The translations under genes were made by a program, and so were the position numbers. A stretch of DNA of 64,000 bases, taken from the NCBI GenBank assembly GCA_013391385.1, contig JACBFI010000012.1, positions 21,557 through 85,556 on the forward strand, written 5' to 3'. The stretch is from Sediminibacterium sp. Gen4 (GTDB taxonomy: Bacteria; Bacteroidota; Bacteroidia; Chitinophagales; Chitinophagaceae). The notes under the pieces are model-generated. The model worked only from the letters and a program-made list of their open reading frames with translations. It had not been told where the DNA came from and searched no databases. Of the stretch, positions 1-64,000 are shown piece after piece; within the stretch, counting starts at the first letter, position 1; every line of letters starts with the position of its first letter.

Positions 1-329
1 GATGCTGTCTTTTCTTTTTCCAAAATTGGCTGTATAGGGTTGTCTGTGTTGGGTTCTTTATGGGTGCCATTTTGTTGGGTTACAGAAGCTGTTCTTGCTT
101 GATCAACTGCTTGGGTATGCATCGTATACCAAAGGATGGATACTATCATCAATAGACCTGGAATGATCCACCAAAAAAGAAAAGGTCTTTTTTTCTTTTT
201 CTCAGTAGGTAATATCTTATCAAGCTCTCTTTCCATTTTATCCCAGGAAGGAGAGGCCTTCACCGTATAGCGATCTGCTGCTTCACGGCTCAGCTGCTCA
301 AGTCTGCTATCGTTTTCCGGATTAGACAT
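1..329 (-). CDS. Sigma-factor-linked membrane protein, 3' end cut by window edge (candidate anti-sigma factor)
   Basis: The frame starts at ATG 327-329 and runs off the window edge, so about 109 residues are visible. They show a charged cytoplasmic-type N-terminus (MSNPENDSRLEQLSREAADR), a WDKMERELDKILP segment, a lysine-rich stretch and one strong hydrophobic segment at about residues 49-68, then a polar Gln/Thr-rich region that would lie in the periplasm. The start overlaps the stop of the upstream ECF sigma gene by 8 bp, so the two are translationally coupled. A single-span protein directly downstream of an ECF sigma gene is the usual arrangement for an anti-sigma partner in this phylum, but no zinc-binding HxxxCxxC motif is visible. 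The anti-sigma role is inferred from position only. Confidence 0.7.
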   Translation of the reverse strand, partial: MSNPENDSRLEQLSREAADRYTVKASPSWDKMERELDKILPTEKKKKRPFLFWWIIPGLLMIVSILWYTMHTQAVDQARTASVTQQNGTHKEPNTDNPIQPILEKEKTA

Positions 330-903
330 AATTGGTAGGGATGTTTCTTTGTGAAATAATTTTTCTCAGATTACTCTTGGCCTTCGACAAATTCGATTTG
401 GAAGCACCTACACTGATTCCCAATGTCTGCGCAATTTCATCATGACTAAAACCTTCAATAACAAAAAGATTAAAAACCGTTCTATAAACTGGTGTCAATT
501 GTCTGATGGCTTCTATAATCTCCTGATAGGCCATTTTATCTAAACCTGTTTCCTGTGTATCTCCTATATGATCATAATCACTGTCATTTTCCGGATGTAT
601 GATATTCAATTGCACTTTTCTGAGTTGGTCAATACAAGTATTAACAATGATGCGTTTGAACCAGCCTTTGAATAGCGCTTCTGTATCTCCATCACGTAGT
701 ACATCAAACCGATCAATATTTTTATAGAGTTTGATAAATGATTCATGTACCATTTCTTCTGCTTCTTCCTGCTGATGGATATAGCGAAAAGCGATTTTCA
801 TGGCATAATCAAATAATCCCTCATACAACATACGTTGAGAGTTACGATCATTCTGAGAACAACCTTTAATCAGGGTTATTATGGAGGCAGTCTGGGTTGA
901 CAA
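322..903 (-). CDS. ECF-type RNA polymerase sigma factor (sigma-70 family)
   Basis: This 193-residue protein has the two-domain ECF layout. Region 2 (about residues 25-100) contains FDYAMKIAFRYIHQQEEAEEMVHESFIKLYKNI, matching the core-binding and -10-binding helices, and GWFKRIIVNTCIDQLRK. Region 4 (about 125-185) contains LTPVYRTVFNLFVIEGFSHDEIAQTLGIS followed by SKSNLSKAKSNLRKII, the -35-binding helix-turn-helix. It directs RNA polymerase to a small regulon. The start used is a TTG codon; no ATG lies between it and conserved region 2, so this or another weak codon nearby must be used. The downstream gene overlaps by 8 bp and encodes a membrane protein that could hold the factor inactive. The target genes cannot be seen here. 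Confidence 0.9.
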   Translation of the reverse strand: MSTQTASIITLIKGCSQNDRNSQRMLYEGLFDYAMKIAFRYIHQQEEAEEMVHESFIKLYKNIDRFDVLRDGDTEALFKGWFKRIIVNTCIDQLRKVQLNIIHPENDSDYDHIGDTQETGLDKMAYQEIIEAIRQLTPVYRTVFNLFVIEGFSHDEIAQTLGISVGASKSNLSKAKSNLRKIISQRNIPTNYV

Positions 904-1012
904 AACGGGCAGTAAAAGACTTTAGCCTTTCTGTTAAACTACAATAAATGAATAGAATACGCAATCTATGTGATAGGGGTTGCCTCAGATATCAGAAATA
1001 TTTTAAACAGCA

Positions 1013-1705
1013 TTATCCGCCGGTTCTACCATCTCTTACCTGTACTTTTTTCTTTCCGGAGTTCTTTTTTTCGAAGTCGAGCACTTCTTTGGGCTTGGTT
1101 TTTACCGATGAAGTATCCTTTTTTACCGACGTGCTGTCCGCTTTTTTACCCCCTTTTTCCGGATTTCCGGGTTCTTTTCCGGGCTCAACGATCTGATCAA
1201 GAAACCAGTGTTCTGTTTTGATCAGTTCACCTGTCATGGGATAAAAAAAACGCCAGCGACCATGTTTAAGTGCATTGCCACTCGTTTTAATGATCACCAT
1301 TTCATTCTTATTCGGGTCGATGACATCTTGTACTTCGATGGTATCAAATTGTTTGGCAGGATTCACCGCTCTCCAGCCTTCTTCCCGCTCTAGGCCTGCA
1401 ATGGTGTAGTATCGGCACTGTCCGTCTTTCAATCCCCATTTATAATTTTCAACGGCCAAAAGATCGCCCATGAGGTTGAATTTTCGCCAGGTACCTTCTT
1501 TTTTTCCATTGATAAATAGACCTTCTTCTTCATAACCTCTCTCGCCTCTTAAAGGGGGCATTTCAACCTTCCAACGACCTTGTTTGAGTCCATTTTTATC
1601 GGTGCAATTGATTGTATCGCGTTTAGAAGTGAGCTTAAAAGTCACACACTGAGCCGTAGAAGCCAAGGAAAAGAAAATGAACAATGGCAAGGTCAGAAAA
1701 CGCAT
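1013..1705 (-). CDS. Secreted MORN/YwqK-like repeat protein
   Basis: The protein starts with a signal peptide (MRFLTLPLFIFFSLASTAQ) and then carries MORN-like repeats of the form G-LK-GRW-: residues following NGLKQGRWKVEMPP, NGKKEGTWRKFNLMGDLLAVENY, WGLKDGQCRYYTIAGL and NALKHGRWRFFYPMTGELIKTEHW. Such repeats occur in the Bacteroidota proteins usually labelled YwqK-type toxin-antitoxin or MORN proteins, whose function is unclear. The C-terminal 50 residues are rich in Lys, Ser, Thr and Pro and look disordered. I used the seventh-codon ATG at 1703-1705 because it places the signal peptide at the N-terminus; a longer start at 1723 is possible and adds MLNLVN. The gene is divergent from the BNR protein gene with a gap under 50 bp. 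Confidence 0.75.
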   Translation of the reverse strand: MRFLTLPLFIFFSLASTAQCVTFKLTSKRDTINCTDKNGLKQGRWKVEMPPLRGERGYEEEGLFINGKKEGTWRKFNLMGDLLAVENYKWGLKDGQCRYYTIAGLEREEGWRAVNPAKQFDTIEVQDVIDPNKNEMVIIKTSGNALKHGRWRFFYPMTGELIKTEHWFLDQIVEPGKEPGNPEKGGKKADSTSVKKDTSSVKTKPKEVLDFEKKNSGKKKVQVRDGRTGG

Positions 1706-1750
1706 ATTCACTAAATTGAGCATCCCAAATTACCAACTATTTATTTTAGT

Positions 1751-4237
1751 ATGAGAAAATTAACAACTGCTTGCTTCCTGTTATGGTCTTTGATCGGATT
1801 GGCACAGGTTAAGCCTACATCAGCTGATGAGCGCATGAAAGGCGTTCAACAAAGAAAAGTGATGCAACAACAGTCGCCCATCAACAACACGAGTTTCCGC
1901 AATATCGGACCCAGTGTCATGAGTGGAAGGGTTGTAGATATGGAAGTGAATCCGGAAGATCCTACTGAATTTTATGTGGCGTATGCATCCGGAGGTTTAT
2001 GGCATACGACTAATAACGGGATCAGTTTCAATTCCATTTTTGATACGGAGGATATTATGACCATTGGTGATATAGCCATGGACTGGAAAAGCCGTACCCT
2101 TTGGGTAGGAACCGGGGAAGTCAATAGCAGCCGTTCGAGTTATGCCGGAATTGGTGTCTATAAATCTAATAACAATGGCAAGTCTTGGGAGTATCTCGGA
2201 CTTCCTGAAAGCCATCACATTGGAGAAATCAAATTACATCCCACAGATGTGAATACTGCATGGGTGGCAGTACTTGGGCATTTGTATTCTCCCAATAAAG
2301 AAAGAGGGGTGTACAAAACAACTGATGGCGGTAAAAACTGGAAACAGACTTTATATGTAGATAATAATACGGGTGCTGTTGATATTGATATCAACCCTAA
2401 GAATCCCAATGAATTGTTTGCGGCCATGTGGTATCGCACACGTTCCGCTTTCAATTTTGAAGAGGGAGGTAAAACCAGTGGCATCTACAAAAGCACTGAT
2501 GGTGGTGAGAACTGGCAACTGATGTCAAAAGAAGGTTCAGGGTTCCCTTTTGGTGATGGCGTGGGAAGAATTGGATTGATGGTATATCCTTCTAATCCAT
2601 CTACCATTTTTGCGGTGGTGGATAATAATTTCCGTCAGCCAGCGAATGCCAGACAAAACCAAGGCGATACCAGTCGTTATGTTTTAGCCGATTTTAAAGA
2701 GCTCACAAAAGATCAATTCCTCGCATTGAATGATAACAAGCTGAATGCATTCATTCGTTCACCGAGAAATGGAATACCGCAGAAATATACTGCCGCATCT
2801 CTGAAAGAAGCAGTGAGCAATGGCACCCTTGCTCCAACAGCCATTTGGGATTATTTATATGATGCCAATACTGCTTTGTTTGAAACACCCATCTATGGTG
2901 CACAATTATACCGTAGCGATGATGGCGGTACTAGCTGGAAAATGACGCACAAAGATGCCATTCCCAACCTCTATAGTACGTATGGGTATTATTTTGGTAA
3001 AGTATGGGTAAGTCCGGTAGATGATAAAAAAATCATTCTTACTGGTGTTGGATTGCTGCTGAGTACAGATGGAGGTGCCACATTTAAGCAAATAGGAAAA
3101 GAAAACGTACACTCTGATCACCATTATGTATGGATCAACCCCCAACGCGATAGTCATATCATCAATGGTAATGATGGAGGTTGTAATATCACATATGATA
3201 ACGGAGAACATTGGTTCAAAGCGAATACGCCACCTGTTGGACAATTCTACAATATCGCAGTAGATATGGCTCGTCCATACAATGTATACGGTGGTTTGCA
3301 GGATAACGGTACCTGGTTTGGAGCCAGTACTACCAGAGAAAACTATGACTGGTATGATAGTGGTCATAACCCGTACACTGCTATTGGTGGAGGTGATGGT
3401 ATGCAGGTGCAAGTTGATTGGAGAGATAACAAAACAGTGTACAGTGGTTCTCAGTTCGGCGCTTACAGCAGACAAACAATCGGTACAAGAGAAAGAAAAA
3501 GTGTTCGTCCGGCGAGAGATTTGGGTGAAACACCTTTGCGTTACAATTGGCAGACACCTATCTTACTCAGTCGCCATAATCAAGATGTATTTTATTATGG
3601 CAGTAACAAGTTTCACCGTAGTATGAATCGTGGGGATAGTTTAGTGACCATGAGTGCTGATTTGACCACCAATCCTAAACAAGGAGATGTTCCATTTGGT
3701 ACTTTAACCACCATGAGTGAAAGCCCTCTTCGTTTTGGTTTGATCTATGTAGGATCTGATGATGGTAATATTCAAGTGTCTAAAGACGGCGGTAATACCT
3801 GGACACTGATCAATAAAAAATTGCCCAAGGGGTTGTATGTAAGTCGTGTTACCGCTAGTGCATTTAGTGAGTCGCGTGTATATGTTTCTTTGAATGGATA
3901 TCGTAATGATCACTTCACAGCTTATGTGTATGTGAGTGATGATTATGGTACTACATGGAGACCTATCATGACTGATTTACCTGCAGAGCCGGTGAATGTG
4001 GTGAAAGAAGATACGGAAGATGGAAATATTATTTACGTAGGAACCGATGGTGGTTTGTATGTAAGTGTTAATGGAGGAAACAGCTCTATGTTATGGAATA
4101 AAGGCATGCCTAGCAGTATTCCTGTACATGATGTAGTAATACATCCGAGAGATGGCGAAATTGTTGTAGGGACACATGGACGTAGTTTGTATATCGCCAA
4201 ACTTGATGAACTCCGTAAGCTCGCGAAGAAGAAGTAA
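1751..4237 (+). CDS. Secreted BNR/VPS10-like beta-propeller repeat protein
   Basis: The 828-residue product begins with a signal peptide (MRKLTTACFLLWSLIGLAQ) and holds at least eight Asp-box (BNR) motifs of the form SxDxGxxW: YKSNNNGKSWE, YKTTDGGKNWK, YKSTDGGENWQ, YRSDDGGTSWK, LLSTDGGATFK, YDNGEHWFK, VSKDGGNTWT and VSDDYGTTWR. These mark a large beta-propeller, as in sortilin/VPS10 and sialidase-like folds. The wide family is often annotated as a glycosyl hydrolase, but I see no sialidase catalytic residues, so enzymatic activity is not supported. It ends at KLDELRKLAKKK with no type IX sorting domain, so it is probably periplasmic or released rather than displayed by that route. It appears monocistronic: downstream lies a long hairpin and a convergent gene. 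Confidence 0.88.
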   Translation: MRKLTTACFLLWSLIGLAQVKPTSADERMKGVQQRKVMQQQSPINNTSFRNIGPSVMSGRVVDMEVNPEDPTEFYVAYASGGLWHTTNNGISFNSIFDTEDIMTIGDIAMDWKSRTLWVGTGEVNSSRSSYAGIGVYKSNNNGKSWEYLGLPESHHIGEIKLHPTDVNTAWVAVLGHLYSPNKERGVYKTTDGGKNWKQTLYVDNNTGAVDIDINPKNPNELFAAMWYRTRSAFNFEEGGKTSGIYKSTDGGENWQLMSKEGSGFPFGDGVGRIGLMVYPSNPSTIFAVVDNNFRQPANARQNQGDTSRYVLADFKELTKDQFLALNDNKLNAFIRSPRNGIPQKYTAASLKEAVSNGTLAPTAIWDYLYDANTALFETPIYGAQLYRSDDGGTSWKMTHKDAIPNLYSTYGYYFGKVWVSPVDDKKIILTGVGLLLSTDGGATFKQIGKENVHSDHHYVWINPQRDSHIINGNDGGCNITYDNGEHWFKANTPPVGQFYNIAVDMARPYNVYGGLQDNGTWFGASTTRENYDWYDSGHNPYTAIGGGDGMQVQVDWRDNKTVYSGSQFGAYSRQTIGTRERKSVRPARDLGETPLRYNWQTPILLSRHNQDVFYYGSNKFHRSMNRGDSLVTMSADLTTNPKQGDVPFGTLTTMSESPLRFGLIYVGSDDGNIQVSKDGGNTWTLINKKLPKGLYVSRVTASAFSESRVYVSLNGYRNDHFTAYVYVSDDYGTTWRPIMTDLPAEPVNVVKEDTEDGNIIYVGTDGGLYVSVNGGNSSMLWNKGMPSSIPVHDVVIHPRDGEIVVGTHGRSLYIAKLDELRKLAKKK

Positions 4238-4261
4238 TATCTGATGTCAGATTTTTGAACT

Positions 4262-4353
4262 CCGTGCAACTTCGTGCCAAACTCTGTGACCTCTGTGGTT
4301 TTATTCTGATATTTAACCACAGAGGTCACAGAGTTTGGCGCAGAGTTACACGG
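4262..4353. repeat. Dispersed CTCTGTG hairpin element, copy 1
   Basis: Two 39-bp arms (4262-4300 and 4315-4353) are inverted copies with 35 of 39 positions matching, separated by a 14-bp loop. Each arm is a row of C-T-C-Y-G-T-G words (CTCCGTG, CTTCGTG, CTCTGTG, CTCTGTG) ending in GTGGTT next to the loop. The element sits between the convergent BNR-protein and methyltransferase genes, so it could stop transcription from both sides. A second, rearranged copy lies at 8542-8628. Confidence 0.85.
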
Positions 4354-4380
4354 TTTACTTTAATAATGTAAATCAAAAAA

Positions 4381-5172
4381 TCAAACTTTCTTCTTTCTCA
4401 GTATCCATAAATCTTGTTTACCCGCTTTGTTTGGATGCTGTTCTCCATCCCAGTATTCTAGTATCTCAAATTTTTCTTTTAATAACATCCCTAATTTTTC
4501 AGGTAGGTGATAGGTAGACATCATTCGATGTCCTTTTTTAGCGAAAGGGGTATGGTATATTCCTTCTGATTTAATTTGTTGTTGCTGTTGTTTGGATAGT
4601 TTTTTGATGAAATGATTTCCATGCGTAGTGATCCAAATAATACCATTGGATTTTGTGATTCGATTCAATTCATCGATCCATTTTTGTTGATCATCACTGG
4701 CGATATGGGTGAGTACTGAAAAGCCAATGACCAGATCAAAATAGGCATCTTCAAATGGTAGTGGTGGATATGCCTCCTGAACTTTGAAATGGACACCGGG
4801 TATATGCTTTTGATTCCATACAATGGTATCAATGTTTGGATCAGAGGCAAAAATATTGGCTGATGGAGTTAATTTTTGCAGGTGTCTGGTGATTCTGGAA
4901 GGTCCGCAGCCCCAATCAAGTATCGTAGGTGAATTGGGTAAATATTGTTGTACGGACTCCCATATTTCATGGGTGGTCAACTCTCCGTCTTCGATAAATT
5001 TTTGATAATCCAGAACATAAGATTCATATAATGTATAGTCATCCGGGAAAGCTATTCCTGGGTGCTTTTTTCGGTATTGAAAATTTGAATATCCATATTG
5101 GAGTTGTTGCCAACGAAAAATCAGTTGGTCAAATAGGCTGAGGGGTATGATCTTTTTTAATCGGTTCAACAT
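4381..5172 (-). CDS. Class I SAM-dependent methyltransferase
   Basis: The 263-residue protein has the class I Rossmann methyltransferase motifs: motif I TILDWGCGPSRITRHL (about residues 88-103) for SAM binding, the acidic end of strand 2 at ANIFASDPNID, and motif IV-like FDLVIGFSVLTHI. The segment VLTHIASDDQQKWIDELNRITKSNGI is typical of the Methyltransf_11/25 type. The substrate cannot be told from the sequence. The N-terminal 60 residues (YESYVLDYQKFIEDG) precede the Rossmann core and may form a substrate lid. It is divergent from the GH13 gene with a 67-bp shared promoter region in which I see no perfect TAnnTTTG box. Confidence 0.85.
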   Translation of the reverse strand: MLNRLKKIIPLSLFDQLIFRWQQLQYGYSNFQYRKKHPGIAFPDDYTLYESYVLDYQKFIEDGELTTHEIWESVQQYLPNSPTILDWGCGPSRITRHLQKLTPSANIFASDPNIDTIVWNQKHIPGVHFKVQEAYPPLPFEDAYFDLVIGFSVLTHIASDDQQKWIDELNRITKSNGIIWITTHGNHFIKKLSKQQQQQIKSEGIYHTPFAKKGHRMMSTYHLPEKLGMLLKEKFEILEYWDGEQHPNKAGKQDLWILRKKKV

Positions 5173-5239
5173 CCAATAACAAGATAAAGTAGTGAACTAA
5201 TAAATAAGTAACTTACGATAAATCATTCAATCTGCATTT

Positions 5240-6988
5240 ATGCGAACTTCAGCATCTGCAATTTTTCATGTAATTTTTATGGTAGGTATGGCAGTAGGAT
5301 GTAAAACCGACAAAACTGCTGATATAACAAAAAACAGTGAAGGTCCTCAGTGGTGGAAAGAAGAAATCATTTATCAATTGTATCCACGTAGTTTTCAGGA
5401 TAGTGATGGAGATGGAGTCGGGGATTTAAAAGGCATCATTGCTCGATTAGATTATCTGCAAAGCTTGGGAATCACTGCTGTATGGCTCAATCCGATTTAT
5501 AGTTCTCCGAATGATGATAATGGCTATGATGTTAGTGACTATCGAAATATCATGAAAGATTTCGGTACCATGGATGATTTCGATCAATTATTAAAAGGGC
5601 TACATGATCGGAACATTAAGTTGATCATGGATCTGGTGGTGAATCATAGCAGTGATGAACATGAATGGTTCAAACAGAGTAGAAGTTCAAGAGATAATCC
5701 GTATAGAAACTATTACCACTGGTGGAATGCAGAGAAGAGAAAACCTCCATATCGTTACAGCTTATTTGATGTGAATCATGATGCATGGATGTATGATTCT
5801 CTTACCAATGCTTATTATCTCCACTATTTTTCTCGTAAACAACCCGACCTCAATTGGGAAAATCCAAAACTGCGTGAAGAAGTGTATGATATCATGAAAT
5901 TTTGGGCTGAGAAGGGAATTGATGGATTTAGACTGGATGCTTTTCAGTTTGCAGCCAAGGATACCAGTTACCCTGCTTTCCCGGAAGGCTATGAGAAGAA
6001 TTTTACCAAGTATTACGCCATGCAAGGTAACCTGCATGGTTATCTGAAAGAGATGAATGAAAAAGTATTTAGTAAATATAAAGTACTCAGTGTAGCCGAA
6101 GGTGCAGGTAACTCATTTGAGGATGCACATAAGCTTGTAGATGCAGATAGAAAGGAATTGCATATGGCTTATGCATTTGAAGGAGTAGATATTGCCAAGC
6201 CGGAAGGGTATAGTCTTTTGGTTTTTAAAGAAGTATTCTCCAGATGGGATAGTGCTTTTGCGGAAAAAGGCTGGTTGTCAATTTTTCTTGGCAATCATGA
6301 TCAGGCCAGAATGGTCAGCAGATTTGGGAATGATGATCCGGCATATCGATCTGCATCTACGTCTATGCTCAATACGTTTATCATGACCATGCGAGGAACG
6401 CCGTATATCTACAATGGTGATGAGTTAGGTATGACTAATGCCGGATTCACAAGTATCCATGAATTTAGAGATGTACAAACCCTGAATGAATACAAGCGTT
6501 TACAATTGTCAAATGGTGATCTGGCTGCTTATCTTAAAAAATTACAAGCATCCAGCAGAGACAATGGAAGAACGCCTTTTCAGTGGGATGGTAGTAAAAA
6601 TGCAGGATTTACAACAGGAACACCCTGGATCAAAGTCAATTCAAACCATGTCGATATTAATGTTGCTCTACAAGAAAAAGACCACAGTAGTTGCTTGAAC
6701 TATTTTAAAAAACTGGTACAACTCCGTAAAGATCATGTCGCTTCATTGGTGTATGGGCAGTATACTTTGTTGGATAAAAATAATCCGGATATATATGCAT
6801 ATACAAGAGAGAGTGATGGTGAGAAGTTACTGATCGTACTTAATTTTTCTAAAGAAACAAGGTCACTAAATCCGGGATTCGATTTGCAAAAAGCACAACT
6901 GCTTTTGTCAAACCTCAGCACCAATCCTGTTATTGGAAACGAAACGATTCAACTCGCTCCATATCAGGCTGTGATTTATAAACTGTAA
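5240..6988 (+). CDS. GH13 alpha-glucosidase-type lipoprotein
   Basis: The 582-residue protein begins with a lipoprotein signal whose lipobox is GMAVGC (Cys21), so it is membrane anchored. The GH13 barrel carries region I DLVVNH, region II GFRLDAFQF with the nucleophile Asp at about residue 233, region III VAEGAG with the acid/base Glu at about 287, and region IV FLGNHDQ. The opening EIIYQLYPRSFQDSDGDGVGDLKGI resembles oligo-1,6-glucosidase and alpha-glucosidase. The residue after the nucleophile is Ala; in this subfamily Val there favours alpha-1,6 linkages while Ala or Thr favours alpha-1,4, so a maltase-like preference is inferred. A C-terminal beta domain follows. The next lipoprotein gene starts 5 bp downstream and is probably cotranscribed. 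Confidence 0.92.
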   Translation: MRTSASAIFHVIFMVGMAVGCKTDKTADITKNSEGPQWWKEEIIYQLYPRSFQDSDGDGVGDLKGIIARLDYLQSLGITAVWLNPIYSSPNDDNGYDVSDYRNIMKDFGTMDDFDQLLKGLHDRNIKLIMDLVVNHSSDEHEWFKQSRSSRDNPYRNYYHWWNAEKRKPPYRYSLFDVNHDAWMYDSLTNAYYLHYFSRKQPDLNWENPKLREEVYDIMKFWAEKGIDGFRLDAFQFAAKDTSYPAFPEGYEKNFTKYYAMQGNLHGYLKEMNEKVFSKYKVLSVAEGAGNSFEDAHKLVDADRKELHMAYAFEGVDIAKPEGYSLLVFKEVFSRWDSAFAEKGWLSIFLGNHDQARMVSRFGNDDPAYRSASTSMLNTFIMTMRGTPYIYNGDELGMTNAGFTSIHEFRDVQTLNEYKRLQLSNGDLAAYLKKLQASSRDNGRTPFQWDGSKNAGFTTGTPWIKVNSNHVDINVALQEKDHSSCLNYFKKLVQLRKDHVASLVYGQYTLLDKNNPDIYAYTRESDGEKLLIVLNFSKETRSLNPGFDLQKAQLLLSNLSTNPVIGNETIQLAPYQAVIYKL

Positions 6989-6993
6989 TACTT

Positions 6994-7458
6994 ATGAAAG
7001 CTATTATTTTCAGATTGCAAATAATTGTAGTGGTTTCTTTGTTATTAACAAGCTGTACCAATCAGCAGGAAGTTGTAATTGGTAATAGTGAAGTGATAGA
7101 AGAAGATCCCGGCGATGTCATGTATACCAACTCTACTATCATTATTCAACTTACTTCATTACAGCTAGATAGTCTTGAAAAAAAAGTAGGAACATCTAAC
7201 TTTCATATCGGACAAGGGGATTATGTCTTTTATGCAAACGCAATGACCGGATTCTTTAAGGATAAAAATGTGGTCAATTATACTTTTTCAGGAGTTCATT
7301 CGCTGCGTTATAAAAATGCGGAAGGTAAGGTCATGCAATATGATCTTGAACAGAATGGAGAGTCATGGCAACTCTATTTCTATTCACCAGAAAAAGGGTT
7401 TCGTCGTATTGATTTTGTAGACTACGAGTCAGCGTTTGAAGAATTTTTTAACCAATAA
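6994..7458 (+). CDS. Small lipoprotein of unknown function
   Basis: The 154-residue product has a lipoprotein signal with lipobox LLTSC at about residues 17-21, followed by a polar acidic linker (VIGNSEVIEEDPGD) and a mixed alpha/beta region containing SLEKKVGTSNFHIGQGDYVFYANAMTGFF. I do not recognise the family. It starts 5 bp after the GH13 lipoprotein stop and has no visible promoter of its own, so the pair is probably an operon and both products probably sit in the same membrane. No catalytic motif is evident. The gene converges on bioB with a 19-bp gap and no obvious terminator between them. Confidence 0.75.
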   Translation: MKAIIFRLQIIVVVSLLLTSCTNQQEVVIGNSEVIEEDPGDVMYTNSTIIIQLTSLQLDSLEKKVGTSNFHIGQGDYVFYANAMTGFFKDKNVVNYTFSGVHSLRYKNAEGKVMQYDLEQNGESWQLYFYSPEKGFRRIDFVDYESAFEEFFNQ

Positions 7459-7477
7459 TTCATTTGCTGCTGATAGT

Positions 7478-8479
7478 TTACGACGCTACCATCTCATGCA
7501 GATACTGCTTGCTTTCTTCTTTAAATGCTTTTCTTGGTTTCAAACCCAGTAATTGGAACATTTGATTGTCTTCATCAAACGATGGGTTAGGAGTAGTCAA
7601 TAATTTATCTCCGGCAAAAATGGAATTAGCTCCGGCCATAAAACACAGCGCCTGATCGGAAACACTCATTTCTGTTCTGCCTGCACTCAAACGAACCATG
7701 GTCTTAGGCATCAGTATTCTTGCGGTAGCAATCATCCGTACCATATCCCATACATCTACTTTGGAATTATGCTCCAAAGGAGTTCCTGGAATGGCTACCA
7801 ATGAATTGATAGGTACACTTTCAGGATGTTCGGGCATGGTGGCCAATGTATGCAACATACCTATTCTATCTTCATGTGTTTCTCCCAATCCAATAATACC
7901 ACCACAACAAACGGTAACACCAGCCTTACGTACGTTTTCCAAAGTTTCTAATCTGTCTTCATAGGTACGTGTAGTGATGATTTCACCATAATGTTCTTTA
8001 CTCGTATCTAAATTGTGGTTGTATGCATACAATCCGGCATCAGCCAGCTTTTGGGCCTGGTCTTCGGTCAGCATACCCAGTGTACAACATACTTCCATGC
8101 CCATTTCATTCACACCTTTCACCATATCCAATACACGGTCAAAATCACGATTATCTCTCACTTCACGCCAAGCAGCACCCATACAAAAACGAGTAGAACC
8201 TGCTTCTTTTGCTTTCTGGGCATATGCCAATACTTCATCTTTTTTCATCAGGGCTTGAACATCAATACCGGTATTGTAACGGGCAGCTTGTGGACAATAA
8301 GCGCAGTCTTCACTACAGCCCCCTGTTTTAATACTCAATAGCGTACATACCTGTACTTCCGCTGTGTCATTATACTTTCTATGTAATTCCGCTGCACGAA
8401 ACACCAGTTCGAGCAAGGGCATGTTGTAGATATCGTAAATTTCTTCTTTGGTCCAGTTATGACGGATGTCGATAGACAT
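7478..8479 (-). CDS. bioB: Biotin synthase (radical SAM)
   Basis: The enzyme inserts sulfur into dethiobiotin in the last step of biotin synthesis. The radical SAM cluster motif [10 protein letters not shown] gives the CxxxCxxC cysteines that hold the 4Fe-4S cluster near residue 57. Further landmarks are [42 protein letters not shown] and [15 protein letters not shown], all conserved in BioB. I chose the ATG at 8477-8479 (333 residues, a normal BioB length) over a longer start at 8521 because a perfect TATATTTG promoter box lies at 8498-8505, inside the longer frame. No other biotin genes are nearby, so bioB stands alone here. Confidence 0.96.
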
Positions 8480-8497
8480 AAAAATCGATTTAGGGTA

Positions 8498-8505
8498 CAA
8501 ATATA
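8498..8505 (-). promoter_or_regulatory. bioB promoter -7 box (TATATTTG)
   Basis: A perfect match to the Bacteroidetes TAnnTTTG element lies 18 bp upstream of the bioB ATG at 8479. No well-spaced -33 TTG is clear. It rules out the longer bioB start, which would place the promoter inside the coding region. Confidence 0.7.
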
Positions 8506-8541
8506 TAGGAACAAGCAACAACAGAAGAGCTTTTCATATTA

Positions 8542-8628
8542 CAATCTCTGTGTAACTCCGTGGTTTATTGATTAGCATTTTTAACCACAGAGTGTCGCAG
8601 AGTTTGGCACAGAGTTTCACGGAGATTG
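8542..8628. repeat. Dispersed CTCTGTG hairpin element, copy 2 (one arm shortened)
   Basis: The left arm (8542-8565) has two CTCYGTG words and ends GTGGTT; the right arm (8583-8628) has four words and starts AACCAC. Both outer ends share CAATCTC. It is the same element as at 4262-4353, but the left arm seems to have lost two internal words. It lies between bioB and the pseudouridine synthase gene. Confidence 0.75.
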
Positions 8629-8649
8629 GTAAAAGGGAACAAAAATCAT

Positions 8650-8716
8650 TTACTTGCTCATTCCCTGTTTCCTATTTCTTGTTTCCTGTTTCTTATTTCT
8701 TATTCATCATTCCTCT
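8650..8716. repeat. Heptad-period array, word TTTCYTR
   Basis: Successive 7-bp words such as TTTCCTA, TTTCTTG, TTTCCTG, TTTCTTA and TTTCTTA follow one another without spacing. The array runs into the last codons of the pseudouridine synthase gene (stop at 8707). It is one of about ten arrays in the window that share the 7-bp period but not the word. Confidence 0.7.
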
Positions 8717-9759
8717 GTTTTCCTATGTTGAATATAATTCCTCCACTTTTCAATGACTTTCTGCATATCATCCGGTAGTGGGGCTTCAAAATGCATGGGT
8801 TGTTTGGTTACGGGATGAATAAATCCAAGCGTCTGCGCGTGCAATGCACAGCGTGGACAAATATCAAAGCAGTTGTCTACGAATTGCTTGTATTTGGTGT
8901 AGATGGTACCCTTTAAAATTTTATCGCCTCCATATTCCCAATCATTAAAGAGTGTATGTCCGATATGCTTCATATGCACACGAATTTGATGTGTGCGTCC
9001 GGTTTCTAAAACACATTCTACTAATGACACATAATTGAATCGCTCGAGTACTTTGTAATGTGTGATGGCATGTTTCCCGATTTCTCCTTCGGGATAGGCA
9101 TCAAACATTTTACGATGCTGACGATGACGGGCAATATGCGCTTCAATCGTTCCACTGTCTTCTTGTACATCACCCCATACCAATGCGACATATTTTCTAT
9201 TCACGGTATGATTGAAAAATTGTTTGGCTAAATGAGCAGCCGCATCACCGGTTTTTGCCAATACGATTAATCCGGTAGTATTCTTATCAATTCGATGTAC
9301 CAATCCAAAACGAGGGAGTGATTCTTCGTCTAGATTCGGATTCTGTTGCAGGAAATGATAGGCGACACCATTTAACATCGTACCGGTAAAATTGCCGATG
9401 CCGGGGTGTACTACCATATTTGCCGGTTTGTTGAGTACCATCACTGCATCATCCTCATACACAATATTCAAGGGAATATTTTCCGGTTTCAGTTCGGTAT
9501 GTTCAGGATTAATGAGACTCATCAACACAATCTCATCACCCGGCTTGATCTTATAATTGCTTTTAACAACCTGTCCATTAACGGTCAAAAAACCGGCATC
9601 AATACCTTTTTGAACCTTGTTACGGGTAGCTCCTTCAATACGTCCTTGTACCCATTTGTCAATGCGTAAAGGTTCCTGACCTTTATCTACTTTAAAAGTC
9701 TTTCGTTCATAAAGTTCCTCAGTGCCTTCTTCAGGCTGGAGATCCAAATCTTCCTGCAT
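8707..9759 (-). CDS. RluA/RluD-family pseudouridine synthase
   Basis: The enzyme isomerises specific uridines in RNA, by analogy large-subunit rRNA. An N-terminal S4 RNA-binding domain (about residues 32-90: RIDKWVQGRIEGATRNKVQKGIDAG, VNGQVVKSNYKIKPGDEI) precedes the catalytic domain, whose motif LVHRIDKNTTGLIVLAKT holds the catalytic Asp. TGRTHQIRVHMKHIGHTL is the second conserved block. The ATG at 9757-9759 gives 350 residues. A longer frame to 9819 would put a perfect TATTTTTG box (9764-9771) inside the gene. The start codon is only 4 bp from that box, so the transcript may be leaderless. RluD is the closest named relative, but RluC or RluA specificity cannot be excluded. Confidence 0.92.
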   Translation of the reverse strand: MQEDLDLQPEEGTEELYERKTFKVDKGQEPLRIDKWVQGRIEGATRNKVQKGIDAGFLTVNGQVVKSNYKIKPGDEIVLMSLINPEHTELKPENIPLNIVYEDDAVMVLNKPANMVVHPGIGNFTGTMLNGVAYHFLQQNPNLDEESLPRFGLVHRIDKNTTGLIVLAKTGDAAAHLAKQFFNHTVNRKYVALVWGDVQEDSGTIEAHIARHRQHRKMFDAYPEGEIGKHAITHYKVLERFNYVSLVECVLETGRTHQIRVHMKHIGHTLFNDWEYGGDKILKGTIYTKYKQFVDNCFDICPRCALHAQTLGFIHPVTKQPMHFEAPLPDDMQKVIEKWRNYIQHRKTEE

Positions 9760-9763
9760 CCTG

Positions 9764-9771
9764 CAAAAATA
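9764..9771 (-). promoter_or_regulatory. Promoter -7 box (TATTTTTG) for the pseudouridine synthase gene
   Basis: A perfect TAnnTTTG box is separated from the ATG at 9759 by only 4 bp (CAGG). It mirrors the lipB box at 9822-9829; both genes then begin ATGCAG. Transcription would start at or very near the start codon. Confidence 0.65.
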
Positions 9772-9821
9772 GCAGAAACCATCCAAGCGCATTAAAATGA
9801 AAGGATATCCGCTTTCCATAC

Positions 9822-9829
9822 TAATTTTG
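9822..9829 (+). promoter_or_regulatory. lipB promoter -7 box (TAATTTTG)
   Basis: A perfect TAnnTTTG box lies 4 bp (CAAG) before the lipB ATG at 9834. The spacing implies a leaderless or nearly leaderless mRNA. Confidence 0.65.
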
Positions 9830-9833
9830 CAAG

Positions 9834-10673
9834 ATGCAGTCAGTACTATTCAGGGATTTGGGATTCAGGTCTTATCAATCGGTTTGGGATGAGCAGGAAG
9901 CCATGCTTAAAGAGAAGGTGGATATGAAGTCGGCTGCAAGAATGAGGGATCATGTTGGTCAGGCGACCAACACGGGTAATGGAGATCATGTTGGTCAGGC
10001 GACCAACATGGGCAACCAGAAAATGGAGACCGCCATGGTGGGGCACCTAGCCCATCATACAATTGATACAGCTATTGTTGGTCGCCTGACCAACCATACA
10101 ATCCCCCACCATCTTTTATTGGTGGAACACTCGCCGGTATACACCCTCGGTAAGAGTGGGAAAACCGAACATATTTTGATTTCAGAACAGGAAATGCAGG
10201 AGAGAGGCATTGATTATTTTCATATCAATCGCGGTGGCGACATTACTTTTCATGGTCCCGGACAAATCGTAGGTTATCCGATCTTAGACCTGGAACAATT
10301 TAAAACAGATCTTGGGTGGTATTTACGAAGTCTGGAAGAAGTGATGATCCTAACAATGGCACATTATGGCTTAAAAGGAGATAGGAGCAAAGGAGAAACA
10401 GGTGTTTGGCTAGATCCGGATATTCCCGGAAAAGAAAGAAAGATCTGTGCCATGGGTATTAAATGCAGTCGATGGATCACCATGCACGGTTTTGCGTTCA
10501 ATGTAAATACTGATCTCACCTATTTTGATCATATTGTGCCTTGTGGAATTGTAGGTAAGCAAGTGACTTCATTGGAAAAGGAATTAGGATATGCTGTTCC
10601 TTTCGAAGAAGTAAAAACATTGGTGAAAAAGAACTTTGAAAAAGTTTTTGATATTGTATTGATAGATGGCTAA
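9834..10673 (+). CDS. lipB: Octanoyltransferase LipB with an in-frame palindromic-repeat insert
   Basis: LipB moves octanoyl groups from acyl carrier protein to lipoyl domains. Family landmarks are HHLLLVEHSPVYTLGKSGK, GGDITFHGPGQIVGYPILDL, RKICAMGIKCSRWITMHGFAFNVN (catalytic Lys) and FDHIVPCGIVGKQVTSL (catalytic Cys). At 279 residues it is about 50 longer than usual. The extra residues lie between the first helix (YQSVWDEQEAMLKEKV) and the HHLLLVEH strand and read DHVGQATN twice, then MVGHLAHHTI and IVGRLTNHTI. They are encoded by four copies of a palindromic element in two orientations (9948-10105). All catalytic motifs are intact, so the protein is probably active with a surface loop. The end overlaps a convergent gene by 4 bp. 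Confidence 0.93.
   Translation: MQSVLFRDLGFRSYQSVWDEQEAMLKEKVDMKSAARMRDHVGQATNTGNGDHVGQATNMGNQKMETAMVGHLAHHTIDTAIVGRLTNHTIPHHLLLVEHSPVYTLGKSGKTEHILISEQEMQERGIDYFHINRGGDITFHGPGQIVGYPILDLEQFKTDLGWYLRSLEEVMILTMAHYGLKGDRSKGETGVWLDPDIPGKERKICAMGIKCSRWITMHGFAFNVNTDLTYFDHIVPCGIVGKQVTSLEKELGYAVPFEEVKTLVKKNFEKVFDIVLIDG
9948..10105. repeat. Cluster of GTTGGTC-NNNN-GACCAAC palindromic elements inside lipB
   Basis: Copies 1 and 2 are centred on the palindrome GTTGGTCAGGCGACCAAC at 9954-9971 and 9990-10007, a direct repeat with a 36-bp period; copy 2 has a perfect 10-bp stem (9987-9996 with 10001-10010). Copy 3 (10077-10094) is the same palindrome in opposite orientation, GTTGGTCGCCTGACCAAC. A degenerate copy 4, 39 bp before copy 3, matches it at 22 of 29 positions. 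All offsets are multiples of three, so the lipB frame is kept. Related copies occur between genes at 47313-47334 and perhaps 45881-45906. Confidence 0.85.
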
Positions 10674-11686
10674 TCTTTCTGTAGAAAGAATTTATTTTTT
10701 TCAATCAGTTCATTGTTCTTATAAAGCTCAAAATCATACCAGCCACTCTTTTTGAAATTGGCTTTATCCATGATCAATTCATGTTCTTTTAATTGATTGA
10801 TCCTGAAAAGTTCTTTTCCCTCCATATCAAAGAATACAATCCGGTATTGTTGAAAGTCTTTTTCCGGTACGGATATATTCAGGTAGCCGGATGATTTGGT
10901 ATAAATAAATTTAGAAGGCTTCCATACTTGTTTGGGTACAAAGCGATGTAATTCAGCTCTAAAAGTCGTGATCTGATAAATTGTGTCTTTTGTTGTATTG
11001 GTCACAGAATCCTTGAAACGCTTATAGAATGGTAGTTCTATCTGTATCAGTAAAGTATCTTTTACAAATACACTTACATATTCTTTCGGTTTTGGAATAA
11101 AAGGATTCCAATTGATCTCACCTGGTCTGATTACAGATAAGGAGTCTTGTGTGAACTTAATCAGCGAGTCACGGAAGTTTCGATAGGCAGTGGTTGATAA
11201 TTGAAACGCAGGTTGCCCTCTTTTATAAATTTGAATGTACTTTTCTGTAGGGGTAGTCGTCAGACTATCTTTTTTAATATCCGTTTTAGACATGTCAATA
11301 CGGGCATCGATATTATCAGTAGCGATTTCTGCACCAACAGTGTTGGATTCTTCCCCGGGTGATTTGATATCAGTAAAAAAATAATTACCCCCTTTCAATA
11401 CATAAAAAATGCGGTAATAAATACGTGGGGCTAAAGGAAGCTTTTGATCAATGTATCCATTGGAGGGAAGTTCAGGCGATTGCGCAGAAAAAACAGTACG
11501 AAAGTTAATGCCATCAGTAGAACGTTGTACTGCCAATTGATTACAAGATGGATATGGATTGATCCAACTGATACTCACTTTACCCTTACCAATCTCTTTT
11601 ACAGTAAAGCCGGGTAATGCTCTTTGTGATAAAGCTTGGTGGGTCATCAATATCCATACAAGGATCAGTAAAATTCTTCCATTCAT
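10670..11686 (-). CDS. Secreted protein with N-terminal Fn3-like domain, function unknown
   Basis: The 338-residue product has a signal peptide (RILLILVWILMTHQALSQ) followed by an Fn3-like domain at about residues 25-115 (FTVKEIGKGKVSISWINPYPSCNQLAVQRSTDGINFRTV and YIDQKLPLAPRIYYRIFYV). The middle is rich in Thr, Lys and Asp. The C-terminal 80 residues (PSKFIYTKSSGYLNISVPEKDFQQYRIVFFDMEGKELFRI) resemble a short beta domain but do not clearly match a type IX sorting domain. I do not recognise a function. It converges on lipB with a 4-bp overlap of stop codons, leaving no room for a terminator. It is probably exported to the periplasm or cell surface. Confidence 0.78.
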   Translation of the reverse strand: MNGRILLILVWILMTHQALSQRALPGFTVKEIGKGKVSISWINPYPSCNQLAVQRSTDGINFRTVFSAQSPELPSNGYIDQKLPLAPRIYYRIFYVLKGGNYFFTDIKSPGEESNTVGAEIATDNIDARIDMSKTDIKKDSLTTTPTEKYIQIYKRGQPAFQLSTTAYRNFRDSLIKFTQDSLSVIRPGEINWNPFIPKPKEYVSVFVKDTLLIQIELPFYKRFKDSVTNTTKDTIYQITTFRAELHRFVPKQVWKPSKFIYTKSSGYLNISVPEKDFQQYRIVFFDMEGKELFRINQLKEHELIMDKANFKKSGWYDFELYKNNELIEKNKFFLQKD

Positions 11687-11714
11687 GATAGCAAATATAA
11701 AGGCAGTAGGCTAA

Positions 11715-12608
11715 TTAAAAAGGAAGGATATGTGGGGGTAAGGATCTGTTACCCTGTAAGCCACCACTATGGATCAGCAATAATCGGCTGCCTGATGTAA
11801 AAAATTCCTTTTGTATCAAATCATGAACCGCATAGAGCATTTTAGCAGTGTAGACAAAATCAGTAGGTATTTTTTCAGCCAACCAGAACTGCTGCATAAA
11901 ACTTAAAAGTTCAGGCGGGTGTTTTGCATACCCTCCCCAATCATAACCATGTAAACATTGGAAATCAGAGTTCTTTTTTGGAGACAGCATGATGATTTGT
12001 TCTATTTCTTTCGTAATGCTGAAATGATTTTTAAGTACACTGATGCCTATGATTTCCTGTGAGGGGTTTGCGCTCATCCGAAGTCCGGCCATCATTGTAC
12101 CTGTACCTACGGCACAAATAATATGTGTATAGTTGCTTGTATCCTGTATGTTTAAAATATCAGCCGCACCTTTTGCTCCTAATAAACCATAACCGCCTTC
12201 AGGAATCCAATACCATCCCGACTGATGATAAGTATCCTGTATTTGTTGCTTATCGCGATAATCAGTCCTGTTGACGAATTGCAGTTCCATGCCATAGCTT
12301 ACTGCTTCTTTAAGTGTTGGGGATAACGCTGTATCACCATCACCACGAATAAAACCGATTGTAGGAATGCCGGCTTCTTTTCCAGCCAAAGCCAGGGCAA
12401 CGATATGGTTAGAATAAGCACCACCAAAACTTGCCAGTTTGTTGGCGTTGGTTGTCAATGCTTCGTCGAGATAATATTTAAGCTTAAACCATTTGTTACC
12501 ACTGATCACAGGATGTATCAGATCCAATCTCAGTATATCAGTATGAACATCTTGATTGGAAAGCGTTTTGACTGATTGAATATGAATATTTTGAATATTT
12601 ATCAACAT
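11715..12608 (-). CDS. PLP-dependent D-cysteine desulfhydrase / ACC deaminase family protein
   Basis: The fold-type II PLP enzyme family is shown by DLIHPVISGNKWFKLKYYLDEAL, whose Lys in GNKWFKL is the expected Schiff-base residue, SFGGAYSNHIVALALAGKEAGIPTIGFIRG, and the phosphate loop-like CAVGTGTMMAGL. Members deaminate 1-aminocyclopropane-1-carboxylate or break down D-cysteine; the sequence does not settle which, and in this phylum D-cysteine desulfhydrase is the safer guess. I used the ATG at 12606-12608 (MLINIQNIHIQSV), giving 297 residues; the open frame reaches a TTG at 12653 but the extra 15 residues lack family similarity. It is divergent from the nucleotidyltransferase gene. Confidence 0.85.
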   Translation of the reverse strand: MLINIQNIHIQSVKTLSNQDVHTDILRLDLIHPVISGNKWFKLKYYLDEALTTNANKLASFGGAYSNHIVALALAGKEAGIPTIGFIRGDGDTALSPTLKEAVSYGMELQFVNRTDYRDKQQIQDTYHQSGWYWIPEGGYGLLGAKGAADILNIQDTSNYTHIICAVGTGTMMAGLRMSANPSQEIIGISVLKNHFSITKEIEQIIMLSPKKNSDFQCLHGYDWGGYAKHPPELLSFMQQFWLAEKIPTDFVYTAKMLYAVHDLIQKEFFTSGSRLLLIHSGGLQGNRSLPPHILPF

Positions 12609-12662
12609 CTGTTCTTTTGGTACTGCTGAAAGTTTTAGTTTCGTTGCTCTCAAAAGGATATT

Positions 12663-13565
12663 ATGAAACCTACATTAGTCATTTTAGCCGCAGGGATGGC
12701 CAGCCGATATGGAAGTATGAAACAGATCCAGTCTTTTGGTCCCGATGGCGAAACTATCATGGATTATTCAATTTACGACGCTATCCGTGCAGGATTTGGA
12801 AAAGTTGTTTTTATTATACGGGAAGAATTTGCCGAACAGTTCAAAGCGATTTTCGAACCTAAACTAAACGGGAAAATTGCAACTGATTATGTATACCAGC
12901 ATTTATCCGCTTTTACCAATGGCTATGCAGTTCCCACAGATCGCACCAAGCCATGGGGTACAGGGCATGCGGTATTATGTTGTAAGGGGAAGGTGAATGA
13001 ACCATTTGCAGTGATCAATGCAGATGATTTTTATGGGAAAGATGCATTTGCAAAAGCCTATGCTTTTTTAACAACGCAATGTAACGAACAGACTTACTGC
13101 ATCATTGGCTATCAGTTACGCAATACTTTAAGCGATAATGGAACCGTGAGTAGGGGCGTTTGTGATGTAGATGCTTCGGGTAATTTAACGGATATTAATG
13201 AACGTACTAAGATTTTCGCAAGACCCGAGGGTGATATTGTGTATGAAGAAAATGATCAACTAACCGTATTGCCGGAGCATAGCTTGGTTAGTATGAACTA
13301 TCTCTGTTTTGCACCCGGATTTATTGGTCTGGCAGAAAGCTTATTCAATGATTTTCTGGAAAAACAGGGACAAGAATTGAAATCAGAATTTTATATCCCA
13401 ACGGTAACCAAACATTTTGTTCAATCCGGTAAAGGAGTAGTAAAAGTGATTCCAACCTCTTCTCAATGGTTTGGGGTTACTTATAAGGAAGATGCTCCGG
13501 GGGTACAAGCTAGCATCAATGCCTTGGTGGCTGCGGGAGAATATCCAAGTAGTCTTTGGAAATAA
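12663..13565 (+). CDS. NTP-transferase domain nucleotidyltransferase
   Basis: The 300-residue protein opens with VILAAGMASRYGSMKQIQSFGPDGETIMDYSIYDA, a variant of the nucleotidyltransferase signature (LAAGxGxRxxxxK), and has FAVINADDFYGKDAF, where the Asp residues bind the catalytic metal. Such enzymes join a sugar phosphate to a nucleotide. Later landmarks are EHSLVSMNYLCFAPGF and FGVTYKEDAPGVQASINALVAAGEYP. The exact sugar is not identifiable, and no sugar pathway genes are adjacent. The gene stands alone in its orientation and is followed by a bidirectional terminator at 13631-13664. Confidence 0.85.
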   Translation: MKPTLVILAAGMASRYGSMKQIQSFGPDGETIMDYSIYDAIRAGFGKVVFIIREEFAEQFKAIFEPKLNGKIATDYVYQHLSAFTNGYAVPTDRTKPWGTGHAVLCCKGKVNEPFAVINADDFYGKDAFAKAYAFLTTQCNEQTYCIIGYQLRNTLSDNGTVSRGVCDVDASGNLTDINERTKIFARPEGDIVYEENDQLTVLPEHSLVSMNYLCFAPGFIGLAESLFNDFLEKQGQELKSEFYIPTVTKHFVQSGKGVVKVIPTSSQWFGVTYKEDAPGVQASINALVAAGEYPSSLWK

Positions 13566-13630
13566 TGGTGGATGGCAGATGTCTGATTTCGGATGTCTGA
13601 TTTATGATTTGAAATTATTGTAAAAAAATA

Positions 13631-13664
13631 AAGCGGCGAACACAATAAAAATGTTCGCGGCTTT
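13631..13664. terminator. Bidirectional hairpin terminator
   Basis: Arms AAGCGGCGAACA and TGTTCGCGGCTT pair with one mismatch around a 9-bp loop. On the minus strand the stem is followed by TTTATTTTTTT, a good rho-independent tail for the protease operon; on the plus strand it follows the nucleotidyltransferase gene. Confidence 0.7.
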
Positions 13665-13671
13665 GTTGTAT

Positions 13672-13733
13672 TCAGAAATCAGAAATCAGAAATCAGAAAT
13701 CAGAAATCAGAAATCAGAAATCAGAAATCAAAC
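13672..13733. repeat. Heptad-period array, word TCAGAAA
   Basis: Eight near-identical TCAGAAA words run in tandem and then decay into TCAAACA. The related words TCTGATT, TCGGATG and TCTGATT occur in reverse sense at about 13585-13612, so the two blocks can pair around the terminator. It ends just before the protease stop codon. Confidence 0.85.
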
Positions 13734-13738
13734 ATCAA

Positions 13739-14842
13739 CTACTTCGCAAAAGCCTTCACATAAAACACACATTCTTCCACTTCAGCAATCTGCTGTTTGC
13801 GTTGTGTGCCTTTTAAGGTTGATTTAGAAGGCAGTTTGATTTTTTCTGCTGTATCTGTTTTGCGAAATGCATCTACCAATCTGAAAATATTTCTTGATTT
13901 CACAGCAAATACAACACCTTCTGCTGAAGACTGTCGGGTGCTTAGTACGCCAATGATTTCACCATTTTTATTTAAGACAGGTGCCCCTGAGTTGCCCGGA
14001 TTGGCACTCATTTGTAATTGATAAGAAAGTGAGTCGCCATCAAAACCGCTACGTGCACTTAGATACCCCATTCCGTATACAATTTCATTGCGAGGATATC
14101 CAAGGGTATAGATTTCTTCACCTAGGTCTGAAGCAGTTTTTCGGATACCATAGGGTAGACTCTTGCGCTGAATAAACTCTTTATCTGTTATCTTCAAAAT
14201 CGCCAGATCTTTTTCCTGGTCAATATGAACGATATCGGCATTGAATTCTTTCCCTTTATTATTGACAACAATGGCGCCTGAGCCTTTCAAAACGTGGGCA
14301 TTGGTAATGATGAATCCTTTAGGATCGATTAAAAATCCGGAGCCGCCACTTACAAAGCGAACACCCTCAGGTAATTTACTTTTTACCTCATTGATCAGAT
14401 TGCCTTGAACTTGCTGGTTCTTTTTGATGACAGCAATATCATTGCTCAGTTGTTGTAATTGATTGCCATTGACAGAAGGTGCAAAATACATCACCAATCC
14501 ACTGATGAACAGGGCTATAACGCCACCAACGCTGGCGGCGATGGCTGTTACACGTTTGTATTTGTTCCAAAGTTGGATCACTTTGCCGCGGGTACTGATG
14601 GCTCCACCTTCATTGATGTCTCCACGATCCAGCAAGTGCTGGTGAGCTTCATGTAAACCATGTTTCAGGTTACGGTGCGCTGAATACATATCCATTTGAT
14701 GGAGGAACATATTGTGTTCTACCACCATCTGGTCTATTTCAGGGGTATTTTTACGAAGCGTCTCAAAATAGGTACGCTCTTCAGCGCTCATGTCGCCGCT
14801 GAGGTATCTTTCGATGGCTTCTAATAATAAAATGTCATCCAT
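13739..14842 (-). CDS. Membrane-anchored trypsin-like serine protease with anti-sigma-like N-terminus
   Basis: The 367-residue protein has three parts. Residues 1-80 (LEAIERYLSGDMSAEERTYFETLRKNTPEIDQMV) resemble the cytoplasmic part of Bacteroidota anti-sigma factors. One membrane span follows at about 100-122 (IAASVGGVIALFISGLVMYF). The periplasmic part is an S1C/HtrA-like protease with His in GFIITNAHVLKG, Asp in HIDQEKDLAILKI and Ser in MSANPGNSGAPVLNKNGEIIG. No PDZ domain follows. The gene starts 5 bp after the stop of an ECF sigma gene, so it probably senses envelope stress and controls that factor. Known HtrA proteins are not normally anti-sigma factors; this role is inferred from the fusion and the operon. 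Confidence 0.87.
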   Translation of the reverse strand: MDDILLLEAIERYLSGDMSAEERTYFETLRKNTPEIDQMVVEHNMFLHQMDMYSAHRNLKHGLHEAHQHLLDRGDINEGGAISTRGKVIQLWNKYKRVTAIAASVGGVIALFISGLVMYFAPSVNGNQLQQLSNDIAVIKKNQQVQGNLINEVKSKLPEGVRFVSGGSGFLIDPKGFIITNAHVLKGSGAIVVNNKGKEFNADIVHIDQEKDLAILKITDKEFIQRKSLPYGIRKTASDLGEEIYTLGYPRNEIVYGMGYLSARSGFDGDSLSYQLQMSANPGNSGAPVLNKNGEIIGVLSTRQSSAEGVVFAVKSRNIFRLVDAFRKTDTAEKIKLPSKSTLKGTQRKQQIAEVEECVFYVKAFAK

Positions 14843-14847
14843 GGTAC

Positions 14848-15414
14848 TTACTCTCCGATATTATATTGCGTAAAGAACAATTTCTTTAAGCGCATTAAAC
14901 ATTTATACTTCTGGTTTTTGGCATTATCGGCATTGGTATAACCAAATTCACGTGCCAATTCCTGCATTCCCATTTTTTTCAGGTAATACCCTTCCAATAA
15001 ACTCTTACAAGGCTCACCCAAACTATTCATTGCCCGGTCCATGATGGCGAAAGCAGCGTTTCGTTTTTCATGATTTTCGAGATCTTCCTCCACCGGGATA
15101 GTCTCTTCCAGGCTATCCACTTGATTCGAATATCTTCCCAGTTGTTGTAATCGTTTAAGCCATAAACGCCTGCATATGGAATATACATAGGTTTTAATTT
15201 GACAGGTTAAGACAAATGATTCGCTTTGTGCTTTTTCATACAGCGCAATCATAGCTTCCTGAAAAATATCCCTGGCGTCGTCATAAGAACCATTGTTGTT
15301 CAATATGAAAGCCTGAATGGTATTGAAATTATCCCTATAGATGGTTTCAATTGCCTTGGAATCGTTATTGGCCAGTCCTTTCAGTAATGCTTGCTCGTTG
15401 GTATCGGCTTTCAC
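14848..15414 (-). CDS. ECF-type RNA polymerase sigma factor
   Basis: The 188-residue protein has region 2 (AIETIYRDNFNTIQAFILNNNGSYDDARDIFQEAMIALYEKAQ) and a divergent region 4 (PCKSLLEGYYLKKMGMQELAREFGYTNADNAKNQKYKCLMRLKKLF). It belongs to the Bacteroidota ECF type. The GTG at 15412-15414 (MKADTNEQALLKGL) is preferred; the longer frame begins at TTG 15456, which overlaps a promoter-like TATTTTGG sequence and adds a basic stretch unlike the family. The protease/anti-sigma gene follows after 5 bp, giving a two-gene regulatory operon. It may also control the small lipoprotein gene that diverges from it, but no direct sign of this is visible. Confidence 0.85.
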   Translation of the reverse strand: MKADTNEQALLKGLANNDSKAIETIYRDNFNTIQAFILNNNGSYDDARDIFQEAMIALYEKAQSESFVLTCQIKTYVYSICRRLWLKRLQQLGRYSNQVDSLEETIPVEEDLENHEKRNAAFAIMDRAMNSLGEPCKSLLEGYYLKKMGMQELAREFGYTNADNAKNQKYKCLMRLKKLFFTQYNIGE

Positions 15415-15554
15415 TATTGTTCTTTTAATACGGTGTAGAGGATAAAAGTAACCCAAAATAAACCTAAAATATTTTTTGAAAAAAACGAGTTACCCAGGGT
15501 TACCTTTTATCATAACCGGGTATTAACCTTAAAATCACTCAAAAAAAACACACA

Positions 15555-15743
15555 ATGAAAAAATTATTATTCGTTCTGGCACTGGGCGTATTCGCTGCTT
15601 GCGGTAACGCTGAAAACAAAGAAGCTGCAACTGATTCAACTGCTGTTGCTCCTGTATCTACTGATAGCGCTGCTACCGCTACTCCTGATAGCGCTGCTGC
15701 TACTACTGCAGATAGCTCTGCTGCTGCTCCAGCTGCTCATTAA
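15555..15743 (+). CDS. Small Ala/Ser/Thr-rich lipoprotein
   Basis: The 62-residue product is a lipoprotein signal (MKKLLFVLALGVFAACG, lipobox VFAAC, Cys16) followed by a low-complexity tail built from Asp-Ser-Ala/Thr words, with no folded domain expected. Such short lipoproteins are common in Chitinophagaceae and their role is unknown. It is divergent from the ECF sigma/protease operon with a gap of about 140 bp. It is followed by a structured 3' region ending in a strong rho-independent terminator at 15841-15872. Confidence 0.8.
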   Translation: MKKLLFVLALGVFAACGNAENKEAATDSTAVAPVSTDSAATATPDSAAATTADSSAAAPAAH

Positions 15744-16107
15744 TTTGAACGCAGAACCCGTGATGAAGATCATGAAGCGCCCGCTTGCCGGCCGATAGGG
15801 TTCTCTAAAGAGTTTTTCATATGGCAAGCAATCGTTAGAGGCCGCTCCGTTTCCACGGAGGGGCTTTTTTTTCTTCGTCACGTTCCGATCGGAGATTGGA
15901 AGTTCCTCAGAACGACGGGTTCTTTTGTAGATAGGGAAGAACGAACTTTTAGGTGGTATTACCTCGAATAGCATGATTGTACATTTTATCGACGATCGTC
16001 ATCCCGAGGAGTGTTTCATCCTCTGGATAAAACATACGACGAGAGAAACTAAGGTTTGTTAGCTAAATATTTTTTTCAGGATTGATGGTTCATATGTTTT
16101 CATGTTC
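15744..16107. other. Non-coding gap with terminator and inverted dispersed repeats
   Basis: This 364-bp gap holds no convincing gene. It contains an AGAACCC/GGGTTCT long-range pair (15753-15759 with 15798-15804), the terminator at 15841-15872 and a pair of inverted motifs of the type CGTCRTYCYGAGGAR (about 15899-15919 on the minus strand and 15997-16012 on the plus strand). The second motif is followed by GAGGAGTGTTTCATCCTC, a small hairpin, enclosed by TTTTATC/GATAAAA. Confidence 0.6.
15841..15872 (+). terminator. Rho-independent terminator after the small lipoprotein gene
   Basis: GCCGCTCCGT pairs with ACGGAGGGGC around the loop TTCC with a single mismatch, followed by eight T residues. 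Confidence 0.85.
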
Positions 16108-16115
16108 TATATTTG
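16108..16115 (+). promoter_or_regulatory. Promoter -7 box (TATATTTG) of the aromatic operon
   Basis: A perfect TAnnTTTG box lies 5 bp before the ATG of the leader peptide at 16121. Transcription should start at or near that ATG, so the leader peptide would be translated from a leaderless or nearly leaderless mRNA. Confidence 0.75.
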
Positions 16116-16120
16116 ATTCA

Positions 16121-16210
16121 ATGAACACAACAACAAACAATACCTGGTTTTATTTTTTCTTTTACTACTTCTTTAATCAAAGGAGCCGGGTAGTATTTGT
16201 TAAAGCTTAA
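16121..16210 (+). CDS. Aromatic amino acid operon leader peptide (attenuation control)
   Basis: This 29-codon frame starts ATG AAC ACA and ends TAA at 16208-16210. Residues 9-18 are ten consecutive aromatics, one Trp, six Phe and three Tyr (WFYFFFYYFF), and another Phe is residue 26. Such a composition is the signature of a ribosome-sensing leader peptide for phenylalanine and tyrosine supply. A rho-independent terminator follows at 16236-16263 and pheA begins at 16278. GCCGGG inside the end of the peptide frame (16185-16190) can pair with CCCGGC of the terminator stem (16237-16242), giving the alternative antiterminator. Stalling at the Phe/Tyr codons would leave GCCGGG free and permit read-through. 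The gene lacks a recognised symbol in this phylum; in enterobacteria the analogous gene is pheL. Confidence 0.85.
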   Translation: MNTTTNNTWFYFFFYYFFNQRSRVVFVKA

Positions 16211-16235
16211 GCGAACAACAACAATCAACATACAG

Positions 16236-16263
16236 TCCCGGCCAATTGGTCGGGATTTTTTTT
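16236..16263 (+). terminator. Attenuator terminator before pheA
   Basis: TCCCGGCC pairs with GGTCGGGA around the loop AATT (8 bp with one G-T pair), followed by eight T residues. The 5' arm can alternatively pair with GCCGGG at 16185-16190 in the leader peptide frame. Confidence 0.85.
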
Positions 16264-16277
16264 GACGTATAACGAAG

Positions 16278-17144
16278 ATGACAAAACAGGGAAACATAAC
16301 AACAAACACAAATAACGGTATTGCCATACAAGGCTATGAGGGTAGCTTTCACCAGGTAGCCGCTCGTTCTTTTTTTGGTAAAACTGTTACCGTCATTCCC
16401 TGTGCCAGTTTTCGTGAACTGATACAGATCGCAGGAGATGCAAAACAATCAGCAGGGGCTGTAATGGCCATTGAAAACTCAATCGCAGGAAGTATTCTGC
16501 CGAATTATAATCTCTTACAAAAAAGTAAACTCAAAGTAGTAGGAGAAATTTACCTCTCCATCAGTCAAAATTTATTGGTGAATCCGGGTGTTCGATTGGA
16601 AGAGATCAAGGAAGTACATAGTCATCCAATGGCCATTCTTCAATGTTTGGATTATCTGGAACAATATCCATGGAAATTGGTAGAAACAGAAGATACCGCT
16701 TTGAGTGCAAAATTGTTGCATCAACATAGAAGTAAACATACGGCTGCGATTGCCAGTAAATTGGCTGCAGAGTTGTTTCAATTGGAAATAATTGGTCCTG
16801 ATATCCATACCATGAAAAACAATATCACCCGTTTTCTGGTATTGAAAAGAGCCGGCACTTTTGAAGCAGATATCAATGCGAATAAAGCTTCAGTCTATTT
16901 TCAAACCAGCCATGATAAAGGCGCATTGTCCAAAGTACTCACCAAAATTGCAGCAGGCGGAATCAATCTCAGTAAACTACAAAGTATGCCCATACCCGGT
17001 AGTCATTTCAAATATGGTTTTTATGCTGATATGGAATTTGATCATCAAAAACAATTCAATCAAGTACTCATGTCTATTGAGTCTTTAACCAATAATGTCA
17101 AAATATTCGGTGTCTATACAAAAGGAAAACTTATCAAAGGATAA
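16278..17144 (+). CDS. pheA: Prephenate dehydratase
   Basis: The enzyme converts prephenate to phenylpyruvate in phenylalanine synthesis. The catalytic domain (about residues 12-190) shows GYEGSFHQVAARSFFG, GAVMAIENSIAGSILPNYNLL, EVHSHPMAILQC and the active-site MKNNITRFLVL motif (Thr in TRF). A C-terminal ACT domain (about 200-285: SVYFQTSHDKGALSKVLTKIAAGGINLSKLQSMPIPG) should bind phenylalanine for feedback inhibition. There is no fused chorismate mutase, which here is attached to DAHP synthase instead. It is the first structural gene of the operon and lies behind the leader peptide attenuator. Its TAA overlaps the ATG of the next gene. Confidence 0.95.
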   Translation: MTKQGNITTNTNNGIAIQGYEGSFHQVAARSFFGKTVTVIPCASFRELIQIAGDAKQSAGAVMAIENSIAGSILPNYNLLQKSKLKVVGEIYLSISQNLLVNPGVRLEEIKEVHSHPMAILQCLDYLEQYPWKLVETEDTALSAKLLHQHRSKHTAAIASKLAAELFQLEIIGPDIHTMKNNITRFLVLKRAGTFEADINANKASVYFQTSHDKGALSKVLTKIAAGGINLSKLQSMPIPGSHFKYGFYADMEFDHQKQFNQVLMSIESLTNNVKIFGVYTKGKLIKG

Positions 17145-18307
17145 TGATGGAAATAAAAACAGCCAGTAGATTAGAAGGGATCGGTGAATATTATTTCTCA
17201 CAAAAATTGAGAGAAATTGAATCACTGAACAAGGAAGGTAAAGATATCCTGAACCTGGGCATTGGCAGTCCGGATTTGCCGCCGCATCCGGAAGTCATTC
17301 GCATGTTGCAAGACACTGCCGCAAAAGATCATGTACATGCGTACCAGAGTTATAAGGGTTCGCCCATACTGCGCAATGCCATCAGTCAATGGTATCAAAC
17401 ATGGTATGGAGTAGCACTGAATCCAGATACAGAAGTATTACCATTGATCGGTAGCAAAGAAGGGATCATGCATATTTGTATGACCTATTTGGATAAAGGT
17501 GATGAAGCGCTGATACCGGATCCGGGATATCCCACATACAGCAGTGCAGTGAAACTGGCAGGAGGTACGCCTGTTACCTATCAGTTATCAGAAGCACATC
17601 AATGGCAGCCTGATCTGGAAGCACTTTCCCAAAGGGATCTTTCTAAGGTTAAATTAATGTGGGTGAATTATCCGCATATGCCTACGGGACAACTACCATC
17701 TGCTGATTTTTATGCGTCGTTGATTGCATTTGCCAAACAGCATGAAATATTGATTTGCCATGATAACCCTTATAGTTTTATTCTGAATGATCATCCATCC
17801 AGTTTATTAAGTGCTCCGGGAGCCAAAGAAGTGGTGTTGGAACTCAACTCACTTAGTAAAAGTGCGAATATGGCTGGATGGAGAGTGGGGATGTTATGTG
17901 CTGCTAAAGAAAGAATTGATGAAGTGTTACGTTTTAAAAGTAATATGGATAGTGGCATGTTCCTGCCTGTTCAATTGGCGGCGGCAAAAGCATTGGAGTT
18001 GGGAAAAGATTGGTATGATGAGGTCAATACAATATATGCAGCCAGGCGTGAAAAAGTATTTGAGTTGCTGACACAATTGAACTGTCGTTTTTCAAAAGAT
18101 CAAGTAGGCATGTTTGTATGGGCTGCTGTTCCTGATTCGTTGAAAGATGGTTATGAAATGAGCGACCGCGTATTATACGGCGCTGCTGTCTTCATTACCC
18201 CCGGTGGTATTTTTGGGGAAGCAGGAAAAAAATATATCCGTGTCAGCCTTTGCGGAAGCATCGAGAAATTCGAAGAAGCCATTCACAGAATTCAAACCCG
18301 ATTATAA
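17144..18307 (+). CDS. Class I/II aminotransferase, probably for aromatic amino acids
   Basis: The 387-residue fold-type I PLP enzyme has NLGIGSPDLPPHPEV near the N-terminus, ALIPDPGYPTYSSAVKLAGG, MWVNYPHMPTGQ, the cofactor-contact CHDNPYSFI, the Schiff-base Lys in LNSLSKSANMAGWRVGM and the C-terminal Arg motif YIRVSLCGS. It overlaps pheA by 1 bp (TAATG) and is followed directly by tyrA, so it most likely transaminates phenylpyruvate and 4-hydroxyphenylpyruvate, or prephenate. That substrate is inferred from context; the sequence type also resembles LL-diaminopimelate aminotransferases. An ATG three bases further is an equally good start. Confidence 0.9.
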   Translation: MMEIKTASRLEGIGEYYFSQKLREIESLNKEGKDILNLGIGSPDLPPHPEVIRMLQDTAAKDHVHAYQSYKGSPILRNAISQWYQTWYGVALNPDTEVLPLIGSKEGIMHICMTYLDKGDEALIPDPGYPTYSSAVKLAGGTPVTYQLSEAHQWQPDLEALSQRDLSKVKLMWVNYPHMPTGQLPSADFYASLIAFAKQHEILICHDNPYSFILNDHPSSLLSAPGAKEVVLELNSLSKSANMAGWRVGMLCAAKERIDEVLRFKSNMDSGMFLPVQLAAAKALELGKDWYDEVNTIYAARREKVFELLTQLNCRFSKDQVGMFVWAAVPDSLKDGYEMSDRVLYGAAVFITPGGIFGEAGKKYIRVSLCGSIEKFEEAIHRIQTRL

Positions 18308-18308
18308 G

Positions 18309-19148
18309 ATGAAAATAACGATCATAGGAACCGGATTAATTGGCGGATCACTGTCATTGACATTGCGAGAGAAAGAATGGGTTACACATGTAATAGGCGT
18401 GGACAATAACCCTATTCATGCGGCACGTGCATTGGAGTTGCAACTGGTGGATGAAATCGCAGATCTGACAACAGCCATCGCAAAATCAGATCTGATCATC
18501 TTATCAACACCCATCAATGCCGCAGAAGATATGTTGCCACAGATATTAGATCAGATCACCCATCAGGTGGTGATGGATGTAGGTTCCACCAAAAAAATAA
18601 TCTGTGAATCTGTGGCTGATCATCCAAAGCGTGGTCGATTTGTAGCCACACACCCCATGTGGGGAACAGAATACAGTGGTCCGGATGCTGCCGTAAGGGC
18701 TGCATTTGCCAATAAAGCCACAGTGATCTGTTCTAAAGAAGAGAGCGATGAAGATGCAGTACAAAAAGTGGAAGAGCTATATAAGACACTGGGTATGCAT
18801 ATTCTGTATATGAAAGCAGATGATCATGATGTACATGTGGCATATGTGAGTCATATTTCACATATCACTTCATTTGCGCTGGCCAATACCGTATTGGAGA
18901 AGGAAAGAGAAGAAGATGCCATTTTTGAGCTGGCCAGCGGTGGTTTTGAGAGCACCGTACGATTGGCCAAGAGTAATCCCGCCATGTGGGTGCCCATTTT
19001 CATGCAAAACCGTGATAATGTGTTAGATGTACTGAATGAACATATTGCCCAGCTCAGGAAATTCAAAGCTTGTTTGGAAAAAGAGAATTATGACTATTTA
19101 CAGGAGTTGATTGAGAATGCGAATGGGATTAAGCGGATTCTTCGCTAG
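18309..19148 (+). CDS. tyrA: Prephenate dehydrogenase
   Basis: The enzyme oxidatively decarboxylates prephenate in tyrosine synthesis. The N-terminal NAD-binding motif is IIGTGLIGGSLSLTLRE, followed by DLIILSTPI, VMDVGSTKKII and FVATHPMWGTEYSGPDAA, then the helical dimerisation domain with ADDHDVHVAYVSHISHITSFALA. I used the ATG at 18309, directly after the aminotransferase stop; a longer frame from 18204 lies inside the aminotransferase gene and is not credible. The product has 279 residues and lacks a C-terminal ACT domain. An inverted heptad repeat follows at 19155-19219, which may weaken read-through into the helicase gene. Confidence 0.94.
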   Translation: MKITIIGTGLIGGSLSLTLREKEWVTHVIGVDNNPIHAARALELQLVDEIADLTTAIAKSDLIILSTPINAAEDMLPQILDQITHQVVMDVGSTKKIICESVADHPKRGRFVATHPMWGTEYSGPDAAVRAAFANKATVICSKEESDEDAVQKVEELYKTLGMHILYMKADDHDVHVAYVSHISHITSFALANTVLEKEREEDAIFELASGGFESTVRLAKSNPAMWVPIFMQNRDNVLDVLNEHIAQLRKFKACLEKENYDYLQELIENANGIKRILR

Positions 19149-19154
19149 GCGTAT

Positions 19155-19219
19155 AGCGTATGGCTAATAGATCATAGTAAAACAATTTACTATTCGCTAT
19201 GAACCATTAGCCATACGCT
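19155..19219. repeat. Heptad-period inverted repeat between tyrA and the helicase gene
   Basis: Left arm 19155-19181 (27 bp) and right arm 19186-19219 (34 bp) are inverted copies that start AGCGTATGGCTAAT and end TAGTAAA. The right arm is longer by exactly one 7-bp word (GCGAATA on the reverse strand). Words along the left arm include GTATGGC, TAATAGA and TCATAGT. Confidence 0.85.
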
Positions 19220-19257
19220 AAAACCCAAATAAAACCAGCAAAGCCCCCTATATTAGG

Positions 19258-19265
19258 TAACTTTG
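19258..19265 (+). promoter_or_regulatory. Helicase gene promoter -7 box (TAACTTTG)
   Basis: A perfect TAnnTTTG box lies 16 bp before the helicase ATG at 19282. The helicase therefore probably has its own promoter although it sits within the aromatic gene series. Confidence 0.65.
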
Positions 19266-19281
19266 CACAAATTTTTTATAC

Positions 19282-20973
19282 ATGACGACATTTGAAGCGT
19301 TGGGAATTGATGCAAGATTGATTCAGGCAACGAATGAGTTGGGGTATGTGAACCCAACCGCAATACAAGAACAAGCGATACCCGTACTGCTTAGTGGTAC
19401 GAAAGATTTTATTGGGCTCGCTCAAACAGGAACAGGTAAAACGGCAGCATTTGGATTACCCTTACTGCACGTGATTGACGCAAAGGCAAAACATCCACAG
19501 GCGCTGGTTGTTTGTCCAACCCGCGAACTCTGTTTACAAATCGTAAAAGAGTTAGAACTGTTCAAGAAATACATGACCGGAGTTTCTGTAGTAGCTGTAT
19601 ATGGTGGTGCATCCATCGGATTACAGATACGCGATTTAAAAAGAGGAACTCAAATTGTAGTAGCAACACCCGGTAGATTGATTGATCTGATCGAAAGAAA
19701 GGCGATCAATTTGGAGGAGATCAAGTATGTAGTATTAGATGAAGCAGATGAAATGCTGAACATGGGTTTCCAGGATGATATTGAATTCATCCTGAAAAAT
19801 ACCCCTCAGCGTGAAAGTACATGGCTCTTCAGTGCAACCATGCCTCCCGAGATCAGAAAAGTGAGTAAGCGTTACATGAAAGATCCTGCTGAAGTAACAG
19901 TAGGAAAAGTGAACACAGCTAATAAGAGTATCGATCACCAATATTATGTAACCAGTTCACATCATCGCTATGAGACATTGAAACGCATCATCGATTTCAA
20001 TCCGGGTATCTATGGTATCATTTTTACCAGAACTAAAATTGATGCACAAGAAATCTCTGAACGATTAACACGTGAAGGATATGATATTGATGCCTTACAT
20101 GGTGATCTGACCCAAGGTCAAAGAGACAAAGTGATGGGACAGTTCAGGGATAAGAGTTTGCAACTGTTGATTGCTACTGATGTGGCGGCTAGAGGTATCG
20201 ATGTACAAGGCATCACACACGTGATCAACTATGAGTTGCCCGATGATGTAGAGGTATACACACACAGAAGCGGAAGAACCGGCCGCGCAGGTAATGTAGG
20301 TATTTGTATTTCCATCGTGCATAGCAAGGAAATGTATCGATTGAAACAGATCGAAAGAATCAACAATTCTAAATTCCATAAGCTGGATATTCCAAGCGGA
20401 AAAGATGTATGTCGCAAACAGTTCTTCCATTTCATGGATAAATTGTTATCGGCAGATATCAGTCATGGTGATTATGAAACCTATGTTCCAATGCTGGCTG
20501 AAAAGTTCGCTGAAGTGAGCAAAGAAGATGTGCTGAAGCGTGTGGCGGCTATGGAATTTGATCGTTTTCTGAAATACTATGAAAATGCAGAAGACCTCAA
20601 TTTCCGTGAAAGAAACAGAAGAGAATACAATGATGCGCCGGATCAAGGCAGACGCAGAGATGCAGGAAAAGGAGATAGCCGTAAAGAATACAAACGCGGA
20701 GGAGGTTACAGCCGTTTGTTTGTAAACCTTGGTACCAAAGATGGTTTTTATAAAGCGAGTTTCCTGCAGTTCATCCTCGATATGAGCGATCTTAAAAAAG
20801 ATGTATTGGGTAAGATCGACATGAAAGACATGAACAGCTGGGTAGAAATCGAAAAAGGAGCTGCCAATCAAATGATCCGTGCATTAGATGGAAAGAATTA
20901 CAAAGGAAGAAGAATCAGGATGAATGATGCGGATTCAGGAGGAGTGAGGAAACCGAGGAAGGGAGAAGAGTAA
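19282..20973 (+). CDS. DEAD-box RNA helicase with C-terminal DbpA-type RNA-binding domain
   Basis: The 563-residue protein unwinds RNA using ATP. Ordered motifs are the Q motif (GYVNPTAIQEQAIPVL), motif I AQTGTGKTAAF, Ia PTRELCLQI, II VLDEADEMLNMGF, III FSATMP, IV IIFTRTK, V ATDVAARGIDV and VI HRSGRTGRAG. The C-terminal part has a charged linker (residues about 425-475, RERNRREYNDAPDQGRRRDAGKG) and a DbpA-like domain (YSRLFVNLGTKDGFYKASFLQFI... NYKGRRIRM) that in relatives binds rRNA. It resembles CsdA/DeaD-type helicases for ribosome assembly or cold adaptation. It separates tyrA from the DAHP synthase gene and is flanked by heptad hairpins on both sides. Confidence 0.93.
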   Translation: MTTFEALGIDARLIQATNELGYVNPTAIQEQAIPVLLSGTKDFIGLAQTGTGKTAAFGLPLLHVIDAKAKHPQALVVCPTRELCLQIVKELELFKKYMTGVSVVAVYGGASIGLQIRDLKRGTQIVVATPGRLIDLIERKAINLEEIKYVVLDEADEMLNMGFQDDIEFILKNTPQRESTWLFSATMPPEIRKVSKRYMKDPAEVTVGKVNTANKSIDHQYYVTSSHHRYETLKRIIDFNPGIYGIIFTRTKIDAQEISERLTREGYDIDALHGDLTQGQRDKVMGQFRDKSLQLLIATDVAARGIDVQGITHVINYELPDDVEVYTHRSGRTGRAGNVGICISIVHSKEMYRLKQIERINNSKFHKLDIPSGKDVCRKQFFHFMDKLLSADISHGDYETYVPMLAEKFAEVSKEDVLKRVAAMEFDRFLKYYENAEDLNFRERNRREYNDAPDQGRRRDAGKGDSRKEYKRGGGYSRLFVNLGTKDGFYKASFLQFILDMSDLKKDVLGKIDMKDMNSWVEIEKGAANQMIRALDGKNYKGRRIRMNDADSGGVRKPRKGEE

Positions 20974-20979
20974 ACAATG

Positions 20980-21055
20980 TCTGATTTCTGATGTCGGATG
21001 TCTGATATAAATATCCAATCAGACATCCGACATCAGAAATCAGAAATCAGAAATA
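20980..21055. repeat. Heptad-period perfect inverted repeat, words TCTGATT/TCTGATG
   Basis: Arms 20980-21006 and 21018-21044 are perfect 27-bp inverted copies around an 11-bp loop; the right arm continues with another TCAGAAA word to about 21055. It lies between the helicase stop and the DAHP synthase start and would form a very stable RNA hairpin without a T-run. Confidence 0.9.
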
Positions 21056-21061
21056 CATTTT

Positions 21062-22147
21062 ATGGAGCAAGCAATCGAACAAAAGACAAATGTGGATGCT
21101 TTATTGCAGAAGCGCCCATTGATCATTTCAGGTCCGTGCAGTGCCGAGACCGAAGAGCAAGTGATTCAAACGGCTACCAGATTGGCAGCAACCGGTAAAG
21201 TAGATATCCTGCGTGCCGGTATTTGGAAACCTCGTACTCGTCCGGGTAGTTTTGAAGGCATTGGCACCAAGGGATTGCCTTGGTTGCAACAAGCACGTAA
21301 AGCATCCGGATTACCAGTTGCTGTAGAAGTGGCAACGGGTAAGCAGGTGGAAGATGCTCTGCATTTTGATGTGGATGTACTATGGATCGGTGCACGAACT
21401 ACAGTTAACCCTTTTAGCGTTCAGGAAGTAGCAGATGCATTGAAGGGTGTAGATGTACCAGTACTCATCAAAAATCCCATCAATCCAGATCTGGAATTAT
21501 GGATTGGCGCAGTTGAGCGTGTAGCAAAAGCCGGTATTAAAAATATTGGATTGATCCATCGTGGATTTAGTTCCTATGGTAATACAGAATATCGCAATGC
21601 ACCTATGTGGCATCTCGCTATTGAAATGAAAAGACGTAATCCGGATATGTTGTTGATCAATGATCCTTCACATATCTGCGGAAGAAGAGATATTCTCATG
21701 GATGTGGCACAAAAAGCCATCGATCTTGATTTTGATGGATTGATCATTGAAAGTCATATCGATCCCGATAATGCTTGGAGTGATGCGAAGCAACAAGTAA
21801 CTCCCGAGCGACTGGGTGAAATGATCAGCTCTATTATCTGGCGTAAGGAAGATATCAGTTCAGAAGAGTTGCATGCTGCCATGGAAAAAATGCGTCAGCA
21901 GATCAATCAACTGGATGATGAGTTGTTGCAACTGCTTGGACAAAGAATGAAAGTAGCAGATAAGATCGGACAATATAAAAAGGATAACAATATCACCATC
22001 CTGCAAACCAATCGTTGGAATGCTATTCTTGACAGAGCTTTTGCAAAAGGAGAGCAATTGGGATTGAGTCGTGAGTTCATCACCAAGTATTTTGATGCTG
22101 TACACATGGAGAGTATCAATCATCAGAACAAGATCATGAATGCCTAG
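21062..22147 (+). CDS. Bifunctional DAHP synthase (class I-beta) / chorismate mutase type II
   Basis: The 361-residue protein joins the first step of the shikimate pathway to the branch-point mutase. The DAHP synthase domain (about residues 15-260) has LIISGPCSAETEEQVI, LRAGIWKPRTRPGSFEGIG, DVLWIGARTTVNPFSVQE, VLIKNPINPDLELWIGA and GLIIESHIDPDNAWSDAKQQVTPE, the class I-beta pattern. The C-terminal AroQ-type chorismate mutase (about 275-355) has MEKMRQQINQLDDELLQLLGQRMKVADKIGQYKK. This fusion explains why pheA here lacks a mutase domain. Feedback control by the fused mutase binding prephenate or chorismate is known for such enzymes. TACATTTT directly before the ATG is one mismatch from a -7 box. 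aroB follows after 5 bp. Confidence 0.94.
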   Translation: MEQAIEQKTNVDALLQKRPLIISGPCSAETEEQVIQTATRLAATGKVDILRAGIWKPRTRPGSFEGIGTKGLPWLQQARKASGLPVAVEVATGKQVEDALHFDVDVLWIGARTTVNPFSVQEVADALKGVDVPVLIKNPINPDLELWIGAVERVAKAGIKNIGLIHRGFSSYGNTEYRNAPMWHLAIEMKRRNPDMLLINDPSHICGRRDILMDVAQKAIDLDFDGLIIESHIDPDNAWSDAKQQVTPERLGEMISSIIWRKEDISSEELHAAMEKMRQQINQLDDELLQLLGQRMKVADKIGQYKKDNNITILQTNRWNAILDRAFAKGEQLGLSREFITKYFDAVHMESINHQNKIMNA

Positions 22148-22152
22148 TGGTT

Positions 22153-23172
22153 ATGAAGAAAAAAGCAGTATCATTTCCGGGTAAGATCGTACAATATTAC
22201 TTTGATGCATCCTTCGATCATTTGCAGAAAATAGTCGATAAAGAAAAAGTAGTATTGATCACGGATGAGCATGTTTTCTCGTCACATCAAAAGAAATTCA
22301 AAGGATGGAATACCATCGTTCTAAAACCAGGAGAAGCCTATAAAGTGCAACAAACAGTTGATATGATCATTGATCAACTGATAGAGATGGGAGCAGATCG
22401 GAAAACAATCTTAGTAGGCGTTGGAGGCGGTGTCATCACAGATATTACAGGGTATGTAGCCGGAATATTTATGCGTGGCATCGATGTGGGTTATGTGCCT
22501 ACCAGTTTATTGGCAATGGTAGATGCTGCGATCGGAGGAAAAAATGGAATTGATGTGGGCGTTTATAAAAATATGGTAGGATTGATTCGTCAGCCTTCTT
22601 TCCTTTTGTATGATTATAGTTTTTTGAAAACACTTCCGTTGGCTGAATGGCAGAATGGTTTTGCAGAGATCATTAAACATGCTTGTATCAAAGATGCAGC
22701 CATGTTCAAAGAGTTGCAACAGCATCGATTAAGCGATTATAAAAAAGATGTATCATTATTGAAAAAATTGATAGAGCGAAATGTCATGCTGAAAACAAAA
22801 GTGGTATTGGCCGATGAGCGGGAACAAGGGGAAAGAAAATTATTGAATTTCGGACATACACTCGGACATGCCATTGAGAATATGTATGAGTTGAGTCACG
22901 GACAGGCGATCAGTATTGGGATGACTTATGCAACAATTATCTCACAGCAATTGAAAGGCTTCAAGGATACAGATGCGGTGGTGAGCTTATTAGCCAATTA
23001 TGGGTTACCCACATTTGCAGGTTTTGATGCAAAAAAAGCTTTTCGGGTATTACAAAAAGACAAAAAAAAGGATGATGTAAGTATTCATTATATCCTTCTT
23101 GAAAAAACAGGCAAAGCGGTAGTACAACCCTTACTGTTCGTACAACTCAAAGAAATTTTCAAACAGTTTTAA
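22153..23172 (+). CDS. aroB: 3-dehydroquinate synthase
   Basis: The enzyme cyclises DAHP to 3-dehydroquinate using NAD and a divalent metal. Landmarks are VLITDEHVFSSHQ, ILVGVGGGVITDITGYVAGIFMRGIDVGYVPTSLLAMVDAAIGGKNGID, and the metal ligands in GFAEIIKHACI, FGHTLGHAIENMYELSHGQAISIGM. The ATG at 22153 (339 residues) is preferred; a GTG at 22147 overlapping the previous stop is possible and adds two residues. Spacing of 5 bp after the DAHP synthase-mutase gene and 43 bp before aroA fits a single operon. Confidence 0.94.
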   Translation: MKKKAVSFPGKIVQYYFDASFDHLQKIVDKEKVVLITDEHVFSSHQKKFKGWNTIVLKPGEAYKVQQTVDMIIDQLIEMGADRKTILVGVGGGVITDITGYVAGIFMRGIDVGYVPTSLLAMVDAAIGGKNGIDVGVYKNMVGLIRQPSFLLYDYSFLKTLPLAEWQNGFAEIIKHACIKDAAMFKELQQHRLSDYKKDVSLLKKLIERNVMLKTKVVLADEREQGERKLLNFGHTLGHAIENMYELSHGQAISIGMTYATIISQQLKGFKDTDAVVSLLANYGLPTFAGFDAKKAFRVLQKDKKKDDVSIHYILLEKTGKAVVQPLLFVQLKEIFKQF

Positions 23173-23215
23173 TCTTTTAATCATACCGCAGCACGCTGCG
23201 ATGATGCATGATAGT

Positions 23216-24493
23216 ATGTCTACCCAGGTAAAAATAAATCCATCCGCCATCCAGGGAGCTATTCGGGCTGCTGCCGGGAAGAGTAGTATGCAAAGAGCCT
23301 GTGCAGCAGCTTTGTTGCGTAAAGGAGAGACTTTGATCATCAACCCGGGAAAAAGCAATGATGATTTAGCAGCTATTGATGTCATTCAAAAGTTAGGGGC
23401 TACTATTCGTTATACTAATGAGGGAGATTTGCATATTACTTCGAATGGGCTATCACCCATTGATTCTGAAATCAGTTGTGGCGAAAGTGGTTTGGGTATC
23501 AGAATGTTTACACCCATTGCAGCGCTAAGTGAAAAACCACTCACCATTCATGGAACGGGTAGTTTGGTCAATCGTCCGATGCATTTTTTTGATGAGATAC
23601 TACCTGCATTGCAAGTTCAAATCAAGTCAAATGAGGGCAAAGTGCCGTTACAATTACAAGGACCTTTACGTCCGGCAAATATTGAAGTAGATGGATCATT
23701 GAGTTCTCAGTTCCTCACCGGATTGCTGATGGCTTATGCGGCAGCTGGTGCTGATGGTGTTACCATTCAAGTGAAAGATTTAAAAAGTAAACCCTATATC
23801 GATTTGACATTAGCGGTGATGGCTGATTTTGGATGGAAAGTAACACATGAGAATCACGAATATTTCCATTTTCATGGAACTACATCGTCGAAAGAGGGAC
23901 TGCTCAACTATCAAGTGGAGGGTGATTGGAGTGGGGCGGCTTTCTTATTAGTTGCCGGTGCTATTGCCGGACCTGTACGCGTTACGGGTTTGGATGTATT
24001 TTCCACCCAAGCAGATAAAGCCATATTGCAAGCATTGATGGATACCGGTTGTCGGATGTCCATCACCGATGCTCATATCGATATTTCACCTTTACCCCTA
24101 AAAGCATTTCATTTTAATGCAACGGATTGTCCGGATCTGTTTCCTCCACTGGTAGCTTTGGCAGCTTGCTGCGAAGGGACTACTGTTATTGAGGGCGTGA
24201 GCAGACTTTCTCATAAAGAAAGTGACAGAGGGATTACCTTACAGGAAGAGTTTGGTAAATTGGGGATTGAAATCAGCTTACAAGATGATCTGATGGTCAT
24301 TAAAGGCGGAACGGGTATCAAAATGGCAAGGGTTCATTCACATCATGATCATCGTATAGCCATGGCTTGTGCGGTAGCAGGATTGTGTGCAGATGGAGAA
24401 GTAATTATAGCAGATGCGGATGCCATCAATAAATCCTATCCAGATTTTTATGATCACCTTCAGCAATTAGGTGCTGATATTGTCAAATTATAA
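23216..24493 (+). CDS. aroA: 3-phosphoshikimate 1-carboxyvinyltransferase (EPSP synthase)
   Basis: The enzyme adds enolpyruvate to shikimate 3-phosphate. Landmarks are GKSSMQRACAAALL near the N-terminus (Lys and Ser of the substrate site), GSGLGIRMFTPIAAL-type CGESGLGIRMFTPIAALSEKPLTIHGTGSLVNRPM, DGSLSSQFLTGLLMAYAAAG, GDWSGAAFLLVAGAI, RLSHKESDRG and HHDHRIAMACAVAGL. It is a divergent class: several motif positions differ from the E. coli enzyme. The ATG at 23216 (MSTQVKINPSAIQGA, 425 residues) is the most likely start; two more ATG codons lie 9 to 15 bp upstream. aroC follows after 11 bp. Confidence 0.92.
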   Translation: MSTQVKINPSAIQGAIRAAAGKSSMQRACAAALLRKGETLIINPGKSNDDLAAIDVIQKLGATIRYTNEGDLHITSNGLSPIDSEISCGESGLGIRMFTPIAALSEKPLTIHGTGSLVNRPMHFFDEILPALQVQIKSNEGKVPLQLQGPLRPANIEVDGSLSSQFLTGLLMAYAAAGADGVTIQVKDLKSKPYIDLTLAVMADFGWKVTHENHEYFHFHGTTSSKEGLLNYQVEGDWSGAAFLLVAGAIAGPVRVTGLDVFSTQADKAILQALMDTGCRMSITDAHIDISPLPLKAFHFNATDCPDLFPPLVALAACCEGTTVIEGVSRLSHKESDRGITLQEEFGKLGIEISLQDDLMVIKGGTGIKMARVHSHHDHRIAMACAVAGLCADGEVIIADADAINKSYPDFYDHLQQLGADIVKL

Positions 24494-24504
24494 ATAAAAA
24501 GACT

Positions 24505-25497
24505 GTGAACTCGATCGGACGTATATTCAGGATACACATCATTGGAGAATCGCATGGCGAATGTGTTGGGGTGATCATCGATGGTTGTCCGGCCGGACTG
24601 CCCATAGCCGTTACCGATTTTGAAAAAGATCTGGAAAGGAGAAAAGGTGGCACTCAAAAAGGGACAACCCCTCGTAAGGAGGATGATATCCCTTTGATCA
24701 AAACGGGTGTTTTCAATGGAAAAACAACAGGAACTCCCATCACCATTTTGTTTGAAAATAACAATACCCGTAGTGGTGATTATGAAAAGCAAAAAGCGAT
24801 TCCACGTCCGGGGCATGCAGATTTTACAGCCGGGGTGAAGTATGGTGGGTATGAAGATTATAGAGGTGGTGGACATTTCAGTGGTCGTTTAACGGTTGGT
24901 TTGGTAGCAGCAGGAGTGATCGCGAAAAAATTATTACAAGCAGCTATACCGGTCGCTAATATTTTGGAAATAGGCGGGGAGGCAGATATAGAAAAAGGGT
25001 TACAAAAGGCGATTGATCAAAAAGACAGTATTGGGGGTATTGTGGAATGTAGGGTGAGTGGATTACCAGCCGGGCTGGGTGAACATTTTTTTGATTCGGT
25101 GGAATCTGTACTGGCACATGCAGTCTTTTCCATTCCTGCGATTAAAGGGATAGAATTTGGGGCGGGATTTTCAGCAGCAAGAATGTTCGGGTCTGATCAT
25201 AACGACTCTATTCTGGATGCAACCGGTAAAACCGGCTCAAACCATGCCGGTGGAGTGGTAGGAGGAATCACCAATGGAAATGAATTGGTATTCCGGGTGG
25301 CAGTGAAGCCTACCTCTTCAACACCCAAGGAGCAGACCACTTGGAATAGAGAAACGGAGCAATTAGATACACTTTCGGTAAAGGGGAGACATGATCTTTG
25401 TATCGCACTCAGGGTTCCGGTGGTATTGGAAGCGGTGACAGCAGTTGTACTGACAGACCTAATGCTCTTGGAGCAAAAAATTAATAAAATTTTATAA
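24505..25497 (+). CDS. aroC: Chorismate synthase
   Basis: The enzyme makes chorismate from EPSP with reduced flavin. Landmarks are FRIHIIGESHGECVGVIIDGCPAGL, RRKGGTQKGTTPRKEDDIPLIKTGVFNGKTTGTPI, FTAGVKYGGYEDYRGGGHFSGRLTVGLVAAG, KGIEFGAGFSAARMFGSDHND, NHAGGVVGGITNGNELVFRVAVKPTSST and RHDLCIALRVPVVLEAV. The start is GTG at 24505. At 330 residues it is somewhat shorter than the usual 350-390, with shorter loops in the middle rather than a missing motif. It closes the aromatic series; steps for 3-dehydroquinate dehydratase, shikimate dehydrogenase and shikimate kinase are not in the window. Confidence 0.93.
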   Translation: MNSIGRIFRIHIIGESHGECVGVIIDGCPAGLPIAVTDFEKDLERRKGGTQKGTTPRKEDDIPLIKTGVFNGKTTGTPITILFENNNTRSGDYEKQKAIPRPGHADFTAGVKYGGYEDYRGGGHFSGRLTVGLVAAGVIAKKLLQAAIPVANILEIGGEADIEKGLQKAIDQKDSIGGIVECRVSGLPAGLGEHFFDSVESVLAHAVFSIPAIKGIEFGAGFSAARMFGSDHNDSILDATGKTGSNHAGGVVGGITNGNELVFRVAVKPTSSTPKEQTTWNRETEQLDTLSVKGRHDLCIALRVPVVLEAVTAVVLTDLMLLEQKINKIL

Positions 25498-25518
25498 ATA
25501 ATTAAATATCAAATAATT

Positions 25519-25836
25519 GTGAGTAATCAATCAGAATTTATTTATCATATTACCACGGCTGATCAATGGGAAAAAGCCAAATCGGTTGGATTCTATGAGG
25601 CTGACAGTCTGGCTGTGGAAGGATTTATTCATTGTAGTACAGAAGATCAGGTGGCTGGTGTATTGGAGCGTTATTATAAGGGGCAGACCGGTTTGGTGAA
25701 GCTTACGATAGATCGTCAGAAGGTAGACAGGCCTGTTATTTTTGAGTTGGCGGGGTCTATCAATGAGGTTTTCCCTCATATTCACGGGGTATTGAATTTG
25801 GATGCAGTGGTAGATATAACTCCGGTTCATGGATAA
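25519..25836 (+). CDS. DUF952 family protein
   Basis: The 105-residue cytoplasmic protein matches the DUF952 pattern: FIYHITTADQWEKAKSVGFYEADSLAVEGFIHCSTEDQVAGVLERYY, with HIT and GFIHCST being typical, and ending HIHGVLNLDAVVDITPV. The biochemical function of the family is not established, though the fold is related to ADP-ribosyl-processing proteins in my recollection, which I would not rely on. The start is GTG at 25519, 21 bp after aroC, and the end overlaps the next gene by 8 bp, so it may be the tail of the aromatic operon. Confidence 0.85.
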   Translation: MSNQSEFIYHITTADQWEKAKSVGFYEADSLAVEGFIHCSTEDQVAGVLERYYKGQTGLVKLTIDRQKVDRPVIFELAGSINEVFPHIHGVLNLDAVVDITPVHG

Positions 25837-26137
25837 TCATAGCTATATCGTTAGTGCATCTTTGCAATTGGTGCCGATCATCCCCGGAGCTAAGCATCCT
25901 TATGAGTGGATTGATGAAGTGATTGCCATAATAAAAGCGTCAGGACTGCAATATGAAGTAGGGGCTTTTTCAACTTCAGTAGAGTCTGATTATAAGTCAG
26001 TTATGCGTCTTATTGATAATATTAACAGCTTTCTTTTCGCGCAAAATTGTCCTGAATGGGTATTGCAGGTGCAGTTGCAGCTTCGTTCCGGAGCCCATAT
26101 GACTTCCAGTGAAAAGATCGATAAGCATCGAGATTGA
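25829..26137 (+). CDS. YqgV/UPF0045-type thiamine-binding family protein
   Basis: The 102-residue protein has the pattern of the MTH1187/YkoF-like family: SASLQLVPIIPGAKHPYEWIDEVIAIIKASGLQYEVGAFSTSVES, in which the start IVSASLQLVP and the middle GLxYEVGxxxTxxE are characteristic. Members bind thiamine or similar compounds, but the role is unsettled. It overlaps the DUF952 gene by 8 bp, so the two are coupled. No thiamine genes or TPP riboswitch are nearby. Confidence 0.78.
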   Translation: MDNHSYIVSASLQLVPIIPGAKHPYEWIDEVIAIIKASGLQYEVGAFSTSVESDYKSVMRLIDNINSFLFAQNCPEWVLQVQLQLRSGAHMTSSEKIDKHRD

Positions 26138-26241
26138 TACTAGTCCCTGCTTTTGTCAACTTTGTTTTGTTTAGCCAATTTTAATTTCTTGATTCTTCAT
26201 TTTGACTTATTAATTGATTATCAATTAGTTATAATATTTTA

Positions 26242-26268
26242 ACTCAACTAATAATTGAGTCATTTTTT
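26242..26268 (+). terminator. Weak hairpin with T-run after the aromatic operon
   Basis: ACTCAA pairs with TTGAGT around a 7-bp loop, followed 2 bp later by six T residues. The stem is AT-rich and only 6 bp, so this is a tentative terminator for the genes ending at 26137. Confidence 0.4.
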
Positions 26269-26390
26269 CATTTCTGGCATGGTGTTTGGTTAATGGGGTC
26301 TGACCGTATGTGCATATCCTCATTTGTATTTGGGGAGTAGGATGAGTAATATTACTTGTATGAACGAAAGATGGTACGGTACTAAACAGC

Positions 26391-26915
26391 ATGAAAATTT
26401 TAATATATATCATTGGTGCTTTGTATTTTTTGCTTCCCTCGGGAAAGCCTATGGCTTCTGTAGGGGCATCTCAGACAGACACCATCCCTGTTCAAGACAC
26501 GATTCCTACTCTGAAAACCGGGTTGGATAGTCTTGAATTGTACAAAGACTCGATACCGGATAGTATAGACCTATTAGGAGATTCCTTGGTGCCTCAAGGT
26601 AAATTGATCAAAGGGGTAGCTAGTTATTACAGTTCTAAATTTGAGGGTAGAAAAACGGCTATGGGAACCATTTTTAGAAACGCCGGTATGACCGGGGCCA
26701 GTAATCATTTTAAGTTAAACACCCTTGTTTTGGTCACCAATTTAAGAAATAACAAAAGCGTAATAGTGCTCATAACAGACCGAATGCACGCAAGAATGAA
26801 AAAGAAAGGGAGGGTGATTGATTTGACCCGCAACGCTGCAAAACAGCTAGATTTCATTCAAAGAGGGTTGGTGAAAGTTTCGGTTCAGCCAATTGTTCCT
26901 TTAGCAAAAAATTGA
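26391..26915 (+). CDS. RlpA-like double-psi beta-barrel protein
   Basis: The 174-residue product begins with a signal-like hydrophobic segment (ILIYIIGALYFLLPSG), followed by an Asp/Ser/Pro-rich linker and a DPBB domain at about residues 78-165: GVASYYSSKFEGRKTAMGTIFRNAGMTGASNHFKLNTLVLVTNLRNNKSVIVLITDRM and RVIDLTRNAAKQLDFIQRGLVKVSV. In RlpA, the domain cleaves naked glycan strands of peptidoglycan. Here the usual GERF/ASHP words are altered (GRKTAMG, ASNHFKLN), but the Asp of ITDRM is present. It probably acts in the periplasm on the cell wall. It lacks the SPOR domain of the E. coli protein. Confidence 0.82.
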   Translation: MKILIYIIGALYFLLPSGKPMASVGASQTDTIPVQDTIPTLKTGLDSLELYKDSIPDSIDLLGDSLVPQGKLIKGVASYYSSKFEGRKTAMGTIFRNAGMTGASNHFKLNTLVLVTNLRNNKSVIVLITDRMHARMKKKGRVIDLTRNAAKQLDFIQRGLVKVSVQPIVPLAKN

Positions 26916-26977
26916 ATGGGAATAAGTTCGGAATAACTTAAAGTTATCATAATTTTCGGAAAATCAGTTTCACCATG

Positions 26978-26985
26978 TATTTTTG
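26978..26985 (+). promoter_or_regulatory. OmpA-like gene promoter -7 box (TATTTTTG)
   Basis: A perfect TAnnTTTG box lies 22 bp before the ATG of the OmpA-like gene at 27008, leaving a short A-rich leader. Confidence 0.65.
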
Positions 26986-27007
26986 TGCCAATCAATAAAA
27001 AACTGTT

Positions 27008-28369
27008 ATGAAGAAACTTCTTTTTTCCCTGATAGCCAGTTGTTTGGTAATCGTTGCATTCGCTCAGACCACTCCGATTAGCTATAAAAAAAGACCCTCA
27101 TTAGGGATTAGTTTTGTTTTGAAAGACATGTACACTTCTGATGCTATCAGTAGAACTTCATTGTCATCTGTTATTTCTAACAAACAATGGACTCCATTTA
27201 ATAGAATGGATCCGGGATTGAATATTCAATATTTCCAGGGATTGACTGAGTATGTCGATTTTCAAACAACCCTTTCCGGGTCATTCGTGAGATATCCTTT
27301 TTACCCTAGAGCGGGAGTTGCACAATCTACCAATAGTAAGTTTCTTCTTGAAATAGACGCTGCAGCAAACATCAAATTATTGACAGATAAGTATACTGTG
27401 GTTCCTTATTTAAGTTTTGGTCTGGGTGCTTCTATGTATTCAGGTACATATTTTGCCGCCTATGCACCAGCAGGTATGGGATTGCAATTCAATTTAGGTC
27501 AGGAGACTTTTCTTAATACGCAATTCGTTCATAGATCAGCTATTTCCAATTTAGCTGTTAATAACTTGGCTTACTCAATCGGACTGACTTCTCCATTAAC
27601 CGATAAAAAAGAGCCCGTTAAAGTAACTCCTCCGCCACCTCCACCTCCGGTTGAGAAAGACACAGATGGTGATGGTATTCTTGATAGTAAAGACAAATGC
27701 CCAACTGTAGCAGGTGTTGCTAAATATGATGGATGTCCTGTTCCTGATACAGATGGTGATGGTATTAATGATGACAATGATAAATGTCCAACTGTTAAAG
27801 GTCTGGCAAAATATGACGGTTGTCCAATACCTGATACAGATAAAGATGGTATCAATGATGAAGAAGATAAGTGTCCAACAGTTGCAGGTGTTGCTCGTTA
27901 CCAAGGTTGTCCTGTACCTGATACAGATAAAGATGGTATCAATGATGAAGAAGATAAATGTCCAACTGTACCTGGTGTAAGAGAAAACAATGGTTGTCCT
28001 GCCATCAAAGAAGAAGTTGTAAAGAAGGTAACAGCTAGTGCTAAGAATGTGTTCTTTGTTACCGGTAGTGCAAAATTGCAGACTAAATCATTCAAGGCCT
28101 TGGATCAGGTAGTGGCTATTCTAAATGAAGATGCAGCTTTGAAATTAGATATTGAAGGTCATACCGATAATACCGGTACTGATAAAATCAACGTTCCATT
28201 GAGTCAGAACCGTGCTAAAGCGGTACATGATTATCTTGTTGGTAAAGGTATCGATGCTGCAAGACTCAGTTCTGAAGGATTTGGTTCTTCTAAGCCTGTT
28301 GCTGATAATAAGACAGCTGCTGGCCGCACTTTGAATAGAAGAGTAGAAATGAAGCTCAAATATTATTAA
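27008..28369 (+). CDS. OmpA-family outer membrane protein with thrombospondin type 3 repeats
   Basis: The 453-residue protein has a signal peptide (KKLLFSLIASCLVIVAFAQ), an N-terminal beta-barrel-like domain (about 20-205, ending in SIGLTSPL), a proline stretch (PPPPPP), four 29-residue thrombospondin type 3 repeats (DTDGDGILDSKDKCPTV...GCP) expected to bind calcium, and a C-terminal OmpA domain (about 345-453) with FFVTGSAKLQTKSFKAL, IEGHTDNTG and LSQNRAKAVHDYL, which should hold peptidoglycan. It therefore links the outer membrane to the cell wall. It has its own promoter box and a strong bidirectional terminator, so it is probably highly expressed as a single gene. Confidence 0.92.
   Translation: MKKLLFSLIASCLVIVAFAQTTPISYKKRPSLGISFVLKDMYTSDAISRTSLSSVISNKQWTPFNRMDPGLNIQYFQGLTEYVDFQTTLSGSFVRYPFYPRAGVAQSTNSKFLLEIDAAANIKLLTDKYTVVPYLSFGLGASMYSGTYFAAYAPAGMGLQFNLGQETFLNTQFVHRSAISNLAVNNLAYSIGLTSPLTDKKEPVKVTPPPPPPPVEKDTDGDGILDSKDKCPTVAGVAKYDGCPVPDTDGDGINDDNDKCPTVKGLAKYDGCPIPDTDKDGINDEEDKCPTVAGVARYQGCPVPDTDKDGINDEEDKCPTVPGVRENNGCPAIKEEVVKKVTASAKNVFFVTGSAKLQTKSFKALDQVVAILNEDAALKLDIEGHTDNTGTDKINVPLSQNRAKAVHDYLVGKGIDAARLSSEGFGSSKPVADNKTAAGRTLNRRVEMKLKYY
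27659..28006 (+). repeat. Four 87-bp tandem repeats encoding thrombospondin type 3 units
   Basis: Four units of 29 codons each start DTDGDG or DTDKDG and end with GCP. Units 3 and 4 are most alike, suggesting recent duplication. The frame is kept throughout. Confidence 0.85.
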
Positions 28370-28413
28370 GAAGTGACAAGAATGAAGTTTCAAGGAACAT
28401 GTAAATGTTTCTG

Positions 28414-28449
28414 ATGAAAAAGCTCCGAACATGTTCGGAGCTTTTTCAT
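28414..28449. terminator. Perfect 36-bp palindrome, bidirectional terminator
   Basis: The 18-bp half-site at 28414-28431 (ATGAAAAAGCTCCGAACA) is followed immediately by its exact reverse complement. The A-run and T-run flank a CTCCGAACA stem, so it can end transcription of the OmpA-like gene on plus and murB on minus. Confidence 0.9.
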
Positions 28450-28496
28450 TAACATGATTATGAAGATCAATGATGAATAGCGTCAATTATAAAGAA

Positions 28497-29534
28497 CTAA
28501 ACAATATTCACTTCTCTTTCTAAATGAATACCGAATTTTTCAAAGACAGATTGCATGATATCTGTAGATAGTTTAAAAACATCGGCACCTGTTGCATGAC
28601 CATAATTCACTAATACCAGGGGTTGCTTTTCATGACATCCTACATCTCCTTTTCGAAATCCCTTCCAACCACATTGTTCAATTAACCAGGCTGCAGCAAT
28701 TTTTACTTTCTGTTCGCTCACGGCATGTCCCACTATCAGCGGAAATTTTTCTTCCAAGGTTTTAAATCTATTCAGCGATATAATTGGGTTTTTAAAAAAG
28801 CTCCCGGCATTGCCTAATTTTTCTGGATCAGGTAATTTTGATTGTCTGATTCGAATAACTGCATCAGAAATGGCTTTGATACTTAAATCTTTGATCTGCA
28901 TTTTCTCCAGTTCTTGATTGATCGCTCCGTATGATGTATGGAACTCCGGTACTTTTTTCAATCGATAAGTAACGCTGGTAATGATAAATCGATTACGGTA
29001 TTTCTCCTTGAATACACTTTCTCGATAACCAAATTCACAATCTTTGAGGTAGAAAATTTCTTTGTGTTTTTCATTGATATGCCAGGCTTCTAATGAATGA
29101 AAAACATCCTTGATCTCAACGCCATACGCACCAATGTTTTGCATGGGAGAAGCGCCCACACTACCGGGTATTAAACTCAGGTTCTCTAAACCGGCATAGC
29201 CATTTTCGATACAATACATCACAAACTGGTGCCAGTTTTCACCGGCCATGGCTTTTACGTAGAAGTAATCCTTATCCTCATCAATCAATTCAAACCCCTT
29301 AAGGTCATTCTTCAGCACCAAGCCATCCACATCTCTTGTAAACAGAATATTGCTTCCTCCACCCAGGATGAGTAATGGCATGTACGGAAGTTCATTATAA
29401 TGTTCCAGCATTTCTAAAAGAGCTTCCATGCTGTTGAATGATGCGAATAAACGGGCATGAACATCTATTCCAAAACTGTTAAAAGCCTTGAGTGATCGAT
29501 CAGGTGTAAACAGTGTTCCATGATACATAAGCAT
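28497..29534 (-). CDS. murB: UDP-N-acetylenolpyruvoylglucosamine reductase
   Basis: The flavoenzyme makes UDP-N-acetylmuramate for peptidoglycan. Landmarks are FNSFGIDVHARLFASF, LILGGGSNILFTRDVDGLVL, WHQFVMYCIENGYAGLENLSLIPGSVGASPMQNIGAYGVEI, FGYRESVFKEKYRNRFII with the Arg of the active site, KLPDPEKLGNAGSFFKNPI with the catalytic Ser in GSFFKNP, and AAWLIEQCGWKG. It is the type I (E. coli-like) form at 345 residues. The ATG at 29534 is used; a second ATG two codons on is possible. priA ends 13 bp upstream, so the two are cotranscribed. Confidence 0.95.
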   Translation of the reverse strand: MLMYHGTLFTPDRSLKAFNSFGIDVHARLFASFNSMEALLEMLEHYNELPYMPLLILGGGSNILFTRDVDGLVLKNDLKGFELIDEDKDYFYVKAMAGENWHQFVMYCIENGYAGLENLSLIPGSVGASPMQNIGAYGVEIKDVFHSLEAWHINEKHKEIFYLKDCEFGYRESVFKEKYRNRFIITSVTYRLKKVPEFHTSYGAINQELEKMQIKDLSIKAISDAVIRIRQSKLPDPEKLGNAGSFFKNPIISLNRFKTLEEKFPLIVGHAVSEQKVKIAAAWLIEQCGWKGFRKGDVGCHEKQPLVLVNYGHATGADVFKLSTDIMQSVFEKFGIHLEREVNIV

Positions 29535-29547
29535 TACATTTTCCTGG

Positions 29548-31983
29548 CTATAATGGATCTACATTCAATACGACCCTTACCGTTTTATACCTTTTATTGG
29601 ATTGTATGATGACGATCTGCTGCATGATCTCCCGCTTACACTGCTGGATCTTTTGTACATCTTTTGGTAATTTAATCAACACTTCCCAAAGATATTGGTT
29701 TCTGATTCTATCCACTACGGGTTGTGCCGGTCCGCTCATTTCCTTTAAAAAATTGCCGGCCATTCCTTGCATCAATATATGTGCAGCTTCTTCTGCCAGA
29801 TGTTTCTCTTTGTGCTTGAATGTAAGTTGAATCAATCGGCTGAAGGGTGGATATCCGAATTGTTTTCTATTCTCTATTTCATACTGATACAAAGCTTCAT
29901 ACTGATGTTGTTGTACGAATGCTAATACCGGATGCCGGGTATTACTTACCTGTATCAATACTTTACCCAATTGGTCTTTTCTACCAGCCCGGCCACTCAC
30001 TTGTTCCATTAACTGATACGCTTTTTCATTGACCCTGAAGTCCGTAAATCCTAATATCCCATCTGCATCAATAATACCGACGAGGTTCACATGATCGAAG
30101 TCTAAACCTTTCACAACCATTTGTGTACCCACTAAAATATCCAGTCTTTGTTGTTCAAATAGTTTGATCAGTGCATCATGATCATGTTTTCCTCTCACAC
30201 TGTCATAATCCATTCGAGCAATTCTGGCATCGGGAAAAAACTCGTTTAATAGTTCTTCTATTTGTTCAGTCCCAAAATTTTTCTGTGTGAAATCATGACT
30301 TCCACAAGCTGCACAGGTTTGTATGACCGGATAATGAGTGCCACAGTAATGACAGGTGAGTTTGTTTTGAAATTTATGATAGGTGAGTGTTACATCACAA
30401 TTTTTGCACTGAGGAATCCAGCCACAGGTATTACAGATCTGGTAAGGGGCATAGCCTCTACGGTTTTGAAAAAGAATCACCTGTTTTTGTTGGTCAAGTG
30501 ATTGACGGATAGCTTCCAAGAGTGGCTCCGTAAATGCCACTTTAGCTTTTTGCTGAAATTTTTTGACATCAATCAATGCTATCTCCGGTAATTGTGCGTC
30601 TCCATAACGTTCTGTCAATTGTACAAGTCCGTATTTATTTTGTTGACAGTTGAAATAACTTTCTATTGAGGGCGTAGCACTTCCCAATAAAACCTTAGCA
30701 TGAAATAGATTGGCATAGTAAATAGCGGCATCTCGTGCATGATAGCGAGGAGCAGGATCTTGCTGTTTATAGGAGCCGTCATGCTCTTCATCTGCGATGA
30801 TCAAAGAAAGATTTTTGAATGGCAGAAACAGCGAAGATCTGGCACCAAGTACAATTTTGATCTCTCCATTTTTTACTTTATTCCAGATCTCAACCCGTTC
30901 ATTCGCATTGAATTTGGAATGATAAATAGCAATATATCCACCAAAGTACTCCTGTAACCTTCTGATGATTTGAGCTGTTAAAGCGATCTCGGGCAACATA
31001 TATAAAACCTGTTTGCCCTCTTTGATCTGTTCTTCGATGAGTTTGGTATAGATCTGTGTTTTACCACTGGCAGTAACGCCATGCAGTAAACAAACAGATT
31101 TCTCTGTAAACTGCGTCTGAATGGCTGATAATGCTTTTTCCTGAGCAGGAGAGAGTATGAAGGGAATATTTACTGATGGGGTACCATAGTGAATTCTGTC
31201 ACTGCTTCTTTTTTCGGAAAGAAGAATGCCTTTGTCTATCAACCCTTTTAACTGGGCATTGGTAGCATTTGATTTTTTTAATAATTCATTTTGCACTACC
31301 TCGCCCTCTGTTCTATGTAAATGCAGAAAAGCCAGAAGTAATTCCATTTGCTTGGGTGCTTTTGACCAGCTATTGAGAAGTTCTGCAAGTTTTTCTTCTT
31401 CCCTATACGTAGGATGTAAAGTGATGTAGGTCTGCTTTTTTTCTTTATACTTTTCTTTCAATTCTTCCCATACATAACAAACTTCTTTGTCGATCAGTTT
31501 TTTGATAATGGGATATACGTTTGCTATATCCAGTAATTCCTGTACTTCATTCAATCGAAGCTCTTTTTTTAATTCTAAAGCCTCTGCAACAATGTATTCA
31601 CTGTCAGATAAGTCGCTGAAATCGATGCTGCGTTCTTCATTCCAAACCAGGATACTTTCACTGGATAATTTCAGGTTGGCAGGAATGGCAGCTTGCATAA
31701 TCTCACCTTCACTACACATATAATAGTTCGCCATCCACTCCCAAAAGCGCAATTGTTCCGGATGAACAATGGGTTCTTGATCCAGAATATTGATGATATC
31801 TCTCGGATCAAAAGCTTCCGGCTTGTTATGATGAAGTCTTTTGATGATGCCAGCATACTTTTTAGTTTTCCCCAACATCACTTCCACCCGAATGCCTGGC
31901 TGTACCTTATCCTGCAAAGCAGACGGAATTGCCCAAGTATAATTGAGCGGTAAGGCAAGTGGTATGATGATTTCTGCGTACAC
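29548..31983 (-). CDS. priA: Primosomal replication restart helicase PriA
   Basis: PriA reloads the replisome at stalled forks. The N-terminal DNA-binding domain begins YAEIIIPLALPLNYTWAIP. Helicase motifs are Walker A LLHGVTASGKTQIY, DEEHD (IIADEEHDGSYKQQDPAPRYHARD), GSATPS and QMVVKGLDF. The zinc region has eight Cys in CNTCGWIPQCKNCDVTL and LTCHYCGTHYPVIQTCAACGSH. The longest frame begins at TTG 32001, but a perfect TATTTTTG box (31999-32006) covers that codon, so I use GTG 31983, which gives 811 residues and matches the usual N-terminus. murB lies 13 bp downstream. Confidence 0.95.
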   Translation of the reverse strand: MYAEIIIPLALPLNYTWAIPSALQDKVQPGIRVEVMLGKTKKYAGIIKRLHHNKPEAFDPRDIINILDQEPIVHPEQLRFWEWMANYYMCSEGEIMQAAIPANLKLSSESILVWNEERSIDFSDLSDSEYIVAEALELKKELRLNEVQELLDIANVYPIIKKLIDKEVCYVWEELKEKYKEKKQTYITLHPTYREEEKLAELLNSWSKAPKQMELLLAFLHLHRTEGEVVQNELLKKSNATNAQLKGLIDKGILLSEKRSSDRIHYGTPSVNIPFILSPAQEKALSAIQTQFTEKSVCLLHGVTASGKTQIYTKLIEEQIKEGKQVLYMLPEIALTAQIIRRLQEYFGGYIAIYHSKFNANERVEIWNKVKNGEIKIVLGARSSLFLPFKNLSLIIADEEHDGSYKQQDPAPRYHARDAAIYYANLFHAKVLLGSATPSIESYFNCQQNKYGLVQLTERYGDAQLPEIALIDVKKFQQKAKVAFTEPLLEAIRQSLDQQKQVILFQNRRGYAPYQICNTCGWIPQCKNCDVTLTYHKFQNKLTCHYCGTHYPVIQTCAACGSHDFTQKNFGTEQIEELLNEFFPDARIARMDYDSVRGKHDHDALIKLFEQQRLDILVGTQMVVKGLDFDHVNLVGIIDADGILGFTDFRVNEKAYQLMEQVSGRAGRKDQLGKVLIQVSNTRHPVLAFVQQHQYEALYQYEIENRKQFGYPPFSRLIQLTFKHKEKHLAEEAAHILMQGMAGNFLKEMSGPAQPVVDRIRNQYLWEVLIKLPKDVQKIQQCKREIMQQIVIIQSNKRYKTVRVVLNVDPL

Positions 31984-31998
31984 AACTACTAATTTGAT

Positions 31999-32006
31999 CA
32001 AAAATA
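31999..32006 (-). promoter_or_regulatory. priA promoter -7 box (TATTTTTG)
   Basis: A perfect TAnnTTTG box lies 15 bp before the GTG start at 31983 and just after the plsC stop. It overlaps the TTG of the longer priA frame and so argues against that start. Confidence 0.65.
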
Positions 32007-32010
32007 AGGC

Positions 32011-32769
32011 TTATGCTGTTGGGTATGCTCTATATCTGCGCAGACCTGCATCCATGATATCGTATACCTTTTCTCTTAGAAAGGGGATGTCTTTCATGGT
32101 TAAACCTTGCACAGGAATTTCATCCAGAAAAATGACTCTATTATTGCCCGGAGTCAATGAAAAAATGCTGTTATAGTGTAATCGATCCAATGTGTCGACC
32201 AGTAAAACTGGTTTAATAGGTGTTTCTGTTTCTATGGCAATGCGAAAAGCGCCATCAAAAAAGTTTTTCAATGGGGTAGTACCCATATTGAAAGTGCCTT
32301 CAGGAAAAATAAAAATAGAAATGCCATGTCTTAATGCTGATTTCAAAGCACGAACGCTTTTAGATCGGGTCTCCGCATTTTTTCTATCTACCAATACAAC
32401 GGCAGCTCTATAAATCCAACCAAAGACAGGTATTTTAACCATTTCATACTTGCCCAATATTCGGATGGGTTGATGTGCAATTAACACCAGTGGTGGAATA
32501 TCCATATAGGAGATATGGTTGGCAACAAAAATGTATTGTTTGGTAGGATCATGTGGGTACTCATAAATTTCTTGATGTGAAACCCCAATCAAAAAGTACC
32601 AGACTTTAGCCCAAATCATGCATAATTTGTAAATGAGATTGCCACCTGTTAGCTTTCCAAATAAAAGTGCTAGCATGACGAATGGGAAAACGACCAACAT
32701 GATGATGACAAAAAGAATAAAAGCATAAACGCAGTATAGCAACTGTAGCAGTCTGACCAGCGGATTCAT
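32011..32769 (-). CDS. plsC: 1-acyl-sn-glycerol-3-phosphate acyltransferase
   Basis: The 252-residue membrane enzyme adds the second acyl chain to lysophosphatidate. An N-terminal hydrophobic segment (LLYCVYAFILFVIIMLVVFPFVMLALLFG) anchors it. The acyltransferase motifs are VANHISYMDIPPL (HX4D with His and Asp), GWIYRAAVVLVDRKN, IFPEGTFNMGTTP and the late motif TPIKPVLLVDT. Family members in Bacteroidota also act on other lysolipids, so the exact substrate is inferred. priA follows on the same strand after its own promoter. Confidence 0.9.
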   Translation of the reverse strand: MNPLVRLLQLLYCVYAFILFVIIMLVVFPFVMLALLFGKLTGGNLIYKLCMIWAKVWYFLIGVSHQEIYEYPHDPTKQYIFVANHISYMDIPPLVLIAHQPIRILGKYEMVKIPVFGWIYRAAVVLVDRKNAETRSKSVRALKSALRHGISIFIFPEGTFNMGTTPLKNFFDGAFRIAIETETPIKPVLLVDTLDRLHYNSIFSLTPGNNRVIFLDEIPVQGLTMKDIPFLREKVYDIMDAGLRRYRAYPTA

Positions 32770-33256
32770 CTATCGAACTTAAGCAAATAATGGGATAAAT
32801 GAAAAGAGGGGGGCTTATAGTTTATGGCTTATGGTTCATAGTCCATAGACCATGGACCATGGACTATGGTCTATGGTCTATAGTAAAAGAAGGACGTGGT
32901 GTTGACAATAAAATATAGATACTGATATTGGGTTGAATAGAAAGAGGCTGCATCTGAATTTTGATACAGTTCTTTATGCATGTAGGTTGTTTTCTAAAAT
33001 TTATAGACAGCTGCTATTACAAATGCTAGGTTTTTTTTGACGGGTACAGTATGACCCTTTAAAAATAGTTCTCTGACTGAATTGTCCATTCAAAACTTCG
33101 GAATAATGGTGAGGTTTTATAATTAATAAACAGATAGAGAGCTATATCTGGTCAGAGGGTTATTATATAGCTGTACCTTATTTTCTTTTGTAACTCGATG
33201 ATAGAAAAACATACTGCAATCAATGGGTCAATATTTTTTGCAGTAGGATGAATGAA
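32770..33256. other. 487-bp gap: heptad array plus AT-rich sequence without a gene
   Basis: The first part holds the heptad array at 32813-32885. The remaining 370 bp contain no credible frame. I see only GGGTACAGTATGACCC at about 33041-33056, a 4-bp stem with an 8-bp loop, and AT-rich sequence. It lies downstream of the ammonium transporter gene and upstream of plsC; no perfect TAnnTTTG box was found. Confidence 0.6.
32813..32885. repeat. Heptad-period palindromic array, word CYATRGA/C
   Basis: Ten consecutive 7-bp words (for example TTATGGC, TTATGGT, TCATAGT, CCATAGA, CCATGGA, CCATGGA, CTATGGT, CTATGGT, CTATAGT) form an array that is itself roughly palindromic about the two CCATGGA words. 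Confidence 0.9.
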
Positions 33257-34645
33257 TTAGTCGGTGAGCATACTTTCTTTCAAGTAACCGTTTTCTTCTA
33301 CCAATAGAGTGCCTTGCACATATTTTTCATTGTGTTGGGTAGCATCCAATCCCAGTAATTCTTCTTCAGAGCTAACACGTAGGGGTAGAATGAAATTGAT
33401 GAATTTGAAGATGCTGAAAGACACAACAAAACTGTAGGCTACAACAATTCCCAAAGCTTTGACTTGCGTAAAGAAGAATGCAGCGTTTCCGTAAAACAGA
33501 CCATCTGCTCCCGCGCTGTTTACTGTTTTAGTGGCGAAGATGCCGGTGAGCAGCATACCCACCATACCGCCTATACCATGACATGGGAATACATCCAATG
33601 TGTCATCTAGCTTAGACTTGGATTTGTAATACACGGCTATATTGGAAATGATAGCAGAAAGTACGCCAATAAAAATAGATTGCGGTACGGCTACAAATCC
33701 AGCCCCGGGTGTGATAGCTACGAGTCCGATTACCGCACCAATGCAAAAACCTAATACGGATGGTTTTTTCCCGCGTAATACATCAAAAAACATCCACGAT
33801 AAACCAGCGGCAGCCGCAGCAGTATTGGTAGTGGCGAAAGCGGAAACAGCCAATGCGTTGGCGCCAAGAGCTGAGCCGCCGTTAAATCCGAACCATCCAA
33901 ACCATAATAGACCGGTACCTATTAATACATATGGAATGTTAGCCGGAGGTATTTCTTTCTGATCAACGTGTGCTTGTCTGCGTTTTAATACCATGGCACC
34001 CGCAAGAGCTGCACATCCTGCTGATATGTGAACAACGGTTCCGCCCGCAAAATCCAATGCCCCCATTTTAAAGAGAAATCCTTCGGGATGCCAAGTCCAA
34101 TGTGCAATAGGGGCATACACTAAAACACTGAAGAGAGCAATGAAAACAATATAAGAGGTGAACTTTATTCTTTCTGCTACTGCGCCTACTACCAACCCGG
34201 GTGTAATGATGGCAAACATTAACTGAAACATCGCAAATAGGGTGATAGGAATGGTGGGAGCAAGGCTCCAGGGTGCTCCTGAAGTAATTCCTTTGAAAAA
34301 TAGATGCGTAGTTGGGTTTCCAATAAAGCCGCCTAAAGATTCTCCGAAACACAGACTGAAAACAACAGTTACCCAAAGAATGCTTACTACTCCGGTAGCA
34401 ACCACACTCTTGATCATGGTTGAAATCACATTTTTGCGATGTACCATTCCACCGTAAAAGAAGGCGAGTCCCGGCGTCATTAAAAAAACCAGTGCCGTTG
34501 CCACTAAGAGCCAAGTGATATCTGCTGCATTGTATGATCCTGACTCATCTATAAAATTGGGTAGTGAAGGCACAAATAAGGCTGCTAGTGCCACTATTAC
34601 CAAGGCTGTAAATGGAGCAATCTTTTGGAAGGTCATTTTTCTCAT
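33257..34645 (-). CDS. amt: Ammonium transporter (Amt family)
   Basis: The product has about eleven membrane spans. Amt signatures include FLMTPGLAFFYGGMVHRKNVISTM near the N-terminus, FALFQLMFA-type LFAMFQLMFAIITPGLVVGAVAERIKF, DFAGGTVVHISAGCAALAGAMVLKRR with the pore His, LLWFGWFGFNGGSAL, and DVFPCHGIGGMVGMLLTGIFA with the second pore His. It carries ammonium into the cell or works with glutamate synthase to capture it. The ATG at 34645 is used; a GTG two codons upstream is possible. No PII (glnK) gene is adjacent in the window, although amt and glnK often pair; glutamate synthase genes lie next to it. Confidence 0.93.
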   Translation of the reverse strand: MRKMTFQKIAPFTALVIVALAALFVPSLPNFIDESGSYNAADITWLLVATALVFLMTPGLAFFYGGMVHRKNVISTMIKSVVATGVVSILWVTVVFSLCFGESLGGFIGNPTTHLFFKGITSGAPWSLAPTIPITLFAMFQLMFAIITPGLVVGAVAERIKFTSYIVFIALFSVLVYAPIAHWTWHPEGFLFKMGALDFAGGTVVHISAGCAALAGAMVLKRRQAHVDQKEIPPANIPYVLIGTGLLWFGWFGFNGGSALGANALAVSAFATTNTAAAAAGLSWMFFDVLRGKKPSVLGFCIGAVIGLVAITPGAGFVAVPQSIFIGVLSAIISNIAVYYKSKSKLDDTLDVFPCHGIGGMVGMLLTGIFATKTVNSAGADGLFYGNAAFFFTQVKALGIVVAYSFVVSFSIFKFINFILPLRVSSEEELLGLDATQHNEKYVQGTLLVEENGYLKESMLTD

Positions 34646-34861
34646 ACGCACCTTAATATATTATATTTTTATAATTAATTAAATATCTGATCTAAAATAC
34701 TATTTTTTTCAGAAAAATTATAAAAATAATAAAATATAAAAAATTACTATTTGATTGTGGTGCGATTTTAATCTAGTTCTGGTCTATTTTAAGTGTAATT
34801 AGTATTAAAAACTACTTTATATTGTATGAGATAGGCTTTTCATGTTAGATGAGAAAAAAAA

Positions 34862-36334
34862 TTATGTATTAATTAAGTAACTTTGATCCTTTGATTCCAG
34901 CACTGATGTGCCCATTAAGTACTGATCAACCCTTCGTGCACATTCTCTTCCCTCGCTGATCGCCCACACGACCAAGGATTGTCCTCTTCGCATATCGCCC
35001 GCAGCAAATACCTTGGGAATGCTGGTCTGATAGTATTTTTCATTCGCCCTAACATTTCCTCTTTCATCCAACTCTACACCTAACTCTGCAATCAATCCTT
35101 GATGCTGTGGATGCACAAACCCCATCGCCAATAAAGCCAGTGTACAAGGTATTTCCCTTTCCGTACCGGGTATCTCCTCAAATCCTGCTGCTGTTGTATC
35201 AGTAGAAGCTTTCCACTGTAAGTCTGCGATTAAAATGGATTGCAGGTTCTCATTTTCATCACCTTTGAATGCTTTTGTAACTACAGCCCATTGTCTATTC
35301 GCGCCCTCTTCATGTGAAGAAGTAGTCTTTAATAGCATGGGATAAGTAGGCCATGGCATCGCTGCAGTTCTTTTTTCAGGTGGCTTGGGCATCAATTCCA
35401 ATTGTGTAACCGATAAAGCACCTTGTCTGTTGGAAGTGCCTACGCAGTCACTACCCGTATCTCCTCCGCCAATCACAACTACATGCCGTTCTGTGGCCAA
35501 CAAATCTTCTGTCTTAATCGTCTCGCCCGATACACGTTGATTTTGCTGCTTCAAAAAATCCATCGCAAAATGCACGCCCTTCAATTCCCGACCGGGGATA
35601 TTCAAATCTCTTGGAATCGTAGATCCTCCTGCTAAAACAATGGCCTGGTATTCTCGTAGCAGATCATTGATACTAATATCCACGCCCACATGTGCGTTGC
35701 ATTTGAAAACAATCCCTTCTTCCGCTAACAATGCAACCCTTCTTTCCACTACCCATTTCTCTAACTTAAAATCAGGAATGCCATAACGTAATAGTCCACC
35801 CGGATAGGCGTCTCGTTCAAACACCGTCACCTGATGTCCTGCATAGTTCAATTGAGCAGCCGCCGCCAAACCTGCCGGACCAGAACCGACTACCGCTACT
35901 TTTTTTCCGGTTCTTAAATTGGGCTTTCTGGGTTGTACAAATCCTTTTTCAAAAGCAGTCTCAATGATATGTTTCTCTATCTCTTCAATCGCTACTGGGT
36001 TTTGGTTGATGCCTAATACGCATGCACTCTCACATGGGGCCGGACAAATACGTCCGGTAAATTCAGGGAAATTATTGGTGGCACTTATCAGTTCATACGC
36101 TTCATGCCAATTTTGGCGATAGACGGCATCATTGAATTCAGGAATGATATTGCCCAATGGACAACCGCTATGACAAAAGGGAACGCCACAGTTCATGCAG
36201 CGAGCGGATTGTTGATTCAATTGATCATCCGTCATTCGTTCCACAAATTCTTTATAGTCGCCAATTCTCTCTTGCGGCGATCGCTTGGATGGATGGATTC
36301 TGTCGAATTCTATAAAGCCGGTTGGTTTTCCCAT
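34862..36334 (-). CDS. gltD: Glutamate synthase small subunit (beta)
   Basis: The 490-residue flavoprotein passes electrons from NADPH to the large subunit. The N-terminus has the cysteine clusters CMNCGVPFCHSGCPLGNIIPEF and CPAPCESACVLGI for 4Fe-4S centres. Two dinucleotide folds follow: GKKVAVVGSGPAGLAAAAQLNYAGHQVTVFERD for FAD and HVVVIGGGDTGSDCVGTS for NADPH. The C-terminal FAD block is VFAAGDMRRGQSLVVWAISEGRECA. It lies 17 bp after gltB in the same operon. The 210-bp AT-rich gap downstream to amt suggests amt has its own promoter. Confidence 0.95.
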   Translation of the reverse strand: MGKPTGFIEFDRIHPSKRSPQERIGDYKEFVERMTDDQLNQQSARCMNCGVPFCHSGCPLGNIIPEFNDAVYRQNWHEAYELISATNNFPEFTGRICPAPCESACVLGINQNPVAIEEIEKHIIETAFEKGFVQPRKPNLRTGKKVAVVGSGPAGLAAAAQLNYAGHQVTVFERDAYPGGLLRYGIPDFKLEKWVVERRVALLAEEGIVFKCNAHVGVDISINDLLREYQAIVLAGGSTIPRDLNIPGRELKGVHFAMDFLKQQNQRVSGETIKTEDLLATERHVVVIGGGDTGSDCVGTSNRQGALSVTQLELMPKPPEKRTAAMPWPTYPMLLKTTSSHEEGANRQWAVVTKAFKGDENENLQSILIADLQWKASTDTTAAGFEEIPGTEREIPCTLALLAMGFVHPQHQGLIAELGVELDERGNVRANEKYYQTSIPKVFAAGDMRRGQSLVVWAISEGRECARRVDQYLMGTSVLESKDQSYLINT

Positions 36335-36351
36335 AAAAATGCTTGAATGGT

Positions 36352-39300
36352 TTAATATCCTTGAGTTACGGTTGCTTTCTTTTGTAATGCTTTTTTATAA
36401 TCTCCCGGAAATACTTTCACAAAGTTTTTGAGTTGATGATCGAAGTCATCCAAAATAAATCTGGCAACTGTGCTGTTGGTATAAGTGTGGTGTTGTGTAA
36501 TCATTTCTTTCAAATAAATACTATCATCTGTTTCCAATGGATCGAGTGCTACCATTTCCATATTGCATTTTTCAGCAAATGAACCTTCCACATCATAGAT
36601 GTAAGCAATACCTCCGCTCATGCCTGCTGCAAAATTTCTTCCTGTGCTGCCTAATATAATGGCTTTGCCACCTGTCATGTATTCGCAACCATGATCTCCA
36701 ACACCTTCCACTACCACTTCGGCTCCTGAATTTCGCACGGCAAATCGTTCGCCTGCTTTTCCTCTGATGAATGCTTTTCCGGATGTGGCTCCATATAACG
36801 CCACATTACCAATGATGATATTCTCTTCAGGAACAAAGGCGGATGCTTTTGCCGGATACACAATCAACGTAGCACCACTCAAACCTTTTCCGAAATAATC
36901 ATTGGCATCTCCTTCCAGTTCTAACGTAATGCCTTTGGTATTGAAAGCACCAAAACTTTGTCCGGCCGTTCCTTGGAAACTAAAATGAATCGTATCATCC
37001 GGAAGTCCTGCAGCTCGGTATTTTTTTGTGATCTCATTGGAAAGAATCGTTCCTACAGTTCGATCTGTATTTTTGATTTCTACATTGGCACGCACTTTTT
37101 CTTTTTGATCAATAGCCGGTTTCGCTAACGCTAATAATTTCCAGTCCAATACACTACTCAATCCATGATCCTGTTCTTCCTGTTGGTACAATCCTGTGTA
37201 CAGTGACTCTGGCTCTTTGAAAAGAATGGCTGAGAGATCAAGCTTATCATATTTCCAATGGGTAATACCCTCTCTCATTTCCAAATCGTCAACTTGTCCT
37301 ACCATCTCATTTACGGTTCTATAACCTAATTCTGCCATGATCTCTCTCAATTCTTGCGTAATGAATTTGAAAAAGTGAACAACATGATCTGGGTCTCCCG
37401 CAAATCGTTTTCTTAATTCGGGGTCTTGTGTTGCAACACCAACCGGACAAGTATTCAAATGACATTTACGCATCATGATACAACCTTCTACAATCAGTGC
37501 GGCAGTGGCAACGCCCCATTCTTCAGCGCCTAATAAAGTGGCAATAGCAATATCTCTTCCCGTTTTCATTTGTCCATCAGCCTGTACCACAATACGACTT
37601 CTCAATTTATTTTTCACCAAGGTCTGATGTGTTTCTGCCAATCCCAATTCCCAGGGTAAGCCCGCGTGTTTGATGGAGCTGATCGGAGAAGCGCCTGTTC
37701 CACCATCATGACCTGATATCAATACCACATCCGCTTTGGCTTTTGCTACACCTGCTGCAATGGTTCCTACGCCTGCTTTAGACACCAGCTTCACATTGAT
37801 ACGTGCTTTCCTGTTGGCATTCTTCAAATCAAAAATCAATTGCGCAAGATCTTCAATGGAATAAATATCATGGTGTGGTGGGGGAGAGATCAATCCTACG
37901 CCGGGTGTTGCATGTCTGGTTTTGCCAATCCATTCGTCTACTTTATGTCCGGGTAATTGTCCGCCCTCGCCCGGTTTGGCTCCTTGTGCCATTTTAATTT
38001 GTAATTCATCTGCTTCTGTCAAATACAAACTCGTAACGCCAAATCTTGCTGATGCTACTTGTTTGATGGAGGAGCGCATAGAATCTCCATTGGGTAAGGG
38101 TTGATATCGGATTTCATCTTCTCCGCCTTCTCCCGTATTACTCTTGCCGCCCAATCTATTCATGGCAATGGCCAGTGTAGTATGTGCTTCCCAGGAGATA
38201 GAACCAAACGACATAGCGCCGGTTGCAAACCTTTTATAAATATTTTCTGCAGGTTCTACTTCATCTATGGATATGGATGGACGATTTTTTCGGAATTGAA
38301 ATAAGCTGCGTAAAGTGCATGCTTTTTCTGATTGATCATTGATGAGTTTGGAGTATTTTTTGAAAGTAGCGTAATCATTGCTTTTTGTAGCATGTTGTAA
38401 TAAGTGAATCGTTTGTGGGTTGAACAAATGAAATTCACCTTTTCTTTTCCATTGATAGATACCACCCACTGGTAATCGGTCTACTGAAATTTCTTTTTTA
38501 CCAAAGGCAAAGAAATGTTTCGCCAATGTTTCTTTAGCGATCTCATCCAATCCCATACCTTCTATTCTGGAAGTGGCTCCGGTGAAATAAGTATCCACCA
38601 CTTTTTTATTCAAACCAATGATCTCAAAAATTTGTGCGCCTTGGTATGATTGCAAAGTAGAGATGCCCATTTTAGAAAATACTTTCAGCAAACCTTCATT
38701 CACCGCTTTGATGTAATTTTTCTTGAGCTGATCGGCGTCTATGTCCGTTTGTAATTTGTTGCTCAGCTTCATATCTCTGATAGAAGATAATGCGAGGTAA
38801 GGATTGATGGCAGTGGCGCCAAATGCGATCAAACAAGCAAAATGATGTACTTCCCAAACATCACCTGCTTCTACAATAATACCCACTTGTCCACGATATC
38901 CCTTCCGTATCAAATGATGATGCACTGCTGCGGTTGCCAATAAAGATGGGATCTGTGCATGATCGGAGTCAATAGCTCTATCTGTTAGGATCAATACTTC
39001 AAATCCATCTTCAACAGCGTCTGCCGCATACCTGCAAATTCTGTCGAGTCCCGCTTTCAAAGAACCCGGTTTACCATCTGCACGGAAATAAGTTTGTAAT
39101 GTTTTGGCCTGAAAGATTCCGGTATCAATACTTCTGATTTTTTCCAACTCATAATTATTCAAGACCGGATGTTTGAGCGCTACGCTATGACAAGCCAATG
39201 GCTCCTCAACTAATAAATTGCCATTGCTTCCTGCAAATGTGGCGAGTGACATTACCATTCTTTCCCGAATGGGATCAATAGGTGGATTGGTCACCTGTGC

Positions 39301-40875
39301 AAACAATTGTTTGAAATAGCTACTGAGGTGTTGTGGTTGTTCGCTTAATACGGCCAGTGGTGTATCGGTTCCCATGGAGCCAATCGGTTCTTTTCCGTCC
39401 AGTGCCATTGGAGCAATAATTGTATCCAAATCTTCGGTAGAATATCCAAATGCTTTCTGGTATTTGAATACCTGATCATGTTCTAAATGCGTGAACATCA
39501 CTCTGGGTTCTGGTAATTCTTCCAGTCTGATTTTATATTTGTTCAACCACTCTCCATAAGGTTTTTGAGAACAGATCTGTTGTTTCAATTCTTCATCACT
39601 GATAATGCGACCCTGTTCCATATCCACTACAAACATTTTCCCGGGTTGTAGTCTTCCTTTTTCTTTGATCAATGAAGGGTCGATGGGAAGTGTGCCTGTC
39701 TCAGAAGCCATGATCACACGATCATCTGTGGTAACACAATAGCGTGATGGACGTAATCCGTTTCTATCCAAAGTAGCACCGATGATCTTTCCATCTGTAA
39801 AGGAAATGGAAGCGGGGCCATCCCAAGGTTCCATCATACAAGCATGGTATTCATAAAAAGCTTTCTTCACGGGGGCCATCTGATCATTACCGTCCCATGC
39901 TTCCGGGATCAGCATCATCATCACATGTGGTAAGGATCTGCCGGTGAGGGTGAGTAACTCGATCATATTATCCAAACAAGCGGAATCTGATTGTCCGTGG
40001 GTAACAATTGGTAAGAGCATATCCATTTCTTCTCTCGTGAAATAGGGAGAAGTAAATCCTTTCTCACTTGTTCTTAACCAGTTCAGGTTTCCTTGTAGTG
40101 TATTGATCTCGCCATTGTGTGCGATGTATCGGAAAGGCTGTGCCAGTTTCCAGGAAGGAAAAGTATTGGTTGCAAAACGGGAGTGAACGAGTCCGAATGT
40201 AGACACTACACGTTTATCATTCAGGTCAGGAAAATAGCCACGTACTTGCGTGCTGGTGAGCTGGCCTTTGTACACAATGGTTTTATGCGAAAGCGATGCC
40301 AGGTAAAATCCGATCTCATCTTTTTTAACGGTGTTGTTGATCGTATGTGTAGCATAATTGCGCAGAACAAATAATTTTCTTTCAAAGTCAACCGGATTGG
40401 TCAAATGATCCGGACAAGCAATGAAAACTTGTTCCATGAAGGGTTCTACGGATAATGCTGTTTTGCCAATGTCAGTTGTGTTGACAGGAACTTTTCGATA
40501 GCAAAGAATATCGAGACCCAGTTTTTCTGCAGAGCGATTGAAGATGTCGCGACATTCTTCACGAAGTCGCAATTCTTTGGGGAAGAAGATAAATCCCACA
40601 CCATATTTTCCATAAGCAGGAAGGTGTACCCCCTGGCGAATACATTCATCAAAAAAGAATTCGTGTGGAATTTGGATCATGATTCCCGCACCATCGCCTG
40701 TATTGCTCTCGCAACCACAGGCACCACGGTGTTCCATATTTTCCAATACCGTCAATGCATCTGCAATGTGCTGATGTGATTTACTGCCTTTGATGTTGGC
40801 TACGAATCCAATGCCACAAGCATCATGTTCGAAGCTGGGGTCATACAGACCCGTGCTGTTGTTAGAAACAAGCAT
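36352..40875 (-). CDS. gltB: Glutamate synthase large subunit (alpha)
   Basis: The 1507-residue enzyme moves the amide of glutamine to 2-oxoglutarate. The class II glutaminase domain starts at Cys in [14 protein letters not shown] (about residue 20), so a short propeptide is removed. The synthase domain has FMN-binding [75 protein letters not shown] and the 3Fe-4S cysteines in [15 protein letters not shown]. The C-terminal beta-helix domain follows ([11 protein letters not shown]-like [34 protein letters not shown]). The longest frame starts at TTG 40881; I use the ATG two codons later. gltD follows after 17 bp. Confidence 0.95.
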
Positions 40876-41018
40876 GTGCAACCGAATTAAAGTTCAGGAA
40901 ATAGAATGGCAGGCAATCAGCAGTAAGTTAATCAATAAAAGCGTAGAAAAGAAAATAGTTATTCAATAAATATGAACATTGATTAAATATTGTTCAATAA
41001 ATAGAAAAATATAGGCTT

Positions 41019-41054
41019 AATCATTCAAAACAAACGTTAGTTTTTTGAATGATT
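41019..41054. other. AATCATTCAAAA hairpin upstream of gltB
   Basis: AATCATTCAAAA (41019-41030) and its exact reverse complement (41043-41054) form a 12-bp stem with a 12-bp loop. It lies about 145 bp upstream of the gltB start and downstream of ispE, with no T-run on the minus strand. It could be an operator or a 5' leader structure of gltB, or a weak ispE terminator. Confidence 0.6.
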
Positions 41055-41126
41055 GTCATCCCCATTATAGTTGTCACACATGTAATCATCAACTAAAATT
41101 GCCCATATTTCTCTAAACAGTAAAAT

Positions 41127-41167
41127 CTTGCAGCCTGCAGCATGCAGCTTGAAGCTTGCAGCTCGTA
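41127..41167. repeat. Heptad-period array, word YTGCAGC
   Basis: Words TTGCAGC, CTGCAGC, ATGCAGC, TTGAAGC, TTGCAGC and TCGTACC follow at 7-bp spacing just downstream of ispE. The same word family (AGCTTGC, AGCCTGT, AGCTAGG) appears on the other side of ispE at 42075-42122. Confidence 0.85.
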
Positions 41168-41177
41168 CCCCATCCCC

Positions 41178-42005
41178 TCAATCAACCAAATCTCTATACA
41201 CAAAGTAGTGTTCCGGAAAGGAGAGGGTAATTTTTGTTTCTTTTTTGAAAATGCCATACACAGTACTGCCTGTACCTGTCATAGATGCGTATACGGCACC
41301 ATGTTGGTATAATCTGTCTTTGAGCTCTCGAATCTCTGGATAAGCACTCATGACCGAAGTTTCAAAATCATTGATCAATTGATCATGCCAAGTTGAAGGA
41401 TCTTGTGTAACGATCTGTTCACAACTGATGGAAGGGATAGCTGGGTTTAGTTGTCCGAAAGCCCAACCGGTAGGAACATGGATACCGGGATTTACTAATA
41501 CAAATTGGTAGGCACTGAGATCTAATGACAATGGCTTCATGATTTCACCTCTACCTGTAGCAAAACAGGGTTGGTTCAAAATAAAGAATGGACAATCACT
41601 TCCCAATTGCAGTGCATATTGAATCAATTGCTCTTGCGTTAGTCCCAATTGAAATTGTTGATTTAGCAATCGTAGTGTAAAAGCACCATCAGCACTACCA
41701 CCGCCCAATCCCGCGCCCATGGGAATGGTTTTATGCAGGTGCATTTGAATCGCAGGTAAAGTAGGGAAATCTTGTTTCAGTAAAGTATAAGCTTTTACAC
41801 AAAGATTTTGATGCGTCTCGCCTTGAACAGGAAGTCCTGTCATATTGAAGTCAACAGGAGTATCTGTCGCACCACGCACCATCTCCAATGCATCTCTCAA
41901 TCCATGTATCGGATAAAATACCGTTTCAATATCATGATACCCATCTTCCCGCTTACGCACCACCCGTAAACCCAGATTGATTTTCGCGTTAGGAAAGAGG
42001 ATCAT
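41178..42005 (-). CDS. ispE: 4-diphosphocytidyl-2-C-methyl-D-erythritol kinase
   Basis: The GHMP kinase acts in the non-mevalonate isoprenoid pathway. The N-terminus MILFPNAKINLGLRVVRKREDGYHDIETVFYPI is characteristic of IspE, and the ATP-binding motif is PMGAGLGGGSADGAFTLRLLN at about residues 92-112. The C-terminal glycine motif is ASMTGTGSTVYGIF. I use the ATG at 42003-42005 (275 residues). A longer frame to 42119 translates the two heptad arrays upstream into a meaningless basic sequence, so it is rejected. The array at 42006-42055 abuts the start codon directly. Confidence 0.95.
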   Translation of the reverse strand: MILFPNAKINLGLRVVRKREDGYHDIETVFYPIHGLRDALEMVRGATDTPVDFNMTGLPVQGETHQNLCVKAYTLLKQDFPTLPAIQMHLHKTIPMGAGLGGGSADGAFTLRLLNQQFQLGLTQEQLIQYALQLGSDCPFFILNQPCFATGRGEIMKPLSLDLSAYQFVLVNPGIHVPTGWAFGQLNPAIPSISCEQIVTQDPSTWHDQLINDFETSVMSAYPEIRELKDRLYQHGAVYASMTGTGSTVYGIFKKETKITLSFPEHYFVYRDLVD

Positions 42006-42055
42006 AGAGGTGAAAGGTGAAAGGTGAAAGGAAAATAGTGAATAGTGAGTAGTTA
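42006..42055. repeat. Heptad-period arrays abutting the ispE start codon
   Basis: Words GAAAGGT (three copies) and then GAATAGT, GAGTAGT, TAGTA run at 7-bp spacing. The array begins immediately upstream of the ispE ATG on the minus strand, leaving no room for a normal ribosome site. Confidence 0.85.
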
Positions 42056-42074
42056 GTATTTTATTAAACTTACT

Positions 42075-42122
42075 TGTAGCTTGCAGCCTGTAGCTAGGAG
42101 CTAGAAGCTTGAAGCTCATAGC
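42075..42122. repeat. Heptad-period array, word AGCTNNN
   Basis: Seven words start AGC at exact 7-bp steps: AGCTTGC, AGCCTGT, AGCTAGG, AGCTAGA, AGCTTGA, AGCTCAT, AGCTTAC. The last word contains the stop codon of the bifunctional nuclease gene. Confidence 0.9.
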
Positions 42123-42713
42123 TTACTTCCTCTTATTCATCTCATCCCTAATCGCAATCGCTCTGATATAATCTTCGTGTTCGAGTACATCATTGAGTAA
42201 GGTTTGCAATTCTTCTAGGCTCATATTGCTGAGGTCTTCCCGTCCGCTGCCACTTTCTTCTACACCTACGGCTTCTGCTTTTTGTTTTTTACCGGTACCA
42301 CCATCTTCCATGAGAATACCTGCATTTTCAAGGATATGTTCATAGGTATAGATGGGACATCCGAAACGAACCGCCAATGCCAATGCATCACTGGTTCTAC
42401 TATCTATTTCAACGGTATCATGTTCTGTGAAACACACCAGCTTGGAATAGAAAATACCTTCTTGTAAATCACTGATGATGATCTCCTGTAATTCTACATT
42501 GAATGCGTTCATGAAATTTTTCATGAGATCATGGGTGAGTGGACGGCTGGGTTGCATATTTTCCAATGCTACTGCAATGGCCTGTGCCTCAAAACCACCG
42601 ATCACGATGGGGAGTCTTCTCATTCCGTTGGCTTCACCTAATACCACCGCATAGGAATGCGTTTGGGTAATGCTGTGTGAAAGCGCCACAATTTCCAATT
42701 CTATCTTTTTCAT
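42123..42713 (-). CDS. Bifunctional nuclease (DUF151) family protein with C-terminal UVR motif
   Basis: The 196-residue protein has a BFN/DUF151 domain (residues 1-125: VVLGEANGMRRLPIVIGGFEAQAIAVALENMQPSRPLTHDLMKNF, IDSRTSDALALAVRFGCPIYTYEHIL), whose family was reported to have DNase/RNase activity. A Gly/Lys/Glu-rich linker leads to a UvrB/UvrC-type motif (LEELQTLLNDVLEHEDYIRAIAIRDEMNKRK). This two-part layout is common in the phylum. I use the ATG at 42713, where MKKIELEIVALS starts; an upstream GTG-like start adds three residues. Its role in the cell is unproven, possibly DNA repair or stress. Confidence 0.88.
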   Translation of the reverse strand: MKKIELEIVALSHSITQTHSYAVVLGEANGMRRLPIVIGGFEAQAIAVALENMQPSRPLTHDLMKNFMNAFNVELQEIIISDLQEGIFYSKLVCFTEHDTVEIDSRTSDALALAVRFGCPIYTYEHILENAGILMEDGGTGKKQKAEAVGVEESGSGREDLSNMSLEELQTLLNDVLEHEDYIRAIAIRDEMNKRK

Positions 42714-42782
42714 AGACCCCACGAAAATAAACCAAATTAGGATAAGATGGATGCTCTGTTGGTGAAACCATCATTCAGTTGA

Positions 42783-43076
42783 TCAACTCCATTGACCGGA
42801 TTTGATCTTTTTATCCAACAAAAATGTTCCGAATGGGAAAAAAGCAGCCAGAAAAGCCCAGATCAACATTTGAAAAGGCCATTGTTTCTCTTCCTTCACT
42901 ACATATGCCAACCAGCAATAAGCAATGAACAATAAGCCATGAACCCATCCGGTAAATTTCACCGCTTCAGGTATTCCTGCGAAATATTTTATGGGCATAG
43001 CGATCAAGAGCAGTACCAATAATGAAATACCTTCCGCAATACCAACTTTTCGAAATAGTGTGAGCGAACTTTTCAT
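42783..43076 (-). CDS. DUF3817 family membrane protein
   Basis: The 97-residue protein has three hydrophobic segments (GISLLVLLLIAMPIKYFAG, FTGWVHGLLFIAYCWLAYVV and MLIWAFLAAFFPFGTFLLDKKI) and the DUF3817 pattern FRKVGIAEGISLLVLLLIAMPIKYF with GWVHGLLFIAY. Its function is not known. It diverges from the cupin gene with a 53-bp gap. No operon partner is close: the next gene on the same strand is 70 bp away. Confidence 0.87.
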   Translation of the reverse strand: MKSSLTLFRKVGIAEGISLLVLLLIAMPIKYFAGIPEAVKFTGWVHGLLFIAYCWLAYVVKEEKQWPFQMLIWAFLAAFFPFGTFLLDKKIKSGQWS

Positions 43077-43129
43077 ACTGCAAAGAAACAGGGAAGGATT
43101 GAGTATTTTGCAGAAAATAACATTGAATT

Positions 43130-43456
43130 ATGCCGTTAGTTGATTTAGCAACGATCACTCCTAAAGAAATTGTGCCGGGTTATTCCGCTCGCTTCATTCA
43201 TACGGAAAATATGACCTTCTCATACCTGGATGTGAAAGCAGTAGCTGCTTTGAAGGAACATGAACATCCACATGAGCAAGTGGCACATGTATTGGAAGGA
43301 GAGTTTGAATTGACATTGGATGGTGAGCCGATTCGGTTTATACCCGGACAAGTGATTGTGATACCATCTAATGTTCGCCATTCCGGATTAGCGATTACTG
43401 ATTGTAAGCTATTGGATGTTTTTTATCCCGTTCGGGAAGATTATCGTACACTTTAA
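43130..43456 (+). CDS. Cupin domain protein
   Basis: The 108-residue protein is a single small cupin: motif 1 HEHPHEQVAHVLEGEFELTLDGEP supplies the metal-binding His and Glu residues, and motif 2 PGQVIVIPSNVRHSGLA supplies the last His. Substrate is unknown; small cupins of this type often stabilise or isomerise sugars or dioxygenate metabolites. It lies 6 bp before the SDR gene in the same direction, so the two probably act together. Confidence 0.88.
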   Translation: MPLVDLATITPKEIVPGYSARFIHTENMTFSYLDVKAVAALKEHEHPHEQVAHVLEGEFELTLDGEPIRFIPGQVIVIPSNVRHSGLAITDCKLLDVFYPVREDYRTL

Positions 43457-43462
43457 AATGAG

Positions 43463-44254
43463 ATGATGAACTTAGATCTGACCAATAAAACAGCACTCGT
43501 ATGTGGTGCTTCACAAGGACTAGGAGCCGCCGTGGCACATGAACTGGCTATGTTGGGGGCAGATGTATGGTTACTTGCGCGCAATGAAGAGAATTTGAAA
43601 GCAGTGAAACAATCGCTGTACATTTCACTCGGACAACAACACGGTTATTTTGTAGCAGATTCAGGAGATCCCGGGCATATCAAACAATTAATCACGGATT
43701 TTCTTAGCAAAGGAAAAAGAATTGATATCCTGGTGAATAATACCGGTGGTCCGGCAGCAGGTTCATTGCTCAATACTTCTTTGGAAGACATGCAAAAAGG
43801 CGTAACGGCTCATTTACTCACAGCACATACATTGGCTCAATTGGTAGTACCGGGAATGAAAGCAAATAAATTCGGACGCATCATCAATATTTTATCTACT
43901 GCCGTGAAACAACCCATCAATGGATTGGGTATTTCCAATACGGTACGAGCAGGTGTTGCGAATTGGGCAAAAACATTGGCAAATGAGATTGGACAATACG
44001 GGATCACTGTCAATAATGTTTTACCCGGTTATACCAAAACAGATCGACTCGATTATTTATTTGGTAAACAAGCATCCGATGCAAGTACAACCGTCGATGC
44101 GATCGTAGAGAAAACGATTGCCATGATTCCGGCAGGAAGATTGGGAGAGCCGGAAGAATTTGCAGCGGCGGTGGCATTTTTATGTTCACCTGCGGCAGGA
44201 TATATCAATGGGATTAATTTGCCGGTGGATGGTGGGAGAGTGGGGAGTTTGTGA
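43463..44254 (+). CDS. SDR family oxidoreductase with altered catalytic triad
   Basis: The 263-residue Rossmann protein has the NAD(P) motif CGASQGLGAAVAHELAMLGADVWLLARN, the structural LVNNTGGPA and the C-terminal GRLGEPEEFAAAVAFLCSPAAGYINGINLPVDGG typical of FabG-like SDRs. In place of the standard YxxxK it has GISNTVRAGVANWAKTL: Ser stands where Tyr is expected and Arg where Lys is expected, with the usual Ser in NILSTAV. A subgroup of SDRs with SNxxR in this place is known in bacteria, but the reaction is not established. It follows the cupin gene after 6 bp. A second ATG one codon on is possible. Confidence 0.88.
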   Translation: MMNLDLTNKTALVCGASQGLGAAVAHELAMLGADVWLLARNEENLKAVKQSLYISLGQQHGYFVADSGDPGHIKQLITDFLSKGKRIDILVNNTGGPAAGSLLNTSLEDMQKGVTAHLLTAHTLAQLVVPGMKANKFGRIINILSTAVKQPINGLGISNTVRAGVANWAKTLANEIGQYGITVNNVLPGYTKTDRLDYLFGKQASDASTTVDAIVEKTIAMIPAGRLGEPEEFAAAVAFLCSPAAGYINGINLPVDGGRVGSL

Positions 44255-44326
44255 TACTGCTGGTCGGACTTTACCAGCGACTAGGCATTAAATATTGAAT
44301 TCATATTTTTTCTTTAGCTTTATACT

Positions 44327-44557
44327 ATGACACGCAAAGCTATCATTGAGAAGACGCTTCAGGCCATCAATCGGTTGCCTGAAGATAAAGCAGAAGAAAT
44401 TTCTGACTTCGCTGATTTTGTGTCCAAACGTTATGAAGACCACAAATTGACTGAGTCGATTCAGAAAATGGTATCTAATGCTGATACCTTCTCTTTTCTC
44501 GAAGAGGAGGAAGAAATTTACACAGTGAATGACCTAAAACAGGTCTATAATGACTAA
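44327..44557 (+). CDS. Antitoxin-like protein paired with a MazF/PemK-type toxin
   Basis: The 76-residue acidic protein (RKAIIEKTLQAINRLPEDKAEEISDFADFVSKRYEDHKL ... EEEEEIYTVNDLKQVYND) resembles DUF2281-type antitoxins in Bacteroidota and Cyanobacteria: an N-terminal helical part and an acidic tail. It overlaps the toxin gene by 8 bp, the classic toxin-antitoxin coupling. TAGCTTTA, one mismatch from a -7 box, lies 4 bp before the ATG. It should bind and neutralise the downstream toxin and probably bind its own promoter. Confidence 0.8.
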   Translation: MTRKAIIEKTLQAINRLPEDKAEEISDFADFVSKRYEDHKLTESIQKMVSNADTFSFLEEEEEIYTVNDLKQVYND

Positions 44558-44867
44558 GGGTGATATTGTTTTAATCACTTTCCCTTTTTCAGATTTGAGT
44601 GGCACCAAACTGAGACCCGCTATTGTACTCTTTCAGAATGACACAGATGTAACTGTATGTTTTATCACAAGCAAACTTGACTGGAAGGAGGAATTTGATA
44701 TTACGCTTAATCCTTCTGTTGAAAATGGACTTAGAAAGAAGTCATTAATTCGTGTTGCTAAGATTGCAACATTGGATAAATCATTTGCGAAAGGGTTGCT
44801 TGGTCGGCTTACCCAAGAAGAGCTGATGCTGTTGAATAAGAAACTTACAGAATTATTGCTACTATAA
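44550..44867 (+). CDS. MazF/PemK-type toxin (mRNA interferase family)
   Basis: The 105-residue protein has the PemK/MazF signature near the start: GDIVLITFPFSDLSGTKLRPAIVL. The middle FITSKLDWKEEFDITLNPSVENGLRKKSLIRVAKIATLDKSFAKGLLGRLTQEE matches the barrel with the conserved basic strand. Known members cut mRNA at short motifs. Being directly coupled to an acidic antitoxin gene supports a functional type II module. It lies at the left side of an accessory segment that reaches to 48310. Confidence 0.87.
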   Translation: MTKGDIVLITFPFSDLSGTKLRPAIVLFQNDTDVTVCFITSKLDWKEEFDITLNPSVENGLRKKSLIRVAKIATLDKSFAKGLLGRLTQEELMLLNKKLTELLLL

Positions 44868-44956
44868 CTTTTCATACTGTGACAAAATAGTTATTAATAT
44901 GATGAGGTTGTATTGTTGGTAAGGCGGCGAAAAACGACAATAGATAAGGAAAAGAA

Positions 44957-45871
44957 GTGGTTATAAAAATTATTTCACTTATGCTTAGTGGTTTATCTTA
45001 TTTGATAGCTCAATTTTTATTAACAGTTACAACTTGTTTCGTGGCAATATATCAACTCCGAAAGGAGTTTCGTCGGAAAACAAATATTGCTAAAAAAGAG
45101 GCAAAAAATGTACGGATTCTATTGATTATTATTGCCTTAATAACTGTATTGGTTCAAGTTATTGCATATTGTGATGCCACCAGTAGCCAAAATGATCTAA
45201 AACAACATATAAAAAACTTAGAAAATAAAAATGATTCACTGAGTAATCAGATAAAGGAAACGGAGAATTTTGTAACAGAAAAAATTAATTCATCAAAAGC
45301 AGCCCTTGCATTACAAGCTTCTCAAAATGCATTAGAGGCAAGTGCCAATATTCATTCCTCAGCGATTAGGCTTTCTAACTATATAAATGGCTCTGATCTT
45401 CCACCAGAATTTGCTGTTATTAGAGCATCAAGAGAACATTCTTTTGTATTAAAGAACATCGATTCTCTAAGAGCTAATATTGATGCTTTTGTTGTGAATT
45501 ACGATGATGTACTTTTATGTCAAAGAAATGCGGGTCGTGTAGACCGAAATTGTTATAAGAGTAATCAATTAGCGGTATCATGGGAATATATTTTACCGCG
45601 TAAGCAAATTCCTATTACTCTTCCTAAATATTCTCCAGATAAGCCTAAGTCGAAGTTCTTCATTTGTATAACTTTAACTAAATCTGAGTATGTTATTGAA
45701 GTGATTTTTCAGCATGTAGGAAGCTTTGCAACACAAGTTAGTAGTCGGACCCTTAAAAAAATTAATGGACTATATAAAGTATACAAAATCAATGAGGCTG
45801 ATGCCGTTATTAAGGTTGATTGGGATAATGAGTTTATTTTGCCATACGACGAAAAGTTTGGTGATTTGTAA
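44957..45871 (+). CDS. Membrane protein with two N-terminal spans and a coiled coil, unknown function
   Basis: The 304-residue protein has two hydrophobic segments (about residues 4-30 and 52-72) joined by a basic loop (LRKEFRRKTNIAKKEAKNVR), then a coiled coil (SQNDLKQHIKNLENKNDSLSNQIKETENFVTEKI) and a soluble C-terminal domain of about 170 residues. I do not recognise the family. The start is GTG 44957, preceded by AGGAAAAG. Its base composition is noticeably more AT-rich than the housekeeping genes around it, and it lies between a toxin-antitoxin pair and a Sel1 protein gene, which suggests horizontal gain. Confidence 0.7.
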   Translation: MVIKIISLMLSGLSYLIAQFLLTVTTCFVAIYQLRKEFRRKTNIAKKEAKNVRILLIIIALITVLVQVIAYCDATSSQNDLKQHIKNLENKNDSLSNQIKETENFVTEKINSSKAALALQASQNALEASANIHSSAIRLSNYINGSDLPPEFAVIRASREHSFVLKNIDSLRANIDAFVVNYDDVLLCQRNAGRVDRNCYKSNQLAVSWEYILPRKQIPITLPKYSPDKPKSKFFICITLTKSEYVIEVIFQHVGSFATQVSSRTLKKINGLYKVYKINEADAVIKVDWDNEFILPYDEKFGDL

Positions 45872-45880
45872 ATCTCGCTA

Positions 45881-45906
45881 TTATTGGTCTCCTGACTAAA
45901 AATAAT
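45881..45906. repeat. Possible intergenic copy of the GTTGGTC palindromic element
   Basis: TTGGTC and GACTAA form a 6-bp stem (one G-T pair) around the loop TCCT, with flanking TTA and AAT pairing further. The layout matches the lipB elements but the sequence is more diverged. Confidence 0.4.
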
Positions 45907-45921
45907 ATTCCTTTACCCTAT

Positions 45922-47184
45922 CTAAAGATTAATAATCTCAAATTCTACGATCTTACTGCTACAACAAGTTTTTAAAACCATTCTTGTGCGCTTACCATTA
46001 CTGTTGTCTTTCCAAAATGTAAGTGTACCATCTTGGAACTGGGGCTTATCTTCATCGGCTATATTCCAATCAGAAAAAATACTTTTTAAAAGATCTGCCC
46101 ATTTTTTATAGACACGGTATGTGTTTTCTTTGTTTGATGAATGAATGATCTCTGCATGATAAATGTATTGATCTACATTTTTAACCGTCTTATCTTTCTG
46201 TACCTGGTTGAAATTATTCCTACGGATATATACGTTTTTGAAACCCAAATCAATCAGCGAAGCATAGTACTCATTTTTACTACTTCCTAAGTTATCAAAC
46301 TGCGATTTATTCGCCGGCTCGATCAGTTTACCTTTTACATCGTAAAAACTCTCATTGGCTCTTGTAGCCAGTTTCAGCAATTTGGGTTTTACAGTGGATA
46401 GATCTGTTGAAGGTTCAAGGAGTCCCATAGCCCTCATTCTGAGGGCAGCGTCAGCAAATGCAGATCGATTTTCCGGTGAATTACGGATTTTATTGTACCA
46501 TCTGTAAGCTTCATCCAGGTCTTTATTTACGGTTGCTGTACCTTCTTCATACATTTTCCCCAACTCCAATTGTGCAGGCGCAAACCCTTGTTTGGCCGAT
46601 TTCTCCATATAGTGAAATGTATTTGTGAGGTTACCATTTTGTTTTTCAAGCAGCGCCAGATAATAACCTGCTTTATTACTGTTGCGGTCTATGGCCTTCA
46701 GGTAAAGTTCTTTAGCCTTTTGCCCATCGATTGGCAGACCTCTGAGACCTGTCTGAAAATAATACGCCATTGCCAACAGCGCGTCAGGATTGCCGAAGTC
46801 AGCAGATTTTTTGGTCCAGGAGAGTTCTACTACTGAATCTTTCTTGACACCAAAACCTATTTGATAAAAATAAGCGATTGAATTCATCGCTTCTGTATGC
46901 CCACGTTCTGCAGACTGTAACAGCCATTTCATGCCATCAATATAACCTTGAGGGTCTTTAGCGCCTTCACTATAATAACAGATACCGAGTCGGTATTGGT
47001 GAATCGGGGAAAGATCTTGGAGATGTCTGAGATAGATCGATTTGGCTTCGGCATATTTTTCTCCATAAAAATATCCATCTGCCGATGACAATTGATTCTT
47101 CACAGTTTCCGATTGAGCACTTGCTTGAACAAAACAAAAGCTCAGTAAAACGAAATACAAAAAATGGAGTCTAAATGATTTCAT
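45922..47184 (-). CDS. Secreted Sel1/TPR-repeat protein
   Basis: The 420-residue product has a signal peptide (LHFLYFVLLSFCFVQASAQ) and five or six Sel1-like repeats from about residue 45 to 240 (IHQYRLGICYYSEGAKDPQGYIDGMKWLLQSAERGHTEAMNSIAYFYQIG, NPDALLAMAYYFQTGL, FAPAQLELGKMYEEGTATVNKDLDEAYRWYNKI). The C-terminal 180 residues have no repeat and include a twin-Cys CCSSKIVEFEIINL end. Sel1 repeats bind proteins; the partner is unknown. TATATTTT about 6 bp before the ATG is one mismatch from a -7 box. It lies in the accessory segment. Confidence 0.82.
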   Translation of the reverse strand: MKSFRLHFLYFVLLSFCFVQASAQSETVKNQLSSADGYFYGEKYAEAKSIYLRHLQDLSPIHQYRLGICYYSEGAKDPQGYIDGMKWLLQSAERGHTEAMNSIAYFYQIGFGVKKDSVVELSWTKKSADFGNPDALLAMAYYFQTGLRGLPIDGQKAKELYLKAIDRNSNKAGYYLALLEKQNGNLTNTFHYMEKSAKQGFAPAQLELGKMYEEGTATVNKDLDEAYRWYNKIRNSPENRSAFADAALRMRAMGLLEPSTDLSTVKPKLLKLATRANESFYDVKGKLIEPANKSQFDNLGSSKNEYYASLIDLGFKNVYIRRNNFNQVQKDKTVKNVDQYIYHAEIIHSSNKENTYRVYKKWADLLKSIFSDWNIADEDKPQFQDGTLTFWKDNSNGKRTRMVLKTCCSSKIVEFEIINL

Positions 47185-47312
47185 CTACTAAAAATATAGA
47201 TTCTTACAAATCATATAATATTTGTATCCTGATTTTTTATTACCGATGCTACTTTTAAAATGGGGATTGTTGAAAATGGTGTTATTGTTGGTTAATCTAC
47301 AATAGCGAGGGT

Positions 47313-47334
47313 TTGTTGGTCAGGCGATCAACAA
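47313..47334. repeat. Intergenic copy of the GTTGGTC palindromic element
   Basis: TTGTTGGTC and GATCAACAA pair (one G-T) around the loop AGGC. The core GTTGGTCAGGCGATCAAC differs from the lipB copies 1 and 2 by one base. Confidence 0.8.
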
Positions 47335-47345
47335 TTTTAAAAATT

Positions 47346-47375
47346 AAAAAGGATCGGTGATTACCGATCCTTTTT
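47346..47375. terminator. Terminator after the duplicated etfA tail
   Basis: AAAAAGGATCGGT and its reverse complement form a 13-bp stem with loop GATT, ending in a T-run on both strands. It lies 18 bp beyond the stop of the etfA tail copy and resembles the true etfA terminator at 48281-48310 (both have AAAAGGNATC stems). Confidence 0.85.
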
Positions 47376-47393
47376 CTATGAATAGATTGAAAA

Positions 47394-47486
47394 CTATTTC
47401 GTCTTCAATTTCTTAATCTCCTCCGTCAACTTCGGAACAACTTTAAACGCATCACCTACAATTCGATAATCAGCGGCTTTAAAGAA
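47394..47486 (-). pseudogene. Detached second copy of the last 29 codons of etfA
   Basis: Read on the minus strand this stretch encodes FKAADYRIVGDAFKVVPK followed by LTEEIKKLKTK and a stop. The intact EtfA ends FKAADYGIVGDAFEVVPK then LTEEIKKLKAK, so 26 of 29 residues agree. At DNA level I count about 78 of 92 matching bases, with changes mostly at third positions. It has no start codon and cannot be expressed by itself. It begins 5 bp beyond the stop of the small zeta-module gene. It looks like the original or imported gene end displaced by insertion of the toxin module. Confidence 0.85.
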
Positions 47487-47491
47487 TAATA

Positions 47492-47659
47492 TCAATATTT
47501 GATATCGGTAGCTTTTATTTTTTTGATTTGACCTTTCTCCGATAATACTATGACACCATTTTGTGCCTTTTTTTGAATTAATAATTTTTCAAAAGATAAA
47601 GTCAATCCCTTACGGATTTTCTCGCGAAATTTTTCAATATCAATTTCATTCTTTTTCAT
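47492..47659 (-). CDS. Small partner of the zeta-like toxin (candidate antitoxin)
   Basis: The 55-residue basic protein (MKKNEIDIEKFREKIRKGL, then LSFEKLLIQKKAQNGVIVLS, ending ATDIKY) overlaps the end of the zeta-like gene by 14 bp in another frame. I use the ATG at 47659; the frame stays open to 47713 inside the toxin gene, which is unlikely to be used. Small proteins of this kind commonly follow the short zeta-type kinases in Bacteroidota and may be the antitoxin, but that role is inferred from the coupling only. Classical epsilon or PezA antitoxins are upstream and unrelated in sequence. Confidence 0.7.
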   Translation of the reverse strand: MKKNEIDIEKFREKIRKGLTLSFEKLLIQKKAQNGVIVLSEKGQIKKIKATDIKY

Positions 47660-48227
47660 TAGACTGTTGCTTGATGAGTTCCCAAACGGGTATGTCATAA
47701 ATTTTGGTTTCATTCGCTCCTTGACCTTCTGCTATAAAAGTAAAAGGTCTACTAGAATTGTTTATGACCAACCAATAATCACATACTGCTGTAAATTTAC
47801 TAATTAAATTTTTAATACCGCGGATATACCGGCGCTTAATTGTTTCTTCTGGTATATTATGTCCGCCTTCTCTAACTCTTGTTTTAACGCGTTCTATCGC
47901 TAGGGTTACATTGTCTAGCCAAAAAAATAAAAGCGTTATTGAGTAGCCTTTTACTTTTGCCTCTTTGATTGTGTTTAGGTATGATAGTGTTGTTAATGTT
48001 GTTTCAAAAGCAAAATCAGAGCGATTATTTAAGAGTTCATCAACTCTTTCAAGCATTAACCTGCCTGCTTGAAATGAGACATTTTCGGGTTGAAAAGGTG
48101 AAAGCCCTTTTGCAATTTCATCAGCATTTACAAATTCTTTGCAATCAAGTATTTCAGGAAGAATGGTAAAAGAAGCTGTTGTTTTTCCTGCTCCATTACA
48201 ACCCGCAATGATGTACAAGTTCGGCAC
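47646..48227 (-). CDS. Zeta-toxin-like P-loop kinase
   Basis: The 193-residue protein begins LYIIAGCNGAGKTTASFTILPE, a Walker A motif at about residues 9-16, followed by EFVNADEIAKGLSPFQPENVSFQAGRLMLERVDELL, where NADEIA matches the substrate-binding Asp region of zeta toxins, FAFETTLTT, and REGGHNIPEETIKRRY, the conserved lid segment. Zeta toxins phosphorylate UDP-GlcNAc or related sugars and poison wall synthesis; this short class (COG4185-like) is less well studied. The start is GTG 48227. The gene, its small partner and a duplicate etfA tail form one inserted block next to etfA. Confidence 0.87.
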   Translation of the reverse strand: MPNLYIIAGCNGAGKTTASFTILPEILDCKEFVNADEIAKGLSPFQPENVSFQAGRLMLERVDELLNNRSDFAFETTLTTLSYLNTIKEAKVKGYSITLLFFWLDNVTLAIERVKTRVREGGHNIPEETIKRRYIRGIKNLISKFTAVCDYWLVINNSSRPFTFIAEGQGANETKIYDIPVWELIKQQSNEKE

Positions 48228-48280
48228 TACACTAAATTTATAAATAAAGCTAATATTTTTTGCATGATACCTTAGAAATA

Positions 48281-48310
48281 AAAAGGGATCAACTTTTCTT
48301 GATCCCTTTT
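48281..48310. terminator. etfA terminator
   Basis: AAAAGGGATCAA and TTGATCCCTTTT pair around the loop CTTTTC, 6 bp beyond the etfA stop codon. Both strands end in A/T runs, so it can also act on the toxin side. Confidence 0.85.
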
Positions 48311-48316
48311 GAATAA

Positions 48317-49279
48317 TTATTTAGCTTTTAACTTCTTTATCTCCTCCGTCAACTTCGGCACAACCTCAAACGCATCACCCACAATGCCATAATCAGCAGC
48401 TTTAAAGAAAGGGGCTTCCGGATCTTTATTGATCACCACAATCACTTTACTGCGATTCACACCGGCAAGGTGTTGAATAGCTCCTGAGATACCGATGGCA
48501 ATGTACAAATTCGGTGCTACCTGAACACCGGTTTGTCCAACGTGCTCATGGTGTGGTCTCCAATGTGCATCACCTACAGGTCGGCTACATGCAGTAGCTG
48601 CACCCAATTCTTTGGCAAGGTCTAATAAAATACCCCAGTTCTCCGGACCTTTCAATCCACGTCCACCACTCACTACAATTTCTGCTTCTGTCAATGGAAC
48701 TTCACCGCTTACTTTATTCACTGCTGTTACTTTCACTTTTGGTGTGTCAACAGCAATCGATAATTGATTTACTTCTGCAGTTCCTTCGCTGGCGATGGTG
48801 GTATAACTGTTCGGATTCAATGAAATCACTTTCACAGCAGAAGTAATACTTACATTGGCAAACGCTTTTCCGGAGAATACGGTTTTACGAACTACAAATC
48901 CGTTGCCGGTATCCGGTAATGCACAAGCACCTGCTACAAGACCCGCTTTTAATCTTACCGCCACTCTTGCAGCTACTGCTTTACCGGTTTGGTTATGCGA
49001 GAATACAACTACGTTGGCGCCTGATTGTGTGGCTGCTTCAGCAATTACTTTCGCATACACTTGTGCATCCAACTGATTCAGTGAAGCATTGTTGACTTGA
49101 TGTACTTTTTTCACACCATATTTTCCCAATGATGCAAGATCGTCGCTTACGCTACCCAATACCAATGCTTCAGCAGTAGTACCCAATTGCTCTGCAACTT
49201 TAACACCATACGTCAATGCTTCAAAAGAAGCTTTCTTGATATGGCCTTCTGATTGATCTACAAATATTAAAACAGACAT
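48317..49279 (-). CDS. etfA: Electron transfer flavoprotein subunit alpha
   Basis: The 320-residue subunit carries FAD and passes electrons from acyl-CoA dehydrogenases to the respiratory chain. The C-terminal FAD-binding domain has VSGGRGLKGPENWGILLDLAKELGAATACSRPVGDAHWRPHHEHVGQTGVQVAPNLYIAIGISGAIQHLAGV and VVINKDPEAPFFKAADYGIVGD, the ETF-alpha signature. The N-terminal domain (SVLIFVDQSEGHIKKASFEALTYG) pairs with EtfB. etfB ends 29 bp upstream and both share the promoter at 50104-50133. A diverged copy of this gene's last 29 codons lies 0.9 kb downstream behind an inserted zeta-toxin module. Confidence 0.95.
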   Translation of the reverse strand: MSVLIFVDQSEGHIKKASFEALTYGVKVAEQLGTTAEALVLGSVSDDLASLGKYGVKKVHQVNNASLNQLDAQVYAKVIAEAATQSGANVVVFSHNQTGKAVAARVAVRLKAGLVAGACALPDTGNGFVVRKTVFSGKAFANVSITSAVKVISLNPNSYTTIASEGTAEVNQLSIAVDTPKVKVTAVNKVSGEVPLTEAEIVVSGGRGLKGPENWGILLDLAKELGAATACSRPVGDAHWRPHHEHVGQTGVQVAPNLYIAIGISGAIQHLAGVNRSKVIVVINKDPEAPFFKAADYGIVGDAFEVVPKLTEEIKKLKAK

Positions 49280-49308
49280 GATCTTTTGTTTGATGGTTAA
49301 AAGAAAGA

Positions 49309-50049
49309 TTAGATGGCTTTGGCTTCTTCGTGCAATAATTTCACCAGTTCAGCCACGTTATCCGGACTCACCAGTTTTACACCTGCCTTGGCTGGAGGCA
49401 TTTCAAAGCTTACAATAGCCGTTAAAGCATCAGCAGCCACAGGCTCCACCACTTTCAATGGTTTGGTACGAGCAGCCATGATACCTCTCATATTCGGAAT
49501 ACGCTGTTCTGCCACACCTTTCTGACAACTTACGACAGCAGGTAATGCCACTTCAGCAATTTCTTCTCCACCTTCAATTTCACGGGTAACAGTAGCCGTA
49601 GTACCGTTCAATTCAAATTTGGTAGCCAATGAAATATAGGGTGCATCCATCATTTCAGCAATCATACCACCGATGGAAGATCCATTGTAATCAATGGTTT
49701 CTTTTCCGGTGAATACCAGATCATAGCCATCTTTTGCAATGGCGGCAATCTGTGCTGCGATATAATAACTATCACTATTGTCTGTATTGATACGAATGGC
49801 TTCATCGCCACCCAATGCCAATGCCTTACGGATGATAGGTTCAGTATCTGCACCACCTACCGTTACCAGATGCACGATTGTAGCGGGATCTTTTTCTTTC
49901 AATTCAATGGCACGTACCAAAGAGTACCACTCATCGTAAGGATTGATGATCCACTGCACCCCATTCTCATCGAATTTGGTATTGCCATCCGTAAAGGCAA
50001 TTTTTGAAGTGGTGTCCGGTGTCTTGCTTACACAAACTAAAATTTTCAT
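49309..50049 (-). CDS. etfB: Electron transfer flavoprotein subunit beta
   Basis: The 246-residue subunit binds AMP and holds the docking loop. Landmarks are MKILVCVSKTPDTTSKIAF, INPYDEWYSLVRAIELKEK, VHLVTVGGADTEPIIRKALALGGDEAIRI, DLVFTGKETIDYNGSSIGGMIAEMM (AMP site) and VALPAVVSCQKGVAEQRIPNMRGIMAARTKPL, which contains the ETF-beta signature and recognition loop. It leads the etfBA operon. A full promoter with both elements lies 55 bp upstream. Confidence 0.95.
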   Translation of the reverse strand: MKILVCVSKTPDTTSKIAFTDGNTKFDENGVQWIINPYDEWYSLVRAIELKEKDPATIVHLVTVGGADTEPIIRKALALGGDEAIRINTDNSDSYYIAAQIAAIAKDGYDLVFTGKETIDYNGSSIGGMIAEMMDAPYISLATKFELNGTTATVTREIEGGEEIAEVALPAVVSCQKGVAEQRIPNMRGIMAARTKPLKVVEPVAADALTAIVSFEMPPAKAGVKLVSPDNVAELVKLLHEEAKAI

Positions 50050-50103
50050 ACGCTATATGGTTTTGCTGAAATTCGTTTAGATAGTTGTTTATGCAACTAA
50101 TTA

Positions 50104-50133
50104 CAAATATAAGGCAGTTTTGTTTCCGGCAAA
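50104..50133 (-). promoter_or_regulatory. etfBA promoter (TTTG - 18 bp - TATATTTG)
   Basis: A perfect TATATTTG box at 50104-50111 is preceded, after 18 bp, by TTTG at 50130-50133 on the minus strand. This is the most complete -33/-7 promoter of the Bacteroidetes type in the window. Confidence 0.8.
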
Positions 50134-50170
50134 GGTTCGGATATTTTTTTTAACAGGAGAAATTTGTTGG

Positions 50171-50249
50171 GGCTAATAGCTAATGGTTCATAGCGCATAG
50201 TAAGAATTAACATTTCTTACCATAAGCCATGAACTATAAGCTATCAGCT
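50171..50249. repeat. Heptad-period inverted repeat, word family GCTAATA/GCATAGT
   Basis: Two 36-bp arms (50171-50206 and 50214-50249) match at 28 of 36 positions and each is a chain of 7-bp words (GCTAATA, GCTAATG, GTTCATA, GCGCATA, GTAAGAA). Most differences are transitions. It lies between the divergent etfB and TPR genes. Confidence 0.85.
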
Positions 50250-50264
50250 GCTTATCTTCGCCCC

Positions 50265-50576
50265 ATGGACCGCATTGCACGAATACAGGCATTTTTAGAG
50301 CAGAATCCGAAGGATAGTTTTCTGCGGCATGCTTTGGCATTGGAGTATATTAAGCTAGGACAATTAAACGATGCTAAAGCCCTTTTTTTAGCGGTATTAT
50401 CCGATAATCCCGATTATGTGGGATCATATTATCATTTAGCCAAATTATTAGAAACACTGGAAGAAAGAGAGGCTGCCATTCAATGGTATGAAAAAGGTAT
50501 GGAAGCAGCCAAAAAAGCAGGAGACAACCACGCGCTGAACGAGCTCCGAGCAGCGTATGAGGACCTTGTTTTTTGA
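50265..50576 (+). CDS. Small TPR protein
   Basis: The 103-residue cytoplasmic protein has about two and a half TPR units: DSFLRHALALEYIKLGQLNDAKALFLAVLSDNPDYVGSYYHLAKLLETLEEREAAIQWYEKGMEAAKKAGDNHAL, ending ELRAAYEDLVF. It is a typical small Bacteroidota TPR protein with unknown partner. I use the ATG at 50265; a frame to 50229 would translate the heptad repeat. TATCTTCG, one mismatch from a -7 box, ends 4 bp before this ATG, giving the same box-to-start spacing as lipB. Confidence 0.83.
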   Translation: MDRIARIQAFLEQNPKDSFLRHALALEYIKLGQLNDAKALFLAVLSDNPDYVGSYYHLAKLLETLEEREAAIQWYEKGMEAAKKAGDNHALNELRAAYEDLVF

Positions 50577-50698
50577 TTTCTGATTTCTGATGTCTGATTT
50601 CTGATGTCTGATGTCTGATGTCTGATGTCTGATGTCTGATGTTGGATTTGTTTTTGCTAATATATCCTACATCAGACATCCTACATCAGACATCCGAC
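50577..50698. repeat. Heptad-period array and hairpin, words TGATTTC/TGATGTC
   Basis: Eleven words at 7-bp steps (TGATTTC, TGATTTC, TGATGTC, TGATTTC, then mostly TGATGTC) cover 50577-50650 and are followed, after a loop, by the reverse sense words TCAGACA, TCCTACA, TCAGACA, TCCGACA. The array starts at the stop codon of the TPR gene and separates it from the convergent 51-residue gene. Confidence 0.9.
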
Positions 50699-50705
50699 AT
50701 TCACC

Positions 50706-50861
50706 TCAGCTTCCTCTCGATCCACCCGTCTTAATCGGTTTTTTCGTTACACCTACCGCTTTGGCACCGGGTTTGGCGATGAATTTAGAAGTTTGCGCAG
50801 CATTTTTCGGTCCGCTGGCACCGGCCTTACCGCCTTTCTTGTTATTTACAGGTAATCCCAT
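50706..50861 (-). CDS. 51-residue basic protein, unknown function
   Basis: The frame starts ATG GGA TTA and ends TGA at 50706-50708. The product is very basic and glycine-rich: NNKKGGKAGASGPKNAAQTS, then KFIAKPGAKAVGVTKKPIKT and GGSRGS. About a quarter of residues are Lys or Arg. Similar tiny Lys/Gly-rich proteins with the words GPKNAAQTSKFI and KPIKTGG occur in Chitinophagaceae as far as I recall, but no function is known; nucleic acid or ribosome binding is only a guess. A perfect TATATTTG box 17 bp upstream supports it as a real gene. It is too short for standard gene calling thresholds and is easily missed. Confidence 0.75.
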   Translation of the reverse strand: MGLPVNNKKGGKAGASGPKNAAQTSKFIAKPGAKAVGVTKKPIKTGGSRGS

Positions 50862-50877
50862 GATTATTGGTTTTTAT

Positions 50878-50885
50878 CAAATATA
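50878..50885 (-). promoter_or_regulatory. Promoter -7 box (TATATTTG) of the 51-residue protein gene
   Basis: A perfect TAnnTTTG box lies 16 bp before the ATG at 50861 on the minus strand. Confidence 0.65.
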
Positions 50886-51019
50886 CTGAAACCGATTTTG
50901 AAGTTTGATTTTTTGATTTCCTGTTTTTTTGAATTTTTACTTTTGACTTTTGAATTCTTCTCCAGATCAAAAAATCAAAGATAAAAAGCCGTATTTTGAC
51001 CCACCCAAAAAACAACGAT

Positions 51020-52678
51020 ATGTCTGCTACGATTGCTTATGATTATGCCAAATACAAAACCCCAGTTGGGACACAACTGAATTGTAAAGGATGGATTCAG
51101 GAAGCGGCATTGCGTATGTTGCTGAATAATCTGGATCCCGCTGTGGCGGAAAGACCGGAAGAACTAATCGTATATGGCGGAAGAGGAAAAGCTGCACGGA
51201 ATATCGAAGCATTGGATCAAATCATTGCTTCTTTGAAAAAATTGGAGAACGATGAAACACTTTTGATCCAAAGCGGTAAGCCGGTGGGGATTTTAAAAAC
51301 ACATCCTGATGCCCCCCGTGTATTATTGTCGAATTCTCAACTTGTTCCCAATTGGGCGAACTGGAAACATTTTACAGAGTTGGAACAAAAGGGATTGATG
51401 ATGTATGGACAAATGACCGCAGGTTCCTGGATCTATATTGGCTCGCAAGGCATTGTACAAGGAACGTATGAAACCTTCGCAGCAGTAGCCGACAAACATT
51501 TCGGAGGTTCATTAAAAGGCACTTTGAGTGTTACTGCTGGATTGGGAGGTATGGGTGGTGCTCAACCTTTGGCCATTACCATGTGCGATGGTGTTGCATT
51601 GTGCGCAGAAGTAGAAGAGTGGCGTATTGATAAACGTATAGAAACCCGATACCTGGATATCAAATACACTTCAGTTGATGAAGCCATCGATCATGCGGTT
51701 GCTGCGCGTGAAAAAGGAGAACGATTGAGTATTGGAGTGTTATGTAATGCCATCACCTTATTACAAAGACTGATCGAAAGAAACATAAAAGTAGATGTAT
51801 TGACAGACCAAACATCTGCACATGATCCATTGATCGGTTATATTCCACATACGCTGGATAATCAAGCTGCGAATGTATTGAGAGAGAAAGATCCCGATGC
51901 CTATATTGCACTAGCATATGACAGCATGAAATTGCATGTGGAATTGATGATTCAATTGCAACAATCCGGTGCCATCACTTTTGATTATGGTAACAACCTA
52001 CGCGCTCGTGCTGCTGAACATGGATTGAAAAACGCTTTTGACTTCCCCGGTTTTGTTCCCGCTTATATCCGTCCATTGTTTTGTGAAGGAAAAGGTCCAT
52101 TTCGTTGGGCTGCACTCAGCGGCGATCCTGCTGATATTGCTGTTACGGATGAATTGATCATGCAGTTATTTCCTGAAAACAAATCGATGTTGCGTTGGAT
52201 GAAAATGGCTAAAGAAAGAATTGCCTTTCAGGGATTACCGGCAAGGATCTGCTGGTTGGGACAAGGCGAAAGAGAAAAAGCGGGATTGGCATTCAATGAA
52301 CTGGTCAAAACCGGAAAAGTAAAAGCCCCCATCGTCATTGGTCGCGATCATTTGGATACCGGCTCCGTTGCATCGCCTAACCGCGAAACAGAAGCCATGT
52401 TAGATGGAAGTGATGCGGTAGCCGATTGGCCGATCTTGAATGCATTGGTAAATACAGCCGGTGGCGCTAGTTGGGTAAGTTTGCATCATGGCGGTGGAGT
52501 AGGCATGGGGTATAGCATTCATGCAGGGATGGTGATTGTGGCAGATGGTACAGATGCAGCAGCTCAAAGACTTGCACGTGTACTACGCAATGATCCGGGT
52601 ATGGGTGTGATCAGACATGCCGATGCGGGATATGAAATAGCGCAACAAACATTGTCCAAACATAATTTAGGATTGTAG
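51020..52678 (+). CDS. hutU: Urocanate hydratase
   Basis: The 552-residue enzyme uses tightly bound NAD to hydrate urocanate in histidine breakdown. Landmarks are [71 protein letters not shown], the NAD-binding [14 protein letters not shown] and the conserved Cys motif [22 protein letters not shown]. The longest frame starts at TTG 50996, inside a TATTTTGA promoter-like sequence; the ATG at 51020 ([12 protein letters not shown]) is the family start. No hutH, hutI or hutG gene is in the window, so the pathway is scattered or continues elsewhere. Confidence 0.95.
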
Positions 52679-52684
52679 GCGAAG

Positions 52685-52773
52685 GATGGGACGCAGATTT
52701 TTATGATTATTTATGATTGATCATAACCAATCATATCCGAAGGATTCCTAGAGGAAAAAATCTGCGTCCCATC
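52685..52773. terminator. Long hairpin between convergent hutU and DUF gene
   Basis: GATGGGACGCAGATTTTT (52685-52702) and its exact reverse complement (52756-52773) form an 18-bp stem. The 53-bp loop holds a further ATGATTGATCAT/ATGATTGGTT-type pairing. T-runs at the inner end suit termination from both sides less well than usual, so it may instead be a dispersed element. Confidence 0.65.
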
Positions 52774-52784
52774 TATAACTTCAA

Positions 52785-53348
52785 TCAATCAAGCCGCTTC
52801 ATCAGCATATCATCAATCTTTTTGAAAAGATGATAAGGCTTATAAGTCCGCCATTCAGGTAGCTCAACTAACTCAATATAATAATTCAGTTTTTTCTTTT
52901 TGAAATCATACTGTGCTGCCTCACTCATATTCAATGCAACCGCCCATCCATTTTCTTCACTCAGTTCTTCATACCATTCCTGATAATACTCCTTATCACT
53001 ACTATGAAAGTTGAGGACATTTTCTGCGATGAGAATGTATTTTACGATGCCTTGCTTATATAAAAGATCCATCACTTCACGTTTCAGTTCCATGATATCA
53101 TTCTCAATCGCATCATTCCATTCACCGATCAATTCAATGACGGCAAAATTCAACTCATAATCTACATAGATGATCTTGAGGTATAAAGTCTTGCTCCCAA
53201 AATCATCCCACTGCGGATGGATATAATAGTTGTAAACTGTTTGCGAAAATTCGAACTCACTATACGTGCGCCCAAAAAAAGGAGAACGACTGTCTTCCTC
53301 CGAAACATAAATATGACGCCAGTTATAAAATGGTTCGATGTTGTGCAT
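52785..53348 (-). CDS. Conserved protein of unknown function
   Basis: The 187-residue acidic, aromatic-rich cytoplasmic protein (HNIEPFYNWRHIYVSEEDSRSPFFGRTYSEFEFSQTVYNYYIHPQWDDFGSKTLYLKIIYVDYELNFAVIELIGEWND) has no signal peptide or membrane span. I do not recognise a named family, although the word pattern NWRHIYxSEEDxRSPFFGR looks strongly constrained and is probably conserved in the phylum. The start codon is directly abutted by a heptad array at 53349-53444, as at ispE. It converges on hutU across a long hairpin and is separated from murQ by the array. Confidence 0.78.
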   Translation of the reverse strand: MHNIEPFYNWRHIYVSEEDSRSPFFGRTYSEFEFSQTVYNYYIHPQWDDFGSKTLYLKIIYVDYELNFAVIELIGEWNDAIENDIMELKREVMDLLYKQGIVKYILIAENVLNFHSSDKEYYQEWYEELSEENGWAVALNMSEAAQYDFKKKKLNYYIELVELPEWRTYKPYHLFKKIDDMLMKRLD

Positions 53349-53444
53349 GGAGAGAAAATAAGAAATAAGAAATATGAAATAAGGAATAAAAAAGTAGGTG
53401 CAAATTTACTTTCTTATTCCTGATTTCTCTGTTCATTATTCCTC
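53349..53444. repeat. Heptad-period array and hairpin, word AAGAAAT
   Basis: Words AAGAAAT, AAGAAAT, ATGAAAT, AAGGAAT on one side and TTATTCC, TGATTTC, TCTGTTC on the other follow 7-bp steps and can pair around the GGTGCAAAT loop. One edge abuts the start codon at 53348 and the other the murQ stop region. Confidence 0.8.
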
Positions 53445-53447
53445 TGT

Positions 53448-54266
53448 TTAACTGCCTGCTGCTTCCACAGCTTTCTTCACGCTTCCGTGTTTTAACAACA
53501 GGTCTTTGGCTACTTCGTATTCGGTGATCTTAAGTTTGTCCATCACCATTTTTACACCTCTATCTACCAACTTCACATTACTCAATTGCATATTCACCAT
53601 CTTATTGTCTTCTACTCGTCCGAGTTGTATCATGACAGAAGTGGAGATCATATTCAATACCAGTTTTTGCGCGGTACCACTTTTCATACGGGTACTACCG
53701 GTCACAAACTCAGGTCCAACCACTACCTCTACCGGAAAATCTGCTTCTCTGGATACCGGTGAATTGGGATTACAACTGATACTTCCCGTAATGATGCCTC
53801 TTTTACGGCATTCTTTCAAAGCACTGATGACATAAGGGGTGGTGCCGCTTGCGGCTAATCCAACCACTACATCTTTATCACTGATGAAATGTTTTTGCAG
53901 ATCGGCCCATCCTTGTTCGGTGCTGTCTTCTGCAAATTCAACCGCTTGTGTAATGGCTTTATCACCACCGGCAATCAAACCAATTACCAAACCATAAGGA
54001 ACACCAAAACTTGGCGGACATTCACTCGCATCTACAATACCCAATCTACCACTGGTACCGGCGCCGATGTAGAATAGGCGTCCACCCGCGAGCATTTTAT
54101 CAGAAATAGCAGCTACTAATTTTTCAATCTGAGGGATGGCTTTTTCCACGGCATGTGGAACCATTTTGTCTTCGTTGTTGATATTCATCAGCAACTCTTG
54201 AATCGACATTTTTTCTAAATGTCTGTATGTAGATGCCTGTTCGGTAACTTTAATAAACTCAGCCAT
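53448..54266 (-). CDS. murQ: N-acetylmuramic acid 6-phosphate etherase
   Basis: The 272-residue SIS-domain enzyme removes lactate from MurNAc 6-phosphate during cell wall recycling. Landmarks are GGRLFYIGAGTSGRLGIVDASECPPSFG, which binds the sugar phosphate, LIAGGDKAITQAVEFAEDSTEQGWADL with the catalytic Glu in AEDS, VVGLAASGTTPYVISAL and GPEFVTGSTRMKSGTAQKLVLNMIST. It is slightly shorter than the 298-residue E. coli protein. The sugar kinase gene ends 9 bp upstream, so the two genes form an operon for using recovered amino sugars. Confidence 0.95.
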   Translation of the reverse strand: MAEFIKVTEQASTYRHLEKMSIQELLMNINNEDKMVPHAVEKAIPQIEKLVAAISDKMLAGGRLFYIGAGTSGRLGIVDASECPPSFGVPYGLVIGLIAGGDKAITQAVEFAEDSTEQGWADLQKHFISDKDVVVGLAASGTTPYVISALKECRKRGIITGSISCNPNSPVSREADFPVEVVVGPEFVTGSTRMKSGTAQKLVLNMISTSVMIQLGRVEDNKMVNMQLSNVKLVDRGVKMVMDKLKITEYEVAKDLLLKHGSVKKAVEAAGS

Positions 54267-54275
54267 AATTCTTTT

Positions 54276-55118
54276 TTAGCGATGATATTCAATAAGGCCC
54301 TGCATCGGGGCTTTCAATACCCTTCCCAGTTCCAGTTCATAAGTGCTGCAAAGTTCTTTTAATACATCTTTGAAACCAAATGCAATACTTCCCACAAAAT
54401 GAATGGGATGCGTCCAGCTTTCTCTGTATTTGTATAAATGCGTGAAGAAGAAATCATTCAGTCCATCTTCGATAATATTCTCGATCATATAATGGCCACG
54501 GTTCTCTGCGAGAAATATGGCATAGGATGCCAGGTATCTATTGGCCAATGGTTTTTTATACACGTTTTCCAGTATCTCCATGGGAGTCACCATAAAACGT
54601 TTTTCAAAACGTGCTTTGAGTTCTTCATCGTAAGTATTGTAGAGATAATATTGCACCACTTTTTTACCCAAATACGCGCCACTTCCTTCATCACCCAGAA
54701 TATAGCCCAAACCCGGACTGTTCTTCACGATTTTCTTTCCATTGTAAAAACAGGAATTGGCGCCGGTGCCCAAAATACAGGCAATACCTTTTGATTTGCC
54801 ACATAAAGCCCTTGCTGCGGCGAGCAGATCATTTTGTACTTCTGTTTTTGATTTCGGAAATAACTTTTTGAAGACGGCTTTAACAATTTTGACATTGTTT
54901 GGATTACCCAAGCCCGTACCGTAGAAATAGATTTCTTGAACAGTGATGTTTTTTAATTTGGGGAGTAATTCCTTTTCCAACAGGCTGATGATCTGTGGTC
55001 CGGATAGAAAATAAGGACTGATTCCTTGTGTATAAATGGTTTTCTTCTTCTTTCCGTTCTCCAATACACACCATTCACATTTAGTGGCACCACTATCGGC
55101 GATTAATCTTACAGGCAT
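54276..55118 (-). CDS. BadF/BadG-type N-acetylglucosamine/MurNAc kinase family protein
   Basis: The 280-residue protein has the ASKHA kinase fold: phosphate 1 ADSGATKCEWCVLENGKKK, phosphate 2 AACILGTGANSCFYNGKKIVKNSPGLGYILGDEGSGAYLGKKVV, and adenosine motif HFVGSIAFGFKDVL. The family includes eukaryote-type GlcNAc kinases and bacterial MurK, which phosphorylates MurNAc and GlcNAc. Being 9 bp upstream of murQ it probably supplies MurNAc 6-phosphate for MurQ, which replaces a PTS route not seen here. The ATG at 55118 (MPVRLIADSG) is preferred over a TTG two codons earlier. Confidence 0.88.
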   Translation of the reverse strand: MPVRLIADSGATKCEWCVLENGKKKKTIYTQGISPYFLSGPQIISLLEKELLPKLKNITVQEIYFYGTGLGNPNNVKIVKAVFKKLFPKSKTEVQNDLLAAARALCGKSKGIACILGTGANSCFYNGKKIVKNSPGLGYILGDEGSGAYLGKKVVQYYLYNTYDEELKARFEKRFMVTPMEILENVYKKPLANRYLASYAIFLAENRGHYMIENIIEDGLNDFFFTHLYKYRESWTHPIHFVGSIAFGFKDVLKELCSTYELELGRVLKAPMQGLIEYHR

Positions 55119-55276
55119 AAACAAATTTTGAAGACGGATTATGTCAACAAGCCACGAAGTACGAAAATTTTAATGAAAATGCCGCTTGTTTTGTTGAATG
55201 TTTCAATACTAATAGCTGTTAGCCGTTTATCAGGAACATCCGCTTTAGTTAGGCTTGAATTTCAGATATTTGCCGT

Positions 55277-56863
55277 ATGGGAAATAATAAAGTAAAGGTT
55301 TGGTTGCCGTTGATGTTCTCCGTAGTGATGGTTTTGGGTATGATCATTGGATATCAATTAAGGGATAAAACCCAGGGTAGCCGCTTTTTAACGATCAATA
55401 AAAGAACGGCATTACAGGAATTGGTTGAGCTGATCAGGAATAAGTATGTTGACCCGGTAAAAGTGGATAGCATTACACAGGTAACTGCCGATGAGTTACT
55501 GTCTCGTCTCGATCCCCATTCAGTATATATTCCTGCCAAAGACCTGATGGAAGTGAATGAAGAATTGATGGGTAATTTTCAGGGTATTGGTGTGGAGTTT
55601 CAATTGTTGAATGATACGGTACATGTGATGAATGTGATGAAGGGGGGACCTTCGGAGAAAGCGGGGATCATGGTGGGTGATCGTTTGATCAAAGTGGATG
55701 ATAGTATTGTGATTGCAGGAAAAAAGATCAAACCCGATGATGTGCGTGCCATATTGCGTGGACCTGCTGAATCAAAAGTGCAGGTGAATATCTTGAGAGG
55801 ACAGGAAGAAAAGAAAGTCACGATTCAACGTGGTGTTATCCCTGTACCTACCGTGGATGTTTCTTACATGATTACACCGGAAACCGGATTCATCAGGATC
55901 AATCGTTTTGGGGAACCTACTTATGAAGAGTTCATGCAGCAACTGGAAAAATTGCAAGCGTTGGGAATGAAAGAATTGATCTTGGATCTGCGTGGGAATG
56001 GTGGTGGACTCTTAAAAGAGGCAACAGATATTGCGGATGAGTTTTTGGATGGAGATAAGTTGATCGTGTATACAGAAGGGGAGCATGTTCCCAAAATGGA
56101 ATACCGTTGTAAAAGAGATGGTTTGTTTGAAAAAGGAAAATTGGTCGTACTGGTAGATGAAACTTCTGCATCGGCTAGTGAAGTGTTAAGTGGCGCATTA
56201 CAAGATTGGGACAGAGCTACCATTATAGGCAGACGCTCTTTCGGGAAAGGATTGGTGCAGCAGCAATTTCAATTGTCTGATGGAAGTGCAGTTCGATTAA
56301 CCATTGCAAGATATTTTACGCCATTGGGTAGGAGTATTCAGAAAGCCTACGATAAGGGTAAATCGAAGTATGAAGAAGAATTGGTGAATCGTTGGCACAA
56401 TGGAGAGTTGGTGAAAGCAGATACGGTAAAGCCATCGGGTAAATCGTACAAAACACCCGGAGGTAAAATCGTGTACGGTGGGGGAGGCATTACACCGGAT
56501 ATGTTCGTGCCTTACGATACTTCAAAATTGGATACAGCATTAACTGCGATGTATTACAAAAGCACCATGAATAATTTTGTGTATCGTCTTTATTTGCAGG
56601 ATGCGCAAAAATTCAAGTCATTCAAAACACCGGATGATTTGTACAAGCAATTCAATCCGGGTGAAATAGAATGGAAACAATTGGTAGATTTTGCAGCGAA
56701 TGATAGTATCCGTTTAAATGGAGCTTCTTCAAAAGATAAAACTTTACTCTTGAAAACGATTCAGCTGATGATGGCACGTCAGATATGGAGAACGCAGGGA
56801 TATTATGAAGTGCAAAACAAGACTGATCAAACGATTAAAAAAGCATTGGAAGTTTTACAATAA
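55277..56863 (+). CDS. S41 family C-terminal processing peptidase (CtpA-like)
   Basis: The 528-residue protease has an N-terminal anchor (VWLPLMFSVVMVLGMIIGYQL), a helical cap, a PDZ domain (about residues 85-165: GNFQGIGVEFQLLNDTVHVMNVMKGGPSEKAGIMVGDRLIKVDD) and the S41 core with the catalytic Ser in VDETSASASEVLSGALQD and the Lys in GRRSFGKGLVQQQFQL. GFIRINRFGEPTYEEF and LDLRGNGGGLL are conserved. A C-terminal helical extension of about 120 residues follows. It cleaves protein tails in the periplasm. GATATTTG, one mismatch from a -7 box, ends 4 bp before the ATG. The DUF2490 gene follows after 19 bp. Confidence 0.93.
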   Translation: MGNNKVKVWLPLMFSVVMVLGMIIGYQLRDKTQGSRFLTINKRTALQELVELIRNKYVDPVKVDSITQVTADELLSRLDPHSVYIPAKDLMEVNEELMGNFQGIGVEFQLLNDTVHVMNVMKGGPSEKAGIMVGDRLIKVDDSIVIAGKKIKPDDVRAILRGPAESKVQVNILRGQEEKKVTIQRGVIPVPTVDVSYMITPETGFIRINRFGEPTYEEFMQQLEKLQALGMKELILDLRGNGGGLLKEATDIADEFLDGDKLIVYTEGEHVPKMEYRCKRDGLFEKGKLVVLVDETSASASEVLSGALQDWDRATIIGRRSFGKGLVQQQFQLSDGSAVRLTIARYFTPLGRSIQKAYDKGKSKYEEELVNRWHNGELVKADTVKPSGKSYKTPGGKIVYGGGGITPDMFVPYDTSKLDTALTAMYYKSTMNNFVYRLYLQDAQKFKSFKTPDDLYKQFNPGEIEWKQLVDFAANDSIRLNGASSKDKTLLLKTIQLMMARQIWRTQGYYEVQNKTDQTIKKALEVLQ

Positions 56864-56882
56864 ATCAGCAATCTATTTTTAG

Positions 56883-57629
56883 ATGAAAATGAAGATCCAA
56901 TTATCACTTGTAGCCTTAATATTGGCAACAACTGTAATAGCCCAGCCCAAGAATACATCGCATGCCTCGCAAACATGGCTGGCTTATTTCAATCAAACCC
57001 GATTGAGTAATAAGTGGGGTTTATGGGCCGATTTCCAGATCCGTACACGGGAAGAACTCGTCAGTGATTTTTCTACCGGTATTGCTCGGGTGGGAGTGAC
57101 CTATTTTATTGATGACAATGTAAGATTAACATTGGGTTATGGTTTTATCAATAACTACCCACCAAATGATAACATCAAAGTCTCCCAGCCGGAACATCGT
57201 CCCTGGCAGCAAGTGCAATGGTTTACGAAGAATAAGCGAACGAGGCTGATGCAGTATATCCGTTTGGAGCAGCGTTATCGCAGAAGGTATCTCAACAATT
57301 CGGAGCTGGCAGACAGTTATGCTTTCAATTTCAGATTGCGTTATAATTTCTTCTACCAAATCCCATTAGATCCACAAGGATTGATTCCCAAGAAGTTATC
57401 AGCAATAGTAAATGATGAATTGCATATTAATTTCGGAAAACAGATCGTGAATAATTACTTCGACCAAAACCGACTGTTCCTAGGGCTGAACTACGCATTT
57501 GATAACAATAACAATCTGCAATTCGGTTATCTGAATACATTTATCCAGACTGCTGCAGGTAACCAGTATCGGAATATCAATGCTTTACGGGTGGCTTATG
57601 TACATAATTTGGATTTGAGGAAAAAGTAA
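56883..57629 (+). CDS. DUF2490 outer membrane beta-barrel protein
   Basis: The 248-residue product has a signal peptide (LSLVALILATTVIAQ) and alternating aromatic strands typical of an outer membrane barrel: TWLAYFNQTRLSNKWGLWADFQIRTREEL, ARVGVTYFIDDNVRLTLGYGF, RLMQYIRLEQRYRRRY and NRLFLGLNYAFDNNNNLQFGYLNTFI. The opening TWLAYFNQTRLSNKWGLWADFQ is the DUF2490 pattern. Function is unknown. It starts 19 bp after the Ctp protease gene, so the two may be coexpressed. Confidence 0.88.
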   Translation: MKMKIQLSLVALILATTVIAQPKNTSHASQTWLAYFNQTRLSNKWGLWADFQIRTREELVSDFSTGIARVGVTYFIDDNVRLTLGYGFINNYPPNDNIKVSQPEHRPWQQVQWFTKNKRTRLMQYIRLEQRYRRRYLNNSELADSYAFNFRLRYNFFYQIPLDPQGLIPKKLSAIVNDELHINFGKQIVNNYFDQNRLFLGLNYAFDNNNNLQFGYLNTFIQTAAGNQYRNINALRVAYVHNLDLRKK

Positions 57630-57715
57630 AAGAAGCAGGGCGGACGGAGTTTTTCTGGACAACTAATAGCTTTTTCTTAATGTTTAGCGGGGTCTTGGGT
57701 AATCCTAAAGGCTAT

Positions 57716-57740
57716 ATTTCACGTATTTTTACCGTGAAAT
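57716..57740 (+). other. ATTTCACG hairpin just before the giant surface protein start
   Basis: ATTTCACG (57716-57723) and CGTGAAAT (57733-57740) are exact inverted copies with the 9-bp spacer TATTTTTAC. The pair ends 5 bp before the ATG at 57746 and could be an operator or a translational control hairpin. Confidence 0.5.
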
Positions 57741-57745
57741 CCGCA

Positions 57746-60700
57746 ATGTCCAACACCAAAATTATAAAGCAGCTACCTATTCGAACCTGTCGAAAGATGG
57801 GATATCTTTTAGTATTGGTATTTGGTTTATTGGTAATGAATGTTGATGGAATGGCGCAGTGTACTGAAATAACCGCCGCCACCTATGTAGTGGACTTTTC
57901 ATCAGCAAAAGATACATCCTGGTCTGTGTCATCCAAAAGAACAGAAAAAGGGTGTGTTGATGGCAATGCGGGAAATACATGTGTTAAGTTCATTATTAAA
58001 TTAAATCCAGGGTCAGATTTAGTAAACTTCACCACTGATCAGAATACTGGGGCTAGCTTTTATTCAGTTAATTGCGGACAAACTTATTCAATTAATACTC
58101 CCGCTTGTATAACGGGTGGAACTACTGTATGTATAACTTTTTGTAAACCTGGTAATAATACTGAATTATATACTGTTACTGCATCTAGTATCATTAAGGC
58201 CTCAGGCGATCTGATTTTACGTCAAAATTGTTCTGGGACAATGAGTGTTAGTGGCGTATCAGCAGCGTCAGTCAATTGGAAATCTATTTTTCCTGGAACT
58301 GAAGGATTATACAATGGATATTTAAGTGCAATATCTGGAGTGACTAGCGTTACTGTTACACCAACTACGGGAGCTCCTTCATTTATAGACTATGAAGTGA
58401 GTGGAACTGGAGCTTGTGCTGGAACGAGAAGGGATACTGTTCGTGTTTATACAGTTCCTCCAATGACAGTTGCAATCAATCCCGCTACTCCTGCAATTTG
58501 TAATGGAGCGAGTGTGACGTTAAGTAGTACTGTATCTGGTGGTAATCCGCCTTATACTTATTCTTGGAATACAGGTCAAACAACCACAGGTATTACAACA
58601 TCAACTCCCGCAGCGTATACATTGACGGTTTCAGATAACACTGTGGGTTGTCCGGCTGTACAACAGGTGGCTAATGTAGCAGCAGCTCCTACACCTGCTG
58701 CTCCTACAGCATCAGGTGTTACTATTTGTAGTGGTACATCTGCAACATTAAACGCTTCTGGTTCAGGTGGGGATACGTTTCAGTGGTATGATGCTATAAC
58801 AGGAGGAAGCCTACTAGCAACCGGTGCCTCTTTTACAACGCCGATACTTACAGCTAATAGAACTTACTATGTGCAAACAACGGTTAATGGTTGTACCAGT
58901 ACAAGAACTGCAGTAACAGTTACAGTGAATAGTATTCCTGCTGCACCCACAGCATCAGGTGTGAGCATTTGTGCGGGCACTACAGCATCGCTTACTGCAA
59001 CTGGGTCGTCGGGTAGTTATCAGTGGTACAATGCTCCATCAGCGGGTACCTTGCTTTCTTCATCAGCTAATTTTGTTACACCTACACTATCTACTAATAC
59101 CACTTATTATGTGCAGGCCATGAATGGAAGCTGTGCGGGGCCGAAAACAGCGGTGACTGTTACAGTGAATAGTATTCCTGCAAACCCCACTATTGTGGGC
59201 GCATCTATTTGTAGTGGTAACAGTGCCACACTTACAGCAACAGCACCGGGAGGAACCTATGAGTGGTGGACAGCTTCATCTGGAGGAACAAGTTTAGGCA
59301 CAGGTATCGCTTATAATACAGGTACGTTAAGTACAACTACCACTTATTATGTGGAAACCACTGTAAACGGTTGTAAGAGTGCGGGGAGAACTGCGGTGAC
59401 GGTAACGGTAACTCCGACGCCGGCAGTACCCAACATTACAGGTACAGCTATTTGTGGTGGTAACTCAACCGGATTAACTGTTACCAGTCCGGTTGCCGGG
59501 GAGACTTATCGTTGGTATGATCAATCAACAGGAGGAAATCTGTTGCAAATTGGAACATCTTACACCACGCCGATCTTAAATGCTACAACGAATTATTATG
59601 TCTCTGCAACATCTTCGTCAGGCTGTACTAGTAATAGACAGACTTTTACATTGAATGTAACGCCTATTCAAGATCCGGTATTCACTTACCCATCAAGTAC
59701 ATTTTGTAAAACAGACCCTAGTACTCCTACACCTACAATTGTTTCTGGTGTATCGGGTACATTTAGTAGTTCTTCTACTGATTTGTCAATCAATTCAACA
59801 ACAGGTGCTATTAATTTAGCAACATCACAAACAGGAACATATATTGTTACATTAACAGTTTCTAGTGGATCCTGTACCTATGCGAGAAGCGCAACTATTA
59901 ATATTGTCAATACAACACCCAATCCAAATTTTGATTATGGTACAGGTCAATTTTGTGTGAATCAAACAAATGTATCGGCTTCTTTTACAGCTACTGGGGG
60001 AATACCTGGTGTTTTTACCAGTACACCAGCGGGATTAACTTTTCAAAATCCCTCAACAGGAGAAATTAATTTCTCTCAAACCGCAGCTGGGTCTTATATA
60101 ATCACTAATACTATTACTGGTGCTGGGGGATGTGCCACTGTATCAGCAACATTTGCTATCAATGTAGCGTCTCCTCCTACAGCTAATGCAGGTGCTAATG
60201 CGGTAGGTTGCGAGGGGCAGCCTATTGCATTGAATGGCATAATCGGCGGTACTGCATCTTCCGGTGTATGGTCAATTGTAGGGTCTGCTAGTCAAGGAAC
60301 TTTTTCAGATAATAATTCACTAACCAGTTCATTTACTCCAGCTATTGGGCAAAGTTTTATTACGCTAAGACTAACCACTAATAATCCTACAGGAGTTTGT
60401 ACTGCCGTAAGTGATGATCTTACAGTTGAAGTAAAGCCAACACCACAACTCCCAACTATTACAACATCTTCAATTTGTAATGGCGCCACCGCAACACTAA
60501 TTGCAACGGCACCGGGTGGTACTTATCGATGGTATGATGTAGCTTCAGGAGGGAGTGAGTTAATTACTCCAGCAAGTACTTATACAACAGCAGTTCTTAA
60601 TTCAGATAAAACCTACTATGTCTCAGTTACTTCTGCTGATGGTTGTACAAGCGCACGTCAACCTGTAACTGTAACAGTAAAACCGTTGCCTATTATTACT

Positions 60701-63700
60701 AGTCCTGCAACCGGAGAAATTTGTTCGGGCATCAATCAAAGCTATACGTTTACATCCGATATACTTGGTACTAGTTATAGTTGGAGTAGAGCAGCAGTTG
60801 TAAATATTAACAACTCAGTGCTTGTTGGTCAGAATAGTTCTTCCATTACAGAAGCCTTAAATAGTATTGTTACAACATCTATTCCTGTTATATACCAAAT
60901 CGTACCAACAGCCAACGGTTGTACCGGCCCTACATTCAATTACACCGTCACCGTAAAACCCATACCCGCCACACCAACCGCAACAACTACCGGACCGGTG
61001 TGTGAGGGAGGTGTGATTCAATTATCTTCTCCATTTTTACCGACTGCATTTTATAATTGGACAGGTCCTGGATTCAGCTCCACATTACGTGAGCCACAGA
61101 TACTGAATGCAACGGCAGCAAATGCTGGTACTTATACAGTCAACATAACAGTGGATGGTTGTGTTAGTTCGGGTGGCACAGTTTCACAAATAATAAAAAC
61201 AAAACCTGCTGCACCTGTTGTATCCAATTCATCACCTGTATGTATTGGAGAATCTTTCTCATTAAATACACCGATTGTTATTGGTGCCAGCTATACATGG
61301 ACAGGCCCGAATGGTTTTAGTGCTACTGAGCAACAACCATCAATTGCCAATGCGCAATCTGTAAATGCAGGAAATTATGCATTGTCTATTTCGGTCGATG
61401 GATGTGTTAGTAATCCCTCTACTACGAATGTAACAGTGAATTCGCCACCCGCTCAAGTAGATGTAACGAGTACAGGTCCGGTTTGTATTTCTGAAGAGCT
61501 ACAACTCATGGCACAAGAATTACAATCGGCAAATTATATGTGGACAGGTCCGAATGGTTTTTTTGCCAATAGCAGGGTAGTGGTTATTCCCAGCATGAAT
61601 GATGCTACCGCCGGTGCTTATCAGGTTATTGCATCTGTGGCCGGTTGTGCCAGTGTAGCGAATAGTGTAGATGCATCATTGAAGCCTACGCCTGCAGCAC
61701 CTACCATCAATCCCATTTCATCGGTTTGTGAAAACGAAACACTGATTCTATCGGCTGCATCTGTCACAGGTGCTACTTATAATTGGACGGGTCCGGGTGG
61801 ATTTATCAGCAATACACAAAGTCCCGCCATCACCAATGTACCTGTCTCTGCATCGGGAAATTATTCAGTGAATATTGTTGTGAATGGATGTAGAAGTGCA
61901 AACAATACTGTTGCCATTACAGTAAACCCAATTCCACCTGCACCACAAGTGAGTAACAGTGGAGCCGTTTGTGAGGGGAATGCTTTGCAATTAAATGCAG
62001 CTACCATTAGCGGTGCTACTTATGCATGGACAGGGCCTTCTGGATTTACTTCATCCAACCAAAATCCTGTCATTGCAAATGCGCTGCAAAACAATGCAGG
62101 TACTTATACGGCTGTTGTTACAGTGAATGGATGTAGAGGACCGGGAAGTACTACTACTGCGATTGTAAATCCATTACCGGGTCCTGTTAATATTGCAAGT
62201 AGTGGTCCTGCTTGTGAAGGAAGATCACTTCGTTTAACGGCAGATAGTGTAACTGCGGGCACTTATAGTTGGACTGGTCCGAATGGATTCAGCTCGAATG
62301 CAAGGTCTATATTACTCTCCTCTATGAATAACAATAATACGGGAGAGTATCGAGTAGCGGTGAGTGTTGCAGGTTGTACGGGTGTGAACAACAGTATTAC
62401 TACGATATTGAAACCAACACCTACAGCACCGGTGATTACTGTGCCCACACCTGTTTGTCAAAACAGTCGATTGAACTTGGGCGCTAGTATAGTTGCCGGT
62501 GCAAGTTATCAATGGACGGGTCCGAATGGATTTGACAGTAAATTATCATCACCGGTGATCGATTCTGTAAGATTGAATCAGTCGGGTATTTATTCAGTGA
62601 ATATTACCGTGGATGGATGTGTGAGTAATGACAGATCCGTGAATGTTACGGTGATTCCGGAACCAACAAAACCACAGATCAATTCGAATAGTCCGCTTTG
62701 TTTGAATGACCCATTACAACTGACAGCCACGGCGGGAGGTAATGCCAGTTTCCGGTGGTTCAGTACCAATGGATTTAGTTCTACACAACAAAACCCACAA
62801 ATTGCATCGGTGAACTATAGCGATTCAGGTCAATATGCGGCTTTTGTTCTTGTCAATGGATGTGTGAGTGATACGGCGTTTACCAAGATTGAAATTGATC
62901 AACCTGCTGTTGTGAATGCCGGAAATGATCAGGTGGTATGTGCCAATAATGCGGTAGTGCAACTCAATGGATCTGTTTCCGGAGGTACCAATACCGGTAT
63001 TTGGACAAGTAACGGTACCGGTAGATTTGGTACACGTACTTCTAGTTTAACGAATAGTTATATACCGAGTTCACAGGATACAGCCAATGGTACTGTTACG
63101 CTGGTATTGTCTTCAACGAATAATAAATCTTGTCGTACTGTCAATTCTTCATTATTGGTTCGTATTACAGATGCACCTTTTCTGGATATTGGTAATAATC
63201 CAACCATCTGTGCGAATGATTCTTTGTTGGCTGTGAATGCACAGTTAAGAAATGCCGGTGGTATTCAGTGGACATCCAATGGAACCGGAAATTTCGATAA
63301 TAGGAATTCGCTTAATACCAATTATGTTTTGTCAAGCAGGGACCAATCATCAGGAAGTTTTAGGATCTATGCTACTACTACGGGTAATGGTTCTTGTGTA
63401 GCGGTAACGGATGAGATCATTGTAAATCTGGCGCCGGTTCCGCAGGTAGATGTAGGAAAGGATCTGTTTATTTTTGAAAATACGCCTTATACATTCAATC
63501 CGCAGATAACAGGAAATGTACAATCCTATCAATGGACGCCCGCTAATTTTTTAAATAATGCGACATTACGTAATCCGGTTTTTCGTGGGAATGCAGATCA
63601 GAATTTAACGCTAAGGGTAGTGAGTACCAATGGTTGTATTGCAACTGATGAAGTATTTGTTACGGTATTGAAGCCCTTCCCGATTCCCAATGTGTTTTCA

Positions 63701-63937
63701 CCCAATGGAGATGGTGTTCATGATACCTGGGTGATTCCTGAATTGGATAAGTATCCGAATGCGGTGGTGAGTGTATTTGATAGATATGGTAGGAGAGTAT
63801 TTTTTACAGAAGGGTATAAGCGACCTTGGGATGGAACATTTGAAGGGAAACCTGTTGCAGTTGCTACTTATTATTATATCATAGAACCCAAATTGATACC
63901 GGGAATATTTTCTGGTTCCGTTACGATTTTGAAATAG
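57746..63937 (+). CDS. Giant Ig-like repeat surface protein with type B T9SS C-terminal domain
   Basis: The product has about 2063 residues: a signal peptide (GYLLVLVFGLLVMNVDGMAQ), a unique N-terminal part, then two repeat classes. The first, about five copies, follows ICSGTSATLNASGSGGDTFQWYD...YYVQTTVNGC (Ig-like, Ig_7 type). The second, about ten copies, follows PVCEGNALQLNAATISGATYAWTGPSGF...YTAVVTVNGC. Each repeat has a Cys pair. The C-terminus IPNVFSPNGDGVHDTWVIPELDKYPNAVVSVFDRYGRRVF is the gliding-motility-type (type B) sorting domain, so it is secreted by the type IX system and probably kept at the surface as an adhesin. I use ATG 57746; starts at 57680 and 57797 are possible. Confidence 0.92.
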   Translation: MSNTKIIKQLPIRTCRKMGYLLVLVFGLLVMNVDGMAQCTEITAATYVVDFSSAKDTSWSVSSKRTEKGCVDGNAGNTCVKFIIKLNPGSDLVNFTTDQNTGASFYSVNCGQTYSINTPACITGGTTVCITFCKPGNNTELYTVTASSIIKASGDLILRQNCSGTMSVSGVSAASVNWKSIFPGTEGLYNGYLSAISGVTSVTVTPTTGAPSFIDYEVSGTGACAGTRRDTVRVYTVPPMTVAINPATPAICNGASVTLSSTVSGGNPPYTYSWNTGQTTTGITTSTPAAYTLTVSDNTVGCPAVQQVANVAAAPTPAAPTASGVTICSGTSATLNASGSGGDTFQWYDAITGGSLLATGASFTTPILTANRTYYVQTTVNGCTSTRTAVTVTVNSIPAAPTASGVSICAGTTASLTATGSSGSYQWYNAPSAGTLLSSSANFVTPTLSTNTTYYVQAMNGSCAGPKTAVTVTVNSIPANPTIVGASICSGNSATLTATAPGGTYEWWTASSGGTSLGTGIAYNTGTLSTTTTYYVETTVNGCKSAGRTAVTVTVTPTPAVPNITGTAICGGNSTGLTVTSPVAGETYRWYDQSTGGNLLQIGTSYTTPILNATTNYYVSATSSSGCTSNRQTFTLNVTPIQDPVFTYPSSTFCKTDPSTPTPTIVSGVSGTFSSSSTDLSINSTTGAINLATSQTGTYIVTLTVSSGSCTYARSATINIVNTTPNPNFDYGTGQFCVNQTNVSASFTATGGIPGVFTSTPAGLTFQNPSTGEINFSQTAAGSYIITNTITGAGGCATVSATFAINVASPPTANAGANAVGCEGQPIALNGIIGGTASSGVWSIVGSASQGTFSDNNSLTSSFTPAIGQSFITLRLTTNNPTGVCTAVSDDLTVEVKPTPQLPTITTSSICNGATATLIATAPGGTYRWYDVASGGSELITPASTYTTAVLNSDKTYYVSVTSADGCTSARQPVTVTVKPLPIITSPATGEICSGINQSYTFTSDILGTSYSWSRAAVVNINNSVLVGQNSSSITEALNSIVTTSIPVIYQIVPTANGCTGPTFNYTVTVKPIPATPTATTTGPVCEGGVIQLSSPFLPTAFYNWTGPGFSSTLREPQILNATAANAGTYTVNITVDGCVSSGGTVSQIIKTKPAAPVVSNSSPVCIGESFSLNTPIVIGASYTWTGPNGFSATEQQPSIANAQSVNAGNYALSISVDGCVSNPSTTNVTVNSPPAQVDVTSTGPVCISEELQLMAQELQSANYMWTGPNGFFANSRVVVIPSMNDATAGAYQVIASVAGCASVANSVDASLKPTPAAPTINPISSVCENETLILSAASVTGATYNWTGPGGFISNTQSPAITNVPVSASGNYSVNIVVNGCRSANNTVAITVNPIPPAPQVSNSGAVCEGNALQLNAATISGATYAWTGPSGFTSSNQNPVIANALQNNAGTYTAVVTVNGCRGPGSTTTAIVNPLPGPVNIASSGPACEGRSLRLTADSVTAGTYSWTGPNGFSSNARSILLSSMNNNNTGEYRVAVSVAGCTGVNNSITTILKPTPTAPVITVPTPVCQNSRLNLGASIVAGASYQWTGPNGFDSKLSSPVIDSVRLNQSGIYSVNITVDGCVSNDRSVNVTVIPEPTKPQINSNSPLCLNDPLQLTATAGGNASFRWFSTNGFSSTQQNPQIASVNYSDSGQYAAFVLVNGCVSDTAFTKIEIDQPAVVNAGNDQVVCANNAVVQLNGSVSGGTNTGIWTSNGTGRFGTRTSSLTNSYIPSSQDTANGTVTLVLSSTNNKSCRTVNSSLLVRITDAPFLDIGNNPTICANDSLLAVNAQLRNAGGIQWTSNGTGNFDNRNSLNTNYVLSSRDQSSGSFRIYATTTGNGSCVAVTDEIIVNLAPVPQVDVGKDLFIFENTPYTFNPQITGNVQSYQWTPANFLNNATLRNPVFRGNADQNLTLRVVSTNGCIATDEVFVTVLKPFPIPNVFSPNGDGVHDTWVIPELDKYPNAVVSVFDRYGRRVFFTEGYKRPWDGTFEGKPVAVATYYYIIEPKLIPGIFSGSVTILK

Positions 63938-63949
63938 AGGGAAATAAAA

Positions 63950-63975
63950 AAGGCTACGATCATTCGTAACCTTTC
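63950..63975. terminator. Bidirectional terminator between the giant gene and a tRNA gene
   Basis: AAAGG-TACGA and TCGTA-CCTTT pair with one C-A mismatch around the loop TCAT. On minus it is followed by TTTTTTATTT after the tRNA, on plus by TTTCTTTT. Confidence 0.75.
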
Positions 63976-63981
63976 TTTTAG

Positions 63982-64000
63982 TGATCCCGCTGGGACTCGA
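63982..64000 (-). tRNA. Partial tRNA (3' end only), isotype not determined
   Basis: On the minus strand the last bases read TCGAGTCCCAGCGGGATCA: a T-loop remnant TCGAGT, the 3' half of a T-stem CCCAG, a 7-base acceptor strand CGGGATC and the discriminator A, with no encoded CCA, as usual in this phylum. The rest of the tRNA lies beyond the window. A hairpin terminator follows directly. Confidence 0.7.

Follow-up and report, generated by a model that had tools for sequence, protein, structure and literature searches.

The window analyzed here, a stretch of 64,000 nucleotides of contig JACBFI010000012.1 from Sediminibacterium sp. Gen4, contains the gene for lipoyl(octanoyl) transferase (lipB) with several short palindromes inside its reading frame (Table 1). 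The gene was identified by the NCBIfam models NF010925 and TIGR00214, which scored above their cut-offs (two of the five matching models), by a Pfam LplA-B_cat match, and by fold matches of its product to 2qhs and 1w66. The palindrome GTTGGTCAGGCGACCAAC is present twice in direct orientation, 36 bp apart, and once inverted, together with a decayed copy, and all four copies begin at codon phase 0 of the 279-codon frame, so that both the arrangement and the spacing in multiples of three described in the original prediction are confirmed. Copy 2 is a complete unit, with a 10-bp stem (CATGTTGGTC/GACCAACATG), the loop AGGC and a GGC foot, while the GCC foot of copy 4 reads GCT in the window and GCC in the related genome G089. 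Eight palindrome matches with at most three mismatches were found in the window, compared with a mean of 2.17 and a maximum of 7 in shuffled sequences (0 of 100 reached eight). The lipB palindromes are no chance cluster, and chance may account for several weak matches at other places in the window.

Table 1. Positions of lipB, of its palindromic repeats (REPs) and of one further family member in the window.
Feature	Position	Strand	Remarks
lipB, lipoyl(octanoyl) transferase, 279 aa, with REP-derived insert	9834..10673	+	ORF, NCBIfam, Pfam, fold
Whole REP-derived insert	9948..10105	+	pLDDT <50 at model residues 47-86
36-bp tandem duplication giving copies 1 and 2	9948..10015	+	32 nt at 94% identity
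REP copy 1, VGQATN	9954-9971	+	tandem duplicate of copy 2; GGC foot reads GGT
REP copy 2, VGQATN, complete unit	9987..10013 (core 9990-10007)	+	36 bp downstream of copy 1
REP copy 3, decayed, VGHLAH	10038..10055	-	11/18 to copy 4; 39 bp from copy 4
REP copy 4, inverted, VGRLTN	10071..10094 (core 10077-10094)	-	
Other family member (L012)	47315..47332	+	between long ORFs, one mismatch

The repeated unit was defined from 120 distinct units collected from all loci gathered, and consists of NNNGTTGGTC-AGGC-GACCAACNNN followed by GGC. Outside the core GGTCAGGCGACC, the arms pair in 94, 89, 81, 79, 90 and 72% of the units at successive positions and then in 16%. When the pairing partner was slid by one position, pairing stayed high only at arm positions 1 and 4 (+1; 84 and 66) and at positions 2 and 5 (-1; 87 and 63) because of TT/AA runs. 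Compensatory pair types occur at several arm positions, mostly the outermost (GC 50, CG 16, AT 10, TA 10), and GGC (GCC on the other strand) stands directly at the foot in 86 of the 120 units. By these pairing and foot counts, what is conserved is a hairpin of 10 bp whose loop is fixed and whose foot stands on one side only, REP-like but with GGC instead of GTAG. The palindrome of the original prediction is thus real, although the 18-nt element proposed there is part of this larger unit; likewise, its statement that no stop codon arises holds for the frames used in lipB, but one of the six frames of the unit has a stop and five are open. The short palindrome, conserved foot and many dispersed copies are those of a REP, and the GGC/GCC foot takes the place of the tetranucleotide foot of the GTAG/CGTC REP super-families. 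Rfam returned for the lipB insert only a sub-threshold miRNA match over copies 1-2 (21 bits against a cut-off of 70, E 0.15), which we took as a chance hairpin similarity.

The palindrome is dispersed well beyond lipB. The genome from which the window derives (G000; 3.52 Mb, 59 contigs) has 11 exact GTTGGTCN4GACCAAC sites and none of the reversed control, and 16 places match the AGGC-loop form with at most two mismatches. Eighteen places were inspected, these 16 and two with three mismatches, and only the three in lipB were accepted as coding; the remaining copies in this genome are intergenic, which counts against our main reading. Several candidates for further intragenic copies were set aside: a site with three mismatches in an 882-aa ORF (C46:7631) was put down to chance, one reversed-control site also being present with three mismatches; two sites in long reading frames (C26:20529, C3:4275) lie ahead of the first Met; and overlapping ORFs of 92-99 aa at palindrome copies were taken as spurious. 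Matches with at most two mismatches occur in 26 of the 147 genomes of the genus, our own included. As 8 of the 147 also show a single match to the reversed control, chance may account for the genomes in which one or two sites were counted. Across the family sample, the exact 16-mer is present in 38 of 394 genomes and 17 of 101 genera, with no reversed-control hit among the rows printed. Genome G046, of another family of the order, contains the palindrome GTTGGTCAAAAGACCAAC twice in exact form, at a distance of 388 bp (L017, L018), with the arms of the REP and a different loop. In genome G106, a 129-bp tandem repeat (L175, contig C8, 3961-4236) holds three REPs, one per unit. Besides, nine of the eleven contig starts of G060 and G105 inspected (L162-L172) carry CGAACACCTGTGGTC running into the REP core, which suggests a longer repeat, containing or adjoining REPs, at which these assemblies break off.

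In other genomes of the family, copies flank the gene of a Y1/HuH transposase of the RAYT type. In G105, G135 and G094, palindromes lie on both sides or ahead of a Y1 protein that shows the RAYT motifs NHxH, WQ, YIHxNP and SS, and this protein falls just below the cut-offs of the available models (NCBIfam REP_Tyr_transpos, 72.9 bits against 80; Pfam Y1_Tnp, 22.4 against 23). Among 59 RAYT loci, the REP core GGTC[AG]GGCGACC is found no farther than 400 bp from the gene at 11 of the 13 loci with at least 52.5% identity and at none of the 46 below, a threshold that was picked post hoc with the flank data already inspected; the two close loci with no palindrome nearby are L214 and L221. At the 11 flanked loci, 15 of 19 upstream copies are GCC-first and all 12 downstream copies are GGC-last. 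All 11 genomes of the family sample with a RAYT of at least 53% identity carry the exact 16-mer, as do 38 of 394 overall (hypergeometric 1.6e-12); one of the 11, G421, has 12 REP copies and none beside its RAYT. Likewise, the 26 palindrome carriers of the genus include all four genomes with a RAYT at E <1e-50 (G105, G135, G094, G110; 8e-4), the RAYT of G110 (L185) being unflanked by the palindrome. The palindrome thus appears to be the REP cognate to a RAYT similar to subclass 2.6 of TnpA_REP. Taken together, its dispersal and its link to a RAYT bear out the original view that a mobile-type palindrome resides in the open frame of lipB.

Since the genome of the window yielded no matching RAYT, its REP copies look orphaned, barring a RAYT gene in an assembly gap. 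The two Y1 proteins of this genome are of other types and were rejected as sources. Neither the gene on contig C59 (L050; G000:C59:89901-90239), which is accompanied by its own hairpins (CTCCGGACTAAAGTCCGGAG, CTCCGGGCTTCAGCCCGGAG), nor the one on C57 (L197) has the REP palindrome close by. Elsewhere, two RAYTs with 47-49% identity to the cognate one (L223, L224) adjoin hairpins with GGTC/GACC stems and the loops AGAA and ACAA, which suggests that enzyme and hairpin loop co-evolved.

The placement of the palindrome within a reading frame is not limited to lipB. In a survey of 110 loci with 144 distinct exact copies, our own three included, a spanning ORF was found at 19 of the copies; four of these ORFs were run against Pfam and three had a family. 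The pyrF gene for orotidine 5'-phosphate decarboxylase (L269, G475:C1:65676) contains an in-frame REP read as VVGQATNN and followed by two 21-nt tandem partial repeats (VGQATNNSDEATNNGDEATNNG), an insert located between two aligned blocks of known OMP decarboxylases (query residues 158 and 189-190). In-frame REPs were also detected in the T9SS sorting tails of proteins from two genomes of one genus (L275 in G248, L317 in G324). The pyrF and both T9SS copies are read in the VGQATN frame, like lipB copies 1 and 2. The two T9SS proteins also contain PPSPLKGEF, whose DNA (CCCCCTAAAGGGGGAG in L317) resembles a second palindromic repeat. Within a separate set of 90 copies, 21 ORF rows overlap a copy; four of these are lipB (G078, G089 and twice G094), and in the other 17 the copy lies upstream of the likely start or the ORF is unrecognised.

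The number of copies in lipB differs among relatives. Four copies are present in the window genome, three in G094 (L082), two in G089 (the same protein as that of L083) and one each in G103 and G078, and G063 has none; G122 has a 13/18 sequence that looks like a REP remnant, its LipB is 92% identical, and its single-contig genome contains no match with at most two mismatches. When 110 LipB loci were scanned for GGTCN4GACC with arms of at least six, hairpins were found only in the window's lipB, L082 and L083. The REP is absent from the LipB of G105, G035, G149 and G135; the LipB motif was retrieved in 11 of the 13 genomes requested, G136 and G124 being missed by the search pattern. The comparison proposed along with the original prediction therefore has an answer: since relatives lack the insert or carry other copy numbers at the same site, it is not one insert with a conserved protein sequence common to all close relatives. 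The roughly 50 extra residues first estimated become 41 relative to G122, the closest relative with no intact copy, and 46 relative to G063.

The sequences of these relatives suggest how the copies may have accumulated. G089 has one direct copy (14/18 to the palindrome, at the place of copy 2) and one intact inverted copy, that is, an inverted pair with the feet inward. In G094 copy 2 is intact, and copy 3 (15/18) is also present, 39 bp ahead of copy 4 and in the same orientation. Copies 3 and 4 have CATACAAT in common beyond the unit, which points to copy 3 as a product of tandem duplication. In the window lipB, a tandem duplication of 36 bp has added copy 1 to copy 2; L082 and L083 lack copy 1. 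The four copies are therefore best read, as far as these alignments tell, as one inverted REP pair followed by two local tandem duplications. Of the repeated insertion or local spread originally suggested, the local spread fits, but four separate insertions do so less well than an inverted pair. No target-site duplication and no clean empty site were found in lipB, G122, the nearest relative with no intact copy, having an apparent remnant. The lipB reading frame on contig C118 of G078 (L058/L246) is split within the same loop beside AACAGAGG-type simple repeats, the ATG of the second frame overlapping the stop of the first; this split may be an assembly error, as a run of N is nearby.

Independent insertions at one hotspot in lipB, or re-targeting or conversion of copies there, at least once in each of two clades, are the strongest competing explanation, possible in our judgment yet not the probable one. 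In a FastTree phylogeny of 18 sequences, support was 0.999 and 0.992 for the two clades, 0.985 for the node uniting them, and weak (0.309) for the grouping of G103 with G078. In the sister clade, G103 and G078 have a single inverted copy and G063, of the same clade, has none. Copy 4 has the same core in G000 and G078 (18/18) and nearly the same in G103 (17/18), although G000 and G078 differ at 38 of 58 fourfold sites elsewhere in lipB; the chance of zero change at five fourfold sites is 0.005. This identity would be poorly predicted by shared descent of a neutral insert and favours re-arrival or conversion, but it is subject to ascertainment, as the G078 copy was found through being intact. 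Besides, the adjacent residues IPHH are common to G078 and G000, and the shared flanks in G000, G089 and G094 favour descent with tandem duplication. The two clades may go back to a single REP arrival or to a second one in the sister clade. In a more far-reaching alternative, the REP family would be adapted to genes, the lipB hairpins being kept intact across species through conversion or renewed insertion by the RAYT, and not through selection on the protein, and lipB acting as a long-lived reservoir, which we consider unlikely.

The insert lies between the first helix of LipB and the strand HHLLLVEH, and an AlphaFold model built on a 34-sequence alignment (mean pLDDT 85.6) predicts a LipB-like fold in which the insert forms a low-confidence loop (Table 1). 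The loop was measured in 24 of 110 rows, the others being missed by a strict pattern, and its length is 23-31 residues in the relatives (n = 21). Since some relatives, L084, L117 and L130 among them, have long loops at the same site with no REP, the site tolerates length. As no other LplA/LipB-type protein was found in the window genome, the REP-bearing gene is probably functional, and the insert would be translated as an extra disordered loop.

The hairpins could instead be kept for their effect on the gene, as an operator, a binding site or an mRNA stability element selected to regulate lipB. The strand folding of the insert DNA is indeed strong (z -6.7; 0 of 200 shuffles), and regulatory roles have been proposed for REPs elsewhere, according to the main text of PMC3733652. 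However, the copies decay (11/18 in copy 3, 14/18 in copy 2 of G089, 13/18 in G122) while the lipB frame stays open, and other copies lie at unrelated loci, so that we regard a regulatory origin as quite improbable. That the insert is an ordinary low-complexity protein loop, palindromic in its DNA by accident, is scarcely credible: the variable loop length among relatives and the long REP-free loops agree with it, but the compensated arms, the dispersal in genus and family against the reversed controls, and the RAYT association contradict it.

Considering these findings, we propose, with high confidence, that the palindromes of lipB are the REPs of a subclass-2.6-like RAYT, and that an inverted pair of them entered an ancestral lipB, was expanded by tandem duplication, and was lost or decayed in other lineages, its DNA persisting as in-frame ballast. 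REPINs, or BIMEs, are formed by two REPs in inverted orientation, and the core pair in lipB resembles such a pair, differing in being intragenic and expanded through tandem duplication. The REPs would act as single-strand hairpins, substrates of the HuH/Y1-type RAYT, and a REPIN-like pair with its feet inward would have been placed in the loop before HHLLLVEH in an ancestor. Copy 3 would then have arisen from copy 4 and copy 1 from copy 2, the duplications probably occurring through slippage or a hairpin-associated replication error. Only in-frame, stop-free arrangements would survive in a single-copy lipoylation gene, and the insert DNA would therefore be carried as translated, disordered ballast. 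In other lineages, copies would have been lost or have decayed.

The Rickettsia palindromic element RPE-1 resembles the lipB family in occupying open frames of unrelated proteins, and it is longer (PMC3733652). Intragenic GTAG/CGTC REPs, lying alone, in groups or as dimers, are described for a number of species in the main text of Di Nocera et al. 2013 (PMC3733652). These include RPE-4 and RPE-6 of R. conorii, and their clusters encode 43-82 residues that are thought to be tolerated (PMC3733652, main text). Of the Rickettsia elements invoked as precedent in the original prediction, RPE-4 and RPE-6 are already published as intragenic REPs. Since that paper describes REPs within ORFs, in-frame REPs as a phenomenon are already known from other bacteria. 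The lipB palindromes share with them the small size and the location in ORFs, grouped or as dimers, and differ in their GGC foot. The main text of PMC3733652 makes no mention of lipB, lipoyl or Chitinophaga.

On the enzyme side, the closest likeness is to TnpA_REP subclass 2.6 (RAYT group 5), described in the main text of Quentin et al. 2018 (PMC6006769) as mostly from Bacteroidetes, with no GTAG foot, with atypical, weaker flanking structures and with copies elsewhere in the genome. The features printed there are WQ, SS after the Y motif and a median HuH-Y spacing of 82, with the consensus NH[LIV]H (HuH) and YIH[QN]NP (Y). The RAYT at L171 has WQ, SS, a HuH-Y spacing of 77 and a Bacteroidota host (Chitinophagaceae), and the motifs at L171 (NHMH/YIHCNP), L183 (NHMH/YIHNNP), L184 (NHIH/YIHENP) and L217 (NHIH/YIHNNP) are partly off the printed consensus. 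Similar transposase motifs, a Bacteroidota host, the missing GTAG foot and copies both flanking the gene and dispersed are thus common to both, whereas the firm 10-bp stem and GGC/GCC foot, and the location within lipB, pyrF and T9SS tails, set the present family apart from that main-text description. The earlier statement that no such family had been named for Bacteroidota is accordingly to be narrowed, as the RAYT resembles a subclass already published (PMC6006769, main text). Among the papers listed by literature searches, main texts considered, none reports this repeat from Chitinophagaceae, and neither the REP family nor its host clade nor the lipB copy-number series came up in them.

Overall, these results give a sequence-level description of a REP family and its likely RAYT in Chitinophagaceae. 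They also reveal a natural series of none, a remnant, one, two, three and four copies of a mobile palindrome within one single-copy enzyme gene, which allows the entry, multiplication and exit of REPs from coding sequence, as well as the role of the encoded peptide, to be tested.
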